A DNA stretch of 40,732 nt, taken from a virus. The notes under the pieces were generated by a model. That model saw only the letters and a program-made list of their open reading frames with translations, had not been told where the DNA came from and did not search any database. The DNA is taken from positions 1 to 40,732 of the IMG/VR virus record IMGVR_UViG_3300042866_000633. The stretch is one strand, 5' to 3'. Made by a program: the position numbers and the translations under genes. Shown here piece after piece: positions 1 to 40,732 of the stretch. Within the stretch, counting starts at the first letter, position 1; every line of letters starts with the position of its first letter.

Positions 1-127
1 CAGAGGTTTTCGGCGCGGGAAGCAAATACGTCTACCGCAAAGACTGGATCTACTCGCAGAAGGATGCCACCGGCAGGTGGTTCCGGTACAACGTGGTGAC
101 CAATGAGCAGGATGGCTGGTCAACCAT
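1..127. repeat. Terminal direct repeat, copy 1 (circular assembly overlap)
   Basis: The first 127 bases are identical to the last 127 (40606-40732). An overlap of exactly 127 is what a k=127 de Bruijn assembler leaves when a contig closes on itself. The repeat is therefore best read as proof of a circular or circularly permuted genome, not as a biological terminal repeat. A gene continues in frame across the join, which supports this. Confidence 0.9.
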
Positions 128-263
128 AACGTACACGCAGGGCGCGGCCATCGCTGGGGATACGGCGTTTGATGTCGTGTACACCGACGGCGCGACAGAA
201 ATCGATTACGTGTACATGGTGCTGAACACCAGCACCGTGCTGCTGCGAGCACAGGTGGTGTGA
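1..263 (+). CDS. C-terminal end of tail adhesin-like protein (continues from 39426)
   Basis: The frame that opens with ATG at 39426 is still open at the right edge. When the 127-base overlap is collapsed it continues in the same frame here to a TGA at 261-263, giving a 480-residue protein. The codon phase matches exactly (codon starts at base 3). This segment encodes the last ~87 residues, including YRKDWIYSQK and a beta-rich end with VLNTSTVLLRAQVV. See the entry at 39426 for its character. The next gene starts one base after the stop. Confidence 0.85.
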   Translation, partial: EVFGAGSKYVYRKDWIYSQKDATGRWFRYNVVTNEQDGWSTITYTQGAAIAGDTAFDVVYTDGATEIDYVYMVLNTSTVLLRAQVV

Positions 264-264
264 C

Positions 265-426
265 ATGACTATCGCTCAAATCATCGAGATGCTCAAACGC
301 CGGCTGGTCAATCTGAGCCAGCTTCGCACCAGTGCCGCCGACCTGGGCGACTTGGACCGGGTGTCCATCATCGACGCGGAAATCGCGGAAACGCAGAACA
401 CCCTTGCCGCGCTAGAAACGCTGTAA
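265..426 (+). CDS. Small conserved phage protein, 53 aa
   Basis: ATG one base after the preceding stop, ending TAA. The protein starts MTIAQIIEMLKRRLVNLSQL and continues with an acidic, leucine-rich helix ending TLAALETL, so it is predicted to be almost wholly helical and probably a short coiled coil. Proteins of this length and pattern are common in the tail/adhesin block of phages, but I know no function for them. It lies between two repetitive tail proteins and probably belongs to the same late transcript. Coupling to the upstream gene is likely because no strong separate ribosome site is needed. Confidence 0.75.
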   Translation: MTIAQIIEMLKRRLVNLSQLRTSAADLGDLDRVSIIDAEIAETQNTLAALETL

Positions 427-429
427 GCC

Positions 430-1599
430 ATGCTGCTGACGCTACTGCAGCTCAACCTGCAGTCCTCCGCGCAATACCAGGCATACTGGATCGCGCACGC
501 CGCCGCGAGTTGGCCGGGTGTGCCAACGGGCGCGCAGATTAAGGCTGGCAACCTCTCCAACTCATCGCCCGCGAGTTACAGCGGCAGCGAGCCTGTCACC
601 GACAGCAGCACGGGCACGCGGACGATTGACGAAGCGACGGCGATCACCGGGCTGACAGCCAGCACTGCGTACACCCTGGCGTGGGTGGTCTGGGATAGCG
701 TTGCAGATACATACAGCAATGTTGTTGTCGGTGATGTCACGACAGATGCGGCTGGAAGCGTAATCACCCCGGCAGCGGGCACCTCGACTGCAGGCACCCT
801 GGCCGGATCGGCTACCGCCGCTGCTGCAATCACCGAGGCCACTGGCGCGGCCACGACCAACACTCTCGCCGCAGCCTCGACGGCTGCCGCCACGATCACC
901 GCCGCCGCTGGTGTCGCCACCACCTCAACCATGGCGTCGGGGTCTGCCACTGCGGCGGCGATCACCCCAGCCGCTGGTGCTGCCACGGCCAGCACGTTGA
1001 CTGCGGCGGCAACGGCAGCGGCATCCATCACCGCCGCCGCCGGGTCGACAACGGCCAGCACCATGGTCGGCACAGGCCTGACCGCAGGCGCATCGGCGAT
1101 CACTCCGGCGGCTGGCTCTACGACGGCCAGCACGCTTGCCGCATCGGCGACGGCCTCTGCTGCAATCACCCCAGCCGCTGGCTCGACGGCAGCCAGCACT
1201 CTCGGCGCAGCATCAACGGCGTCGGCATCCATTACCCCGGCGGCAGGCGCGGCTGCGGCATCGACGTTTGCCGCCAGCGCCGTGTCCGCATCGGTGGCAA
1301 TTGCAGCGGCTGGCGCATCGTCGGCGCAGACCATGGGGGCGAGTGCCACGGCACTGGCGGCGATCACCCCGGCGGCTGGGGTGGCCACGGGGCTGACCCT
1401 TTCGCCACCCGGGACAGCACTCGACCTGATCCTCAAGATACTGAGCAACCGACAAGAGTTGAACGCAAGCACTGGGACGTTCACAATTTACGACAACGAC
1501 TCGGTGACCGTGCTGTACACGGCAAACGCATGGGCTGATGCCGCAGGCACGATTCCCTACTCGGGCGGCACCCTGGCTCGAATTGATGCGCTGGTCTAA
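430..1599 (+). CDS. Repetitive Ala/Thr/Ser-rich tail or surface protein, 389 aa
   Basis: Three parts can be seen. Residues 1-~105 look like a fibronectin type III-like beta domain (WPGVPTGAQ early, then TGLTASTAYTLAWVVWDS). Residues ~112-325 consist of about ten degenerate repeats of 22 residues with the core ITPAAGxxTASTLxAxATA. The last ~60 residues form a separate domain (LDLILKILSNRQELNA ... IDALV) of the kind often closing phage structural proteins. The repeats probably form an extended stalk or beta-rich rod. It lies among virion genes, so it is probably a fibre, appendage or decoration; the host-contact role is inference. The stop overlaps the next ATG by one base. Confidence 0.75.
   Translation: MLLTLLQLNLQSSAQYQAYWIAHAAASWPGVPTGAQIKAGNLSNSSPASYSGSEPVTDSSTGTRTIDEATAITGLTASTAYTLAWVVWDSVADTYSNVVVGDVTTDAAGSVITPAAGTSTAGTLAGSATAAAAITEATGAATTNTLAAASTAAATITAAAGVATTSTMASGSATAAAITPAAGAATASTLTAAATAAASITAAAGSTTASTMVGTGLTAGASAITPAAGSTTASTLAASATASAAITPAAGSTAASTLGAASTASASITPAAGAAAASTFAASAVSASVAIAAAGASSAQTMGASATALAAITPAAGVATGLTLSPPGTALDLILKILSNRQELNASTGTFTIYDNDSVTVLYTANAWADAAGTIPYSGGTLARIDALV
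763..1410 (+). repeat. ~66-bp coding tandem repeats (22 aa, about 10 copies)
   Basis: From ATC at 763 to ATC at 1363 the coding sequence advances 200 codons in nine steps, i.e. about 22 residues per unit, plus a partial tenth unit. Units keep ITPAAG (or ITAAAG) at the start and ASTL/TSTM in the middle, with divergent DNA. Some units are one to two residues longer or shorter. Such arrays change copy number readily by recombination or slippage. Confidence 0.85.
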
Positions 1600-1829
1600 T
1601 GGCAACCGAAGCCGACATCCTCGCAGTCCTGACCGGCCGCAAGCAGTTTGACGGCAGGCAGTGGCGGGTCTATAACGCAAGCAATGTGGAAATTGCAGAC
1701 TCGGGTGGAGTATTATGGAAAGGTGTCCACGGGGCACTGCTCTGGAACGTCAACGCCGTCCGAATCCGGCATCACAGACCCTCTGGGGTCTTTTTATTCG
1801 GGCAACTTGGCAACCGTGACCCAAGGTGA
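1599..1829 (+). CDS. Short hypothetical protein, 76 aa (3' end uncertain)
   Basis: ATG overlaps the stop of the previous gene by one base (TAATG), a typical coupled arrangement. The first ~45 residues (MATEADILAVLTGRKQFDGR then WRVYNASNVEIADSGGVLW) look like genuine phage coding sequence. The last ~30 are basic, low in information and run through an intrinsic terminator hairpin at 1776-1795. The biologically relevant part may therefore be only the N-terminal half, or the frame may be decayed at its end. No function recognised. Confidence 0.5.
   Translation: MATEADILAVLTGRKQFDGRQWRVYNASNVEIADSGGVLWKGVHGALLWNVNAVRIRHHRPSGVFLFGQLGNRDPR
1776..1797 (+). terminator. Intrinsic terminator before the head genes
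   Basis: Six-bp stem (1776-1781 with 1786-1791), four-base loop, followed directly by a T run to 1795 and TT after one A. It lies 40 bases upstream of the portal start, between the tail-fibre block and the head block. It may lower transcription into the head genes or mark the end of a short transcript starting near 1717. Confidence 0.7.
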
Positions 1830-1834
1830 AAATC

Positions 1835-3472
1835 ATGAACAAAATCGAAGATATGTGCCACCGGTACAACACCCTCAAGGGCTCCCGGGGCAACTGGGAG
1901 ACCCACTGGGAGGAGATCGCGGAGCGTGTGCTCCCCCGGCAGCGCGGTTTTGTGGGCCAGCGCAGCGATGGTGAGAAGAAGTCCGAGAAGATTTTTGATT
2001 CCCGGCCACAGATCGCCCTGGATCGCTTTGCCGCAGTCATGGACTCCATGCTCACGCCGCGCCAGTCGAAGTGGCACAACTTGCGCACGACTGACGAGTC
2101 CCTGAACCGTCAGTTCGCGGTGCAGGACTGGTTCTATCAGGTCAACAACATCCTGCACCAGATGCGCAACTCGCCGAAGGCCAACTTCGCCGGGCAGAAT
2201 TACGAACGGTGGATCTCGATGGGTGCTTTCGGCACGGGTTCCCTGTTCATCGACTTCGCGGCCGGCGTGGGCCTGCGGTATCGGTGCATCAACCTGCGGG
2301 ACACCTTCTTTTTGGAGAACCATCAGGGCATCATTGACTCCGTGTACCGGTGCTTCAAGCACACGGCGCGGCAGGCGGCGCAGCGGTGGGGTGAGCAGAA
2401 CCTGCCCGAGAAGGTGCGCAAGGCGCTGGAGAACCCCAGCCGCCAGAACGAGCAGTTCGAATTTTTGCATGTCGTGGCACCCCGCACCGACTACGACTCG
2501 GGCCGCGCAGACGCCCGGGGCAAGCCGTGGGCGTCCTATTACCTGTCGGTGGCCGAGAAGATGCTCCTCGCACCCGAGGGTGGGTTCACCAGCTTCCCGT
2601 ACAGCATCGCCCGCTATGTCACGGCACCCGAGGAGGTCTACGGACGCTCGCCTGCGATGACGGCGCTTGCCGACATCAAGATGCTCAACGAGATGTCCAA
2701 GACCGACATCCGCGCCGTCCACAAACTCGTGGACCCACCGATCCTGCTGCACGATGACGGCATCCTGGGCGGCGGGGCCACCACGATTCGCATGCAGCCT
2801 GGTGGCCTGAATCCCGGTGGCGTGAACCGCAACGGTCAGCAGATGATCCAGCCGTTCACCACGGGTGCCCGGGTGGACATCAACGAGCAGAAGATGGAGC
2901 AGCGGCGCATCGCCATCGACGATGCGTTCCTCGTGACCCTGTTCCAGATCCTCGTGGACACGCCGCGCATGACCGCCACCGAGGCGCTGATCCGGGCACA
3001 GGAGAAAGGGATGCTCTTGACCCCGACGATGGGGCGTCAGCAGTCCGAGGCGCTCGGGCCGCAGATCGAGCGCGAACTCGACCTCCTGATGTTCCACCGC
3101 ATCCTGCCGCCGATGCCGCGTGAACTGGTGGAGGCCGGGGGCGACTACGAGATCGTCTACGACTCCCCGATGTCCCGCATGGCTCGGGCCGAGGAACTCG
3201 TGGGTGTGCAGCGCACCATGGAACTGCTGGCCCCGTTTGCCCAGATCGACCCGAGCGTGCTCGATGTGTTTGACCGGGACGCACTGGCCCGCTTGACGGC
3301 CGAGGTGTCCGGGGTGCCGACTCCCGTGCTTCGCAGTCAGGAGCAGGTTGACGCGATCCGGGCGCAACGGGCACAGCAGGAGCAGGAGGCCATGGCCATT
3401 CAGGCCGCACAGCCCATCGCTGGTGCCATGAAGGACGCGGCGCAAGCGAACCAGTTGCTGATGGGCGCATGA
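1835..3472 (+). CDS. Portal / head-to-tail connector protein, 545 aa
   Basis: Matches the head-tail connector family of T7-like and BPP-1-like podophages in length and character: an early MNKIEDMCHRYNTLKGSRGN segment, a central LTPRQSKWHNLR, and a Gln-rich C-terminal helix ending QANQLLMGA. It would form the dodecameric ring at the capsid vertex through which DNA is packaged and ejected. A GTG nine bases upstream is in frame, but AAGGTG lies at proper distance before ATG 1835, which I therefore take as the start. Its last bases overlap the next start (ATGA), so expression is coupled to the Bbp19-like gene. Confidence 0.93.
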   Translation: MNKIEDMCHRYNTLKGSRGNWETHWEEIAERVLPRQRGFVGQRSDGEKKSEKIFDSRPQIALDRFAAVMDSMLTPRQSKWHNLRTTDESLNRQFAVQDWFYQVNNILHQMRNSPKANFAGQNYERWISMGAFGTGSLFIDFAAGVGLRYRCINLRDTFFLENHQGIIDSVYRCFKHTARQAAQRWGEQNLPEKVRKALENPSRQNEQFEFLHVVAPRTDYDSGRADARGKPWASYYLSVAEKMLLAPEGGFTSFPYSIARYVTAPEEVYGRSPAMTALADIKMLNEMSKTDIRAVHKLVDPPILLHDDGILGGGATTIRMQPGGLNPGGVNRNGQQMIQPFTTGARVDINEQKMEQRRIAIDDAFLVTLFQILVDTPRMTATEALIRAQEKGMLLTPTMGRQQSEALGPQIERELDLLMFHRILPPMPRELVEAGGDYEIVYDSPMSRMARAEELVGVQRTMELLAPFAQIDPSVLDVFDRDALARLTAEVSGVPTPVLRSQEQVDAIRAQRAQQEQEAMAIQAAQPIAGAMKDAAQANQLLMGA

Positions 3473-3720
3473 ACCTCAACCCCCTGACGCTCATTCGTGG
3501 CCGAGCCTACCGGGCCACGTTCAACAATCCACAGGGTCGCAAGGTGCTGGCCGACCTGAGGCGCTTCTGCAGGGCATCCGTGCCCACGGCAGATGTGAAC
3601 AATGTCCAGACCACTTACCTCCTCGAAGGCAGGCGCGAAGTGTGGTGCCGCATCCAGGCCCACCTGAACCTGACCGACGAGGATGTAATCAACTTGATCG
3701 AGGATTCCCCAAATGAGTAA
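3469..3720 (+). CDS. Bbp19-like small virion-module protein, 83 aa
   Basis: Overlaps the portal stop by four bases. The pattern VLADLRRFCRA ... LEGRREVWCRIQAHLNLTDE is characteristic of the Bbp19 family found directly after the portal in BPP-1-like phages. Family members are small helical proteins; their precise role is not established. The next gene starts inside its last codons (3713), so portal, this gene and scaffold form a coupled unit. Confidence 0.8.
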   Translation: MNLNPLTLIRGRAYRATFNNPQGRKVLADLRRFCRASVPTADVNNVQTTYLLEGRREVWCRIQAHLNLTDEDVINLIEDSPNE

Positions 3721-4570
3721 TGCTGCTGCCGCCCTGCTGGGCGATAACGGTGGCGCTGGAGCCGGTGCCCCCGGTGCCGGTGCTGCGCCTACTGGTGTCG
3801 CACCCACGGCACAACCGAGCCCAGGCTCAGTCTGGACCGCTGCGTTCGACGAGGACACGAACGCGTACGTGAGCAACAAGGGGTGGAAGGAACCCCAGGA
3901 CCTCCTGATGTCCTACCGCAATCTGGAGAAGTTTGCCGGTGGCGCCAAGAACCTGCTCGAACTGCCGCCCGAGGACGCCAGTCCCGAGGCGCTGGATGCC
4001 TTCTACACCAAACTCGGCCGGCCGGCGAGCCCAGACGAGTACGGCATTCGCCCGCCCGAGGGTGCTGACCCTGAACTGACGAACTGGTTCAAGGGGACCG
4101 CGCACAAACTGGGTCTGAGCGCCAAACAGGCGCAGCAACTCTACAGCGAGTGGAACGGCATGTCTGGTTCGCTGCAGGAGAAACTCCAGACGCAGCAGGC
4201 GCAGGAGTCCGAGAAGGCCATCGGGTCGCTCAAGCAGGAGTGGGGTCAGGCGTTTGACACGAACATCGGCGCGGGCCGTCGGGCCGTCGCAGCACTAGGT
4301 CTGGACGCTGGGAAACTCGCGGCCTACGAAGAGAAACTCGGGACATCCGAGATGCTCAAGCTCTTTGCGACCCTCGGGTCCAAGATGGGCGAGGACACTT
4401 TCGCCGGGGAGCGTGGTGAAGGTGGGTTTGGTACCACGCCAGCCCAGGCCAAAGCCCAGATCGCCGATTTGAAGCTGGACAAGTCGTTCATGGACAAGTA
4501 CCTCTCGGGAGACCGAGACGCCGTGGGCAAGATGTCCCGACTCATGGAGGCCGCGTATGCAGGCGGATGA
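3713..4570 (+). CDS. Capsid assembly / scaffolding protein, 285 aa
   Basis: A Gly/Ala/Pro-rich flexible N-terminus (residues ~10-40) is followed by an acidic, helical body with long charged stretches (LQTQQAQESEKAIGSLKQEW) and a C-terminal helical tail with KMSRLMEAAYAGG. The position between portal and major capsid gene and the composition are those of a podophage scaffold that guides procapsid assembly and then leaves. A GAGG lies about nine bases before the ATG. No protease signature is visible. The stop overlaps the start of the next gene by 14 bases. Confidence 0.82.
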   Translation: MSNAAAALLGDNGGAGAGAPGAGAAPTGVAPTAQPSPGSVWTAAFDEDTNAYVSNKGWKEPQDLLMSYRNLEKFAGGAKNLLELPPEDASPEALDAFYTKLGRPASPDEYGIRPPEGADPELTNWFKGTAHKLGLSAKQAQQLYSEWNGMSGSLQEKLQTQQAQESEKAIGSLKQEWGQAFDTNIGAGRRAVAALGLDAGKLAAYEEKLGTSEMLKLFATLGSKMGEDTFAGERGEGGFGTTPAQAKAQIADLKLDKSFMDKYLSGDRDAVGKMSRLMEAAYAGG

Positions 4571-4799
4571 GGTCCGCTTGCGTCTGATGGAGGTGCTGAT
4601 TCCAGCGGCATCCAAGCACGGAATCTTCGGGGAAACGCAATTGATCTTGGACACTTGCACCCAACTCGAAAATTATGTGCTAGGATTACAACCAGCGGGG
4701 GAAGTACCGACCCCCACTACCCGGAAAACACTGAGTCGGCCCGTCAGGACAACCGAGACTCAAATTCCCGGATTTCTTGACCCCACTCGTGGTGGATAA
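4557..4799 (+). CDS. Small conserved head-module protein, 80 aa
   Basis: Starts inside the 3' end of the scaffold gene. The N-terminal half (VRLRLMEVLIPAASKHGI then LILDTCTQLENYVLG) is a helical pattern that I recognise from small proteins sitting between scaffold and capsid genes in podophages. The C-terminal half is proline/threonine-rich and probably disordered. Function unknown. Confidence 0.7.
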   Translation: MQADEVRLRLMEVLIPAASKHGIFGETQLILDTCTQLENYVLGLQPAGEVPTPTTRKTLSRPVRTTETQIPGFLDPTRGG

Positions 4800-4850
4800 G
4801 TCGAACCAAGCCCTCGGTCACTTGTTTCAACTTTATTCGGAGTAACCACC

Positions 4851-5720
4851 ATGAGTTTCCAAGTTACCACCGCCTTCGTCCAGCAGTATTCGAGCAATGT
4901 CTCGTTGCTGTTGCAGCAGCGCGGTTCCAAGCTGCGTGATGCAGTGACAGTCGGTTCCTACACCGGCAAAGCAGCCAAGGCTGTCGAGCAGATCGGCGCA
5001 GTCACCGCGCAGGCCCGCACCAGCCGCCACGCTGACACCCCGCTGATCTCCACGCCTCACGATGCCCGTTGGGTTTTCCCCAGCGACTTCGAGTGGGCCG
5101 ACATGATCGACGATCAGGACAAGCTTCGCATGCTGATCGACCCCACGAGCCCCTATGCCTTGAACGGCGCGTATGCGCTGGGTCGGGCCATGGACGACCT
5201 CATCATCTCGGCTGCTCTGGGCACCGCTTTGACCGGTGAGAACGGCTCGACCAGCACCGCGTTTGCCACCGCCACCCAGCAGATCGCTGTCGGCGCCACC
5301 GGCATGACCGTTGCCAAACTGCGTCAGGCCCGCCGCATCCTGTTGACCAATGAGGTCGATGTGGAGTCGGACCCCCTCTACATTGCGGTGACCGCAGTGC
5401 AGATGGACAACCTGCTCGGCACGACCGAGGTGACCTCCTCGGACTACAACAGCGTGAAGGCACTGGTCCAGGGCAACGTGGACACGTTTCTCGGCTTCAA
5501 GTTCATCCAGTGCGAGCGCCTCGGCGTCGACGGCTCGGGTGATCGTCGCTGCTTTGCTTGGGCCAAGTCGGGTCTGCACCTGGGTATGTGGAACGATGTC
5601 AACACGAAGATCAGCGAGCGTGCGGACAAGTCCTACGCCACGCAGGTGTACGTGAAAGGGACCTTCGGTGCCACCCGCACTGAAGAGAAGAAAGTCGTCG
5701 AGATCATCTGCGATCTGTAA
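4851..5720 (+). CDS. Major capsid protein, 289 aa
   Basis: Resembles the capsid family of BPP-1-like podophages (HK97 fold expected). An N-terminal helix (MSFQVTTAFVQQYSSNVSLL) is followed by a loop rich in Thr/Ala, an HDARWVFPSDFEWADMID segment, and a C-terminal domain with GHL-type beta strands (CFAWAKSGLHLGMWND) ending KKVVEIICDL. No N-terminal protease-cleaved delta domain is evident. CGGAG lies before the ATG in a 51-base leader without another gene, consistent with strong separate translation. It is followed after 15 bases by the cement protein gene. Confidence 0.93.
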   Translation: MSFQVTTAFVQQYSSNVSLLLQQRGSKLRDAVTVGSYTGKAAKAVEQIGAVTAQARTSRHADTPLISTPHDARWVFPSDFEWADMIDDQDKLRMLIDPTSPYALNGAYALGRAMDDLIISAALGTALTGENGSTSTAFATATQQIAVGATGMTVAKLRQARRILLTNEVDVESDPLYIAVTAVQMDNLLGTTEVTSSDYNSVKALVQGNVDTFLGFKFIQCERLGVDGSGDRRCFAWAKSGLHLGMWNDVNTKISERADKSYATQVYVKGTFGATRTEEKKVVEIICDL

Positions 5721-5735
5721 TCAGGAGCACACGAC

Positions 5736-6161
5736 ATGGCACGCACCTACGCAAACGAAGTTGCCAACTTTGGCACCAGTCCCGTCGCAAACGTTGACGG
5801 CGGAATCCACGGGGGCCGGCTGCGCCGCTTCCGTGCCTCGTTCACCATGGCGTCCCAAGCCTCCGGTGATGACATCGTGCTGGCCCGGGTTCCGGCCGGC
5901 TACCGCTTCGCTTTCGGCATCATCAACGCTTCGGCGACGATGGGTGCCTCGGCAACGGTGGCCATCGGCATCACTGGTACCACGGGCAAGTACCGCGCCG
6001 CTGCGGTGTTCACAGCTGCGGCTCCCACGCTGTTCGCCGTCAACACTGCTGCCGACGATGATGCCCTGACGGCCGAAGAGACCGTGCTTCTGACCATCGG
6101 AGTTGCCGCGCTGCCGTCCTCGGGTACGGCCTACGTGGACCTGTACTACTCCGCACCGTGA
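5736..6161 (+). CDS. Capsid cement/decoration protein, Bbp16-like, 141 aa
   Basis: Small, beta-rich, Ala/Gly/Thr-rich protein directly after the capsid gene, the place and size of the BPP-1 Bbp16 cement protein (a jellyroll that stabilises the shell). Visible features are an N-terminal MARTYANEVANFG, a central LARVPAGYRFAFGIINAS and a last strand TAYVDLYYSAP. Assignment rests on position and character, so another head decoration family is possible. AGGAG stands upstream of the ATG. Confidence 0.78.
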   Translation: MARTYANEVANFGTSPVANVDGGIHGGRLRRFRASFTMASQASGDDIVLARVPAGYRFAFGIINASATMGASATVAIGITGTTGKYRAAAVFTAAAPTLFAVNTAADDDALTAEETVLLTIGVAALPSSGTAYVDLYYSAP

Positions 6162-6178
6162 TGAACCGGGACTGAGCG

Positions 6179-6739
6179 GTGCCGTCCGTCATCGACCTGT
6201 GCAACAGCGCCCTGGACAAACTGGGTCAGGGTGCGATCACGAGTCTTTCGGACGGCACCAAATCGGCCAAGTTGTGCAACCGCAACTGGCCCCTCGTGCG
6301 CGACCGGGTTCTGCGGTCACATCCGTGGAACTTCGCAGTCAAGCGCACCACACTCGCCGCCAGTGAAACCGCCCCGACTTGGGGGTACACGGCACAGTTT
6401 CCCATCCCGACCGACTGCCTCCGATTGATCGAGGTTCGTGACCTCTCGACCGACGAGTTCCAGATTGAGAACGGGCACATCCACGCCAACGCCACGGTTC
6501 TCTACATCCGCTACATCTCGCGCATCGAGGACCCGAATGTCTACGATGCCCTGTTCGTGGACACCGTGGCCACGCGCCTTGCCGCAGAGTTGAGCGAAGC
6601 CTTTGACCAGAGCACATCGAAGAAGAAGGCGCTGCTGGAGGAGTACGATGCCTTCCTCGACGATGCGAAGCGGGCCGATGCGCAGGAGAACCCGCCTGCC
6701 TCCTATGAGGAAGATGACTGGATCAAAGTGAGGTACTGA
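6179..6739 (+). CDS. Tail tubular protein A-like head-tail adaptor, 186 aa
   Basis: GTG start 17 bases after the cement stop. The motif series SVIDLCNSALDKLGQG, a central LRSHPWNFA and YTAQFPIPTDCLRLIEV are the signature of the T7 gp11/TTPA-type adaptor that sits under the portal. The C-terminal half is helical and ends acidic. It is followed immediately by the TTPB-like gene, as in T7. The ribosome site before the GTG is weak. Confidence 0.87.
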   Translation: MPSVIDLCNSALDKLGQGAITSLSDGTKSAKLCNRNWPLVRDRVLRSHPWNFAVKRTTLAASETAPTWGYTAQFPIPTDCLRLIEVRDLSTDEFQIENGHIHANATVLYIRYISRIEDPNVYDALFVDTVATRLAAELSEAFDQSTSKKKALLEEYDAFLDDAKRADAQENPPASYEEDDWIKVRY

Positions 6740-6740
6740 G

Positions 6741-8888
6741 ATGGTCGCACCCGCTCAAACCTCGTTCAACGCTGGTGAGTTGTCGCCCCTGCTTCGCGGG
6801 CGTCCGACCCTCGACAAATACCGCAACGGCTGCGAGACGCTCGAGAACTTCATCCCGCAGATCCAGGGCCCGGCACGCAAGCGCCCGGGAACCCGGTTCG
6901 TCGCCGAGGTCAAGGACTCCGCAGACGACACGCGCCTGATCCCCTTTGAGTACAGCACCACGCAGGCCTACGTCTTGGAGTTCGGGGACCTCTACATCCG
7001 GTTTTATCTGGACGGTGGCGTCGTGGAGTCGAGCCCCGGGGTGTCCTACGAGATCGCAAGCCCGTACACCTCGGCGCAACTGGCCGCGCTGGAGTACGCA
7101 CAGTCGGCCGATGTGATCTACATCACGCACCCGTCGCACCCGCCGTACAAACTGGCCCGGGTGAGTGCCCTGTCGTGGACCATGACCGCCGTCACGTTCG
7201 CGTGGCCCCCGTTCAATGATGAGAACGTGGGCACGATCACCCTGACCGCTGGCGCCGTGACCGGGGCCACCACGCTCACGGCATCCGCAAGCCTGTTCGT
7301 CTCAGCCGATGTGGGTTCGTACTTCAAGATCAGCGAGGTCAGCGCCTCGAAGTACAACCAGTGGACCGCAGGCGCGTCATACAGCGTCAGCGATATCGTG
7401 TACTACCTCGGGAACATCTACCAGTCGGGCACCAACCACAGCGCAGGCACCCGGCCCCCGATCCACACCACGGGCACCGAAAGTGACGGTCATGTCAACT
7501 GGACCTTCCTGCATGATGGTGCCGGGTACGCCCAAGTGACGGGCTACACCAGCGCCACCGTGGTCAACGCCACCGTGGTCCGGCGATTGCCAGCCACCGC
7601 ACTCACGGGATCGACCCGATGGTCTGAGGGTGCGTGGTCTGCCAGGCGCGGGTATCCCCACGCTGTCACGTTCTACGAGGACCGTCTCTGGTTCGCCGGG
7701 TCCACCAGCAAGCCCCAGACCCTGTGGGCCTCGGTCTCGGGGGACTACGAGAATCACAAGTACGGCACCAACGATGACGATGCGCTGAACTACACGATCA
7801 ACACGCAGGACATGAACACCATCGAGTGGCTCGCGCCCACCAAGGTGCTGGCCATCGGCACGGCCAATGGCGAGTTCACCCTGAGCGCCACGCAGATCAG
7901 CGACCCCGTGACGCCCACGAACGTCAAGATCACGCCCCAGACGACTTTCGGCAGCGCGACTGATGTGAAGCCCCTGCGCGTGGGGTCGGTGATTCTGTTC
8001 CTCCAGCGTGCGGGGCGCAAGCTGCGCGAGTACGCCTACCAGTTCGACACCGACTCGTTTGTCGCGCCGAACATGAACGTCCTGGCCGACCACATCACTG
8101 AGTCCGGGGTGCTGGAACTTGCGTACCAGCAGGAGCCCAGCCAGATCGTCTGGGCACCGCGCACCGATGGCGTACTGACCGGCATGACCTACGAGCGCAC
8201 CGAGGAAGTTGTGGGCTGGCACCGGCACACCATCGGCGGCGGCATCGTGGAGTCGGCTGTCACCATCCCCCACTGGGACGGGGATCAGGATGTCCTGTGG
8301 CTTGTGGTTCGCCGCACCATTGACGGCTCCTCGGTGCGCTATGTCGAGTACGTCGAGAAGTACATGACCGACGAGTATGCGTTCTTCGTGGACTGCGGGT
8401 TGACCTACGATGGTTCTCCGGTGACGGCCATCAGCGGGCTTGACCATCTGGAGGGCAAGGAGGTCGCGGTGCTGGTTGACGGTGCCGTGCATCCTAACCG
8501 CACGGTGTCGGCTGGTGCGATCAACCTGCAGCTTGCCGGATCCGTGGTCAACGTGGGCCTGCCCTACACGGCCACAATCAAGACCATGCCCATCGACATT
8601 GCCACGAACGCTGGCACCTCGTTCATCGACGAGAAGCGGGCGCACAAGATCGTGATGCAGTTGTACCAGACCGGCCCGGGGCTCTGGTATGGCCCCAGCG
8701 TGGCTGAGATGGACGAGTACGCAGTGCGCTCGTCTCAGGACGCCATGGACAACCCGGTGCCATTGTTCACGGGCTTCACGGATGCCCTAGCGTGGCCCAG
8801 TGGGTCGGAGCGTGGGCCGCAACTGATGATCCAGCACCGCTTGCCGCTGCCCTGTACCGTGGTTGCCCTGATTCCGGAGTTGGGGTAA
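6741..8888 (+). CDS. Tail tubular protein B-like nozzle protein, 715 aa
   Basis: Begins MVAPAQTSFNAGELSPLLRG, then GCETLENFIPQIQGPARKRP, the well known start of podophage tail nozzle/TTPB-like proteins. The rest is beta-rich with repeated Thr/Asp strands and YEDRLWFAGS around residue 310, matching the beta-propeller organisation of the family. Length is usual. It forms the tail tube end through which DNA leaves. Starts one base after the adaptor stop; its own stop shares a base with the next ATG. Confidence 0.9.
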   Translation: MVAPAQTSFNAGELSPLLRGRPTLDKYRNGCETLENFIPQIQGPARKRPGTRFVAEVKDSADDTRLIPFEYSTTQAYVLEFGDLYIRFYLDGGVVESSPGVSYEIASPYTSAQLAALEYAQSADVIYITHPSHPPYKLARVSALSWTMTAVTFAWPPFNDENVGTITLTAGAVTGATTLTASASLFVSADVGSYFKISEVSASKYNQWTAGASYSVSDIVYYLGNIYQSGTNHSAGTRPPIHTTGTESDGHVNWTFLHDGAGYAQVTGYTSATVVNATVVRRLPATALTGSTRWSEGAWSARRGYPHAVTFYEDRLWFAGSTSKPQTLWASVSGDYENHKYGTNDDDALNYTINTQDMNTIEWLAPTKVLAIGTANGEFTLSATQISDPVTPTNVKITPQTTFGSATDVKPLRVGSVILFLQRAGRKLREYAYQFDTDSFVAPNMNVLADHITESGVLELAYQQEPSQIVWAPRTDGVLTGMTYERTEEVVGWHRHTIGGGIVESAVTIPHWDGDQDVLWLVVRRTIDGSSVRYVEYVEKYMTDEYAFFVDCGLTYDGSPVTAISGLDHLEGKEVAVLVDGAVHPNRTVSAGAINLQLAGSVVNVGLPYTATIKTMPIDIATNAGTSFIDEKRAHKIVMQLYQTGPGLWYGPSVAEMDEYAVRSSQDAMDNPVPLFTGFTDALAWPSGSERGPQLMIQHRLPLPCTVVALIPELG

Positions 8889-9316
8889 TGATTGTGCGAC
8901 CCTGGATCACTGGCGACACGGTGAAGATCGCCACGCAACCGGCGCAGCAGTACCTGTACCGCATGGTGGATGTGCGGGCCGACTTCACCGAGTTGTCGCA
9001 GCGCGGTCTGGCGTGGACCGCCGAGCACGAACACAAGATTCTCGCCATTGCGGGAGTCGAGCCTCAGTGGGAGAATCGGGCTACTGCGTTCGCGTTGATC
9101 GCGGAGTCGGCCGGCGCACACTTCAAGGCGATACACTCGGCGGTGGCCGACTTCCTCAACACCGCACCGTTTCGCCGGATCGATGCCACAGTGGATGTGG
9201 GGTTCGTTCAAGGACACAGGTGGATCAAGATGCTCGGGTTTGAACTCGAAGGGTACATGAAGGCATACCGGCCCGATGGTGCCGACATGCTGCTTTACGC
9301 GAGGGTGAGGTCATGA
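8888..9316 (+). CDS. T7 Gp13-like internal/tail assembly protein (DUF2833, GNAT-like), 142 aa
   Basis: The start is the ATG that overlaps the previous TAA; a longer in-frame extension to 8792 would run inside the nozzle gene and is unlikely. The protein has an acetyltransferase-like fold pattern (WENRATAFALIAESAG, TVDVGFVQGHRWIKMLGFEL) as in the DUF2833/T7 gp13 family, whose members are needed for virion assembly although GNAT-like activity has not been shown. It precedes the ejection proteins, as in T7. Confidence 0.8.
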   Translation: MIVRPWITGDTVKIATQPAQQYLYRMVDVRADFTELSQRGLAWTAEHEHKILAIAGVEPQWENRATAFALIAESAGAHFKAIHSAVADFLNTAPFRRIDATVDVGFVQGHRWIKMLGFELEGYMKAYRPDGADMLLYARVRS

Positions 9317-9768
9317 GTTTCCTTCCTGCAATCGCTACAGCCATGGGTGCCAGCGCCAGCACCGCTGCAACGCTTGGCACGGTGGGTGGGGTACTGGGAG
9401 CCGTGGGCACAGCAGTCAGTGTCGTGGGTGCGATCCAAGGTGGCAAGGCCGAGCAGAGTGCCGCCGACTTCAACGCCGCATCTGCGCGTCAGGAGGCGCA
9501 GGCTCGGGAGAACGCACAGCGCACCGCAGCACAGCGCCAACTCGGGAGCATCCGGGCCGGGGTCAGCAAGTCGGGCGCTCGGATGGAGGGCACCCCGCTG
9601 GCCGTACTCTCGGAGTCTGCGGCCAACGCGGAGATCGACGCACTGAACACCCGCTACTCCGGACAACGGGAGTCCGCGCTCTACACTGCCCGGGGTCAGA
9701 ACGCCCGCACCGCTGGATACCTGCGTGCCGGCACCTCGCTGTTGTCGGGCGTGGGCAAATACTTCTAA
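9313..9768 (+). CDS. Internal virion (ejection) protein, small, 151 aa
   Basis: N-terminal ~50 residues are hydrophobic and Gly/Ala-rich (SASTAATLGTVGGVLGAVGT). They are followed by a charged helical stretch with many Ala, Gln and Arg, and a C-terminal LRAGTSLLSGVGKYF. This architecture is typical of the small ejection protein that inserts in the host envelope. Overlaps the previous gene by four bases (ATGA). Confidence 0.78.
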   Translation: MSFLPAIATAMGASASTAATLGTVGGVLGAVGTAVSVVGAIQGGKAEQSAADFNAASARQEAQARENAQRTAAQRQLGSIRAGVSKSGARMEGTPLAVLSESAANAEIDALNTRYSGQRESALYTARGQNARTAGYLRAGTSLLSGVGKYF

Positions 9769-9777
9769 GGGGGCGCG

Positions 9778-11775
9778 ATGCCACGACTGAACCTATACGA
9801 ACAAGCCAATCCGTTCCGGGCACCTCGCGCATCAGGGGCTGAGTTTGGAGCAGCCCCGGCGCAGGCAATGGGGGAGATGGGGGACACTTTTGCCGCCATC
9901 GGTGAACGCATCCAGCGCCGCGAGGAGAACGCAATCTCAGATCAGGTGTTTCGCGAGGTCAACACTCAAGCGTTGCCGATTCTGAGTGACTTTGAAAAAA
10001 AGCACGACATTGCACTACCGCAAGCCCTAAATGAGTTCCAAGGGGCCATGCAGAAAATCAAGGCCGATGCACTATCGAAGGCCATCTTGCGCCCCGAGGC
10101 TCGCGCAGCGCTGGAGCGGCAACTTGACAATCAGATCACGCAATATGGAAAAAACGCCATTGGAATGCGTATCAAGGCTGGTCATGACTCCATGATTGCA
10201 CGGCTAAACGAACAGTTTGACACCGGAGTCAATCAGGTCAGTGCAGCCCCAAGCGTTATGGCTGATGTGATTGAAACAAATCGACAGTTCGTCGAGTCGC
10301 GCAAGGACAGCATGGACCCGCTGACATACCAAGCCGCGCTCAAGAAAGCGCAGGCTGGTCCGATCCAAGCGGCTGTGAACTCCTACCTCGCACAGCAACT
10401 CCCGGACAAGGCTGATGAAATTCTTCAGAACCCTGAGATCAACAAACTGATCGACCCTGACGCGCTGCGGCCCATGCGTATCAATGTCGCCGTGGAGCGC
10501 GGGAAACAGGAGAAGGAACGTGCCGCTGTTGAACAAGACCGTGCCGCGCTGTCCTACTTGCTTGGGGTCGAAGCCACTCCTGAAATGGCTGCTGCTGCGG
10601 CAGGCGTTTCCAAGATGCCGATGGTTCAAAAATTGAATGTCCTTCGAATGATGAACGGTGGTCAAGAGTTGCCAAGGTCTGTGATTGAACGAGTTGCCGA
10701 GATCGACAATCGAACCAAGGACGACAAGGAGATGCGACTCGCCCGCAACTTGATCTCGTTTGCCGATCTGCCGCCAGACGAGCAGATGTGGACGCGGATC
10801 GAGTTGCTGCAAAAACTTCCCCCGATTAAGCAGGCGGACGCTTTTGGTAATGTGGACCCACTGCCGAACCCCGCGTGGACTCCAATGATGGAGAAGATTG
10901 CGGGATTACCTAAACGTCCATCACGACCCGACACCTCCCCCACCGGTAGACCTCTTACGGGGGTGACCTCGACTGCTCAACCCTCTGGTGCCGACACAGG
11001 TCCGTTTTTGGACCCCGAGGGGAACACGTACCCCGAAGGTAGTCGACTTGTGATGCCCGATGGTGTCTCGGTGACCATTGACTCGCGGGGTCACGCTATT
11101 CCCGACGGTGATCAATCCAGCCCCATGGAGCGCTACGGGCGCGAGGATCGAGGCTCGTCGTTCAATGCTCCAACCCCGGCGCAGGAGGCTGGTGGTGAAT
11201 TGGACAATCTTTACGCAAAAGCGTGGGCCGGAGCGGGCATCAAGTCCGGTGTAATGAGAATGGCCGAGGGGTTGCCCGGAGGAGCCGGCGACTATGTGTC
11301 AAGGAAGACAGGTGGTATCTATGAACGAGTGGCGCGTTCGTCCCTAATTCTTCAAAATGACATTGTTGACGGGCTTCGGGGAGCTGATGAGAAGATCGCA
11401 AATCAGTACCGTGAGGAGTTGAAGAAAATCGTCACCATCGACCCGCAGGTTGTCAACAGTAAGTACAAATTGCGAACCACTTACGGGGTGTTCGACAAGG
11501 AGTTGCGCAAGCGCAAGCTTGATCTGGAGAAGATTATCAACGGGCAAGTCGTTGCTGGAAAAGACGAGAAGACTGGTGCGGCATATGCAGTCAACGCAAT
11601 CAATCGCGTGCTTTCGCGGATGAATGTCCCTCAAATTGTGATTCGGGATGAGCCTTCGTTCCTGAAATTAAAACCAGGTGTAGTATTTTTGCGAGGTAAT
11701 GACCCAACACCCTATGTTCGCACTACGACGGGGTTTGATTATGCTGAACCCGAAGAACGCAGCGGAGACAGGTGA
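9778..11775 (+). CDS. Internal virion (ejection) protein, 665 aa
   Basis: Large, mostly helical protein between the small ejection protein and the 930-residue one, corresponding by position to T7 gp15 and BPP-1 counterparts. The first ~380 residues are charged helices. Residues ~385-470 are Pro/Gly/Ser-rich and probably disordered. The C-terminal third has GLPGGAGDYVSRKTGG and a basic helix with LRKRKLDLEKIINGQ. I see no lysozyme or transglycosylase motif. A/T-ending codons are more common than in the neighbouring tube genes, also true of the next gene. Confidence 0.8.
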   Translation: MPRLNLYEQANPFRAPRASGAEFGAAPAQAMGEMGDTFAAIGERIQRREENAISDQVFREVNTQALPILSDFEKKHDIALPQALNEFQGAMQKIKADALSKAILRPEARAALERQLDNQITQYGKNAIGMRIKAGHDSMIARLNEQFDTGVNQVSAAPSVMADVIETNRQFVESRKDSMDPLTYQAALKKAQAGPIQAAVNSYLAQQLPDKADEILQNPEINKLIDPDALRPMRINVAVERGKQEKERAAVEQDRAALSYLLGVEATPEMAAAAAGVSKMPMVQKLNVLRMMNGGQELPRSVIERVAEIDNRTKDDKEMRLARNLISFADLPPDEQMWTRIELLQKLPPIKQADAFGNVDPLPNPAWTPMMEKIAGLPKRPSRPDTSPTGRPLTGVTSTAQPSGADTGPFLDPEGNTYPEGSRLVMPDGVSVTIDSRGHAIPDGDQSSPMERYGREDRGSSFNAPTPAQEAGGELDNLYAKAWAGAGIKSGVMRMAEGLPGGAGDYVSRKTGGIYERVARSSLILQNDIVDGLRGADEKIANQYREELKKIVTIDPQVVNSKYKLRTTYGVFDKELRKRKLDLEKIINGQVVAGKDEKTGAAYAVNAINRVLSRMNVPQIVIRDEPSFLKLKPGVVFLRGNDPTPYVRTTTGFDYAEPEERSGDR

Positions 11776-14567
11776 TGGCAGACGTTGACGGACTTGACAA
11801 GTATTTCCAAGGTGGTGATAAACCTCCCGATTCACCGTCATCGGACGGCCTCGACAAGTATTTCCAAGGCGACTCAAACACGTTGCCACCAAATCGGCTG
11901 AAGTCGATGGGGCAGGCCGCAGCCGGTGCCGCGTTCAGTGGTGCAGGGGCAACCGCTGGCGGGGTTCTGGGGTTCAGAGCGGGGGCAGCAACCGGAAACC
12001 CCATTGCCGCGACTGTCGCAACTCTTGGTGGTTTTGTCGGCGGGGGCCTCGCTGGCGAGGAAGCGGCGAGGGGGCTTGGGATTCCCAAGATCACGGAAAT
12101 GGCTCCGGCTGATCGCCCATTTGCCTACGGTACTGCGTCAGTGGTCAGTTCGGGGATGTCACTGCTCCCTGTAGCGGGGGCGCTCATCACGGGCGTTCGA
12201 GCACGCAATATCGGCATCGGGAAGATGTTCAACGACATCGTTGAAACGGCTCAACGGATTCCCAAACGGTTTTGGCTCGCAGCGGAGGGTGTTCCCGCAA
12301 TCGCATCGGGTGTTGCGGCCGGTGTATCGGAGGAAGTAAACCCTGGCGATGAGTGGTCTCGGCTCGGGGCCGAGGTCGGTACGGGGGTGGCATCTTCGGC
12401 ATTGATTTACCGAGGCGTTTACGCAATGGGTGCGTGGATGGTTGGCTCGACCCTTGACAGGTTTGGAACAGAGCGACAAGTTCAAAGGGGTGCGAAAGCG
12501 CTTCATCAACTGCTGGCGAATGACGGGGTTGACCCCGAGACGGTGATCAGGGCGGCGAAGAACGCGGGATACCCGGATCTGACCGTTGGTCAGTTCACCG
12601 GAGACCCAACGATGATCGGCGTTGAAAAAGACCTCATTGACCACTCAAAGAGATTCGGACAACGCGCCGCCGACACACTCAAGGCCACATTCGATGTCAT
12701 GCGGATGAGGATCAACCTCCTCGCTCAAACAGGTGATCCCAACGATCTGAGACTTGCTGCTCGGATGCGTAGTGAGATGTTCAACGCCCAGATCAAAGCC
12801 AAACTTGACAACGCGAAAGATGACGTTGTTCGCAAAATTGCGCCACTGGTTCAGGACGCTCGCGGTGATGCGGCCATGGTCAGCAATATATCGTTTAACG
12901 CCCTGTCGAAGCAACTTGACGATGTGGAGGCGCATGCGAGTGTGTTGTGGGGAGCCGTTGACCTTAAGGCGAAAATTGGCGTGTCCAATGTGGAAAAGGA
13001 AATCGAGCGAATTGTCTACCTCGGTGGCAATCAACTCGGACCCGGCATGGTGCCGAAGTTCGTGTATGAAATGGTCGATGAAGCAAAAACCAGTACCACA
13101 GGTGGTGTCAAGATATTGGGTGCGGATGGACAACTAATGGCCGTTACAACCGCTGAGACAGAGTTCCGCAACATGAAAGCCAATCGAAGCAGGTTGCTGG
13201 AGATGGCACGGGTTGCACGAAACGAACTGAAGGACGGAGAAGCGAACACGTACAACTCACTTGCGGCGGCAATCCTAGATGACATGGACGCCAAACTCGG
13301 AGCGGATGGAAACAGCGCCTACGACATTGCAAGGGCGTTCACCCGTGAGATGCACGATGTGTTCACCCGCAGTTTTGCGGGAAAAGCAATGGCTTCCACG
13401 AAATTTGGGGATCGCATGGACCCAGGTGTCATGCTGCGAAAAGCAATGGCTGGTGGCAATGAGACATCAGTGGAGCAAATGGCGGATCTTGCGCTTGCCA
13501 CCCGGTTCATGCGGAGCAAGGGGCTCGATGACAACACATCCGTGGATGTGATGCTTGAGGCACAGCGACGGATCATCAGGATCATGTCGGCAGACGCATA
13601 CGACACCACGACCGGCCGAGTCAACACCGACACCCTGAAGTCGTTCATGAACAAACATGACGAGTTGTTGCGCAGTTTCCCTGAAGTCAAGAATGAAATG
13701 CGTGAGGCGTTGAAGTCTGAGGAGGGTCTGCGCAAAATGGAGATGCGCTTCGACGGTGTAAAGGGCTTGGTGGGACGGTACTCAGCGATGGCGAAAATCT
13801 CAGGTGGAGACCCACTGACCTATGTCACCGAGGTGCTTCGTTCCACCGATGGACAAGAGGAGAAGTTGGTCAAGTTGGTCAACATGGCCAAAAAGGGTGG
13901 AACGAATCGCCAGGGGGTCACCACCGTAAATCCGAAAACCGCATTGGACAGCGTTCGCGCCACCATCTACAACGCAGCAATCAACGCATCGTCAACCAAA
14001 GACGGTGTATTGGACCTCAACGTGTTTGAGGCGATGTTGACTCGACCAAGCGTCACTGGCAACAAGCCCGTGATTCAGATCATGCAGGAGCAAGGGCTTC
14101 TTGACAGAGAGGGTGTCAAGGAGTTGAAGACGATGTTTGCGGTTGCCGGGAACATGAAGAAGTGGCAGTCGCAGGCAATGACTGTGGACACTGGTGACAA
14201 GCAAGCGTCTTGGTTGATGTCTCTCTTGGCTAGGGCGGGCGGGTCAATTGGTCTCAGCACTGCCAAAAGTGCAGCCGGGATCAAGGGTAGTGGTGCCGAT
14301 CTGATCGTCCACAGCGCCGTTGCCCGTGGGATGGACCACGTTGTCACTACCCTGCCGCTGGCAAAGCAAAAGGATGTCATCGTCGCCCTAATGACCGACC
14401 GGCAAGCGTTTGCTCGCGCAATGGAGAAGACTGACGATGTGGCGCGACAAGCATCCAACACAAGGTTCATGAATGCATGGCTCACGCAATGGGGCCTAAC
14501 ATCAGAAATAGCGAAAGAGGGTGCTGGAATTGCCAGCTATCTCATGACTGACGAGGAACTCAAATGA
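11775..14567 (+). CDS. Large internal virion (ejection) protein, 930 aa
   Basis: Starts at the ATG overlapping the preceding TGA (TGATG); a GTG three bases earlier is also in frame. The first 35 residues hold a perfect duplication of DGLDKYFQG. Residues ~45-110 are Gly/Ala-rich and membrane-active in look (GAGATAGGVLGFRAGAATG, GGFVGGGLAGEEAARGLG), followed by two further hydrophobic stretches. The remaining ~700 residues are helical. Corresponds by place and length to the T7 gp16-type protein that builds the DNA channel across the envelope, but no catalytic transglycosylase motif is visible. Confidence 0.8.
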   Translation: MADVDGLDKYFQGGDKPPDSPSSDGLDKYFQGDSNTLPPNRLKSMGQAAAGAAFSGAGATAGGVLGFRAGAATGNPIAATVATLGGFVGGGLAGEEAARGLGIPKITEMAPADRPFAYGTASVVSSGMSLLPVAGALITGVRARNIGIGKMFNDIVETAQRIPKRFWLAAEGVPAIASGVAAGVSEEVNPGDEWSRLGAEVGTGVASSALIYRGVYAMGAWMVGSTLDRFGTERQVQRGAKALHQLLANDGVDPETVIRAAKNAGYPDLTVGQFTGDPTMIGVEKDLIDHSKRFGQRAADTLKATFDVMRMRINLLAQTGDPNDLRLAARMRSEMFNAQIKAKLDNAKDDVVRKIAPLVQDARGDAAMVSNISFNALSKQLDDVEAHASVLWGAVDLKAKIGVSNVEKEIERIVYLGGNQLGPGMVPKFVYEMVDEAKTSTTGGVKILGADGQLMAVTTAETEFRNMKANRSRLLEMARVARNELKDGEANTYNSLAAAILDDMDAKLGADGNSAYDIARAFTREMHDVFTRSFAGKAMASTKFGDRMDPGVMLRKAMAGGNETSVEQMADLALATRFMRSKGLDDNTSVDVMLEAQRRIIRIMSADAYDTTTGRVNTDTLKSFMNKHDELLRSFPEVKNEMREALKSEEGLRKMEMRFDGVKGLVGRYSAMAKISGGDPLTYVTEVLRSTDGQEEKLVKLVNMAKKGGTNRQGVTTVNPKTALDSVRATIYNAAINASSTKDGVLDLNVFEAMLTRPSVTGNKPVIQIMQEQGLLDREGVKELKTMFAVAGNMKKWQSQAMTVDTGDKQASWLMSLLARAGGSIGLSTAKSAAGIKGSGADLIVHSAVARGMDHVVTTLPLAKQKDVIVALMTDRQAFARAMEKTDDVARQASNTRFMNAWLTQWGLTSEIAKEGAGIASYLMTDEELK

Positions 14568-16087
14568 CCATCAGCACCACCGACTCGCGCATCTCGTACA
14601 ACGGCAACAGTGTCACCACGGTCTTCTCGTTCCCGTACCGGTTCCTGGCCAACGGGGACCTCGTGGTGATCAGCGTCTCGTCCGCTGGCGTCGAGACCGT
14701 CAAGGCCATCGTGACCGACTACACCCTGACTGGTGCAGGCGATGACGCAGGCGGCACGGTCACGATGAACGTGGCCCCGGCCTCGGGCACCCGGTTGATC
14801 ATCTACCGGGACACCGACATCGTGCAGGAGACCGACTACATCTCCGGCGACCCGTTCCCGGCAGAGACCCACGAACGTGCGCTGGACCGACTGACCATGA
14901 TCGCGCAGGAGATCGGGTCCGACGCTGACCGAGCCATCAAGGTGCCGGTGGGCGACTCGTCGAGCCTGGGTACCACGCTGCCGGCCGCTGCGAACCGTCT
15001 GGACAAGTTCATCGTGTTCGACTCGACGACCGGTGAGACCCAGTTGTCCGAGATCACCGTGAGCGAGTTGGCCAGTGCGGTCGCAGCAGCTTATGCCGCA
15101 GGGTCCACGGCTGATGCGGTGACGTTCATCAACACCGGCACGGGCGCCGTGTCCCGCTCGGTTCAGAATCGCCTGCGGGACCTCGTCTTCAAGGACGACT
15201 TCAGCAGTTTCGCCAACGCCAAGACCCGGGCCGATGGGGCGCTGCTGACCATGTTCGCTGCCCCCACGGTCAACCTGACCCACGAGCCTCCGCTGGGTGG
15301 TGGCGCAGTACCCGTGAACGGCTACCTCAAGCAGGGCCTGATCTCCGGACACATCGGCATCGGCAACGGGATCACGGGGATCAACGCTGTCGTGGGTCTG
15401 CAGGGCAACGAGTACTACACCAACCCGGAGCAGGAAGTTCGGGGTGTCTCCTACGTGGTGCGCAACACTCGCACGCTGCCCGATGAGTCAACGCTGGGGT
15501 GGGACTTCTTCGGGGTCGCGGGGATCGTGACCGTGGAGGCTGGAAACACGCAGGAGATCATCGGGAACCAGAAGGCGGTTGTCGGCGAGTTGTACTTCAA
15601 CGCCCCCACGAGTGGCAGTTACCTCGTACGCAAGGCCCACAACTTCCAGGCGTCCGCTCCAGCCATCGGGGCGAACGTGACCGTGACCAACTGGTACGGT
15701 CTCGTGGTCAACAGCCCCACGGGTTCGGGGACCATCACCAACGGGTTCGGTATCTACATCGAGTCGATGAGCCTGCCGACGACCAAGGCCGCGATCCGCA
15801 TCCTGGGCGAGGATGACGCCGGCCGGATCATGTGGAACGACACCAGCATCACGCAGTTGTCGACGAACAAGTTGCAGATCAACCTCGGCACCACCATCGT
15901 CAAGGAGGACTCCAGCGGCAAACTGGAGTTTGATCTTGACGGCAAACTGCTCGTGTTGACCGATCCTCTGGTGGCCACGACCGTGGGTGCCGCAGGCGGT
16001 GCATCCGCGCTTCCCGCGACCCCGCAGGGCTACCTTCGTGTACTCATCGGTGGCACCGAGCGCAAGATCCCCTATTACCCGACCTGA
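14564..16087 (+). CDS. Tail fibre / spike with T7-type adaptor domain, 507 aa
   Basis: The N-terminal ~160 residues (SYNGNSVTTVFSFPYRFLA, VVISVSSAG, a central YRDTDIVQETDYISGDPFPA) are the head-binding adaptor domain of podophage tail fibres and spikes. The remainder is beta-rich, with Gly/Thr repeats. No endosialidase or lyase signature or intramolecular chaperone was recognised. It probably binds the tail and contacts the host surface. Overlaps the ejection protein gene by four bases. G+C rises again compared with the two genes before it. Confidence 0.85.
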   Translation: MTISTTDSRISYNGNSVTTVFSFPYRFLANGDLVVISVSSAGVETVKAIVTDYTLTGAGDDAGGTVTMNVAPASGTRLIIYRDTDIVQETDYISGDPFPAETHERALDRLTMIAQEIGSDADRAIKVPVGDSSSLGTTLPAAANRLDKFIVFDSTTGETQLSEITVSELASAVAAAYAAGSTADAVTFINTGTGAVSRSVQNRLRDLVFKDDFSSFANAKTRADGALLTMFAAPTVNLTHEPPLGGGAVPVNGYLKQGLISGHIGIGNGITGINAVVGLQGNEYYTNPEQEVRGVSYVVRNTRTLPDESTLGWDFFGVAGIVTVEAGNTQEIIGNQKAVVGELYFNAPTSGSYLVRKAHNFQASAPAIGANVTVTNWYGLVVNSPTGSGTITNGFGIYIESMSLPTTKAAIRILGEDDAGRIMWNDTSITQLSTNKLQINLGTTIVKEDSSGKLEFDLDGKLLVLTDPLVATTVGAAGGASALPATPQGYLRVLIGGTERKIPYYPT

Positions 16088-16089
16088 TC

Positions 16090-16233
16090 ATGGACGCACA
16101 GACCCAACTCAACGAGGCAGTGGCCCTGCTCATCGGGAACCTGACTATCGAGAATCAGGCACTGAAACTACAATTGCAAGCGGCCCGCGCTTTGCTGGAA
16201 CAACTGCAGCCCAAACAACCCCCGCCCCCATGA
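16090..16233 (+). CDS. Small coiled-coil protein with proline tail, 47 aa
   Basis: ATG two bases after the fibre stop. Encodes an amphipathic, Leu/Gln-rich helix (LIGNLTIENQALKLQLQAAR) ending in QPPPP. No membrane segment. Its place between fibre and lysis genes is typical of short helical proteins of unknown use in podophages; a role in fibre trimerisation or assembly is conceivable but not supported by sequence alone. Confidence 0.65.
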   Translation: MDAQTQLNEAVALLIGNLTIENQALKLQLQAARALLEQLQPKQPPPP

Positions 16234-16243
16234 AAGGAGACCG

Positions 16244-16438
16244 ATGAGCGATGAACAAAAACTCACCGACTCCGAGATCGCAGAGATTCGTGCAGCCAAA
16301 GTAGAAAGGGACCGATGGAAATGGCTTCTGAACATGTTTCGACGGGTGGCTTTGTGGACCGTCGCTCTGGTTGCCGGACTTCACGCCTTGATCGAAAAAG
16401 GCGCGGAGTTGCTGAAGTGGCTCCAACAAAAGCCATGA
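16244..16438 (+). CDS. Small membrane protein, holin candidate, 64 aa
   Basis: AAAGGAG stands at good distance before ATG. The first 30 residues are charged (SDEQKLTDSEIAEIRAAKVE). One membrane segment follows a basic patch (FRRVALWTVALVAGLHALIE), and the C-terminus is amphipathic and positive. A single TM with charged ends fits a class III-like holin or other lysis helper. Lies two genes upstream of the lysozyme; overlaps the next tiny gene by four bases. Confidence 0.7.
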   Translation: MSDEQKLTDSEIAEIRAAKVERDRWKWLLNMFRRVALWTVALVAGLHALIEKGAELLKWLQQKP

Positions 16439-16518
16439 TGCTCGACGAACTGGCGCACCGGTATCGGTGGGTCGCATACTGCGTCATCGCCGCTTCAGTG
16501 TACCTGCACAATCTATGA
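16435..16518 (+). CDS. Tiny membrane peptide in lysis cassette, 27 aa
   Basis: ATGATG start overlapping the previous TGA (16436-16438); the stop overlaps the lysozyme ATG. Encodes MMLDELAHRYRWVAYCVIAA followed by SVYLHNL: a short positive N-terminus and one hydrophobic helix. Being overlapped on both sides in the ATGA manner supports real translation. It could be a holin partner or simply a translational bridge to the lysozyme. No visible Shine-Dalgarno. Confidence 0.5.
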   Translation: MMLDELAHRYRWVAYCVIAASVYLHNL

Positions 16519-16934
16519 CGCTCGCTGAGATGCTCACACGGGACGAGGGTCGGGTGCGCCATGCGTACCAGGATCACCTCGGGTTCTGGACCATCGGGGT
16601 CGGGCGGCTGATCGACCAGCGCAAAGGTGGCGGGCTCTCGGAGGACGAGATCGACTACCTTCTGCACAACGACATCCGGCGCAAGACGGCCGAGGTCGCC
16701 AAGGCCCTGCCGTGGCTCTCCAACCTCAACGGTGCCCGCCAGGCTGTGCTCGTCGGCATGGCGTTCCAGATGGGCACTGAGGGCCTCCTGAAGTTCAAGA
16801 ACACCCTCGCCATGGTCCAGGCCGGCGACTACGAGAGTGCTGCCAAAGGGATGCTCCAGAGTCTGTGGGCTCGGCAGACACCGGAGCGTGCGGCTCGAAT
16901 GGCCAAGCAGATGCGAACAGGAGAGTGGACATGA
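16515..16934 (+). CDS. Endolysin, T4-type lysozyme (GH24), 139 aa
   Basis: Muramidase cleaving the beta-1,4 bond between N-acetylmuramic acid and N-acetylglucosamine. The catalytic triad falls at E11, D20 and T26, the same numbers as in T4 lysozyme, within RDEGRVRHAYQDHLGFWTIG. A C-terminal lysozyme helix with WARQTPERAARMAKQMRTGE is also present. No signal peptide, so export depends on a holin. I take the ATG overlapping the preceding stop; an upstream in-frame ATG at 16467 would add 16 basic residues lacking in the family. Overlaps the next gene by four bases. Confidence 0.93.
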   Translation: MTLAEMLTRDEGRVRHAYQDHLGFWTIGVGRLIDQRKGGGLSEDEIDYLLHNDIRRKTAEVAKALPWLSNLNGARQAVLVGMAFQMGTEGLLKFKNTLAMVQAGDYESAAKGMLQSLWARQTPERAARMAKQMRTGEWT

Positions 16935-17329
16935 ACCCCTTGATTCTCGGACCCATTCTGGAGGTCGGAAAGCGGCTGATCGACAACCTGTTCCCGGATC
17001 CTGCGGCCAAGGCCAAAGCGGAACTCGACATGATGGTCCTGCTGCAAACGCAGGACTTGCAAAAAGTCATGGGTCAACTGGAAATCAACGCCGCCGAGGC
17101 TGCGAACCCCAACCCCTTTGTCGCAGGCTGGCGACCTTTCATCGGCTGGTGCTGTGGTCTCGGGTTCCTGTGGGCTGCGATTGGTCATCCGGTGTTCGCC
17201 TACGTGGCCACCGTCAAAGGCTGGCCTGCGGCTCCGGCCATCGACACAGATGTGCTGCTGTACGTGCTGGGCGGGATGCTGGGGTTAGGGACACTGCGAA
17301 CGGTAGAGAAGGCGAAGGGAGTGGCCTAG
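16931..17329 (+). CDS. Holin of the three-TM type (GTA_holin_3TM-like), 132 aa
   Basis: N-terminal amphipathic part ending NLFPDPAAKAKAELD, a helical region, then WRPFIGWCCGLGFLWAAIGH and further hydrophobic segments around LLYVLGGMLGLGTLRTVEK. The 'NPFVAGWRPFIGW' pattern is the hallmark of the 3TM holin family found in phages and gene transfer agents. AGGAG precedes the ATG. This is the last rightward gene; its TAG shares the CTAG at 17326-17329 with the stop of the opposing gene. Confidence 0.88.
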   Translation: MNPLILGPILEVGKRLIDNLFPDPAAKAKAELDMMVLLQTQDLQKVMGQLEINAAEAANPNPFVAGWRPFIGWCCGLGFLWAAIGHPVFAYVATVKGWPAAPAIDTDVLLYVLGGMLGLGTLRTVEKAKGVA

Positions 17330-17457
17330 CCCTCCCCCTTGAGTGCGGCGTCGATAGCGTCCGGTATTGCGCGGATACGGTTGGACAGTTTGTGCAGCGC
17401 CTCGGCGGCGTGCGGGTTGATGCCAATGGTGTGGAGGTCTTGCATGATGTTGCTCAC
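17326..17457 (-). CDS. Tiny hypothetical protein, 43 aa
   Basis: GTG start preceded by GGAGG with a seven-base spacer and overlapping the stop of the upstream 69-residue gene (GTGA). Helical, with IGINPHAAEALHKLSNRIRA. Last gene of the long leftward operon. Its stop is the complement of the holin stop, so the two transcription units abut with no terminator between them. No function recognised. Confidence 0.65.
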   Translation of the reverse strand: MSNIMQDLHTIGINPHAAEALHKLSNRIRAIPDAIDAALKGEG

Positions 17458-17663
17458 TTGGGCACCTCCGGGGAGGCTGCGGGGTTTGGCTGCGGAAACA
17501 TCAGCGCCCATTGGCCCCCTACTTGCCAAGCCATCCAAGCAATTTGCTGTTGCGCCGAAACGTATTCTTTGTTGGTACTGCGGATCGGCATGTTGGCGAC
17601 ACTCTTTCCGGCAAAGTGGTCGCAGTACCAAGTCTCAAATGCAACGCGAGATTCTGTTTTCAT
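17454..17663 (-). CDS. Conserved small phage protein, 69 aa
   Basis: The pattern AFETWYCDHFAGKS ... IRSTNKEYVSAQQQIAWMAW recurs in short proteins of phages of Proteobacteria, so this is almost certainly real, but the role is unknown. Tryptophan-rich. Overlaps both neighbours by four bases. Confidence 0.75.
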   Translation of the reverse strand: MKTESRVAFETWYCDHFAGKSVANMPIRSTNKEYVSAQQQIAWMAWQVGGQWALMFPQPNPAASPEVPK

Positions 17664-18196
17664 AGCTTCTCCGGGGAGGCTGCGATGCCGTGGGCGGCTT
17701 CGATGGCGCGGGCAATATGGCGTTTTCCGATCCAGTGCTTGGTGCCGTTGATGTAGAGCGCGTCAATCTGCTCATCCGTCAGCGGCACAGGCACAGGGGC
17801 GGGCTGTGCTGCATCCAATATTGCGGCGTAGTGAGCCTTGGAACACATTACAAGGTCACGATGGCTAAAGTGGCCGTTTGTCATCTGGCCGTCTTGAATC
17901 CGCTGAGCTATGTCTTGCAAATCGTCTACGGCAGGGGCGGGCTGTGCTGCCACGCACAGAGGCTCGACCTCAAACGTATCACTTGTCTTCTGGCGCGGCG
18001 GCGTGTTCAGGTTAACGAACCAGTCTCCCCAGGCCTTGCTTTCGTGTGGACGCTGACGCCAGCGCCAAGCTACCGGCTCGGCGGGGGCGGGCTGTGCTGC
18101 CAAGAATTCGTGTATCTCATCGCACAGTTTCCTAGCCAGCGTCGGGTAGCTTTTTTCCAACAGGGGCAGCGCCTGCTGCAATAGTTCTCTGCTCAT
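17660..18196 (-). CDS. Modular hypothetical protein with AAQPAP linkers, 178 aa
   Basis: Three short segments are separated by near-identical AAQPAPA/V linkers: an N-terminal helix (MSRELLQQALPLLEKSYPTL), a middle WRWRQRPHESKAWGDWF module, an HFSHRDLVMCSKAHYAAI module, and a C-terminal LTDEQIDALYINGTKHWIGK module. Proteins built from such interchangeable modules are common in phages and prophages of Proteobacteria. The linker DNA (18 bases) is nearly identical in all three places, which should allow module exchange. Function unknown. Confidence 0.75.
   Translation of the reverse strand: MSRELLQQALPLLEKSYPTLARKLCDEIHEFLAAQPAPAEPVAWRWRQRPHESKAWGDWFVNLNTPPRQKTSDTFEVEPLCVAAQPAPAVDDLQDIAQRIQDGQMTNGHFSHRDLVMCSKAHYAAILDAAQPAPVPVPLTDEQIDALYINGTKHWIGKRHIARAIEAAHGIAASPEKL
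17795..18100. repeat. Three direct copies of an 18-bp linker-coding repeat
   Basis: Copies at 17795-17812, 17933-17950 and 18083-18100 share GGGGCGGGCTGTGCTGC; the third differs in its first base. Each encodes AAQPAP on the minus strand. They join the modules of one gene. Confidence 0.85.
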
Positions 18197-18288
18197 AGTG
18201 GCGCATCCTCAAAGTTGTCGGGGTTGAGTGGAATAGGCTGCGCCGGTTGGGCAGGCGGCAGATTCGTGGGGAAGGGCCAGTCGCTCAT
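18193..18288 (-). CDS. Tiny proline-rich protein, 31 aa
   Basis: GGAAGG stands before the ATG with an eight-base gap, and start and stop overlap the neighbours in the ATGA manner. The peptide is rich in proline (LPPAQPAQPIPLNP) and ends acidic. Probably disordered. No function recognised. Confidence 0.55.
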   Translation of the reverse strand: MSDWPFPTNLPPAQPAQPIPLNPDNFEDAPL

Positions 18289-18437
18289 TTTGATTTCCTT
18301 CCGAGCCTGAGAACCACCACCTTCTCCAAAGTGGTGAACCTGTGATTGTTGAAACACTGATAGCGTCTGCGGACCCCTTCGGCGTGTTTGCGGGTTTCCA
18401 GTGTGTCAGCGGGCTTGCCGCACTCGGGACACTTCAC
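18285..18437 (-). CDS. NrdR-like zinc-ribbon protein, 50 aa
   Basis: GTG start overlapping the upstream stop. Encodes MKCPECGKPADTLETRKHAE, then GVRRRYQCFNNHRFTTLEKV. The CPxCG, the DT.ETR and the RRRYxC..xHRFTTxE pattern copy the N-terminal zinc ribbon of the NrdR repressor, but the second metal-binding pair is C-x3-H instead of CxxC, and the ATP-cone is absent. Such lone ribbons occur in phages and may bind DNA; that is inference. Confidence 0.75.
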   Translation of the reverse strand: MKCPECGKPADTLETRKHAEGVRRRYQCFNNHRFTTLEKVVVLRLGRKSK

Positions 18438-18628
18438 AGCAGACCATCCCGGCGCATGTAGTCCAACTCACCCTTCATGGAGTCCGCGACTTCCTGCGCC
18501 CGGGTTTCCTGATCGGCGAGATCCTCGTCGAAGTCTTCCTCGGGTGCGCTGAAGAAAATGTCCCCGAGCCAGATGATTGCCATCACAGCGCAGATGGCAC
18601 CGATCATCCAGAGTTGAGTGACGGTCAT
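18434..18628 (-). CDS. Small membrane protein with acidic tail, 64 aa
   Basis: I take the ATG that overlaps the upstream stop; GAGGGAGG lies just before it, whereas a longer frame to 18721 has no such site. One TM near the N-terminus (LWMIGAICAVMAIIWLGDIF) is followed by an acidic stretch (EEDFDEDLADQE) and a helix. N-out or N-in cannot be told. It may affect the host membrane or exclude other phages; unknown. Confidence 0.65.
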   Translation of the reverse strand: MTVTQLWMIGAICAVMAIIWLGDIFFSAPEEDFDEDLADQETRAQEVADSMKGELDYMRRDGLL

Positions 18629-18801
18629 GCTGCCTCCCTCGCTTTCAGTTGGCGAACCACATCGGCGTGATACCGCATCATGGCCCGGTGATACTCGGCA
18701 GCGGCTAGGTGCTTGACCCACTGGCGCTCGGACTCCTCGATTTGTCGCTGCGCAAGGGTCTTGGCGCTGGGTAGCCGGAACAGTTCAATCAGGGCTTTCA
18801 T
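18625..18801 (-). CDS. Small basic helical protein, 58 aa
   Basis: AAGGAG precedes tandem ATGs; the second (18801) has the better distance. Helical and rich in Arg, Gln and Ala (LIELFRLPSAKTLAQRQIEE, RYHADVVRQLKAREAA). Lies 39 bases downstream of the helicase gene, an AT-rich gap without a clear terminator. No function recognised. Confidence 0.6.
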   Translation of the reverse strand: MKALIELFRLPSAKTLAQRQIEESERQWVKHLAAAEYHRAMMRYHADVVRQLKAREAA

Positions 18802-18840
18802 CATCTCTCCTTTGTTGTGATGTGCAACAGTGTAAAACAA

Positions 18841-20256
18841 TTAAATCCCGCGTGTCAAGCGGTATTGCTTCACGGCATTTCGCAGCCCCGCCTGAGTCTG
18901 TGCCTTCTCGTCCAGCGCCATCGCTTGCGCCTGATCCAGCGTGTCCAGCACCATGATCCTGTGGCAGATCACAGGAGCCCCCTGACCCTGACGCCGGATG
19001 CGTGCGTTCATCTGATCGTACAGGTCCAGGCTCCAGTTGAGTCCGTACCAGACGATGATGTGCCCGCACTTCTGCAGACCGTCGATCCCGTGGCCCATGC
19101 TCGCCGGGTGGCCGATCATCAGGGCGCAGTCCCCCGAGGCCCACCGGGCCATGGCGTTGGTGAGCGCAGCCTCTGACTTGCACTCGGTCAGGTTCACGGG
19201 ACGAAGGTGCTTGAACTTCTCCATGATCCTCTCGGCGTCACTCCGGTAAGCGTAGGCGCACAGTACCTGCTGGCCCTGTGCCTCGTCGATGATCTCCTCC
19301 AGCGCCTCCAGCTTGAGGTCGTGGATCGGCTCCCACAGAGGCATCCCGGCCACGGGGTACATGGCGCCATTGGAGAACTGGAGGCACTTGTTGGTCAAGG
19401 ACGCCTGGTTGAACATCTCGACCTCTTTGCCGCTGTCAAGCTGGATGAACAACTCCTTCTCCATCCGGTTGTACAGGGTGCGCAGGGCCTCGGGTAACTC
19501 GATGCTCACATCGTTGACCATCATGTCGGGGAGCGGGTTGTAGTCGGCTGCAGACATCTCCAGCGTGATGTCCCCGATCAACTGCTTGATCTCGTTCTCA
19601 GCCCCCTCGTAGGGCACCTCGCGGTGTGGACCCTCCTTGCGATAGAACCGCTGCCGGAACGCCGTCTTGCTGGTCCCCAGGCGCAAACCCTTGTCCACCA
19701 CGAGGTACTGCCCGTGCAGATCCTTGTACCCGTTGGAGGCCGGGGTGCCAGTGAGTCCCGTGGTCCACTTGAAGTGGGGCAGGATCTTCTTGGTGGCCTT
19801 GACTCGCTGGGTGTTCGAGTTCTTGCACTTTGATATTTCGTCCCACACGAGCCCGTCGAACGGTGGGTCGCGGTGCTTGGAGATGAAGTAGGTGGCCAGC
19901 GTCTCCGCGAGCCACCCGAGGTTCTCGTAGTTCACCAAGTAGATATTCGCCGGCCGCAGGAGAGCCCGGGTCCGCTGGTCCTTGGTGCCCGTGAGCAGCG
20001 AGAACGTCAGGTGCTTGGTGTGCTGCCACTTGAGGGCCTCCTGACGCCACACCAGTCGAATCACGCGGATGGGGGCCACGATGACCACGCCTCGCAGGAA
20101 CCCGCAGGACAACAGGTGCGCGATGCTGGTGAGCGTGATAGCGGTCTTCCCCAAGCCCATGTCGAGCCAGAGCATCGTGGCTGGGTGGGTGCACTGGAAG
20201 TTGACCGCGCTCTGCTGGTAAGGGAACAGTTGCGCGGGGGTCAGCACGGTCGGCAC
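18841..20256 (-). CDS. SNF2-type superfamily 2 helicase, 471 aa
   Basis: ATP-dependent DNA translocase/helicase. Motif I MGLGKT at residues 33-38; motif II WDEIS near 137; motif III LTGTP near 167; motif V region GHGIDG and motif VI QMNARIRRQGQ near 414 with the arginine finger. The order and the early LFPYQQSAVNF Q-motif mark the SNF2-like helicases common in phage replication modules, often with VRR-NUC and DUF2800/DUF2815 genes as here. GTG start; a second GTG three codons in has a better spaced GGAG and could be the true one. Overlaps the methyltransferase stop. Confidence 0.92.
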   Translation of the reverse strand: MPTVLTPAQLFPYQQSAVNFQCTHPATMLWLDMGLGKTAITLTSIAHLLSCGFLRGVVIVAPIRVIRLVWRQEALKWQHTKHLTFSLLTGTKDQRTRALLRPANIYLVNYENLGWLAETLATYFISKHRDPPFDGLVWDEISKCKNSNTQRVKATKKILPHFKWTTGLTGTPASNGYKDLHGQYLVVDKGLRLGTSKTAFRQRFYRKEGPHREVPYEGAENEIKQLIGDITLEMSAADYNPLPDMMVNDVSIELPEALRTLYNRMEKELFIQLDSGKEVEMFNQASLTNKCLQFSNGAMYPVAGMPLWEPIHDLKLEALEEIIDEAQGQQVLCAYAYRSDAERIMEKFKHLRPVNLTECKSEAALTNAMARWASGDCALMIGHPASMGHGIDGLQKCGHIIVWYGLNWSLDLYDQMNARIRRQGQGAPVICHRIMVLDTLDQAQAMALDEKAQTQAGLRNAVKQYRLTRGI

Positions 20257-21317
20257 TCCATGTAGGCGCGGATCACTTGCTCCGCGACTTGCGGGACGAT
20301 GGCGTTACCGTAGGCGCGCAGTCGTCCCACTCGGTTGGATACCCCATGAGCCAGCGGGAATGTGCCGGGTTCAACTGGCCTCCACTTCCCGTCGCGGCAT
20401 GGGAGCCAGTCGCATCGGGACCAGTGATTGCTGCCACGTTCGGTAATTGTTTCTGACCCGAGTCTTTGCGTTCCGTGCTTGCCATCCAGTGATCGAGTGC
20501 CATCGGCGTAGGCCAATTCGACAACCACACCGTCCTCCCGAGCAGCGAGTTCAACTCCACGTTGTCGCACTGGCTCCCGTCCTTCCAGTCTCTTGTTGTT
20601 GTTGTTGGCCAGCCAACTAGGTTCGCCTCGTCCCTCAGTTTGTAGCGACCCGCTGTTCCATTGCGAATCTCCATGACCCCACCCTCCCCGTCCGATGCGC
20701 TGGTCGTTCGCCAGCCAATCAGGTGCGCCACTGACTCCACACACATCTGCTTCCCGCTCGCCAGTCGCCGGTCTGCCATCTCCGGTGTGCTGTATCGCCA
20801 CTTCTCGTCCGATGCGCTGGTCGTCGGCCACGAACCAGAGTCTTTGCCTGATGTGCGGAGCCCCGACGCCCGCAGCAGGGACACCGACTGCCCCGAAGGC
20901 GTAACCTTCACCTTCCAAGTCATCTTGAACAAGGTCGAGCCAGCCGTGGTTAATCGCTGCATCAACCTGTTCACCAAAGATGACTGGAGGTCGTTGGCTC
21001 CGTACAAGATGGAACCAATGCGGCCATAGGTGCCGCTCGTCAGCAGTCCCTGCTCCTTGGCCTGCGACGCTGAAAGGCTGGCAGGGGCAACTGCCGGTCC
21101 ACACGGGTCTGTCGTCAGACCACCCGGCGAGCCTGAGAGCCAGGCTCCAGCCACCGATGCCGGCGAAGAAGTGGCATTGGGTGTACCCAACCAAGTCGGA
21201 AGGTCGGACATCTGAGATTGATCGTTCATCTACTTCTCCGGGTGCAATGTGCCCTGCGGCAATTAGGTTACGCAACCACTGTGCCGCATACTTATCGATC
21301 TCGTTGTAGTAGTTCAT
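20241..21317 (-). CDS. C5-cytosine DNA methyltransferase, 358 aa
   Basis: Transfers a methyl group from S-adenosylmethionine to carbon 5 of cytosine. Motif I FAGIGG at 51-56; motif [11 protein letters not shown] with catalytic C79; motif VI-like FGEQV near 115; motif VIII-like [10 protein letters not shown]; motif [14 protein letters not shown] at the end. The region between VIII and X (target recognition) contains repeated [16 protein letters not shown] segments. No restriction endonuclease is nearby, so protection of phage DNA is the likely role. A second 318-codon frame on the same strand overlaps almost all of it. Coupled to the VRR-NUC gene by ATGA. Confidence 0.92.
20273..21229 (-). CDS. 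Overprinted WPTP-repeat protein inside the methyltransferase gene, 318 aa
   Basis: Same strand, different frame from the methyltransferase. The ATG has CGGAG six to seven bases upstream, a proper ribosome site. The product has a Ser/Gly-rich start, [40 protein letters not shown], four WPTT/RTTSASD-type repeats and a C-terminal [12 protein letters not shown] ... SSRKSRSK. From memory, proteins of just this architecture are annotated in very many phages and prophages. Function unknown. It could in principle be a database-propagated shadow of the methyltransferase, so I keep confidence moderate. The stop lies 32 bases before the methyltransferase stop. Confidence 0.5.
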
Positions 21318-21604
21318 CGCAGCGCCATGAAGTCAATAGTCGTGCGCCCGTTCTCCACCGAGTCCACGACAAACACCGCGACTCCCTGGACCCGCAGGCG
21401 CTCGTGTTCACGGTCCTGTGCCGGTGTGACCTTGACACCCTCACGCTTGAACTCGATGAAGAAGACCACACCCTTGGGCGTGATGAGCAGGCGATCAGGC
21501 ACTGCGGCCCTTTCCGGCGAAGTGAACTTGTAGACCAGAAACCCATTGGACTTTGCATAGTCGCAGACACTGCGCTCAATCTGTTTCTCAAGAAGGTTTG
21601 CCAT
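21314..21604 (-). CDS. VRR-NUC domain nuclease, 96 aa
   Basis: Minimal stand-alone VRR-NUC (PD-(D/E)XK superfamily). Visible are PERAAVPDRLLITP with the catalytic D, FFIEFKREG supplying E and K, and QDREHERLRVQGVAVFVV with the Q and following helix. Family members cut branched or single-strand DNA ends and in phages lie near SNF2 helicases, as here. GGAG seven bases before ATG. Overlaps the neighbours on both sides. Confidence 0.92.
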   Translation of the reverse strand: MANLLEKQIERSVCDYAKSNGFLVYKFTSPERAAVPDRLLITPKGVVFFIEFKREGVKVTPAQDREHERLRVQGVAVFVVDSVENGRTTIDFMALR

Positions 21605-21797
21605 TGCCTGTCTCCATGGTGTAGCGGGTCATCGCTGCTTCTCGACGGGTCTTGTCCTCGACCAGTCGCTCCACAAGCCCCCAGAACTCGTGAGCGTTGG
21701 GGCCGACCATCTCGGCCGCGTCGATCTCGCACTCGTTCTGATACCACTCATCGAATGTCATCATTCTTCTGTTCTGATACCACTCATCGAATGTCAT
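21588..21797 (-). CDS. Small hypothetical protein with duplicated start, 69 aa
   Basis: Begins MTFDEWYQNRRMMTFDEWYQ: a 36-bp in-frame tandem duplication has copied the start codon and the first residues. AAGGAG seven bases before the outer ATG (21797) makes it the likely start; the inner ATGs at 21764 and 21761 have a weaker AGAAGA. The remainder is acidic and helical (NECEIDAAEMVGPNAHEFWG). Function unknown. Overlaps the 54-residue gene upstream by 14 bases and VRR-NUC downstream. Confidence 0.7.
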   Translation of the reverse strand: MTFDEWYQNRRMMTFDEWYQNECEIDAAEMVGPNAHEFWGLVERLVEDKTRREAAMTRYTMETGNGKPS

Positions 21798-21806
21798 CGT
21801 TCTTCT
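21735..21806. repeat. 36-bp tandem duplication over a gene start
   Basis: 21735-21770 and 21771-21806 differ at one base only (A at 21764, G at 21800). The unit contains a start codon, the first nine codons and the purine-rich leader. The upstream gene's stop falls in the second unit. Confidence 0.95.
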
Positions 21807-21948
21807 CCTTTGGTGTTGTGGCAACAAGGTGCCTGAGATGCTGGATCAGTTCGTGCTGATCCTGTAGTTTCAAATACGCCTCGGTGGCAAAGCGCACGAG
21901 GTTCTCGTGGGTCCAGGTGGCGAAGGTAGGGAGGTCGGGCTCATTCAT
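21784..21948 (-). CDS. Small hypothetical protein, 54 aa
   Basis: ATG overlaps the polymerase stop (ATGA). Encodes MNEPDLPTFATWTHENLVRF, then a helix with YLKLQDQHELIQHLRHLV. Short, soluble and mainly helical. It ends inside the duplicated segment that holds the start of the next gene. No function recognised, but the coupling and codon pattern support it. Confidence 0.65.
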   Translation of the reverse strand: MNEPDLPTFATWTHENLVRFATEAYLKLQDQHELIQHLRHLVATTPKEKNDDIR

Positions 21949-23780
21949 GACATCCCCAGTACAAGTTTCTCAACCTCGCGCACGTAGTAGTCGAAGTCCA
22001 CCGGCAACCGACCCGCTTCTCGAATGTCGTTGCACACTTGAACCCCCCAACCAGACTCCACGCCTATGCGGCGCCATTCCTCCTTGCCCTTCAATGGCGG
22101 CATCCACTTGAACAGGTGCCCACCACCCTTGGCGATGTAGTACCTCGTGATGTTCTGGATCCGCTCGTCTCCGCATGTCAGGAACGAAGACCGAGGCACC
22201 TTCGTCCGAAGCATGAAGTCCATCATCTCAGGCCACTGCTCCACGGTCTCGCGGATCGGTGCGCCTTCGAGCAGCACCTTCTCGGCCACCTTGGGCACCA
22301 CGAGTGCGCTGTGGTTCTGGTGCCACTCAAGGTCGTGCTCGTAGGCACCCTTCCTTTTCACCTTGCCATCGAGGTACTGGCCGATGTAGTTGTTGACATC
22401 GCGGATGCACATGCGCCGGTAGGTCATCTGCTCCAAGGTCAACTTGGTCTGCTCTTGCCACCAGTCGCATACTCGCTTAAGCACGGCACTCGACCCATGG
22501 GGAATCCGCACGGTCATGCCGTCCGTGTTGCACTGGATCAACTGCACCCCTGGCACATGCTGCATGACCATCTCGGCCAGCAGGCACAGCAGCAGTTGCC
22601 CGTTGAGCGTGATCGACATGGTGAACAGCGGGTCATAGAACACCGAGAACACGTTGTTGCTGTCCCCGTAGACCCCGTTGAGCGCGAGCTTGAGCATCGC
22701 GTTCTCGGGGGAGCCCTTGGGGTGCTTCTTGCGCTCCTCGAACAGGTGCTGGTAGATGTCCACGAACGAGCCGCCGAGGTGCGCGGGTCGAAACCCATTG
22801 GCAATGGCCAAGGTGGGGTAGTACGAAGTGACATCGAGGTCCACGATCACGAACCCCTCGTTGGACTCGATGATCTCGGACTCCACAGACCCATGGATGC
22901 CCCCGAGTCCGAAGACAAAGGTGAACCCGCGCACCGTGGCGGTCACATCGGTGAACACCCCCTTGGTCTCGGTGATCGTCTGGCTCTTCAGCCACTCCAG
23001 CATCCGCTGGAACTCAGGCTCTTGGAACGTGATCCACGGCAGGATGGCGTCACGCAGCGCGATGCTCGGGCGCTTGGTCTGCCGGGGCTGGCGTCCCTGT
23101 GGGCCGTAGTCATAACACGCGACCCCCGCTGCCTCCAGTTCCATCACGAAGTAGTCCTTGCCGATCTTCGTGTCGTTGTGGTTCATGAAGTCCCGCTGAT
23201 ACCGGTACGTCAGGTCAGCACGGAACCGGATCATGTCGAGTGACTTGAAGTAGAACTTCTTGGTCTCGAGGACATCGTGCCGGTTGTACTGCTTGAGCAC
23301 GGGCACCTGCTCCAGCGTGAGGCTCGTGCCCACCGGGAACGGGAGGTCACTGATGTTGTCGGACCTCATGTTGAACTCCAGCACCTTAAGCCCCGTGGAG
23401 CGGGCCCGGTTGTCGAAGTGGTGAATGAGGAACAGGTCAAGTTGGTCCACTAGGCGGTCGGTGGGCTTGACCTGGTGCATCCAGCGGTTGTCGTCGTCCT
23501 GCGCCGTGATGATCGCCATGGCCTTGTCGTATAGGGTCCGCGCATCAGCGTGCCCCATGCGGCACAGGGTGTGCAGGATCGGGTAGTCGAAGCCGAGGCT
23601 GTTGAACCCCACCAGTCGGGCGTCGATACTCTTGAGCCAATGCACCCACTCGATGATGGCTCGGGAGTCGTTGCGCCAGTCGCTGATCTCGAAAGACCAC
23701 TCGATAGGCAGGTGCGCGTGTTGGGCGTTGATCGTGAAGACGTTGGGGTACGTCTCCAGATCAAACACTATGTCGTTCAC
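21945..23780 (-). CDS. DNA polymerase, family B-like with 3'-5' exonuclease, 611 aa
   Basis: GTG start overlapping the stop of the ssDNA-binding gene; the frame extends further up but only inside that gene. Exo I FDLETYP (D7, E9), Exo II GFNSLGFDYP (N60, D65), Exo III YNRHDVLETK. Polymerase motif A DLDVTSYYPTLAIA near 314, motif B LKLALNGVYGDSN, motif C CNTDGMTV near 417, where the first Asp of the usual DTD is Asn but the metal-binding second Asp remains. Short for family B. With a separate primase it need not be protein-primed. Likely replicates the phage genome. Confidence 0.88.
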   Translation of the reverse strand: MNDIVFDLETYPNVFTINAQHAHLPIEWSFEISDWRNDSRAIIEWVHWLKSIDARLVGFNSLGFDYPILHTLCRMGHADARTLYDKAMAIITAQDDDNRWMHQVKPTDRLVDQLDLFLIHHFDNRARSTGLKVLEFNMRSDNISDLPFPVGTSLTLEQVPVLKQYNRHDVLETKKFYFKSLDMIRFRADLTYRYQRDFMNHNDTKIGKDYFVMELEAAGVACYDYGPQGRQPRQTKRPSIALRDAILPWITFQEPEFQRMLEWLKSQTITETKGVFTDVTATVRGFTFVFGLGGIHGSVESEIIESNEGFVIVDLDVTSYYPTLAIANGFRPAHLGGSFVDIYQHLFEERKKHPKGSPENAMLKLALNGVYGDSNNVFSVFYDPLFTMSITLNGQLLLCLLAEMVMQHVPGVQLIQCNTDGMTVRIPHGSSAVLKRVCDWWQEQTKLTLEQMTYRRMCIRDVNNYIGQYLDGKVKRKGAYEHDLEWHQNHSALVVPKVAEKVLLEGAPIRETVEQWPEMMDFMLRTKVPRSSFLTCGDERIQNITRYYIAKGGGHLFKWMPPLKGKEEWRRIGVESGWGVQVCNDIREAGRLPVDFDYYVREVEKLVLGMS

Positions 23781-24490
23781 CGCCCACCGAGGAACGAGGG
23801 CAGAGCAGGCGGCGCACCAAAGGGTGCAGCCGGCATCTGTGGTGCCGGGGCAAAGCCGCCCATGAACGCAGGCATCGCGGCCCCTGACGCACTTGGCCCC
23901 GTAGGTGCAGCGACGGCACCAAACAGGCCGGAAACGTCCGCAGGGCCTTCGCCGAAGGGGGTGTCGTCCCGCAGGAACTGCACAGCCACCAAGTCGCAGC
24001 GGATGCCGTTGCCGTGCTTGTTCTTCTGCACCCAGGGCTTGATCGCAGCGTTGACCCTGCATCCCCCGTACATCTTGCGGGCAATGGCCATGCACGCCAT
24101 CGTGTTCGCGGGGTCGGCCGGTTGCCCGTTGTCCTGGATCATCTGGGGCTGGCGATCAGATCCAGCGGTGATGAACACCATGCCCGGGTAGCCATCGTAG
24201 GGGGCGAAGGTCTTCTTGTTGATCTTCTCGGACCCCATGCCGAAGCCGCGCAGCTTGCGGTCGTTCTGGATCATCTGCATCACGGTGCCCGCGTGCTCGG
24301 CAAACGTGGCAACCATGATCTTGCTGTAGTGCTCGTAGAACTGCACGAACCCCTTGTGATCCTGCGGCATGATGAACTCGCAGTTGTACGAGATCCGCTC
24401 CTTGCCGGTCTGCTCGTTGATCTGCTTCTGGGGCTCGGCGAGGTGGGGAAACGAGAGGCGAACGTCGCTCAGGAAAATGACATCTGACAT
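23777..24490 (-). CDS. ssDNA-binding protein, DUF2815, 237 aa
   Basis: MSDVIFLSDVRLSFPHLAEP is the standard start of DUF2815 (Enc34-like OB-fold ssDNA-binding proteins); further RISYNCEFIMPQDHKGFV and GSEKINKKTFAPYDGYPGMV. The C-terminal ~50 residues are Pro/Ala/Gly/Met-rich and disordered, as in many SSBs. I start at the ATG with GGAG eight bases upstream; a 30-residue upstream extension is basic and unlike the family. Lies between DUF2800 nuclease and polymerase, the usual phage order. Confidence 0.9.
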   Translation of the reverse strand: MSDVIFLSDVRLSFPHLAEPQKQINEQTGKERISYNCEFIMPQDHKGFVQFYEHYSKIMVATFAEHAGTVMQMIQNDRKLRGFGMGSEKINKKTFAPYDGYPGMVFITAGSDRQPQMIQDNGQPADPANTMACMAIARKMYGGCRVNAAIKPWVQKNKHGNGIRCDLVAVQFLRDDTPFGEGPADVSGLFGAVAAPTGPSASGAAMPAFMGGFAPAPQMPAAPFGAPPALPSFLGGR

Positions 24491-24509
24491 TGGGATTACT
24501 CCAGTTGAT

Positions 24510-25811
24510 TTACGAGAGCCACGAGGGCAGAGACTCTGCCACCGGGGCTTGGGGGACCGCTGCGAACAGCGGCGAGGCATCCAGCACCACGGCAGGCCGG
24601 GAGTCGGATTCGGGGACCACGGTGAGCTTCCCAGCCACCTTGGACACGTACTCGGTGTCCAGCGTCTTGAGTTGACGCTCGGACAACTGCTTCACGATCT
24701 TCTCGCCGGCCTTGGTCGCCTCCCACTTGAGTTTCTCGACCTTGGCCACCGTGACGAGTTTGGTCTCGTAGACCGCCGACTTGGGGATGCCCATCTTGAT
24801 CAACTTGTCGGCCATCTCGTCCTCAGGCAGCGCCCAGGACCGCGAGCCACGACCATGCACCACCTTGAGCCCGGGGATCGCTTGACCGGCCTTCAGGCGG
24901 CGCAGGGCCTCCTCCTCGACCGACTCGATCATCTGACGCACCAGAGGCGCAGCGAGCATGATCTGGCTGATCTTCTCGGGGGTCATGGTGTTGGGGTCGA
25001 GGTCGGCAGCTTGCTGCGACAACTCGCTGACCGGGTTGACCGGCTGGTTCAAAACAGGGAAAGACATTCCCATCTCCTTTACCAAGTCGCCGGCCCGTTG
25101 CGAGCACGACTTGTGTTTACAGTATTTGCAATGACTCCCGGACACCAGGGGTGCGTCGGGTTGATCGGTGGCTGCAGCGCCCGCGACGAATTTGCCAATC
25201 TTGCCCATGAGTTCGGGGATTGTCAAGTCGTGCGAGGTGATGACGGGCAGGCCCTTCAAGGCCATCTTGGGCTGGATGATCGTGGTCTTGATCGTCTGGA
25301 ACCCGTAGTCCCCGTTGATCGGCAACTTGAGTTTCGCCAGTGCCCCGAGTGCATACAGTTCGAGTTGCGGGTTGTCCTTGGCCGTGACCTCGTTCATCCC
25401 GTCCTTGTAGTCGATGACCTCGAACGCATCAGGGGTCGTGATCTGGACATCGGCCGTGCCACTCATGTCGTCGCGCCCGAGGAAGTGCGCCGGTTGGACC
25501 TTGGACTCCGCAACCACCTGACCCATGAACCCGGCCCGCTGGCGCACGTAAGTCAAAGCCTGTGCCACCCGATCAGCCCGGGCTCGGTCAACCACAAACT
25601 CACCCTCGTGGTCCTTGAGTTTGATGCCGATCATCTTCAAGGGATCACCGTTGCCCTTGATGCAGTGCTCCAGCAGCGTGTGGCTGTGGGTGCCGTCAAT
25701 GGCACCCGGGCCACTCGGAGGCTCGGGGTACTTCGCCTCCTCGCGCACAGACCCCGGGCACGCGAGCCAGCGGTATGCGCTGCTCGGGCTCAGTTTGGAG
25801 TGGGTGGTCAT
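24510..25811 (-). CDS. DUF2800 RecB/Cas4-like PD-(D/E)XK nuclease, 433 aa
   Basis: Begins MTTHSKLSPSSAYRWLACPG, the DUF2800 hallmark with the first cluster Cys (C18); a second group CKYCKHKSC lies near 228-236, consistent with a Fe-S cluster as in Cas4/AddB. Nuclease core: SGTADVQIT (Asp) and EVIDYKDG (E-x-x-D-Y-K). C-terminal ~200 residues are helical and ligase-like repeats are not evident. Probably an exonuclease for recombination-dependent replication together with the DUF2815 SSB. Overlaps the upstream gene by four bases. Confidence 0.9.
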   Translation of the reverse strand: MTTHSKLSPSSAYRWLACPGSVREEAKYPEPPSGPGAIDGTHSHTLLEHCIKGNGDPLKMIGIKLKDHEGEFVVDRARADRVAQALTYVRQRAGFMGQVVAESKVQPAHFLGRDDMSGTADVQITTPDAFEVIDYKDGMNEVTAKDNPQLELYALGALAKLKLPINGDYGFQTIKTTIIQPKMALKGLPVITSHDLTIPELMGKIGKFVAGAAATDQPDAPLVSGSHCKYCKHKSCSQRAGDLVKEMGMSFPVLNQPVNPVSELSQQAADLDPNTMTPEKISQIMLAAPLVRQMIESVEEEALRRLKAGQAIPGLKVVHGRGSRSWALPEDEMADKLIKMGIPKSAVYETKLVTVAKVEKLKWEATKAGEKIVKQLSERQLKTLDTEYVSKVAGKLTVVPESDSRPAVVLDASPLFAAVPQAPVAESLPSWLS

Positions 25812-26065
25812 GGTTTACCACCATCTTCGTAATACTTTCGTTCCTTGAGCATTGCTTCAGCTTGATCGAAAGCAAACGCTGCAACGTCACTCAGGTCCCA
25901 CAGACACCCATCATGCCCAGTATCACGAGCACCGGCATAGCTCTCAGCGATATAAGCAGCCATTGCATGCGCCGCAAAATAATCACGCAGAGACATACCT
26001 CTCACAGCAAAATAAGTGCCTTCAGGTGTGGGGAACGCCGGACCTCCGTCATCGGGTGTAGTCAT
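25808..26065 (-). CDS. Conserved small phage protein, 85 aa
   Basis: The PDDGGPAFPTPEG ... GMSLRDYFAAHAMAAYIAE pattern is widespread in phages and prophages of Proteobacteria; the function is unknown. The C-terminal FAFDQAEAMLKERK helix is also usual. Overlaps both neighbours by four bases. Confidence 0.8.
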   Translation of the reverse strand: MTTPDDGGPAFPTPEGTYFAVRGMSLRDYFAAHAMAAYIAESYAGARDTGHDGCLWDLSDVAAFAFDQAEAMLKERKYYEDGGKP

Positions 26066-26298
26066 GTCGACCTCCCCCTCATTGGACCAAGTTTCTTCAT
26101 ATCCTCGAATCCGGTGATGGTGGGGAACTCTTGCAACTCACCTCGGCTCTCAACCTCACCGATGAGCACACACGGTATTTCCGAAGCCACCTCAATCAAC
26201 CCACTCTCAAACGCAATCTCAAGTTCGTCCCCCGTGTGGTCAGCGTCGTTGTACAAAGCATGGAATGTGATGGTGATGATCTTGTGAGCAATTGTCAT
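26062..26298 (-). CDS. Hypothetical protein, 78 aa
   Basis: MTIAHKIITITFHALYNDAD then an acidic segment (TGDELEIAFESGLIEVASEI). Alpha/beta pattern, no motif I know. Lies two bases after the upstream gene's stop and overlaps the next gene. Real by position and coupling. Confidence 0.65.
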   Translation of the reverse strand: MTIAHKIITITFHALYNDADHTGDELEIAFESGLIEVASEIPCVLIGEVESRGELQEFPTITGFEDMKKLGPMRGRST

Positions 26299-26300
26299 GA

Positions 26301-26696
26301 TTACCCCCGCTTCAGAGCCTCGACACCCGCGAACAGGGCACCGTACTGCTCGGGCTTGACATCGTTGATGTTGGCAACGCCGATGCTGGTCAGCACACCC
26401 TGGATGCCAGCACCCTTGGTCGGACCCATCGACTTGTAGGCGTCCATGACGTAGGCGATCAGGCCCTGGCCATCTGCAAACGGGGCGCTGGGTGCAGCGG
26501 GTGCGGGCATCGCAAAGGTCGGCGGCGCGGGCATCTGCGGGGCGGCGGGTGCGGTGAACTGCGGGGCCACTGGTGGCTGCACCACGAAGGCGACAGGTGC
26601 GGCAGCTTGCGGTACAGTGGTTGCCCCGGCGCGCAGAGCGGCGGTGAGTTCAATGACGGCGGCGGTCAGTGCCGCGAGGTTTTGTTCAATCGACAT
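26301..26696 (-). CDS. Pro/Ala-rich protein with conserved C-terminal domain, 131 aa
   Basis: An N-terminal helix (SIEQNLAALTAAVIELTAAL) is followed by ~45 residues of Pro/Ala-rich linker, then a compact domain: DGQGLIAYVMDAYKSMGPTK, VLTSIGVANINDVKPEQYGA. I recall this C-terminal domain from replication-cluster proteins of other phages with variable linkers. The domain resembles small helical DNA-associated modules, but no activity can be assigned. Second gene of the leftward operon. Confidence 0.75.
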   Translation of the reverse strand: MSIEQNLAALTAAVIELTAALRAGATTVPQAAAPVAFVVQPPVAPQFTAPAAPQMPAPPTFAMPAPAAPSAPFADGQGLIAYVMDAYKSMGPTKGAGIQGVLTSIGVANINDVKPEQYGALFAGVEALKRG

Positions 26697-26880
26697 GGTA
26701 AAGGTTCCTTTTGGTTGGGTTGGGTTGAATCACGAGACGCCCTTCAATGAAGGCATCGACGATCTCACGCATGACATCACTCGGCTTACCGAACTGCATT
26801 GCCTTACGGTGAAATTTGGTGCGACTGGACTTCGAGACCCTGACGGTCAGGAAGCAGTCTAGGTTTGGTTGCTTTGACAT
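26686..26880 (-). CDS. Ribbon-helix-helix regulator, 64 aa
   Basis: CFLTVRVSKSSRTKFHRKAM gives the beta strand and first helix; GKPSDVMREIVDAFIEGRL the second helix, the classic Arc/CopG-type pattern. First gene of the leftward replication operon. GGAG six bases before ATG. A dyad within the overlapping promoters just upstream is a plausible binding site, which would make it autoregulatory and a switch between left and right early units; that link is inference. Confidence 0.82.
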   Translation of the reverse strand: MSKQPNLDCFLTVRVSKSSRTKFHRKAMQFGKPSDVMREIVDAFIEGRLVIQPNPTKRNLYHVD

Positions 26881-26897
26881 TTATTTCTCCGGTTCCG

Positions 26898-26927
26898 TTG
26901 CACAACTGTATCACGTTCGTGTACCAT
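26898..26927 (+). promoter_or_regulatory. Candidate sigma70 promoter for the primase unit
   Basis: -35 TTGCAC (26898-26903), 18-base spacer, -10 TACCAT (26922-26927). Start expected near 26934, upstream of the leader of the PrimPol gene. The elements overlap those of the leftward promoter. Confidence 0.5.
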
Positions 26928-26932
26928 TGCAA
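26905..26932 (-). promoter_or_regulatory. Candidate sigma70 promoter for the leftward replication operon
   Basis: On the minus strand -35 TTGCAA (26932-26927), 16-base spacer, -10 TACAGT (26910-26905). Start expected near 26899, about 20 bases before the RHH regulator ATG. A CACG-TT-CGTG dyad at 26912-26921 lies in the spacer. Confidence 0.55.
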
Positions 26933-26973
26933 GCACCGCAACGAAAATATTTTGGAGAAGTGATGTGAACCAG

Positions 26974-27000
26974 CCAAAAAGAAACCCGCCGAAGCGGGTT
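26974..27000 (-). terminator. Leftward-facing intrinsic terminator
   Basis: Read on the minus strand: seven-bp stem AACCCGC/GCGGGTT closed by a TTCG tetraloop (26983-27000), then TTTCTTTTT-like tail. It faces left, so it stops transcripts entering from the primase gene side before the leftward promoter. On the plus strand the same hairpin lies in the primase leader without a T run. Confidence 0.8.
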
Positions 27001-27027
27001 AAGGGGTCCAACACCCAGGAGAAAGCG

Positions 27028-27051
27028 ATGACTAACGGGATGATTCTATGA
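27028..27051 (+). CDS. Leader peptide candidate MTNGMIL coupled to primase
   Basis: AGGAG six bases before ATG 27028; the seven-codon frame ends TGA at 27049-27051, overlapping the primase ATG at 27048. The primase itself has no good ribosome site, so re-initiation from this leader is likely. A longer in-frame version from GTG 26965 (28 residues, GGAG seven bases upstream) is also possible. Confidence 0.4.
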   Translation: MTNGMIL

Positions 27052-29558
27052 CACCAACACCAGTCGCGCAACACCCATCGTCCGTTGAGACCTACATCCG
27101 CCACGGGTGGTCCCTCGTACCCATCCCCCCTGGCACCAAAGGCCCAGCGCACAAGGGGTGGAACCTGAAACAGAGCGCCCTGACGCTGGAGCAGACCTTG
27201 CCCCCGGGGTACGGCATCGGCCTGGCGCACGCCTACTCGGGCACCATGGCGCTGGACATTGACAATTGGGACCGCGCCGCGTTCGAGTTGATGATGCGCG
27301 GCATCGACCTGCATGCCCTGTACGCTGCCCCCGATGCCGTCATCATCGACTCAGGGCGGGCGGGTCATGGGAAGCTGTTGTACGCGATGCCGTTCGGGCT
27401 GGCCCTGCCATCCAAGCGGGTCATCATCGACGCCACCACGATCTACGAACTGCGCTGCGCCACAGGCAACGGAGTCACGGTGCAGGACATCCTCCCACCC
27501 ACTATCCACCCCGACACCAAGCAGCCGTACCGCTGGGCTGGCAGTGGTCACTGGTCCCGTTTGCCCACGATTCCACAGGCCCTGCTGGACCTCTGGCAGT
27601 CCCTGCTGGCCGGCGAGTCCCGCTCACCCCAGACTGCGGTGCAGGAGGGCTCGGAGAAGGTCGATTGGGCCGAGATCGTCTCGGCTCTTGGTGCGGTCTC
27701 CTCGGACTGCTCACGCGAGGACTGGATCACTATCGGCATGGCCTGTCAGTGCGCTGGCGTCTTGAGTGCACAGCCAGACAGAGCGTTCGAGGTGTGGGAC
27801 ACATGGAGCAAGGGGTCAACCACCAAGTACCCGGGGCCTCGGGACATGGCAACCCAATGGAACTCGTTTCGCGCCGACAAGGGCAACCGGGTGACGCTGG
27901 GCTCGCTGTTCAAACTGGCCCACGATGCAGGGTGGTCCAAGCCCCTGCCCGACGCGTCGACCTTCTTCTCCCCGCTCACCGAGATCAAGCACCCCGAGCA
28001 GGTCATCACCGACATCCGCATCCCGCCACCCGATCTGGACTTCGACCTCGTGCCGCCTGTGCTGCGCACCCGGGCGCTTGAGATCAGCGAGCACATCGGC
28101 TGTGACCCGCTGGTGCCCCTGATGGCTGGCATGGCTGCGGTGTGTGGTGCAGTGGACGCTCGCACCAGGCTGGAGTTGATGCCCGGGTTCAAGGTGCCTC
28201 CGGTGCTGTGGATATGCTCCATCGGTGAGCCCGGGGACAAGAAGACTCCAGGGTCCAAACCGATGTTCGAGATCCTGACCCAACTCGAACGGGAAGACGC
28301 CCCTCGTTTCGCAAAGGCGGCTGTGGACTTCGAGGTCAACGAGGCTCGGTATGTCGTGGCCAAGAAGCACCTGATCGACAGTGCCACGGCCCCCGAGGCG
28401 CTCTTGACCAACAGCCCTTTGCCCACCCTGCCACCGAACCCGGCAAAGCCCGTGCCGCTCAAGATCACGGTGCAGGACATCTCCTCGCAGAAACTCGTGC
28501 GCCACGCGGCCGACAGGCCCCGGGGCTTGCTGTGCGCCTTGGACGAGATGGCCTCGTGGGTCGAGAAGGTCTGCGACCCTCGAAGCGGGGATGACCGCAG
28601 TGCCTGGACCGTAGCCTATGAGTCTGGCAGGTACGAGATGGACAGGGTGGGCACGGGCACCACGCTGGCCGACAACTATGCGGTGGCGTTTTTTGGGAAC
28701 CTGCAGCCTCGGGTGCTGCGCGAGAACTTCAAGGCCCTCTCGAAGGATGGACTGGTGCAGCGGTTCATCCCGGTCAACATCAGGGCCGACATGAGGAAGC
28801 TGGGCAACCCGGTGCCCTCCTACATGACCAACTCGGCAGAGTACGACCAGGCCATCCGGGTGTGCTTCGGCCTGCCTCCCATGACCTACAGGCTCACGGG
28901 TCCGGCCTACGACACCTATCGTGCGTTCCAAAGGTGGTACGAACGGGCGATGACTGACGAGCGCATACTAAAGGGCTCGGAGACCGTGCAGACGGCCATG
29001 GGCAAGATGGAGGGCCTCGTGGGTCGCATCGCACTCGTGTGGCACTGCATCGAGGCTCCGTACTCCATTGAAGTCTCTGAGCCCCTGATGGTCAGAGCCA
29101 TTGAGTTCGTGCGCCGGTTCGTGATCCCAAGCCTGCGGTACACGTTCGATGGGGACTACGGCGGTGCCGTGGGGCTGGAGAAGTGGTGCTCGGAGTATGT
29201 GCTGCAGTATGCCGATCAGGACCAGTTCACCCTAGGGACACTGAAGCGCAGCGCCAGGCGCCAGATCGAGGGCATGTCGAGCATTACGGCGCAGCAGCAG
29301 CTGCTCATCGCCATGGCCCCGCTGGAGGACGCGAAGTGGGTGGCTCGCATGGACGATGGGTCGCAGGAGTTCCGGGGCATGGCGACATGGGCCATCAACC
29401 CGGGCCTGAAGGAGTGGTTCAGAGACTATCGGGATCAGGTGACGGCAGCGAAGCAGCGGCGCCGGGACGATCTGCACCAGGGGCCAAAGACAGAGCGGAC
29501 CCGGGTGCCGGGGTACACGGGGCCTCGGGAGCCTGCTCTTGAAAAGAGGGTGGCGTGA
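27048..29558 (+). CDS. PrimPol primase fused to DUF3987 helicase-like domain, 836 aa
   Basis: Residues ~10-185: archaeo-eukaryotic primase (PrimPol) domain with the MALDIDN metal motif near 68-74 and SGRAGHGKLLY near 102. Residues ~204-295: PriCT-2-like domain (DWAEIVSALGAV ... TLGSLFKLAHDAGW). Residues ~350-780: DUF3987, with Walker A-like GEPGDKKTP near 392 and Walker B-like CALDEM near 496. Would prime and perhaps unwind DNA at forks. First gene of a two-gene rightward unit; its stop overlaps the methyltransferase start. Confidence 0.9.
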   Translation: MTPTPVAQHPSSVETYIRHGWSLVPIPPGTKGPAHKGWNLKQSALTLEQTLPPGYGIGLAHAYSGTMALDIDNWDRAAFELMMRGIDLHALYAAPDAVIIDSGRAGHGKLLYAMPFGLALPSKRVIIDATTIYELRCATGNGVTVQDILPPTIHPDTKQPYRWAGSGHWSRLPTIPQALLDLWQSLLAGESRSPQTAVQEGSEKVDWAEIVSALGAVSSDCSREDWITIGMACQCAGVLSAQPDRAFEVWDTWSKGSTTKYPGPRDMATQWNSFRADKGNRVTLGSLFKLAHDAGWSKPLPDASTFFSPLTEIKHPEQVITDIRIPPPDLDFDLVPPVLRTRALEISEHIGCDPLVPLMAGMAAVCGAVDARTRLELMPGFKVPPVLWICSIGEPGDKKTPGSKPMFEILTQLEREDAPRFAKAAVDFEVNEARYVVAKKHLIDSATAPEALLTNSPLPTLPPNPAKPVPLKITVQDISSQKLVRHAADRPRGLLCALDEMASWVEKVCDPRSGDDRSAWTVAYESGRYEMDRVGTGTTLADNYAVAFFGNLQPRVLRENFKALSKDGLVQRFIPVNIRADMRKLGNPVPSYMTNSAEYDQAIRVCFGLPPMTYRLTGPAYDTYRAFQRWYERAMTDERILKGSETVQTAMGKMEGLVGRIALVWHCIEAPYSIEVSEPLMVRAIEFVRRFVIPSLRYTFDGDYGGAVGLEKWCSEYVLQYADQDQFTLGTLKRSARRQIEGMSSITAQQQLLIAMAPLEDAKWVARMDDGSQEFRGMATWAINPGLKEWFRDYRDQVTAAKQRRRDDLHQGPKTERTRVPGYTGPREPALEKRVA

Positions 29559-30556
29559 ACATCATCGAGTTCGGCGACTGCCGAGAGATCATGCGCAAGT
29601 GGGCGATGTTGGGGTTCAAGGCTCAGATATGTGTCACCAGTCCTCCGTATTACGGGTTGCGCGACTATGGGCATCCGGGTCAATTGGGTCTGGAGAAGTC
29701 ACCCGATGAGTATGTGAAGTCGATGGTCGAGGTGTTCCGGTGCGTGCGGGATGTGCTCGCGGATGACGGGACCCTGTGGTTGAACCTCGGGGACTCGTAT
29801 GCGAGAACAGGCGGCACTCAAGGTGGCGGCAATCGAGAGTTGATGCACATGGAGGGCGCACAGGCTCGAATGTGCGCCATACCCGAAGGGTCAGGGCTCA
29901 AAGCCAAAGACTTGATCGGTATACCGTGGCGCGTTGCCTTCGCGCTGCAAGCCGATGGGTGGTATCTGCGACAGGACATAATCTGGCACAAGCCCAACCC
30001 GATGCCGGAAAGCGTCACCGACCGATGCACCAAGGCGCATGAGTACATTTTCATGTTGTCAAAGGCGCCACGGTACTACTACGACCACAATGCAATCAAA
30101 ACCCCAATGGCGCAATCATCAGTGGACAGGCTGAGTCAGGATGTTGGAAACCAAAAGGGATCAGATCGAGTTCCGGGTAAGACCAATGGGAACATGAAAG
30201 CGGTGGGAAAGATTGACAAGCAACGCGGGCATTCTCGACGGCACGCGGGGTTCAATGACCGATGGGACTCGATGACCAAGGAGGAACAGTTCCAAGGCGG
30301 TGCGAATAAGCGCAGCGTCTGGACCGTTGCCACTCGACCGTACAAGGGTGCCCACTTTGCCACGTTCCCCGAAGCACTGATTGACCCTTGCGTGCTGGCC
30401 GGCAGTCGTTCTGCTGACATTGTTCTGGACCCATTCATGGGGTCAGGAACCACGGCAGCGGTGGCGCTGAAGCACGGGCGCCAGTATCTCGGGTGCGAGT
30501 TGAACCCCGATTACGAGGTGCTTCAACGAGAGCGCCTGCTCAAAATCCAAAGCTAG
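29555..30556 (+). CDS. Beta-class amino-DNA methyltransferase (N6-A or N4-C), 333 aa
   Basis: Catalytic motif IV TSPPYYGLRDYG near 29 precedes the AdoMet motif I DPFMGSGTTAAVA near 291, the order that defines the beta class. QDIIWHKPNPMPESVTDRCT and YLGCELNPDY are also family features. Specificity cannot be read from sequence; SPPY occurs in both N4-cytosine and N6-adenine enzymes. The middle (residues ~190-255) is variable and probably includes target recognition. No restriction enzyme accompanies it. G+C is somewhat lower than in the primase gene. Confidence 0.92.
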   Translation: MNIIEFGDCREIMRKWAMLGFKAQICVTSPPYYGLRDYGHPGQLGLEKSPDEYVKSMVEVFRCVRDVLADDGTLWLNLGDSYARTGGTQGGGNRELMHMEGAQARMCAIPEGSGLKAKDLIGIPWRVAFALQADGWYLRQDIIWHKPNPMPESVTDRCTKAHEYIFMLSKAPRYYYDHNAIKTPMAQSSVDRLSQDVGNQKGSDRVPGKTNGNMKAVGKIDKQRGHSRRHAGFNDRWDSMTKEEQFQGGANKRSVWTVATRPYKGAHFATFPEALIDPCVLAGSRSADIVLDPFMGSGTTAAVALKHGRQYLGCELNPDYEVLQRERLLKIQS

Positions 30557-30581
30557 TTAGCACGCACTAACTTGAAACCTG

Positions 30582-30615
30582 AGGGAGGGGGTCTCACGAC
30601 CTGCCTCCCTTTTTC
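30582..30615 (+). terminator. Strong intrinsic terminator after the methyltransferase
   Basis: AGGGAGG (30582-30588) pairs with CCTCCCT (30604-30610), with an inner GGTC/GACC helix, followed by TTTTT. Ends the rightward primase-methyltransferase unit. Confidence 0.88.
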
Positions 30616-30659
30616 GTTTTCCGGAAACCCAAAATTGCCTCGGAAAACGGCTTTTGGGT
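30615..30659. repeat. Two interleaved inverted repeats between convergent genes
   Basis: CGTTTTCCG (30615-30623) is complementary to CGGAAAACG (30641-30649), and ACCCAAAA (30627-30634) to TTTTGGGT (30652-30659). The arms alternate, so the two hairpins exclude each other or form a pseudoknot. No gene lies here. Confidence 0.8.
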
Positions 30660-30671
30660 ACGGATTTCCCC

Positions 30672-31022
30672 CTATACGGACGACGAGAGCCAGGCCGGGA
30701 TATCGGGAGCGGGGGATTCTGGGGCCTGTGGGGCGTTTTCCTGGCTCGCGGCACCAGTACCCTTAGCCGGCCGGCCGCGTGGCCGCTTGGCTTGATCTGG
30801 TGCAGATGCGCGGGCTTCGCTCAATAGTTCGCCCTGGAGCATCGGGTAAGCCCTGCCGATACGCTGCAGAATGGCGAATAGGCGCAGTGTTGCAGAATCG
30901 GGGTTTCGGGTCCCGTTCTCCCACTTCTTCAGCGTATGGACCGGGACACCTAGGTAGTGCGCCATGGCCAGTTCGGACAAACCTAGGTCAGCTTGCCATT
31001 GTTTCATTTCGAAGGGAGTCAT
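30672..31022 (-). CDS. HTH DNA-binding protein with C-terminal AT-hook, 116 aa
   Basis: Residues 1-65 form an XRE/HigA-like helix-turn-helix: MKQWQADLGLSELAMAHYLG, VPVHTLKKWENGTRNPDSAT. After a helical stretch comes KRPRGRPAKG, a canonical AT-hook core (RGRP), then an Ala/Pro-rich tail ending IPAWLSSSV. I start at the ATG preceded by GGAG and nine bases; the longer frame to 31148 would overlap the upstream gene. Last gene of a leftward group of small genes; likely a transcription regulator, target unknown. Confidence 0.82.
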   Translation of the reverse strand: MTPFEMKQWQADLGLSELAMAHYLGVPVHTLKKWENGTRNPDSATLRLFAILQRIGRAYPMLQGELLSEARASAPDQAKRPRGRPAKGTGAASQENAPQAPESPAPDIPAWLSSSV

Positions 31023-31043
31023 GTTTCGATTCTCCAAAAGGTT

Positions 31044-31065
31044 ACCCGGGCGCATAGGCCCGGGT
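31044..31065 (-). promoter_or_regulatory. Strong hairpin in the leader of the HTH gene
   Basis: Perfect 8-bp stem ACCCGGGC/GCCCGGGT with a six-base loop between two leftward genes, followed on the minus strand by AACCTTTTGGAG, where GGAG is the HTH gene's ribosome site. Could attenuate transcription or protect the downstream message; too few T residues for a strong terminator. Confidence 0.6.
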
Positions 31066-31093
31066 TTGTGGTTTAGGGGTGACTGGTGCCGGG

Positions 31094-31309
31094 TTAGTTG
31101 GGTTTCGCGGTATCCTGGATCCGCTGAAGCTTGTCGAAAATAGCGCATGCATCGGACATTTTCAGAGCATCGGATGCAAGGGTACCGATGGTGCGCATGT
31201 CGTCAACGCGGGCCCGTAGTCGATCAGCCACTAGGCGCAAATGTGGGGATTCACAGCCCTCGCATGTACGCAGGATCTCGTTATCCGTCATTGTGTGGTG
31301 GAGAAACAT
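31094..31309 (-). CDS. Hypothetical protein, 71 aa
   Basis: MFLHHTMTDNEILRTCEGCE, then a helical part with VADRLRARVDDMRTIGTLAS. The inner ATG (seventh codon) could be the true start; neither has a clear ribosome site. Two cysteines in CEGC could hold metal but no second pair is present. Lies three bases after the upstream stop. Confidence 0.6.
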   Translation of the reverse strand: MFLHHTMTDNEILRTCEGCESPHLRLVADRLRARVDDMRTIGTLASDALKMSDACAIFDKLQRIQDTAKPN

Positions 31310-31312
31310 GGT

Positions 31313-31588
31313 TCAGGCTTTCAGAGTTTCAATGCGGGCTTTGCAGCGCGCTATGCGTCGTTCAACAAAATCACGACCGTGGAGATTCCAAAGCCTTTCC
31401 TGGCGGGCACCAATGGATCCACCGAATCGATGTGCAGACCATTGCCAGATCAACCGATAGGCCCGCCTGGCGGATTCTGTGAATCGCTCATTACCGACAA
31501 TGCCATAACGGTCGACCGATTCAACATCGGCAAGAGATGCACGCGAATTGATCCAATTTGACAATTGGATTGTGTCTTTCATGTTCAT
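31313..31588 (-). CDS. Hypothetical protein, 91 aa
   Basis: GAGG six bases before ATG. Encodes MNMKDTIQLSNWINSRASLA, then a basic helical end (FVERRIARCKARIETLKA). No motif recognised. Between two other small leftward genes with gaps of three bases each. Confidence 0.65.
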   Translation of the reverse strand: MNMKDTIQLSNWINSRASLADVESVDRYGIVGNERFTESARRAYRLIWQWSAHRFGGSIGARQERLWNLHGRDFVERRIARCKARIETLKA

Positions 31589-31591
31589 GGT

Positions 31592-31822
31592 TTACCTCAG
31601 ATTGATATAGCCCTGCATGCCTGCAGCATGCGCCAATTGAACCGCATGGTCGCGGTTGTCCAATGTCTGAATCAGGTACTTGACGAGTGCTACCCATTCA
31701 TCGGAGCGGCATTGCAGGGCCAAGTATTCATCCTGCGTGAGATCACTGGTGCCGATGTACCGATGGTGCCGGCCGATATGACGTCGGGCCATGCGTCCCG
31801 AGATGATCATGCTGCGGCTCAT
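31592..31822 (-). CDS. Hypothetical basic protein, 76 aa
   Basis: I start at the ATG that overlaps the upstream stop and has GAGG seven bases before it, not the longer frame to 31885. Arg/His-rich N-terminal third (MSRSMIISGRMARRHIGRHH), then DLTQDEYLALQCRSDEWVAL and an Ala-rich end. Probably binds nucleic acid by charge, but this is only inference. Confidence 0.65.
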   Translation of the reverse strand: MSRSMIISGRMARRHIGRHHRYIGTSDLTQDEYLALQCRSDEWVALVKYLIQTLDNRDHAVQLAHAAGMQGYINLR

Positions 31823-32085
31823 GGCAAAACCTCGATTCTTGAATAGTGCTCCAACATCTCCGCAGCTTGTTCCGACTCTACGCATTCGACAAAGTAGCAG
31901 ATACAGGCGCCGGGTACATCGTATCGACCACAGCCAACAGAACGGGCCCGATAACCCGTCTTGCGGGTAACCATACCAATAGCGCCCCGTTCAGTGCTGG
32001 CAGTGACAAGGAAACGATTAACCCATGAATAATTAGCTTCGCCGCCATAGGTGTCGGTCATCTCAATGAAGAATTGATGTTTCAT
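31819..32085 (-). CDS. Hypothetical protein, 88 aa
   Basis: GGAGG eight bases before the chosen ATG (32085). Alpha/beta protein: MKHQFFIEMTDTYGGEANYS, RFLVTASTERGAIGMVTRKT, CICYFVECVESEQAAEM. The STERGAIGMVTRKTG segment is one I have seen in small proteins of other phages, with no known function. Overlaps both neighbours. Confidence 0.7.
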   Translation of the reverse strand: MKHQFFIEMTDTYGGEANYSWVNRFLVTASTERGAIGMVTRKTGYRARSVGCGRYDVPGACICYFVECVESEQAAEMLEHYSRIEVLP

Positions 32086-32570
32086 GCGAACCACCTCCGC
32101 GCAATACTGGTGCCAAGTTCCCGGCCGGCTTGTCTGCGCAAGTAGTCACCGACACGCAGGCCGTCGATACGGTCCACACATTCTCCCGTTTCCGAATTGT
32201 GCATAGTCACGGGTTTGGACATGTTGTCGCGCATCCAATACCAGATAACGGACGACAGCAAGCGACAAACAGCCGGTCGGTATTCCGTGGGCCAATATTG
32301 CCCGGTGCAATAGTCAAGCGACACCTCGCCCCCTTCGACCTTGATTGACAGCCGGCCAGACTTCGCACAATCAAGAATCATGTCGGCCGTGATACTGTCG
32401 TGCCATTCGACATAGCGCAGCATGGCGCGTGCATGGTGCAGGTCTCTCGTGATACTGCGCATCTCCGAACGGTAGGCGGTCCAATCGCCATAGTTGCCAT
32501 ACTCCAAACCCGGGCGTTGTCGGATCCAAGCATCAAGGGCGGTAATGATGGCGGTTTTCTTGTCAACCAT
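32082..32570 (-). CDS. Conserved phage protein of unknown function, 162 aa
   Basis: Largest gene of the leftward accessory group. Start chosen at the ATG with GGGAGA upstream, giving MVDKKTAIITALDAWIRQRP, then GLEYGNYGDWTAYRSEMRSI, SITADMILDCAKSGRLSI and DYCTGQYWPTEYRPAVCRLL. This series recurs in phage proteins of Proteobacteria, so it is a genuine family, but no activity is known to me. A longer frame to 32711 would overlap the small upstream gene entirely. Confidence 0.78.
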   Translation of the reverse strand: MVDKKTAIITALDAWIRQRPGLEYGNYGDWTAYRSEMRSITRDLHHARAMLRYVEWHDSITADMILDCAKSGRLSIKVEGGEVSLDYCTGQYWPTEYRPAVCRLLSSVIWYWMRDNMSKPVTMHNSETGECVDRIDGLRVGDYLRRQAGRELGTSIARRWFA

Positions 32571-32721
32571 GGTCCATCTCCCGGGTAGCGTGGAGCTGGC
32601 GGGCCAAGCGAACCAAACGAGCGGGCACGCCGCGCTTAGCAGCGTATCGACTAGCAGCAAAGCTGCCCCAATTGGTCCAATTGACTGCAGCTCGAATGGC
32701 GTGGATAGCATGAGGATGCAT
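32563..32721 (-). CDS. Small basic helical protein, 52 aa
   Basis: AAAAGGAG eight bases before ATG, one of the best ribosome sites in the region. Encodes MHPHAIHAIRAAVNWTNWGS, then ASRYAAKRGVPARLVRLARQ, a strongly basic amphipathic helix pair that could bind nucleic acid. Overlaps the next gene by eight bases. No function recognised. Confidence 0.7.
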   Translation of the reverse strand: MHPHAIHAIRAAVNWTNWGSFAASRYAAKRGVPARLVRLARQLHATREMDHG

Positions 32722-32805
32722 TACGGATTCTCCTTTTACGGTTACGGGTTACATGAGCCGGATTGACTCCAATAGACGACTCGCAAGAATCGCCTATCAG
32801 GGGAA

Positions 32806-32994
32806 TCAGACGATGAATTCAGGATGCGCGAGCATTTCAGGCCATTCCTTGTATGCCTGCATCAATTGATCTTTGACAGACTGGCGCAGCTGGCAACGAA
32901 TAAGGGCCGATGCTGCGCGTGCGGCAGTATCGATCATCCCTAACTGCGCATACATGCTGATCACATTGAATTCGCGGGCGGTTGACTTGCTCAT
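32806..32994 (-). CDS. Small helical protein, first gene of the leftward accessory group, 62 aa
   Basis: Chosen start has AAAGG upstream: MSKSTAREFNVISMYAQLGM, then IDTAARAASALIRCQLRQSV. The longer frame to 33078 enters the control region and is unlikely. Followed by an 84-base gap before the next leftward gene, holding only that gene's ribosome site and a weak hairpin. Function unknown. Confidence 0.62.
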   Translation of the reverse strand: MSKSTAREFNVISMYAQLGMIDTAARAASALIRCQLRQSVKDQLMQAYKEWPEMLAHPEFIV

Positions 32995-33232
32995 GGTTAG
33001 CCTTTCGATTGGGTTACGGGTTGCTGACCCTTGATTACATGCATACACTGTGCCAATTCTACAAGTTATTGATTCCATTGGGTTTTAATATTGGGTCAGA
33101 TTGGCAGTGTAAAGAAAAGCCGAACACTGTCACCCATGGCCATAAATGACGACACAATGGGTTTCACTGGTGGTACGGTTGTCGGGATTATTGACAATGG
33201 GATTCTCGGGGTCCAGTGGTCCAGTGGGTTCG

Positions 33233-33405
33233 CTGTGACAATGTGACATGTTGCACTGCGGCATGTGACAAAGTGACCTTAAAACGACATGACCACTCGT
33301 AGGTTTTTTTAAAAAAGGAGTCTAGATCATGTTTCCCGTGTAGCGATTCTGTCGCTTGTTGCAGTGCAGCATGTCACCAGTGTCACCCGTGTCACATTGT
33401 CACAG
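33233..33405. repeat. Large dyad of TGTGACA iterons around an AT tract
   Basis: Left arm: TGTGACA at 33234, 33242 and 33264, AGTGACC at 33272. Right arm: TGTCACC at 33372 and 33381, TGTCACA at 33390 and 33398. Another TGTCACC lies outside at 33128. The outer 16 bp (33233-33248 / 33390-33405) are perfectly inverted, and TGTTGCACTGC (33249-33259) mirrors GCAGTGCAGCA (33361-33371) with one mismatch. Confidence 0.9.
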
Positions 33406-33434
33406 TACCCAGCGGGTCAGGGCTCAATGGGTAA

Positions 33435-33491
33435 ACCTGAGCCCGATGGGTCAACCTGAGCCCGATGGGTCAACCTGAGCCCGATGGGTCA
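33435..33491. repeat. Three tandem 19-bp repeats
   Basis: ACCTGAGCCCGATGGGTCA repeats perfectly at 33435, 33454 and 33473. GGGCTCA, the complement of its TGAGCCC core, flanks the array on both sides (33421 region and 33494 region), so each end can also form a hairpin. Confidence 0.95.
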
Positions 33492-33502
33492 GGGCTCAGA
33501 GC

Positions 33503-33566
33503 ATCCGGTAGTGAGCGCTCACTGCGCCAGAGGAGCTGGGATCCGGTAGTGAGCGCTCACTGCGCC
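33503..33566. repeat. 26-bp direct repeat carrying a 14-bp palindrome, two copies
   Basis: 33503-33528 and 33541-33566 are identical. Each contains the perfect palindrome AGTGAGCGCTCACT (33510-33523 and 33548-33561), with centres 38 bp apart. Looks like paired operator sites. Confidence 0.93.
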
Positions 33567-33643
33567 TGGGGGGTGGGGGCCCCCAGCGGCTGGCGGCGCG
33601 GTGACGAGGGTGGTCACCCGAGCACCCCGAGAACCCTCACATC

Positions 33644-33679
33644 TAAAAACCCATTGGCACTATTTTAAAAACCCATTGG
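33644..33679. repeat. Two 14-bp direct repeats spaced 22 bp
   Basis: TAAAAACCCATTGG at 33644-33657 and 33666-33679: about two helical turns apart, on the same DNA face, just upstream of the candidate rightward promoter. Confidence 0.85.
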
Positions 33680-33702
33680 AATCTGAGAAACCGCGATACA
33701 CT
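33676..33702 (+). promoter_or_regulatory. Weak candidate promoter before the tRNA-like locus and terminase genes
   Basis: TTGGAA (33676-33681), 15-base spacer, TACACT (33697-33702). The spacer is short, so this is tentative; it is the best sigma70-like pair in the 160 bases before the terminase gene. Confidence 0.3.
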
Positions 33703-33725
33703 ACTCCTCTGGCTTGGTGAAATCG

Positions 33726-33814
33726 GAGAAGTGCAGTCACACGGCTTAGACTGCGGCGCTGATAGCGTTCGGCCCTGAGAGGGGCACGGGTTCGACTCCC
33801 GGCACGACTCGCCA
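33726..33814 (+). ncRNA. tRNA-like RNA with long variable arm (possible unusual or decayed tRNA)
   Basis: Features in order: 5' GAGAAGTG (33726-33733) partly complementary to CACGACTC (33803-33810; six of eight pairs, two central mismatches). D-arm-like stem GCAGTC/GACTGC around a loop ACACGGCTTA with the GG dinucleotide. Possible anticodon loop CTGATAG (33759-33765). Short extra hairpin CCCT-GAG-AGGG (33773-33783), as in Ser/Leu/Sec tRNAs. T-arm CGGG-TTCGACT-CCCG (33787-33801). Then G and encoded CCA (33811-33814). The T-arm and CCA are convincing; the anticodon stem is poor. A canonical tRNA cannot be drawn. Confidence 0.4.
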
Positions 33815-33844
33815 AGACCTTTACACTTGTGATACCCTGCGCCC

Positions 33845-34390
33845 ATGACCCAGGCAAGCCCCCAGCCCCAACTCGAAGACCAGACGCTTCCTGACTGGCT
33901 GGCCGCGCCTCTGCCCTACTACCACCCTGCCGTTCTCGTGCTGCGAAAGCAGGCAATGCTGGCGCAGAAGCAGATGGACCACATCACCTTCGAGTCGCTG
34001 TTCGATGAGTTTCTCGACAAGGTGCGGGAGAACAGCCTCGGGGTGACTCAGTTGTTTGAGAACGATCCGAGATCCCCGAACCTCAAGCGGTTCATCGCAT
34101 GGGTCATGCGCGACGAGAACCGCAAGGCGCAGTACTACGAGGCGCAAGCCATCGGTGCCGAGGTCATGTTCATCGAGCAGTCCGCCATCGTTGACGCCAA
34201 GGACAGCATGGAGGATGTCAACCGGTCCACATTGAGAGCCAATGATCGCAAGTGGAAGATGGGTGTGATGAATCGCAAACGCTTTGGTGATGTGAGGCAG
34301 ATTGACCAGAACGTCACCATCGACCTCTCAGGGGCCATGCAGCAGGCGCAGGAGAGGCTGGATCGGGCGAGGACCATCGATGCCGCCTAA
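33845..34390 (+). CDS. Terminase small subunit, 181 aa
   Basis: Directly upstream of and overlapping the large subunit. N-terminal Pro/Gln-rich stretch, then helices: FESLFDEFLDKVRENSLGVT, FIAWVMRDENRKAQYYEAQA, DRKWKMGVMNRKRFGDVRQI. The last pattern is common in terminase small subunits and related DNA-binding packaging proteins of Proteobacteria phages. It would recognise the packaging site. No Shine-Dalgarno is visible before the ATG. An upstream -10-like GATACC would give a very short or absent leader. Confidence 0.85.
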   Translation: MTQASPQPQLEDQTLPDWLAAPLPYYHPAVLVLRKQAMLAQKQMDHITFESLFDEFLDKVRENSLGVTQLFENDPRSPNLKRFIAWVMRDENRKAQYYEAQAIGAEVMFIEQSAIVDAKDSMEDVNRSTLRANDRKWKMGVMNRKRFGDVRQIDQNVTIDLSGAMQQAQERLDRARTIDAA

Positions 34391-35933
34391 AGTCCAGATG
34401 GTCAGTACCCCGGACAAGGAGCAGGCCCTCATCACCGAGTTGCTCCAGTTCAAGTACGACCCGGAGGCCTTCGCACGGTACGCGTTCCCCTGGGGCGTGA
34501 AGGGCACACCGCTTGAGAAAATCCAAGGGCCACGGTCATGGCAGATCGGTGAGTTCCGCAGGATCGCAGACCACTTGGCCCTGGACCGCGAGAAGGCGAG
34601 GATCGGCCTACCCGGCTCGCCCCTGTACATCGCCCTGTCCTCGGGCCGGGGGATCGGCAAAAGCGCACTGCTCTCGATGCTCGACCTCTGGGTGCAGTCG
34701 TGCTGGATCGGGAGCACCACCATCGTCACAGCCAACACCGAGACGCAGTTGCGCAGCCGCACCATGGCCGAGTTGGGCAAGTGGCACACCATGGCCATCA
34801 ACAGGCACTGGTTCGAGAAGTCCTCCATGTCCATGCGCCCGGCCGGCTGGTTCGCCGAACTGGTTGAGACCCAACTCAAGATGGACACGCAGTACTACTA
34901 CGTCGAGGCGCAGTCGTGGTCAGCCGAGAACCCCGATGCGTTTGCCGGTGCCCACAGCCAGATCGGCATGATGGTGCAGTTCGACGAGGCCAGCGGCATC
35001 CCCGACCCCATCTGGCAGGTTACCGAGGGGTTCTTCACGGACATGGCACCGTTGAGGCTGTGGCTGGCGATTAGCAACCCACGGCGCAACACCGGGCGCT
35101 TCTTCGAGTGTTTCCACAAGGACCGGGGGTTCTGGGACACGAAGTACGTGGACAGCCGCACCGTCGAGGGTGTGGACGCCGGGGTGTATCAGCGCATCGC
35201 AGACAAGTACGGAGAAGACCACGATGTCACCAGGATCGAAGTCAAGGGGCAGTTCCCCCGAACCGGCTCCAACCAGTTCATCGGACGAGAAGTCGCCCAG
35301 GCCGCAGCCGAGCGAGAACTCGTCCCAGACACCGGAGCCCCACTACTCATGGGGATTGATGTGGCTCGATTCGGAGACGACGAGTCCGTGTTTCGCTTTC
35401 GACGCGGCCGTGACGCCCGCTCCATCCCGCCCATGCGCTACCGGGGTGCCGACACCATGGCCCTGTCCACCCACGCCGCCACGGCCATCGAGCGGCTCCA
35501 ACCAGACGCCGTGTTCGTTGATGGAGGAGGGGTGGGGGGAGGAGTAGTTGACCGGCTCAAGATGCTCGGCTACCGGGTCATCGAGGTGCAGTCGGGCGAG
35601 GCAGCGCACGACCCCGAGAAGTACCTCAACCGCAGAGCCGAGATGTGGGGCGAGATGCGCGACTGGCTGATCTACGGGGCCATCGACAACGACGACTCGC
35701 TCATCGACGACCTGACCGGCCCCGAGTACGCCATCCACCTCAAAGGGCAGATCAAACTGGAGAGCAAAGACTCCATGAAGAAGCGCGGGCTGGCCAGCCC
35801 CGACGATGGCGACTCCCTGGCACTCACCTTCGCGGAACCCGTGGCGCGGCTGGACGCATCCACCGCTCGTCGGACAAACCGGATGCGGGGGCTGGTCGCG
35901 GACAACGAGTATGATATATTCGCGGCAACTTGA
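34380..35933 (+). CDS. Terminase large subunit, 517 aa
   Basis: Packaging ATPase and nuclease. Walker A SSGRGIGKSALL near 87-98; Walker B MMVQFDEASGIPD near 200; an SNPRRNTGRFFECF coupling segment near 222-236; nuclease domain with MGIDVARFGDDES near 324, VFVDGGGVGGGVVDRL and the C-terminal SPDDGDSLALTFAEP acid. I start at the ATG overlapping the small subunit stop; a longer frame from 34302 is read only inside that gene. Followed by rightward virion genes. Confidence 0.93.
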   Translation: MPPKVQMVSTPDKEQALITELLQFKYDPEAFARYAFPWGVKGTPLEKIQGPRSWQIGEFRRIADHLALDREKARIGLPGSPLYIALSSGRGIGKSALLSMLDLWVQSCWIGSTTIVTANTETQLRSRTMAELGKWHTMAINRHWFEKSSMSMRPAGWFAELVETQLKMDTQYYYVEAQSWSAENPDAFAGAHSQIGMMVQFDEASGIPDPIWQVTEGFFTDMAPLRLWLAISNPRRNTGRFFECFHKDRGFWDTKYVDSRTVEGVDAGVYQRIADKYGEDHDVTRIEVKGQFPRTGSNQFIGREVAQAAAERELVPDTGAPLLMGIDVARFGDDESVFRFRRGRDARSIPPMRYRGADTMALSTHAATAIERLQPDAVFVDGGGVGGGVVDRLKMLGYRVIEVQSGEAAHDPEKYLNRRAEMWGEMRDWLIYGAIDNDDSLIDDLTGPEYAIHLKGQIKLESKDSMKKRGLASPDDGDSLALTFAEPVARLDASTARRTNRMRGLVADNEYDIFAAT

Positions 35934-35945
35934 AGGAGTACGCCC

Positions 35946-36152
35946 ATGAGCGGACTGTTCGGCTCCAAGCCCAAGATTCCCGCTGCGGCAACCGTGACCC
36001 CCACCGTGGCCACGCCAGCCGTGCAGGCAGCGTCCGACGCCCAGCGCATGAAGGCCCGCGCTGCCAGTGGCCGTGCCGCCACCATGCTGACCTCGACCGA
36101 GGAGCAGCAGAACTCCCCGATGACGGCCACCAAGAAGCTCCTTGGGATGTAA
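35946..36152 (+). CDS. Small virion-module protein, 68 aa
   Basis: AAGGAG before ATG. MSGLFGSKPKIPAAATVTPT then Ala/Ser/Arg-rich helix ending NSPMTATKKLLGM. I have seen such short proteins with an N-terminal LFG.KPKIP in podophage head/tail blocks; the function is unknown. Confidence 0.75.
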   Translation: MSGLFGSKPKIPAAATVTPTVATPAVQAASDAQRMKARAASGRAATMLTSTEEQQNSPMTATKKLLGM

Positions 36153-36155
36153 CGT

Positions 36156-36455
36156 GTGGCCAGCCTCTACATCACCGAGTTCCAGGCCAGCGGCAACGCG
36201 GAGTCCGGGGCGCAGCTTCAGGTCGGCGTGCAGCCGGCCGTGGCGATGCAGAAGCTCACCTTCACCACGAGCACCCAGAGCGCCGAGTTCGATCCCCGGA
36301 CCCGGTTCATCCGACTACACCCCGACGCCGACTGCCATGTGGTGTTCGGCATCAACCCCACGGCGACCATCAACCACATGCCCATGCTGGCCGACTCCAC
36401 CGAGTACTTCGGGGTGTTCCAGCCGGGGCTTAAACTCGCGGTGATCGCCGCATAG
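36156..36455 (+). CDS. Small beta-rich virion protein, 99 aa
   Basis: GTG start, GGGATG upstream. MASLYITEFQASGNAESGAQ, then QKLTFTTSTQSAEFDPRTRF, ADCHVVFGINPTATINHMPM and a final VFQPGLKLAVIAA. A single beta domain; probably structural, by neighbourhood. Confidence 0.72.
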   Translation: MASLYITEFQASGNAESGAQLQVGVQPAVAMQKLTFTTSTQSAEFDPRTRFIRLHPDADCHVVFGINPTATINHMPMLADSTEYFGVFQPGLKLAVIAA

Positions 36456-36466
36456 GAGCCCACCAA

Positions 36467-36904
36467 ATGTCCAAAAGCAACGCCTTCGAGACCGCCCTGC
36501 TGGGTCTGATCTTCGAGAACACGGCCATCGCCAACGTCGGAGACGCAGCAGGCTTGCGAGCCACGACCACGGCAGGCAGCCTGTTCTTTTCCCTGCACAC
36601 AGCGTCCCCGGGCGAGGCGGGCGACCAGACGACCAGCGAGGTCGCCTACACCTCTTACGCCCGTGTGGCAGTGGCCCGGTCCACCGCCGGCTGGACGGTG
36701 ACCGGCAACGCCAGCGCGGCCGACGCCAACGTGACCTTTCCGCCCGGCACTGGCGGCTCGGGCACCGCGACCCACTGGGGCCTTGGCACCTCGTCCACTG
36801 GCGCCGGGTTGCTGCTGTACTACGGAGCGATCAGCCCGAGCATCGTGTGCGGCTCTGGGGTGACGCCGCAGTTGACCGCTGGCAACGTTGTGACCGAGGA
36901 CTGA
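36467..36904 (+). CDS. Tail-fibre-associated protein, 145 aa
   Basis: The pattern MSKSNAFETALLGLIFENTA, AGSLFFSLHTASPGEAGDQT, TSYARVAVARSTAGWTVTG, GTATHWGLGTSSTGAG is a widespread phage family usually annotated as tail fibre or tail protein. Beta-rich, no catalytic motif. Lies in a row of virion genes expressed rightward. Confidence 0.82.
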   Translation: MSKSNAFETALLGLIFENTAIANVGDAAGLRATTTAGSLFFSLHTASPGEAGDQTTSEVAYTSYARVAVARSTAGWTVTGNASAADANVTFPPGTGGSGTATHWGLGTSSTGAGLLLYYGAISPSIVCGSGVTPQLTAGNVVTED

Positions 36905-36907
36905 CTC

Positions 36908-37195
36908 GTGAACCTCGCGCCGCGTGAGCTGCCTGGAGACGACTACCGCTGGAGCGTCCAGGTGCTCCTCGCGGTCGACTGTCTCCTGAACGCATTGCTG
37001 CGCGGCTGGCATCACGAGACCCTTTCCTCCCGCGCATGGCGGGCGTGGGTCTACGGAAGGCCCTTTGGCAGGATCACCCGCCCGCTGATCGACCTGCTGT
37101 TCGTTTGGCAGACATGGCGTTTGGACCACTGCCAGCGGCACTACACCCAAGAAGTGGAGCGGGCCGCGCTGATTGTGAAAGTGAGATCGCAATGA
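36908..37195 (+). CDS. Small basic, Trp-rich phage protein, 95 aa
   Basis: GTG start, GAGG upstream at nine bases. PRELPGDDYRWSVQVLLAVD, LLNALLRGWHHETLSSRAWR, GRITRPLIDLLFVWQ, LDHCQRHYTQEVERA. This series recurs in phage genomes next to virion genes, with no known activity. Overlaps the next gene by four bases. Confidence 0.75.
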   Translation: MNLAPRELPGDDYRWSVQVLLAVDCLLNALLRGWHHETLSSRAWRAWVYGRPFGRITRPLIDLLFVWQTWRLDHCQRHYTQEVERAALIVKVRSQ

Positions 37196-37626
37196 CACTG
37201 CAGGAAATCCGAGCCGCCATTGCGGCGTCCCCCGAGCTGCAGGCGCTCGCTGTCGCAGGTTCGTTCGGACCCATTGCCACAGCTTTGAGCATTGGTCGCA
37301 CCAAATTGGCGAGCCATTTTGCAAGTGAGCGCGGCGTGCTGGAGCGTTTCCCCGGTGGGCCTCTTGCTGCCGATGCGCTGATCTCCAAGCTGGAGGCATT
37401 TGCCCTCACCACCCACCCCATGTCCAGCATCGTGCGCCGGGCGCTGAAATTCCTTGCGCAAACCCAAGGCCTGGATATTGGATCGCCAGCAACGCAGGGC
37501 ATGATCGACGCCCTGCTCTCAATTGATGTCATCACGCAGACTGAGCGCAACGGTCTGCGAGCCATGGCCACAGTCGCATACGAAATCACCGTCGCCGATG
37601 TCGAGCGTGCGGTCCGGGAGGTCTGA
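37192..37626 (+). CDS. Conserved hypothetical virion-module protein, 144 aa
   Basis: Start at the ATG overlapping the previous stop; the longer frame to 37036 is read only inside that gene. MTLQEIRAAIAASPELQALA, then helices through RALKFLAQTQGLDIGSPATQ and a last VADVERAVREV. Entirely helical. Coupled to both neighbours. Slightly lower G+C than the genes before it. Confidence 0.7.
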   Translation: MTLQEIRAAIAASPELQALAVAGSFGPIATALSIGRTKLASHFASERGVLERFPGGPLAADALISKLEAFALTTHPMSSIVRRALKFLAQTQGLDIGSPATQGMIDALLSIDVITQTERNGLRAMATVAYEITVADVERAVREV

Positions 37627-38135
37627 TGGCAGTCGTAACGCCCAATTACAGCGCCAACACGGCGATCACCATGGACCTGGCCAACCTGGCCACATCCAGC
37701 ACGTTTCTGGCCGGTCGAGAGTCGAGCCAGATCGATAACACGACAAACAAGTACATGGACTGCATCGTGTCCGGGTTTGTGTCTGTTGGCACGACACCGA
37801 CAGCGAACACCACGATCTCGGTTTACGTCTGGGGCGCAGATACGTCCTTGGCGACTACCCCGATTGATGTGCTGGACGGCACCGATTCAGCGGAAACCTT
37901 GGCGAACGCTGGCGTGTTGGGTGCGCTGCGGTTCGGCGCTGCCGTTGCGGTGCCGGTGGCAACGAGTGATTTTCAGTACCCCGTGCTGCCGTTCAGCGTT
38001 GCGTCCAGGTTTGGAGGCGTGATGCCAAAATTCTGGGGGCTGTTTGTGAGCCATAACACTGGCGTGAACCTGCGAAACACGGCAGTCAACACCAACAGCT
38101 TTGAGTTCGTCGGCATCAAGTACGACATCGCATAA
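37626..38135 (+). CDS. Beta-rich virion/tail protein, 169 aa
   Basis: ATG shares a base with the preceding TGA. Gly/Ala/Thr/Val-rich strands: AVVTPNYSANTAITMDLANL, CIVSGFVSVGTTPTANTTIS, VLPFSVASRFGG. Ends NSFEFVGIKYDIA. Looks like a small structural protein found in tail blocks. Function by context only. Confidence 0.72.
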   Translation: MAVVTPNYSANTAITMDLANLATSSTFLAGRESSQIDNTTNKYMDCIVSGFVSVGTTPTANTTISVYVWGADTSLATTPIDVLDGTDSAETLANAGVLGALRFGAAVAVPVATSDFQYPVLPFSVASRFGGVMPKFWGLFVSHNTGVNLRNTAVNTNSFEFVGIKYDIA

Positions 38136-38977
38136 TGCTGATACTGCGCAGACCTTGGACCGAGCAGCCGCAAGATGCGGTGGAGGTGGATTGGGAAAAC
38201 CCCATTAACCCCGGCCTAATTTTTGCCGACTTGCCCGCAAGCAACGGGGTCATTGACGCGGTTGGTAACGCACGCGGAGTTTTAAGCGCATTAGATTTTT
38301 CCTCGGTGCCGACGGCGTATGGCCGTTCGCTAGACTGTGCAGCAACTGGCTTATTGCAAATTGACGACGGAACAAACCCGCTTTACGACCTTTCTGGCGA
38401 ACTGACTTTAATGGCGCTTATAACGCCAGATAACGCTAGTGGTGGCGCTGCTGGTCAGTATGTTATGGGTAGCGGCAATTCTGCGGCATCGCAAGGTCAG
38501 GGTGCGATACGCATCAAAGACAAAATAGGGGTGTATTACGGGGGCGCTGTCATTGTGGAGGGGGCAACAACCCTTACAAGCGGGACTACCTACCTAGTCG
38601 GATTTTCAAGATCGGGTGCGACTGGCACACGCACTGTCACGGTGTATTTGAATGGCCAGTCTGATGGGTCTACAACAAGCGCGACATCTCCAGGGGCGCA
38701 ACAGGTATTGGCGCTCGGAAGTTTTGGCGCTGCTATTGGATTTGGTTTGCCATTTGACGGCCGCATCCATGCGGCAAGAGTTTTTAAGCGCGCCCTTTCT
38801 GGGTCGGAGTGGCAGAAATGCTACCAAAACATCTGGCAAATTTTCGCCCCCCGGCAAATCTGGATCCCCGCAACTGCGGCGGCCAGTTTCAACCCGACCC
38901 TCTCGCTCCCCACTTACGTCCCCGGCTCGCTGACATCCTCGGCGTTTCGTCCACGAGTCACAGCAACCTGGAGCTAA
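38135..38977 (+). CDS. LamG/concanavalin-like tail protein, 280 aa
   Basis: Residues ~35-230 show a laminin-G-like jellyroll pattern: SSVPTAYGRSLDCAATG, DLSGELTLMALITPDNA, YLVGFSRSGATGTRTVTVYL, PFDGRIHAARVFKRALSGSE. Such domains bind sugars in phage adhesins. The C-terminal 40 residues (IFAPRQIWIPATAAASFNP) are a common end of these proteins. The middle of the gene is visibly poorer in G+C with more A/T third positions than either end, which suggests a swapped receptor-binding segment. Confidence 0.8.
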   Translation: MLILRRPWTEQPQDAVEVDWENPINPGLIFADLPASNGVIDAVGNARGVLSALDFSSVPTAYGRSLDCAATGLLQIDDGTNPLYDLSGELTLMALITPDNASGGAAGQYVMGSGNSAASQGQGAIRIKDKIGVYYGGAVIVEGATTLTSGTTYLVGFSRSGATGTRTVTVYLNGQSDGSTTSATSPGAQQVLALGSFGAAIGFGLPFDGRIHAARVFKRALSGSEWQKCYQNIWQIFAPRQIWIPATAAASFNPTLSLPTYVPGSLTSSAFRPRVTATWS

Positions 38978-38980
38978 CGC

Positions 38981-39424
38981 ATGGCAGACAACTTATCACT
39001 CAACTCTGGCACGGGCCCAGACAAGGCCCGCACGCTGGATCGCGGCAGCAACGTGCACACGCAGGTCGCACAGATCGACATCGGCGGGTCGGCGGGCGAG
39101 TCGCTCGTTCGTCAAGACAACCCGATGCCGACCGCGCTCTCTGGCGAGGCCGTGGAGGCGCTTGAGGCAATGCGGATGGCCGTCCAGGCGCTCACGCGCA
39201 CTATTGGCCAAATGCAGCCTGACACCGCCGCCCGCATGCGCGTGGCCGTGGACAGCATCACGGCCGGGTTGACGCTGGCGACGATCACCACGGTCGGCAC
39301 CGTCACGACCATCAGCACTCTGACGAATCAATCGCAAATCGGCGGCCTCGCGGCTACCGAGCAAATCCCGTCGCTTATGCGGCTTGGCGCTGACTCATTG
39401 CGCCGCAACATTTCGGTGACCTGA
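38981..39424 (+). CDS. Conserved tail-module protein, 147 aa
   Basis: MADNLSLNSGTGPDKARTLD and IDIGGSAGESLVRQDNPMPT, then a helix (EALEAMRMAVQALTRTIGQM) and a Val/Thr strand region (ATITTVGTVTTISTLTNQS). This architecture occurs in many phage tail blocks; a fibre-stalk coiled segment is possible. Followed after one base by the adhesin-like gene that crosses the join. Confidence 0.75.
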   Translation: MADNLSLNSGTGPDKARTLDRGSNVHTQVAQIDIGGSAGESLVRQDNPMPTALSGEAVEALEAMRMAVQALTRTIGQMQPDTAARMRVAVDSITAGLTLATITTVGTVTTISTLTNQSQIGGLAATEQIPSLMRLGADSLRRNISVT

Positions 39425-39425
39425 C

Positions 39426-40732
39426 ATGCCAACTACCAACGGAAACAGAAAAATCCTTGACCTGCCGCGGTGGGAATTTTGCACTCCCGTACCTACATCA
39501 ACTGCCGCCGGAACGTTTATCGCATCTTCGCGCCACTACCGGCAGCAGCAGCTGTATGTCGCAAGCGCAACGCTGCATTACCTGTACTCGCCGCTTGAAA
39601 ATGGTGTGGTGCAAATCCCCTCTGGTGCGCTCGCTGGCACTTTTGCCGCCGGAGCATGTGGAGTGGCAACCGCTATCGGCCCCTCGGGCACTGCGACGGC
39701 AGGCACGACCTCGACGATCACGACGAACTTGACGCTGGCCCGTGACCTGCGCGGATACAGCATCCACATCACCGGCGGCCCGAACGCTGGCGCGACACTG
39801 GCGATCTCGTCGAACACGGTCGGCACGAACTCGGTCATTACCGTCCCGGTACAGGCGTCGGCGTTCACGGCCTCGACCACCTATCGGCTGATCACCCCGA
39901 GGTGGTACGTCCTCAATGCCATCACGGCGGCGGGCACCACGACTGCGGCGGTGTTCCGCTTCTACGATTTCGCCTTGAACACCTGGACATCGGCCGAGAC
40001 CGGCGCGACGGACGGTATTGCTCCGGCGGCAGTGATCGGCACGGACTCCAAACTCATTGCCACGCCATCCTGGGTCGGCTCTGATTACAAGGCATTTGCC
40101 ACCGGCACGGCCACGGCTGGTGGAGCATCGACGCTGACCAACAGCGCCAAGACCTGGGCGACGAACCAGTGGGCGAACTCGCAAATTCGCATTGTGTCGG
40201 GCACGGGCGCAGGCCAGATCCGCACCATTGCGTCGAACACCGGCACCGTGGTGACGACCTCGGCGGCGTGGACGACCGCTCCCGATGCCACCTCGGTGTA
40301 CAGCATTGAGGGCAACGACGACTTCCTCTACTACCTCGGCAGTGCCGCTGTCACGCTGTTTCGCTACAGCATCTCGGCTGGCACATGGACAACCTTGTCC
40401 CCGACCGCCGCCCGTGCCGCCGCCCCCGGCGTTGGAATGTCTGCGCACTGGGTTCATGAGGCGACGGACGCCGCGTGGACGAACGAGTCGGACATCCGCA
40501 ACGGGCGGTTCATCTACAGCTTTCGGGGAACCGCTGGTGCCGTGCTCGACCGCTACGACATCGCGCTCAATACGTGGGCCAGCGCACTCACCTACGCACC
40601 GTCAACAGAGGTTTTCGGCGCGGGAAGCAAATACGTCTACCGCAAAGACTGGATCTACTCGCAGAAGGATGCCACCGGCAGGTGGTTCCGGTACAACGTG
40701 GTGACCAATGAGCAGGATGGCTGGTCAACCAT
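39426..40732 (+). CDS. Tail adhesin-like protein, N-terminal part (480 aa in total, ends at 263)
   Basis: ATG one base after the previous stop; open to the window edge and completed at 1-263. The protein starts MPTTNGNRKILDLPRWEFCT. It carries repeated beta strands of two types: about five FxYDxxLNTWxS/FRYSISAGTWTT motifs resembling kelch/galactose-oxidase blades (RFYDFALNTWTS, FRYSISAGTWTT, DRYDIALNTWAS), and GTATAGGASTLTNSAKTWAT-type segments. A beta-propeller or blade-like adhesin is likely. No catalytic site recognised. Position in the virion block supports host contact. Confidence 0.82.
   Translation, partial: MPTTNGNRKILDLPRWEFCTPVPTSTAAGTFIASSRHYRQQQLYVASATLHYLYSPLENGVVQIPSGALAGTFAAGACGVATAIGPSGTATAGTTSTITTNLTLARDLRGYSIHITGGPNAGATLAISSNTVGTNSVITVPVQASAFTASTTYRLITPRWYVLNAITAAGTTTAAVFRFYDFALNTWTSAETGATDGIAPAAVIGTDSKLIATPSWVGSDYKAFATGTATAGGASTLTNSAKTWATNQWANSQIRIVSGTGAGQIRTIASNTGTVVTTSAAWTTAPDATSVYSIEGNDDFLYYLGSAAVTLFRYSISAGTWTTLSPTAARAAAPGVGMSAHWVHEATDAAWTNESDIRNGRFIYSFRGTAGAVLDRYDIALNTWASALTYAPSTEVFGAGSKYVYRKDWIYSQKDATGRWFRYNVVTNEQDGWST
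40606..40732. repeat. Terminal direct repeat, copy 2 (circular assembly overlap)
   Basis: Identical to bases 1-127. It should be counted only once; the unique circle is 40,605 bp. Confidence 0.9.

Follow-up and report, generated by a model that had tools for sequence, protein, structure and literature searches.

A gene nested in the +1 frame of a phage cytosine-5 methyltransferase gene and the two-chain enzyme that the pair probably encodes

Within the window analysed here, the 40,732 nucleotides of viral record IMGVR_UViG_3300042866_000633, a single stretch of DNA very probably encodes both chains of a heteromeric DNA cytosine-5 methyltransferase (C5-MTase), as judged from sequence comparison and structure prediction. 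The large chain, here called alpha (358 aa; 20241..21317, minus strand), is recognized as a C5-methyltransferase through PF00145, phrog_363, and the likeness of its AlphaFold2 model to M.HhaI. The gene for the small chain, beta (318 aa; 20273..21229, minus strand), lies out of frame and wholly inside the alpha gene, in the +1 frame relative to alpha, and is recognized through phrog_1008, phrog_31772, and tests of stop depletion, start signals, and substitution. That beta is a real gene is close to certain, and it would in all likelihood serve as the second subunit of the enzyme, carrying motif IX.

Layout of the locus

The pair belongs to a minus-strand replication cluster of the window that comprises a DNA polymerase (21945-24095), a VRR-NUC-like nuclease, the methyltransferase, and a SNF2-type helicase. 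The nuclease (21314..21604, minus strand; phrog_93, E 7.8e-26) is directly upstream of alpha, and the helicase (18841..20256, minus strand; phrog_62, E 1.4e-126; PF00176) is directly downstream, with its start overlapping the end of alpha. The alpha ATG overlaps the nuclease stop codon (ATGA), and no clear ribosome site precedes it; together these suggest that alpha is translationally coupled to the upstream nuclease. The order of methyltransferase and SNF2-type helicase is shared with the phages K1ind2 and K1H, and a VRR-NUC-like nuclease also neighbours the pair in E. coli prophages.

The beta ATG at 21229 lies about 30 codons inside alpha and opens a frame of 318 codons. It is preceded by CGGAG, which resembles a ribosome site (21236..21240, minus strand), with 6 nt between CGGAG and the ATG. 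The initial annotation of this DNA had placed the frame, its start, and the CGGAG correctly, and the four WPTTSASD-type repeats and the C-terminal end that it described are both present in beta. It had also held that repeats in the DNA underlie the repeats of both frames; this is borne out for two copies (30 nt, 87% alike), the only ones in which repetition is clear at the DNA level. Its caution that frame length alone proves little is sound, since chance runs of 267 and 272 codons lie in the same-strand shadow of other genes in the window.

Stop codons, start signals, and selection in the second frame

Stop codons were counted in 99 non-redundant intact alpha genes, 94 of them from viral contigs, and compared with the numbers predicted by shuffling synonymous codons within each gene. 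The frequent stops in relatives that the initial annotation had named as evidence against the gene are rare instead: 6 stops were found in the +1 frame against 293 predicted, and the frame is open in 95 of the 99 homologues. The +2 frame of the same genes contained 1113 stops against 1050 predicted. Before the beta start, +1 stops numbered 241 (160 expected), from the beta start to motif VIII 12 (216 expected), and from motif VIII to motif X 6 (172 expected); thus, the depletion starts where beta starts. Start signals follow the same frame, with an SD and an ATG in +1 at alpha codons 20-50 in 66 of the 99 homologues against 15.8 expected, a fourfold enrichment, and in +2 in 8 against 8.8 expected. 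A second alpha clade found in marine viruses, with the ordinary motif order, is nested too (0 stops against 18 expected). Eleven single-chain relatives served as a control and had 98 +1 stops against 114 expected. With no comparable depletion there, C5-MTase composition is rejected as the source of the stop shortage.

Conceivably, most beta arises not from its own start but through programmed frameshifting in the vicinity of motif VIII, joined to the N-terminal part of alpha. A shift after motif VIII would join motifs I-VIII, the recognition region, and motif IX in one chain, and single-chain relatives exist. However, stop depletion begins at the beta ATG, 130 codons before motif VIII, start signals are enriched at that ATG, and the fusion would be without motif X, so this route is extremely improbable. 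Initiation of beta at its own ATG is the preferred reading.

Selection was estimated with a simplified OLGenie-type count over 313 pairs of sequences. Because these are not independent of one another and multiple hits were left out, the intervals are too narrow, although the contrast is large nonetheless. In the beta frame dNN/dNS was 0.12 overall, 0.24 over motifs I-VIII, and 0.07 over motifs VIII-X, whereas the +2 frame, treated as a mock gene, gave 3.1, 2.9, and 3.2, respectively. Among changes that alter alpha, those that also alter beta are disfavoured. Beta is under purifying selection; the lack of constraint that, according to the initial annotation, would have counted against the gene is not what was found. 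As far as motif VIII the constraint is on alpha; from there to about codon 280 it is on beta, and near motif X it is on both. Over alpha residues 186-295, alpha-changing substitutions accumulate 2-30 times faster than beta-changing ones, and in the first 50 or so residues of beta stops are avoided and amino acid constraint is slight. Since beta is more conserved than alpha between motifs VIII and X, it is the methyltransferase frame that looks like the overprint in that stretch.

Both frames also occur together. The sample consisted of 155 viral-contig loci obtained with a beta or an alpha query, some contigs having been fetched by both, and five phage records; both frames were matched in 160 of these 160 loci, with the same +1 offset in every undamaged pair. 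In bacterial genomes, all 80 loci fetched with beta contained alpha at the same offset, 78 of them fully nested. One of the two frames is broken at loci L049, L133-L139, and L150, probably by decay or sequencing error. Among these, L133, L134, L136, L137, and L139 are related contigs in which alpha is broken near its variable region, with later motifs in other frames, through an indel or a sequencing error.

That beta might be a chance shadow frame of a G+C-rich gene would accord with the long shadow frames elsewhere in the window and with the usual omission of the frame by phage annotators. This explanation is ruled out by the family-wide stop depletion and the substitution test, and the start signals, the co-occurrence of the frames, the nesting in the marine clade, and the single-chain control also speak against it; the probability left to it is close to nil. 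The claim of the initial annotation that a real, separately started gene is overprinted on the methyltransferase is upheld by stop depletion, start-signal enrichment, and the substitution test. Both frames are coding and under selection.

Elsewhere in the window, the gene for the large terminase (34302-35933, plus strand) has 8 stops in its +1 frame against 15.2 predicted, with none of 300 shuffles as low. Neither of its +1 open reading frames (34513-34971 and 35170-35547) matches a PHROG, and the shortage may be chance among 26 tests.

Division of motifs between the two chains

Alpha matches PF00145 (E 4.6e-15) and phrog_363 (E 1.3e-84), and its AlphaFold2 model aligns with M.HhaI at Z 16.3 over 173 residues. 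Structure models were based on alignments built from the window and viral contigs only; that of alpha is confident over the catalytic domain and the motif X helix. Membership of PF00145 is reflected in the presence of the catalytic-domain fold and of motifs I, IV (PCQ), VI, and VIII, all on the minus strand. Motif I (FAGIGG; 21150..21167) aligns to motif I of M.HhaI; motif IV (PCQPFS, with catalytic Cys79; 21069..21086) and motif VI (GEQV, usually ENV; 20964..20975) are invariant in 68 homologues; and motif VIII (PHIRQRLW; 20835..20858) is identified from homologue conservation and alignment. Motif X follows at 20283..20327; its alignment with motif X of the single-chain enzymes keeps the expected order, although this match is weak alone. 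Motif IX and a recognition domain are absent from alpha. The position of the recognition domain of a single-chain enzyme is occupied by a linker (residues 186-295; 20433..20762, minus strand) that is predicted to be disordered (pLDDT below 50), no position of alpha between 165 and 298 is near-invariant, and motif IX is found in the +1 frame.

The alpha N-terminus (...VDERSISDV; residues 2-37, 21207..21314, minus strand) precedes motif I and resembles motifs II-III of M.HhaI (YSNEWDKYAQE...VNEKTIPD), with a weak sequence match. In the structural alignment, residue 1 of the alpha model starts on residue 35 of M.HhaI. With a II-III-like stretch ahead of motif I, the order in alpha would be II-III-I-IV. 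The natural C5-MTase permutations that PMC5944983 describes are all of the X-before-I kind.

Beta matches phrog_1008 (E 6.4e-27) and phrog_31772 (E 5.2e-24), families that PHROGs labels 'DNA methyltransferase' and that are both matched by 72 of the 72 aligned beta chains. Comparisons with Pfam, NCBIfam, and PDB sequences gave no match. The model of beta alone is poor (pLDDT 57, pTM 0.26); its best-predicted part is residues 77-119 (20873..21001, minus strand; pLDDT 72-88), a conserved helix and hairpin that lies in the shadow of alpha motifs V-VIII and shows reduced beta-changing substitution. The region of WPTTSASD-type repeats (20381..20833, minus strand) matches, at the profile level, the VIII-IX region of single-chain phage C5-MTases and is a probable target-recognition region. 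Motif IX follows at 20318..20377 (minus strand), where beta matches RLAPAFSEWMMGWPAGW of the single-chain enzymes; its L, N, P, W, L, M, G, P, and W are near-invariant among 68 sequences, and its comparison with M.HhaI alone is not significant.

The two chains correspond piece by piece, and in the right order, to single-chain enzymes. The single-chain form of actinophages consists of motifs I-VIII, LLPTP.A.DG repeats, RLAPAFSEWMMGWPAGW as motif IX, and RIIGNGV as motif X. From its repeats to motif IX, beta aligns with single-chain phage C5-MTases at an hhalign probability of 96.9 (E 1.5e-10), and alpha aligns with the same set over motifs IV-VIII (E 7.8e-23), then over motif X in order. Beta thus maps on the middle of the single-chain enzyme and alpha on what comes before and after, so that the nested pair holds the pieces of one enzyme. 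To the initial annotation a function can be added, in that beta is most likely the motif IX and target-recognition subunit of this enzyme.

Two other roles for a genuine beta chain have been weighed. Beta could be a protein with another job, such as a regulator or an anti-restriction protein, that merely overlaps the methyltransferase, and no structure or Pfam match identifies it. Against this, motif IX is missing from alpha and present in beta at the matching DNA position, and the same pieces also occur fused or as two genes. The search suggested by the initial annotation, for the second protein where the methyltransferase frame is lacking, returned only one case, a beta at a contig edge (L073). 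Stand-alone beta genes, which we presumed certain actinophage proteins to be, were not found, the beta-like frames of actinophages being fused or partly overlapping. An unconnected function is thus very unlikely. It is unlikely, though less so, that beta brings motif IX only, with the recognition domain in the variable region of alpha and the beta repeats acting as a spacer. This arrangement has a precedent in M.EcoHK31I, whose predicted recognition domain was assigned to the large chain (PMC3404938). However, the variable region of alpha is predicted to be disordered, evolves fast, and is free of near-invariant residues, whereas constraint in that stretch lies on beta, whose repeats share homology with the single-chain VIII-IX region. 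Placement of the recognition region in beta is therefore favoured, as a likely assignment.

In single-chain enzymes the order is catalytic domain, recognition domain, motif IX, and motif X, and in the proposed enzyme the middle piece would be read from the +1 frame. Alpha would fold into an AdoMet-binding catalytic domain (motifs I-VIII) with the catalytic cysteine. Beta, starting at its own ribosome site, would supply the repeat-containing recognition region and motif IX and close the DNA-binding cleft, with the disordered alpha linker spanning beta and motif X returning to the catalytic domain. The chains would associate physically, and activity would depend on both. Together they would methylate a specific sequence, recognized by beta, and the phage DNA would probably be protected from host restriction.

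Related enzymes, annotation, and implications

M.EcoHK31I has its small-chain gene nested, in another frame, in the gene for the large chain. Its larger subunit contains motifs I-VIII and X and its smaller subunit motif IX (PMC3404938). Compared by motif content as described, M.EcoHK31I (and M.EaeI) share the split of alpha and beta. However, M.EcoHK31I belongs to a restriction-modification system and the pair described here to a phage replication cluster, and recognition, attributed to the large chain in M.EcoHK31I, appears to be in beta here; this division of labour is possibly new relative to M.EcoHK31I. M.AquI is another two-chain enzyme, divided past motif VIII in its variable region, but its small chain contains both IX and X (PMC3404938), whereas motif X is in alpha here. 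An AquI-like layout is seen in actinophages, namely Gordonia phage GordDuk1 and the L270 group, in which a second chain in the +1 frame includes repeats and motifs IX and X. Mycobacterium phage ShiLan gp70 is a single-chain enzyme with the same pieces in the same order as alpha and beta, including EWMMGWP..W (IX) and GNG[VI] (X), but enzymes of its type are one protein in one frame and lack +1 stop depletion.

Single-chain, two-gene, and nested layouts thus all occur among relatives, the nested one also in Paenibacillus phages. In the motif survey of loci, the 111 unclassified loci reflect strict patterns and not absence. In a tree of 94 columns, too short to settle the direction of change, the nested form branches at two separate points, with single and split forms intermixed. 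The +1 frame of one single-chain actinophage enzyme (L250, 2841-3251) retains, up to a stop codon, a stretch like the beta N-terminus, SETLPTSGMTRSGRLLPL...LPTP, which may be left over from an earlier nested or split arrangement. Short nested pairs with few repeats are found in two large virulent E. coli phages, Vequintavirus Alma (L161, 2495-3349) and Krischvirus Aragogtheria (L162, 2501-3340). In Komagataeibacter phage phiKX1 (L002, 2882-4529), inserted DNA that carries an HNH-like stretch, in a different frame, splits motif IX from motif X, and neither full chain is annotated.

Annotation of the pair is uneven. The same two chains are annotated as 'C-specific methylase' and 'Mte8-like protein' in the Kagunaviruses K1ind2 and K1H, and both as 'DNA methyltransferase' in Paenibacillus phage Leyra; these records give no mechanism. 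Only 7 of the best 60 phage records have two features under the match; an E. coli prophage record annotates alpha only, and Salmonella phage W5_chr3 the beta frame only. A literature search found no description of overprinting in phage methyltransferases, which is weak evidence of novelty given that most subscription papers fell outside its scope. What is added beyond M.EcoHK31I is the spread of the arrangement in phages and prophages, with one frame mostly unannotated, and the evidence for a recognition region in beta. At 250-400 codons, the overlap in this family is, to our knowledge, one of the larger same-strand ones that are conserved.

Beta occurs almost throughout the family of alpha; it is a hidden gene in hundreds of phage and prophage genomes, usually unannotated. 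The chances are about even that C5-methyltransferases of this family form a class, spread across phages, that fully separates catalysis (alpha) from recognition (beta) yet encodes both in the same DNA in two frames, with recognition wholly in the hidden frame and motifs II-III before motif I in alpha. If they are fully separated, any change of specificity would have to be accommodated by the alpha linker, which shares those nucleotides. Since single-chain, two-gene, and nested forms exist side by side, the origin of an overlapping gene pair may be traced step by step, and the ancestral frame can be argued from the data, as beta in the probable recognition region and alpha elsewhere. In phages, plasmids, and prophages, members of the family are annotated as a single 'DNA cytosine methyltransferase'; most gene callers pass over the second gene, in whose absence the enzyme is probably incomplete. 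The long frame, cloned or annotated alone, could yield an inactive enzyme or a wrong assignment of specificity.

Follow-up and report, generated by a model that had tools for sequence, protein, structure and literature searches.

Opposed TGTGACA iterons as the probable replication origin of a phage encoding a PrimPol-PriCT2-DUF3987 protein

What is the role of a dense array of short repeats that face each other across an A/T run in a phage genome? To our knowledge, the origins of most metagenomic phages are unmapped, and the array at 33121-33405 of the DNA analysed here (the window, 40,732 nucleotides) had been read in a preliminary description as either a replication origin or a cooperative operator, with the PrimPol unit as the one obvious initiator in the genome. 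The present analysis supports that reading, and the comparative evidence favours an origin over an operator. The two ends of the record share a 128-bp direct repeat (1-128 and 40605-40732), which marks the assembly (40,604 bp) as circular or terminally redundant.

Anatomy of the array

The array lies in a gene-free region, as had been described: no open reading frame of at least 60 amino acids overlaps 33121-33405, and neither Rfam nor ARAGORN called anything in the array region. It holds eight sites of the TGTGAC/GTGACA type; 5000 local dinucleotide shuffles gave 1.22 on average and 6 at most. In 60 whole-genome shuffles the densest 285-bp window had at most 5 such sites, and the rest of the real genome has at most 2 per window outside the array. 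The elements of the region are listed below; L003 and L004 are near-identical phages.

33128..33134, minus strand: outlying TGTCACC, in the right-hand orientation though left of the A/T run
33233..33248 (plus) and 33390..33405 (minus): arms of the outer inverted repeat, 16 bp, perfect
33234..33240, plus strand: iteron TGTGACA, outermost of the left set; also kept in L004
33242..33248, plus strand: iteron TGTGACA, left set, at 8-bp spacing from the preceding copy; also kept in L004
33264..33270, plus strand: iteron TGTGACA, inner copy of the left set; also kept in L003 and L004
33272..33278, plus strand: degenerate iteron AGTGACC, left of the A/T run; AATGACC in L004
33304..33316, no strand: A/T run TTTTTTTAAAAAA within the spacer between the iteron sets; TTTTTAAAAAGTCGTA here in relatives
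33342..33356, no strand: small dyad AGCGA-TTCTG-TCGCT
33372..33378, minus strand: iteron TGTCACC, inner copy of the right set; also kept in L003 and L004
33381..33387, minus strand: iteron TGTCACC, right set; altered in L003 and L004
33390..33396, minus strand: iteron TGTCACA, right set
33398..33404, minus strand: iteron TGTCACA, outermost of the right set
33422..33491, plus strand: secondary 19-bp tandem repeats GGGTCAACCTGAGCCCGAT; they differ between close relatives

The preliminary description had counted nine iterons, a number that is reached if the degenerate AGTGACC at 33272 and the outlying TGTCACC at 33128 are both included. Its opposed orientations on the two sides of the A/T run hold for the main sets; the outlier is the wrong way round and probably lies outside the origin core. 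The outer 16-bp inverted repeat is perfect as claimed, whereas an inner perfect 11-bp repeat is absent, the longest perfect pairs besides sub-matches of the 16-bp arms being 8 bp. In addition, an imperfect 28-nt inverted pair (33243-33270 and 33350-33377) is 82% complementary. The spacer between the sets (33278-33371) has 57% A+T, against about 40% for the genome, and the A/T run at 33304-33316 is a candidate melting site. A change of skew at the array, proposed earlier as a check, is not clearly seen: cumulative GC skew has its maximum at 33613 and TA skew an extremum at 33401, two weak signals that gene direction confounds, and there is no classical GC-skew minimum.

Several other features lie near the array. 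A tRNA-like stretch at 33700-33811 (GGTTCGACTCCCGG...CGCCA, with cloverleaf-like arms) is found only in this phage and in L002; it is absent from L003 and L004, was called by neither ARAGORN nor Rfam, and is possibly a tRNA remnant or an attachment-site-like insert. The perfect palindrome AGTGAGCGCTCACT occurs twice (33510-33523 and 33548-33561) within a 38-bp direct repeat, one copy being kept in L003 and L004, and resembles an operator or a site connected with the terminase. Motifs of the TAAAAACCCATTGG/CCATTGGGTTTTAA type are placed around the noncoding region (33071-33086, 33644-33657 and 33666-33679), and this word forms dense iteron arrays in the relatives L010, L015, L048, L049 and L060.

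Conservation in relatives and spread of the word

Between this phage and the near-identical L003 and L004, the array is the best-conserved noncoding stretch, and the adjacent repeats are variable. L004 is identical at 159 of the 171 positions of 33234-33404; its array core aligns and the upstream stretch with the outlying TGTCACC does not. Since L004 has an altered AGTGACC at 33272, and both phages an altered TGTCACC at 33381, these two sites look dispensable, the latter probably so.

Among 80 PrimPol relatives compared, in which the noncoding core was located with a nucleotide profile, 54 loci offered enough sequence, and 49 of these have a homologous core downstream of PrimPol, at 1.8-5.3 kb. 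Its consensus reads GTGACAA ... TTTTTAAAAAGT ... CTCGCCTGCGCGAAGG ... TGTCACA, where the GC-rich TCGC/GCGA element CTCGCCTGCGCGAAGG may be the equivalent of the 33342-33356 dyad. In 64 aligned cores the left GTGAC site is kept in 60 and both sites in 39. The present phage matches this profile weakly (E 3-10) and belongs to a minority with a diverged core and multiplied TGTGACA. As to iteron conservation, which had been suggested as a check, the core pair of sites persists and the number of iterons varies between relatives.

Beside the core, many relatives bear other repeat words (CCCANTGGG/TGACCCA, ACCCANTGGGT, GCTAACA and ACCCGAT), and the repeats at 33422-33491 are akin to the ACCCANTGGGTCA iterons that predominate at this place in other relatives. 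Such different words at the same place indicate that the secondary repeats turn over. In the isolate relative Phage DSL-LC05 (L284), GTGGGTCA/CCACTGGG repeats lie upstream of terS at about 3350-3950, and no TGTGACA cluster was found within the 7.6 kb read, a case of iteron-word turnover in which the locus itself is not lost. A nucleotide search with 1.7 kb around the array gave no match among phage records; against plasmids, its sole match was 77 bp within the terminase region.

Searches beyond the relatives used the exact 15-mer TGTGACAATGTGACA, which is present in 75 IMG/VR contigs, most of the array contigs being fragments. At least five sites within 400 bp were seen in 51 of these 75, whereas the reversed 15-mer, a control that keeps the composition and repeat structure of the original, occurred in 30 contigs with clusters of that word in only 2 (Fisher p 4e-9). 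Aligned sites give the consensus TGTGACAA with a dominant 8-bp tandem spacing, a picture biased by the fixed hexamer and the selecting 15-mer. The loci fall into two main groups, A comprising the relatives of this phage, which are related so that their counts are not independent events, and B comprising phages with a VapE-like helicase. The opposed orientation around an A/T run was considered as a universal rule and rejected; it is a strong tendency (20 of 28 loci in groups A and B, 26 of 44 overall), with clear exceptions in several reversed loci. We found no published match to a TGTGACA-type origin or iteron word in the open-licence literature, a result that does not make the word undescribed.

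Primase-helicase genes and the candidate initiator

The array keeps company with primase-helicase genes. DUF3987 or VapE was found in 28 of 49 array records and in 5 of 30 controls (p 4e-4), where the control records were fewer and unmatched and four of the five control matches were weak and fragmentary. The 21 array records with neither protein include many fragments and five with related proteins. Wherever the relative position was tested the array lies 3' of the gene (27 of 27: 13 of 13 VapE loci and 14 of 14 DUF3987 loci), and at VapE loci it is within about 45 bp of the gene in 10 of 13. Related proteins also adjoin arrays, namely a PrimPol-DUF927 protein in L152, PrimPol in L155 (array 50 bp downstream), BT4734_N-DUF3987 proteins in L127 and L147, a BT4734_N-PriCT2 protein in L115, and D5/DUF5906 proteins in L111 and L128. 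A profile comparison detected no sequence similarity between the VapE and DUF3987 proteins; a common reader of the array is therefore not established for the two.

The genes of this phage that bear on the question are the following.

18841..20256, minus strand: SNF2-like helicase, common to VapE phages with the same array
21314..21604, minus strand: VRR-NUC nuclease, common to VapE phages (weak Pfam match, below cut-off)
24510..25811, minus strand: DUF2800/PD-(D/E)XK nuclease, common to some VapE phages
27048..29558, plus strand: PrimPol (PF09250)-PriCT_2 (PF08707)-DUF3987 (PF13148) protein (Pfam, over cut-off)
33845..34390, plus strand: terminase small subunit, first gene downstream of the array

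The SNF2-like and VRR-NUC proteins are the main ones common to this phage and the VapE phages. In a local search, SNF2 was present at 13 of 14 VapE loci and VRR-NUC at 12 of 14, and both were found at none of 30 control loci; the DUF2800 protein, shared with some group B phages, was likewise absent from the control loci. Over all array records, SNF2 was found in 20 of 49, and it was over cut-off in 2 of 30 controls. SNF2 as a universal partner was rejected, as the long DUF3987 or D5 array records L116, L127 and L128 have no SNF2 match.

Some loci have an organisation of their own. In L115 (213-7720) two similar BT4734_N-PriCT2 primase genes flank the array, the replication protein having apparently been duplicated. 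A mirrored double-iteron pattern also occurs in the genome contigs L158-L165 and L167, mostly from Bacteroidales/Prevotella, where several arrays have what look like ordinary chromosomal genes on either side, and no primase-helicase was recognised near them; these could be a chromosomal repeat family or relics. In L166, the mirrored pattern adjoins a BT4734_N-VapE-like gene.

The candidate initiator of this phage is the 27048-29558 protein, a primase and helicase with a predicted C-terminal winged helix, whose gene is 3.57 kb from the array and not adjacent to it. No solved relative was found by sequence search. In its AlphaFold model (mean pLDDT 75.5), residues 333-700 match MCM AAA+ helicases at Z about 17, with about 270 residues superposed to an rmsd of 3.6-3.9, suggesting a predicted MCM-like AAA+ fold for the DUF3987 domain. 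Residues ~708-783 of the model have a winged-helix-like order of elements, and some MCM chains align up to residue 786; folded alone, this C-terminal domain gave a poor model (pLDDT 44) that was not used. Among the phage proteins scanned with Pfam and PHROGs, which covered part of the open reading frames, none was recognised as a RepA_N or Rep-type initiator. For the VapE proteins of group B, the closest solved structure is 7pds, 'Similar to D. nodosus vapE'.

The closest parallel is with the phage-inducible islands. In every PICI origin an AT-rich region is bracketed by two sets of iterons, directly 3' of pri-rep, and the pri-rep-ori function of EcCICFT073 was tested experimentally (PMC6092414). 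In the EcCICFT073 sequence, a D5-type primase-helicase gene is directly followed by TGTCTACC tandems, then an AT-rich core and then GGTAGACA copies in inverted orientation. The present array shares with PICI and SaPI elements (SaPIbov1, SaPI5, EcCICFT073) the opposed sets of short iterons, repeated in tandem every 8-9 bp on both sides of an AT-rich core, the location downstream of a phage-type primase-helicase gene and, by its model, a candidate AAA+ initiator helicase encoded in the element; the VapE proteins found next to this array in other phages likewise have the VapE-type 7pds as their nearest solved structure. In contrast to the PICI satellites, this phage encodes small and large terminase subunits; its iteron word is TGTGACA rather than the TGTCTACC of EcCICFT073, its helicase is DUF3987 rather than D5 or VapE, and its array is about 3.6 kb downstream and not immediately 3', an adjacency that 10 of 13 VapE phages do have.

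Similar arrangements are known elsewhere. In SCCmec, the C-terminal domain of Cch2 binds AAGTG iterons 3' of the helicase gene, priming start sites of CCPol-MP map to the same repeat region, and the origins of SaPIs are found close downstream of rep (PMC7581432). The short iterons 3' of a helicase gene are alike; however, three direct iterons of another word are reported in SCCmec, and primase and helicase are separate proteins. The NrS-1 PrimPol and pRN1 ORF904 also combine PrimPol, a helix bundle (PriCT) and a helicase in one protein, although with superfamily III or predicted D5_N helicase domains; these primases recognise GTG in the template (PMC8718748), and in the NrS-1 genome the 8-nt site occurs just twice, with no iteron array (PMC7102993). 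The same domain plan with a C-terminal winged helix characterizes the PrimPol-PV1 supergroup, with DUF3987, DUF927 or VirE/VapE helicases. Kazlauskas et al. (2018) predicted DUF3987 and VirE (PF05272) to be helicases and the C-terminal winged helix to recognise the origin; theirs is a protein analysis, and no cognate origin word was found in the passages considered (PMC5862659). Finally, iteron origins of plasmids and of PLE (RepA_N) have initiator-bound repeats beside an A-rich tract (PMC7145576), much as proposed here, and differ in their RepA_N or Rep-type initiator, a kind not recognised among the scanned proteins of this phage.

Origin, operator or packaging site

We conclude that 33230-33405 is probably the replication origin, with the phage's own PrimPol-PriCT2-DUF3987 protein as its likely initiator. 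This reading rests on the array statistics, the conserved core, its fixed position, the association with primase-helicases and the PICI-like organisation. An origin is favoured because, in unrelated phages, this array goes with AEP primase-helicase genes and was on their 3' side in all 27 cases tested, and because it combines the anatomy of the tested EcCICFT073 origin with the best-conserved noncoding block among close relatives.

The shuffle statistics, the reversed-word control, the conserved core and the fixed genomic position contradict a chance or low-complexity repeat without function, for which the variation of repeat number and word among relatives would speak. It is improbable that the array is a cooperative operator or regulatory hub for a phage repressor or activator such as the HTH protein at 30672-31148: such a protein is present, and short tandem and inverted sites separating genes that point left and right would suit it, but no regulator gene is adjacent, no regulator family emerged as common to the array loci, and the arrays of VapE phages come just after the vapE stop codon. 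A packaging start (pac or cosB-like), where the iterons would be binding sites of the terminase small subunit, whose gene lies about 440 bp downstream, would account for terS and terL directly following the array in this phage and its group A relatives, and for arrays in or near terminase genes in L083, L087, L104 and L135. We consider it unlikely, as it leaves the primase-helicase association unexplained, the terminase families differ between groups while the word is constant, and in VapE phages the array sits right against the VapE gene, is followed by VRR-NUC and SNF2 genes and has no terminase seen beside it.

The array could also be an origin element read by another shared replication protein, such as the SNF2-like helicase, VRR-NUC or an unrecognised small protein. 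The sharing of SNF2 and VRR-NUC between this phage and the VapE phages speaks for such a reader, which is nevertheless rather unlikely given the long array records that have DUF3987 or D5 and no SNF2 match, and the 13 kb between the SNF2 gene and the array in this phage.

For an origin served by the primase-helicase, we infer a putative course of binding, melting and priming, and a putative iteron-reading domain. The predicted C-terminal winged helix, the PriCT2/AEP part or both would bind the iterons; two MCM-like AAA+ rings would assemble, one per iteron set, and then melt the A/T-rich spacer. The AEP domain might lay the first primers, as TGTGACA contains GTG, the template word of the pRN1 and NrS-1 AEP primases, and divergent forks would depart from the origin. 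Given the orientation found in this phage, the strand that carries TGTGACA would serve as template for the leading strand of each departing fork, as would fit a primase that reads GTG, although across loci this orientation is no more than a strong tendency.

A wider and tentative idea, which we regard as possible though doubtful, is that phage replicons of one broad class have TGTGACA as their common recognition word; their sole common protein part would be an AEP/PrimPol-type primase, the helicases (VapE, DUF3987, DUF927, D5/DUF5906) having been swapped. If so, the reader of TGTGACA would be the primase half (PriCT/AEP, through GTG), for which the word would be a template-specific site of priming, and two leading strands would diverge from the mirrored arrays. 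The array connects the DUF3987 and VapE primase-helicases, a large class that is uncharacterised, with a concrete probable origin word and its architecture, provides a simple sequence handle for locating origins, and raises the question of why one word recurs with helicases lacking detectable similarity.
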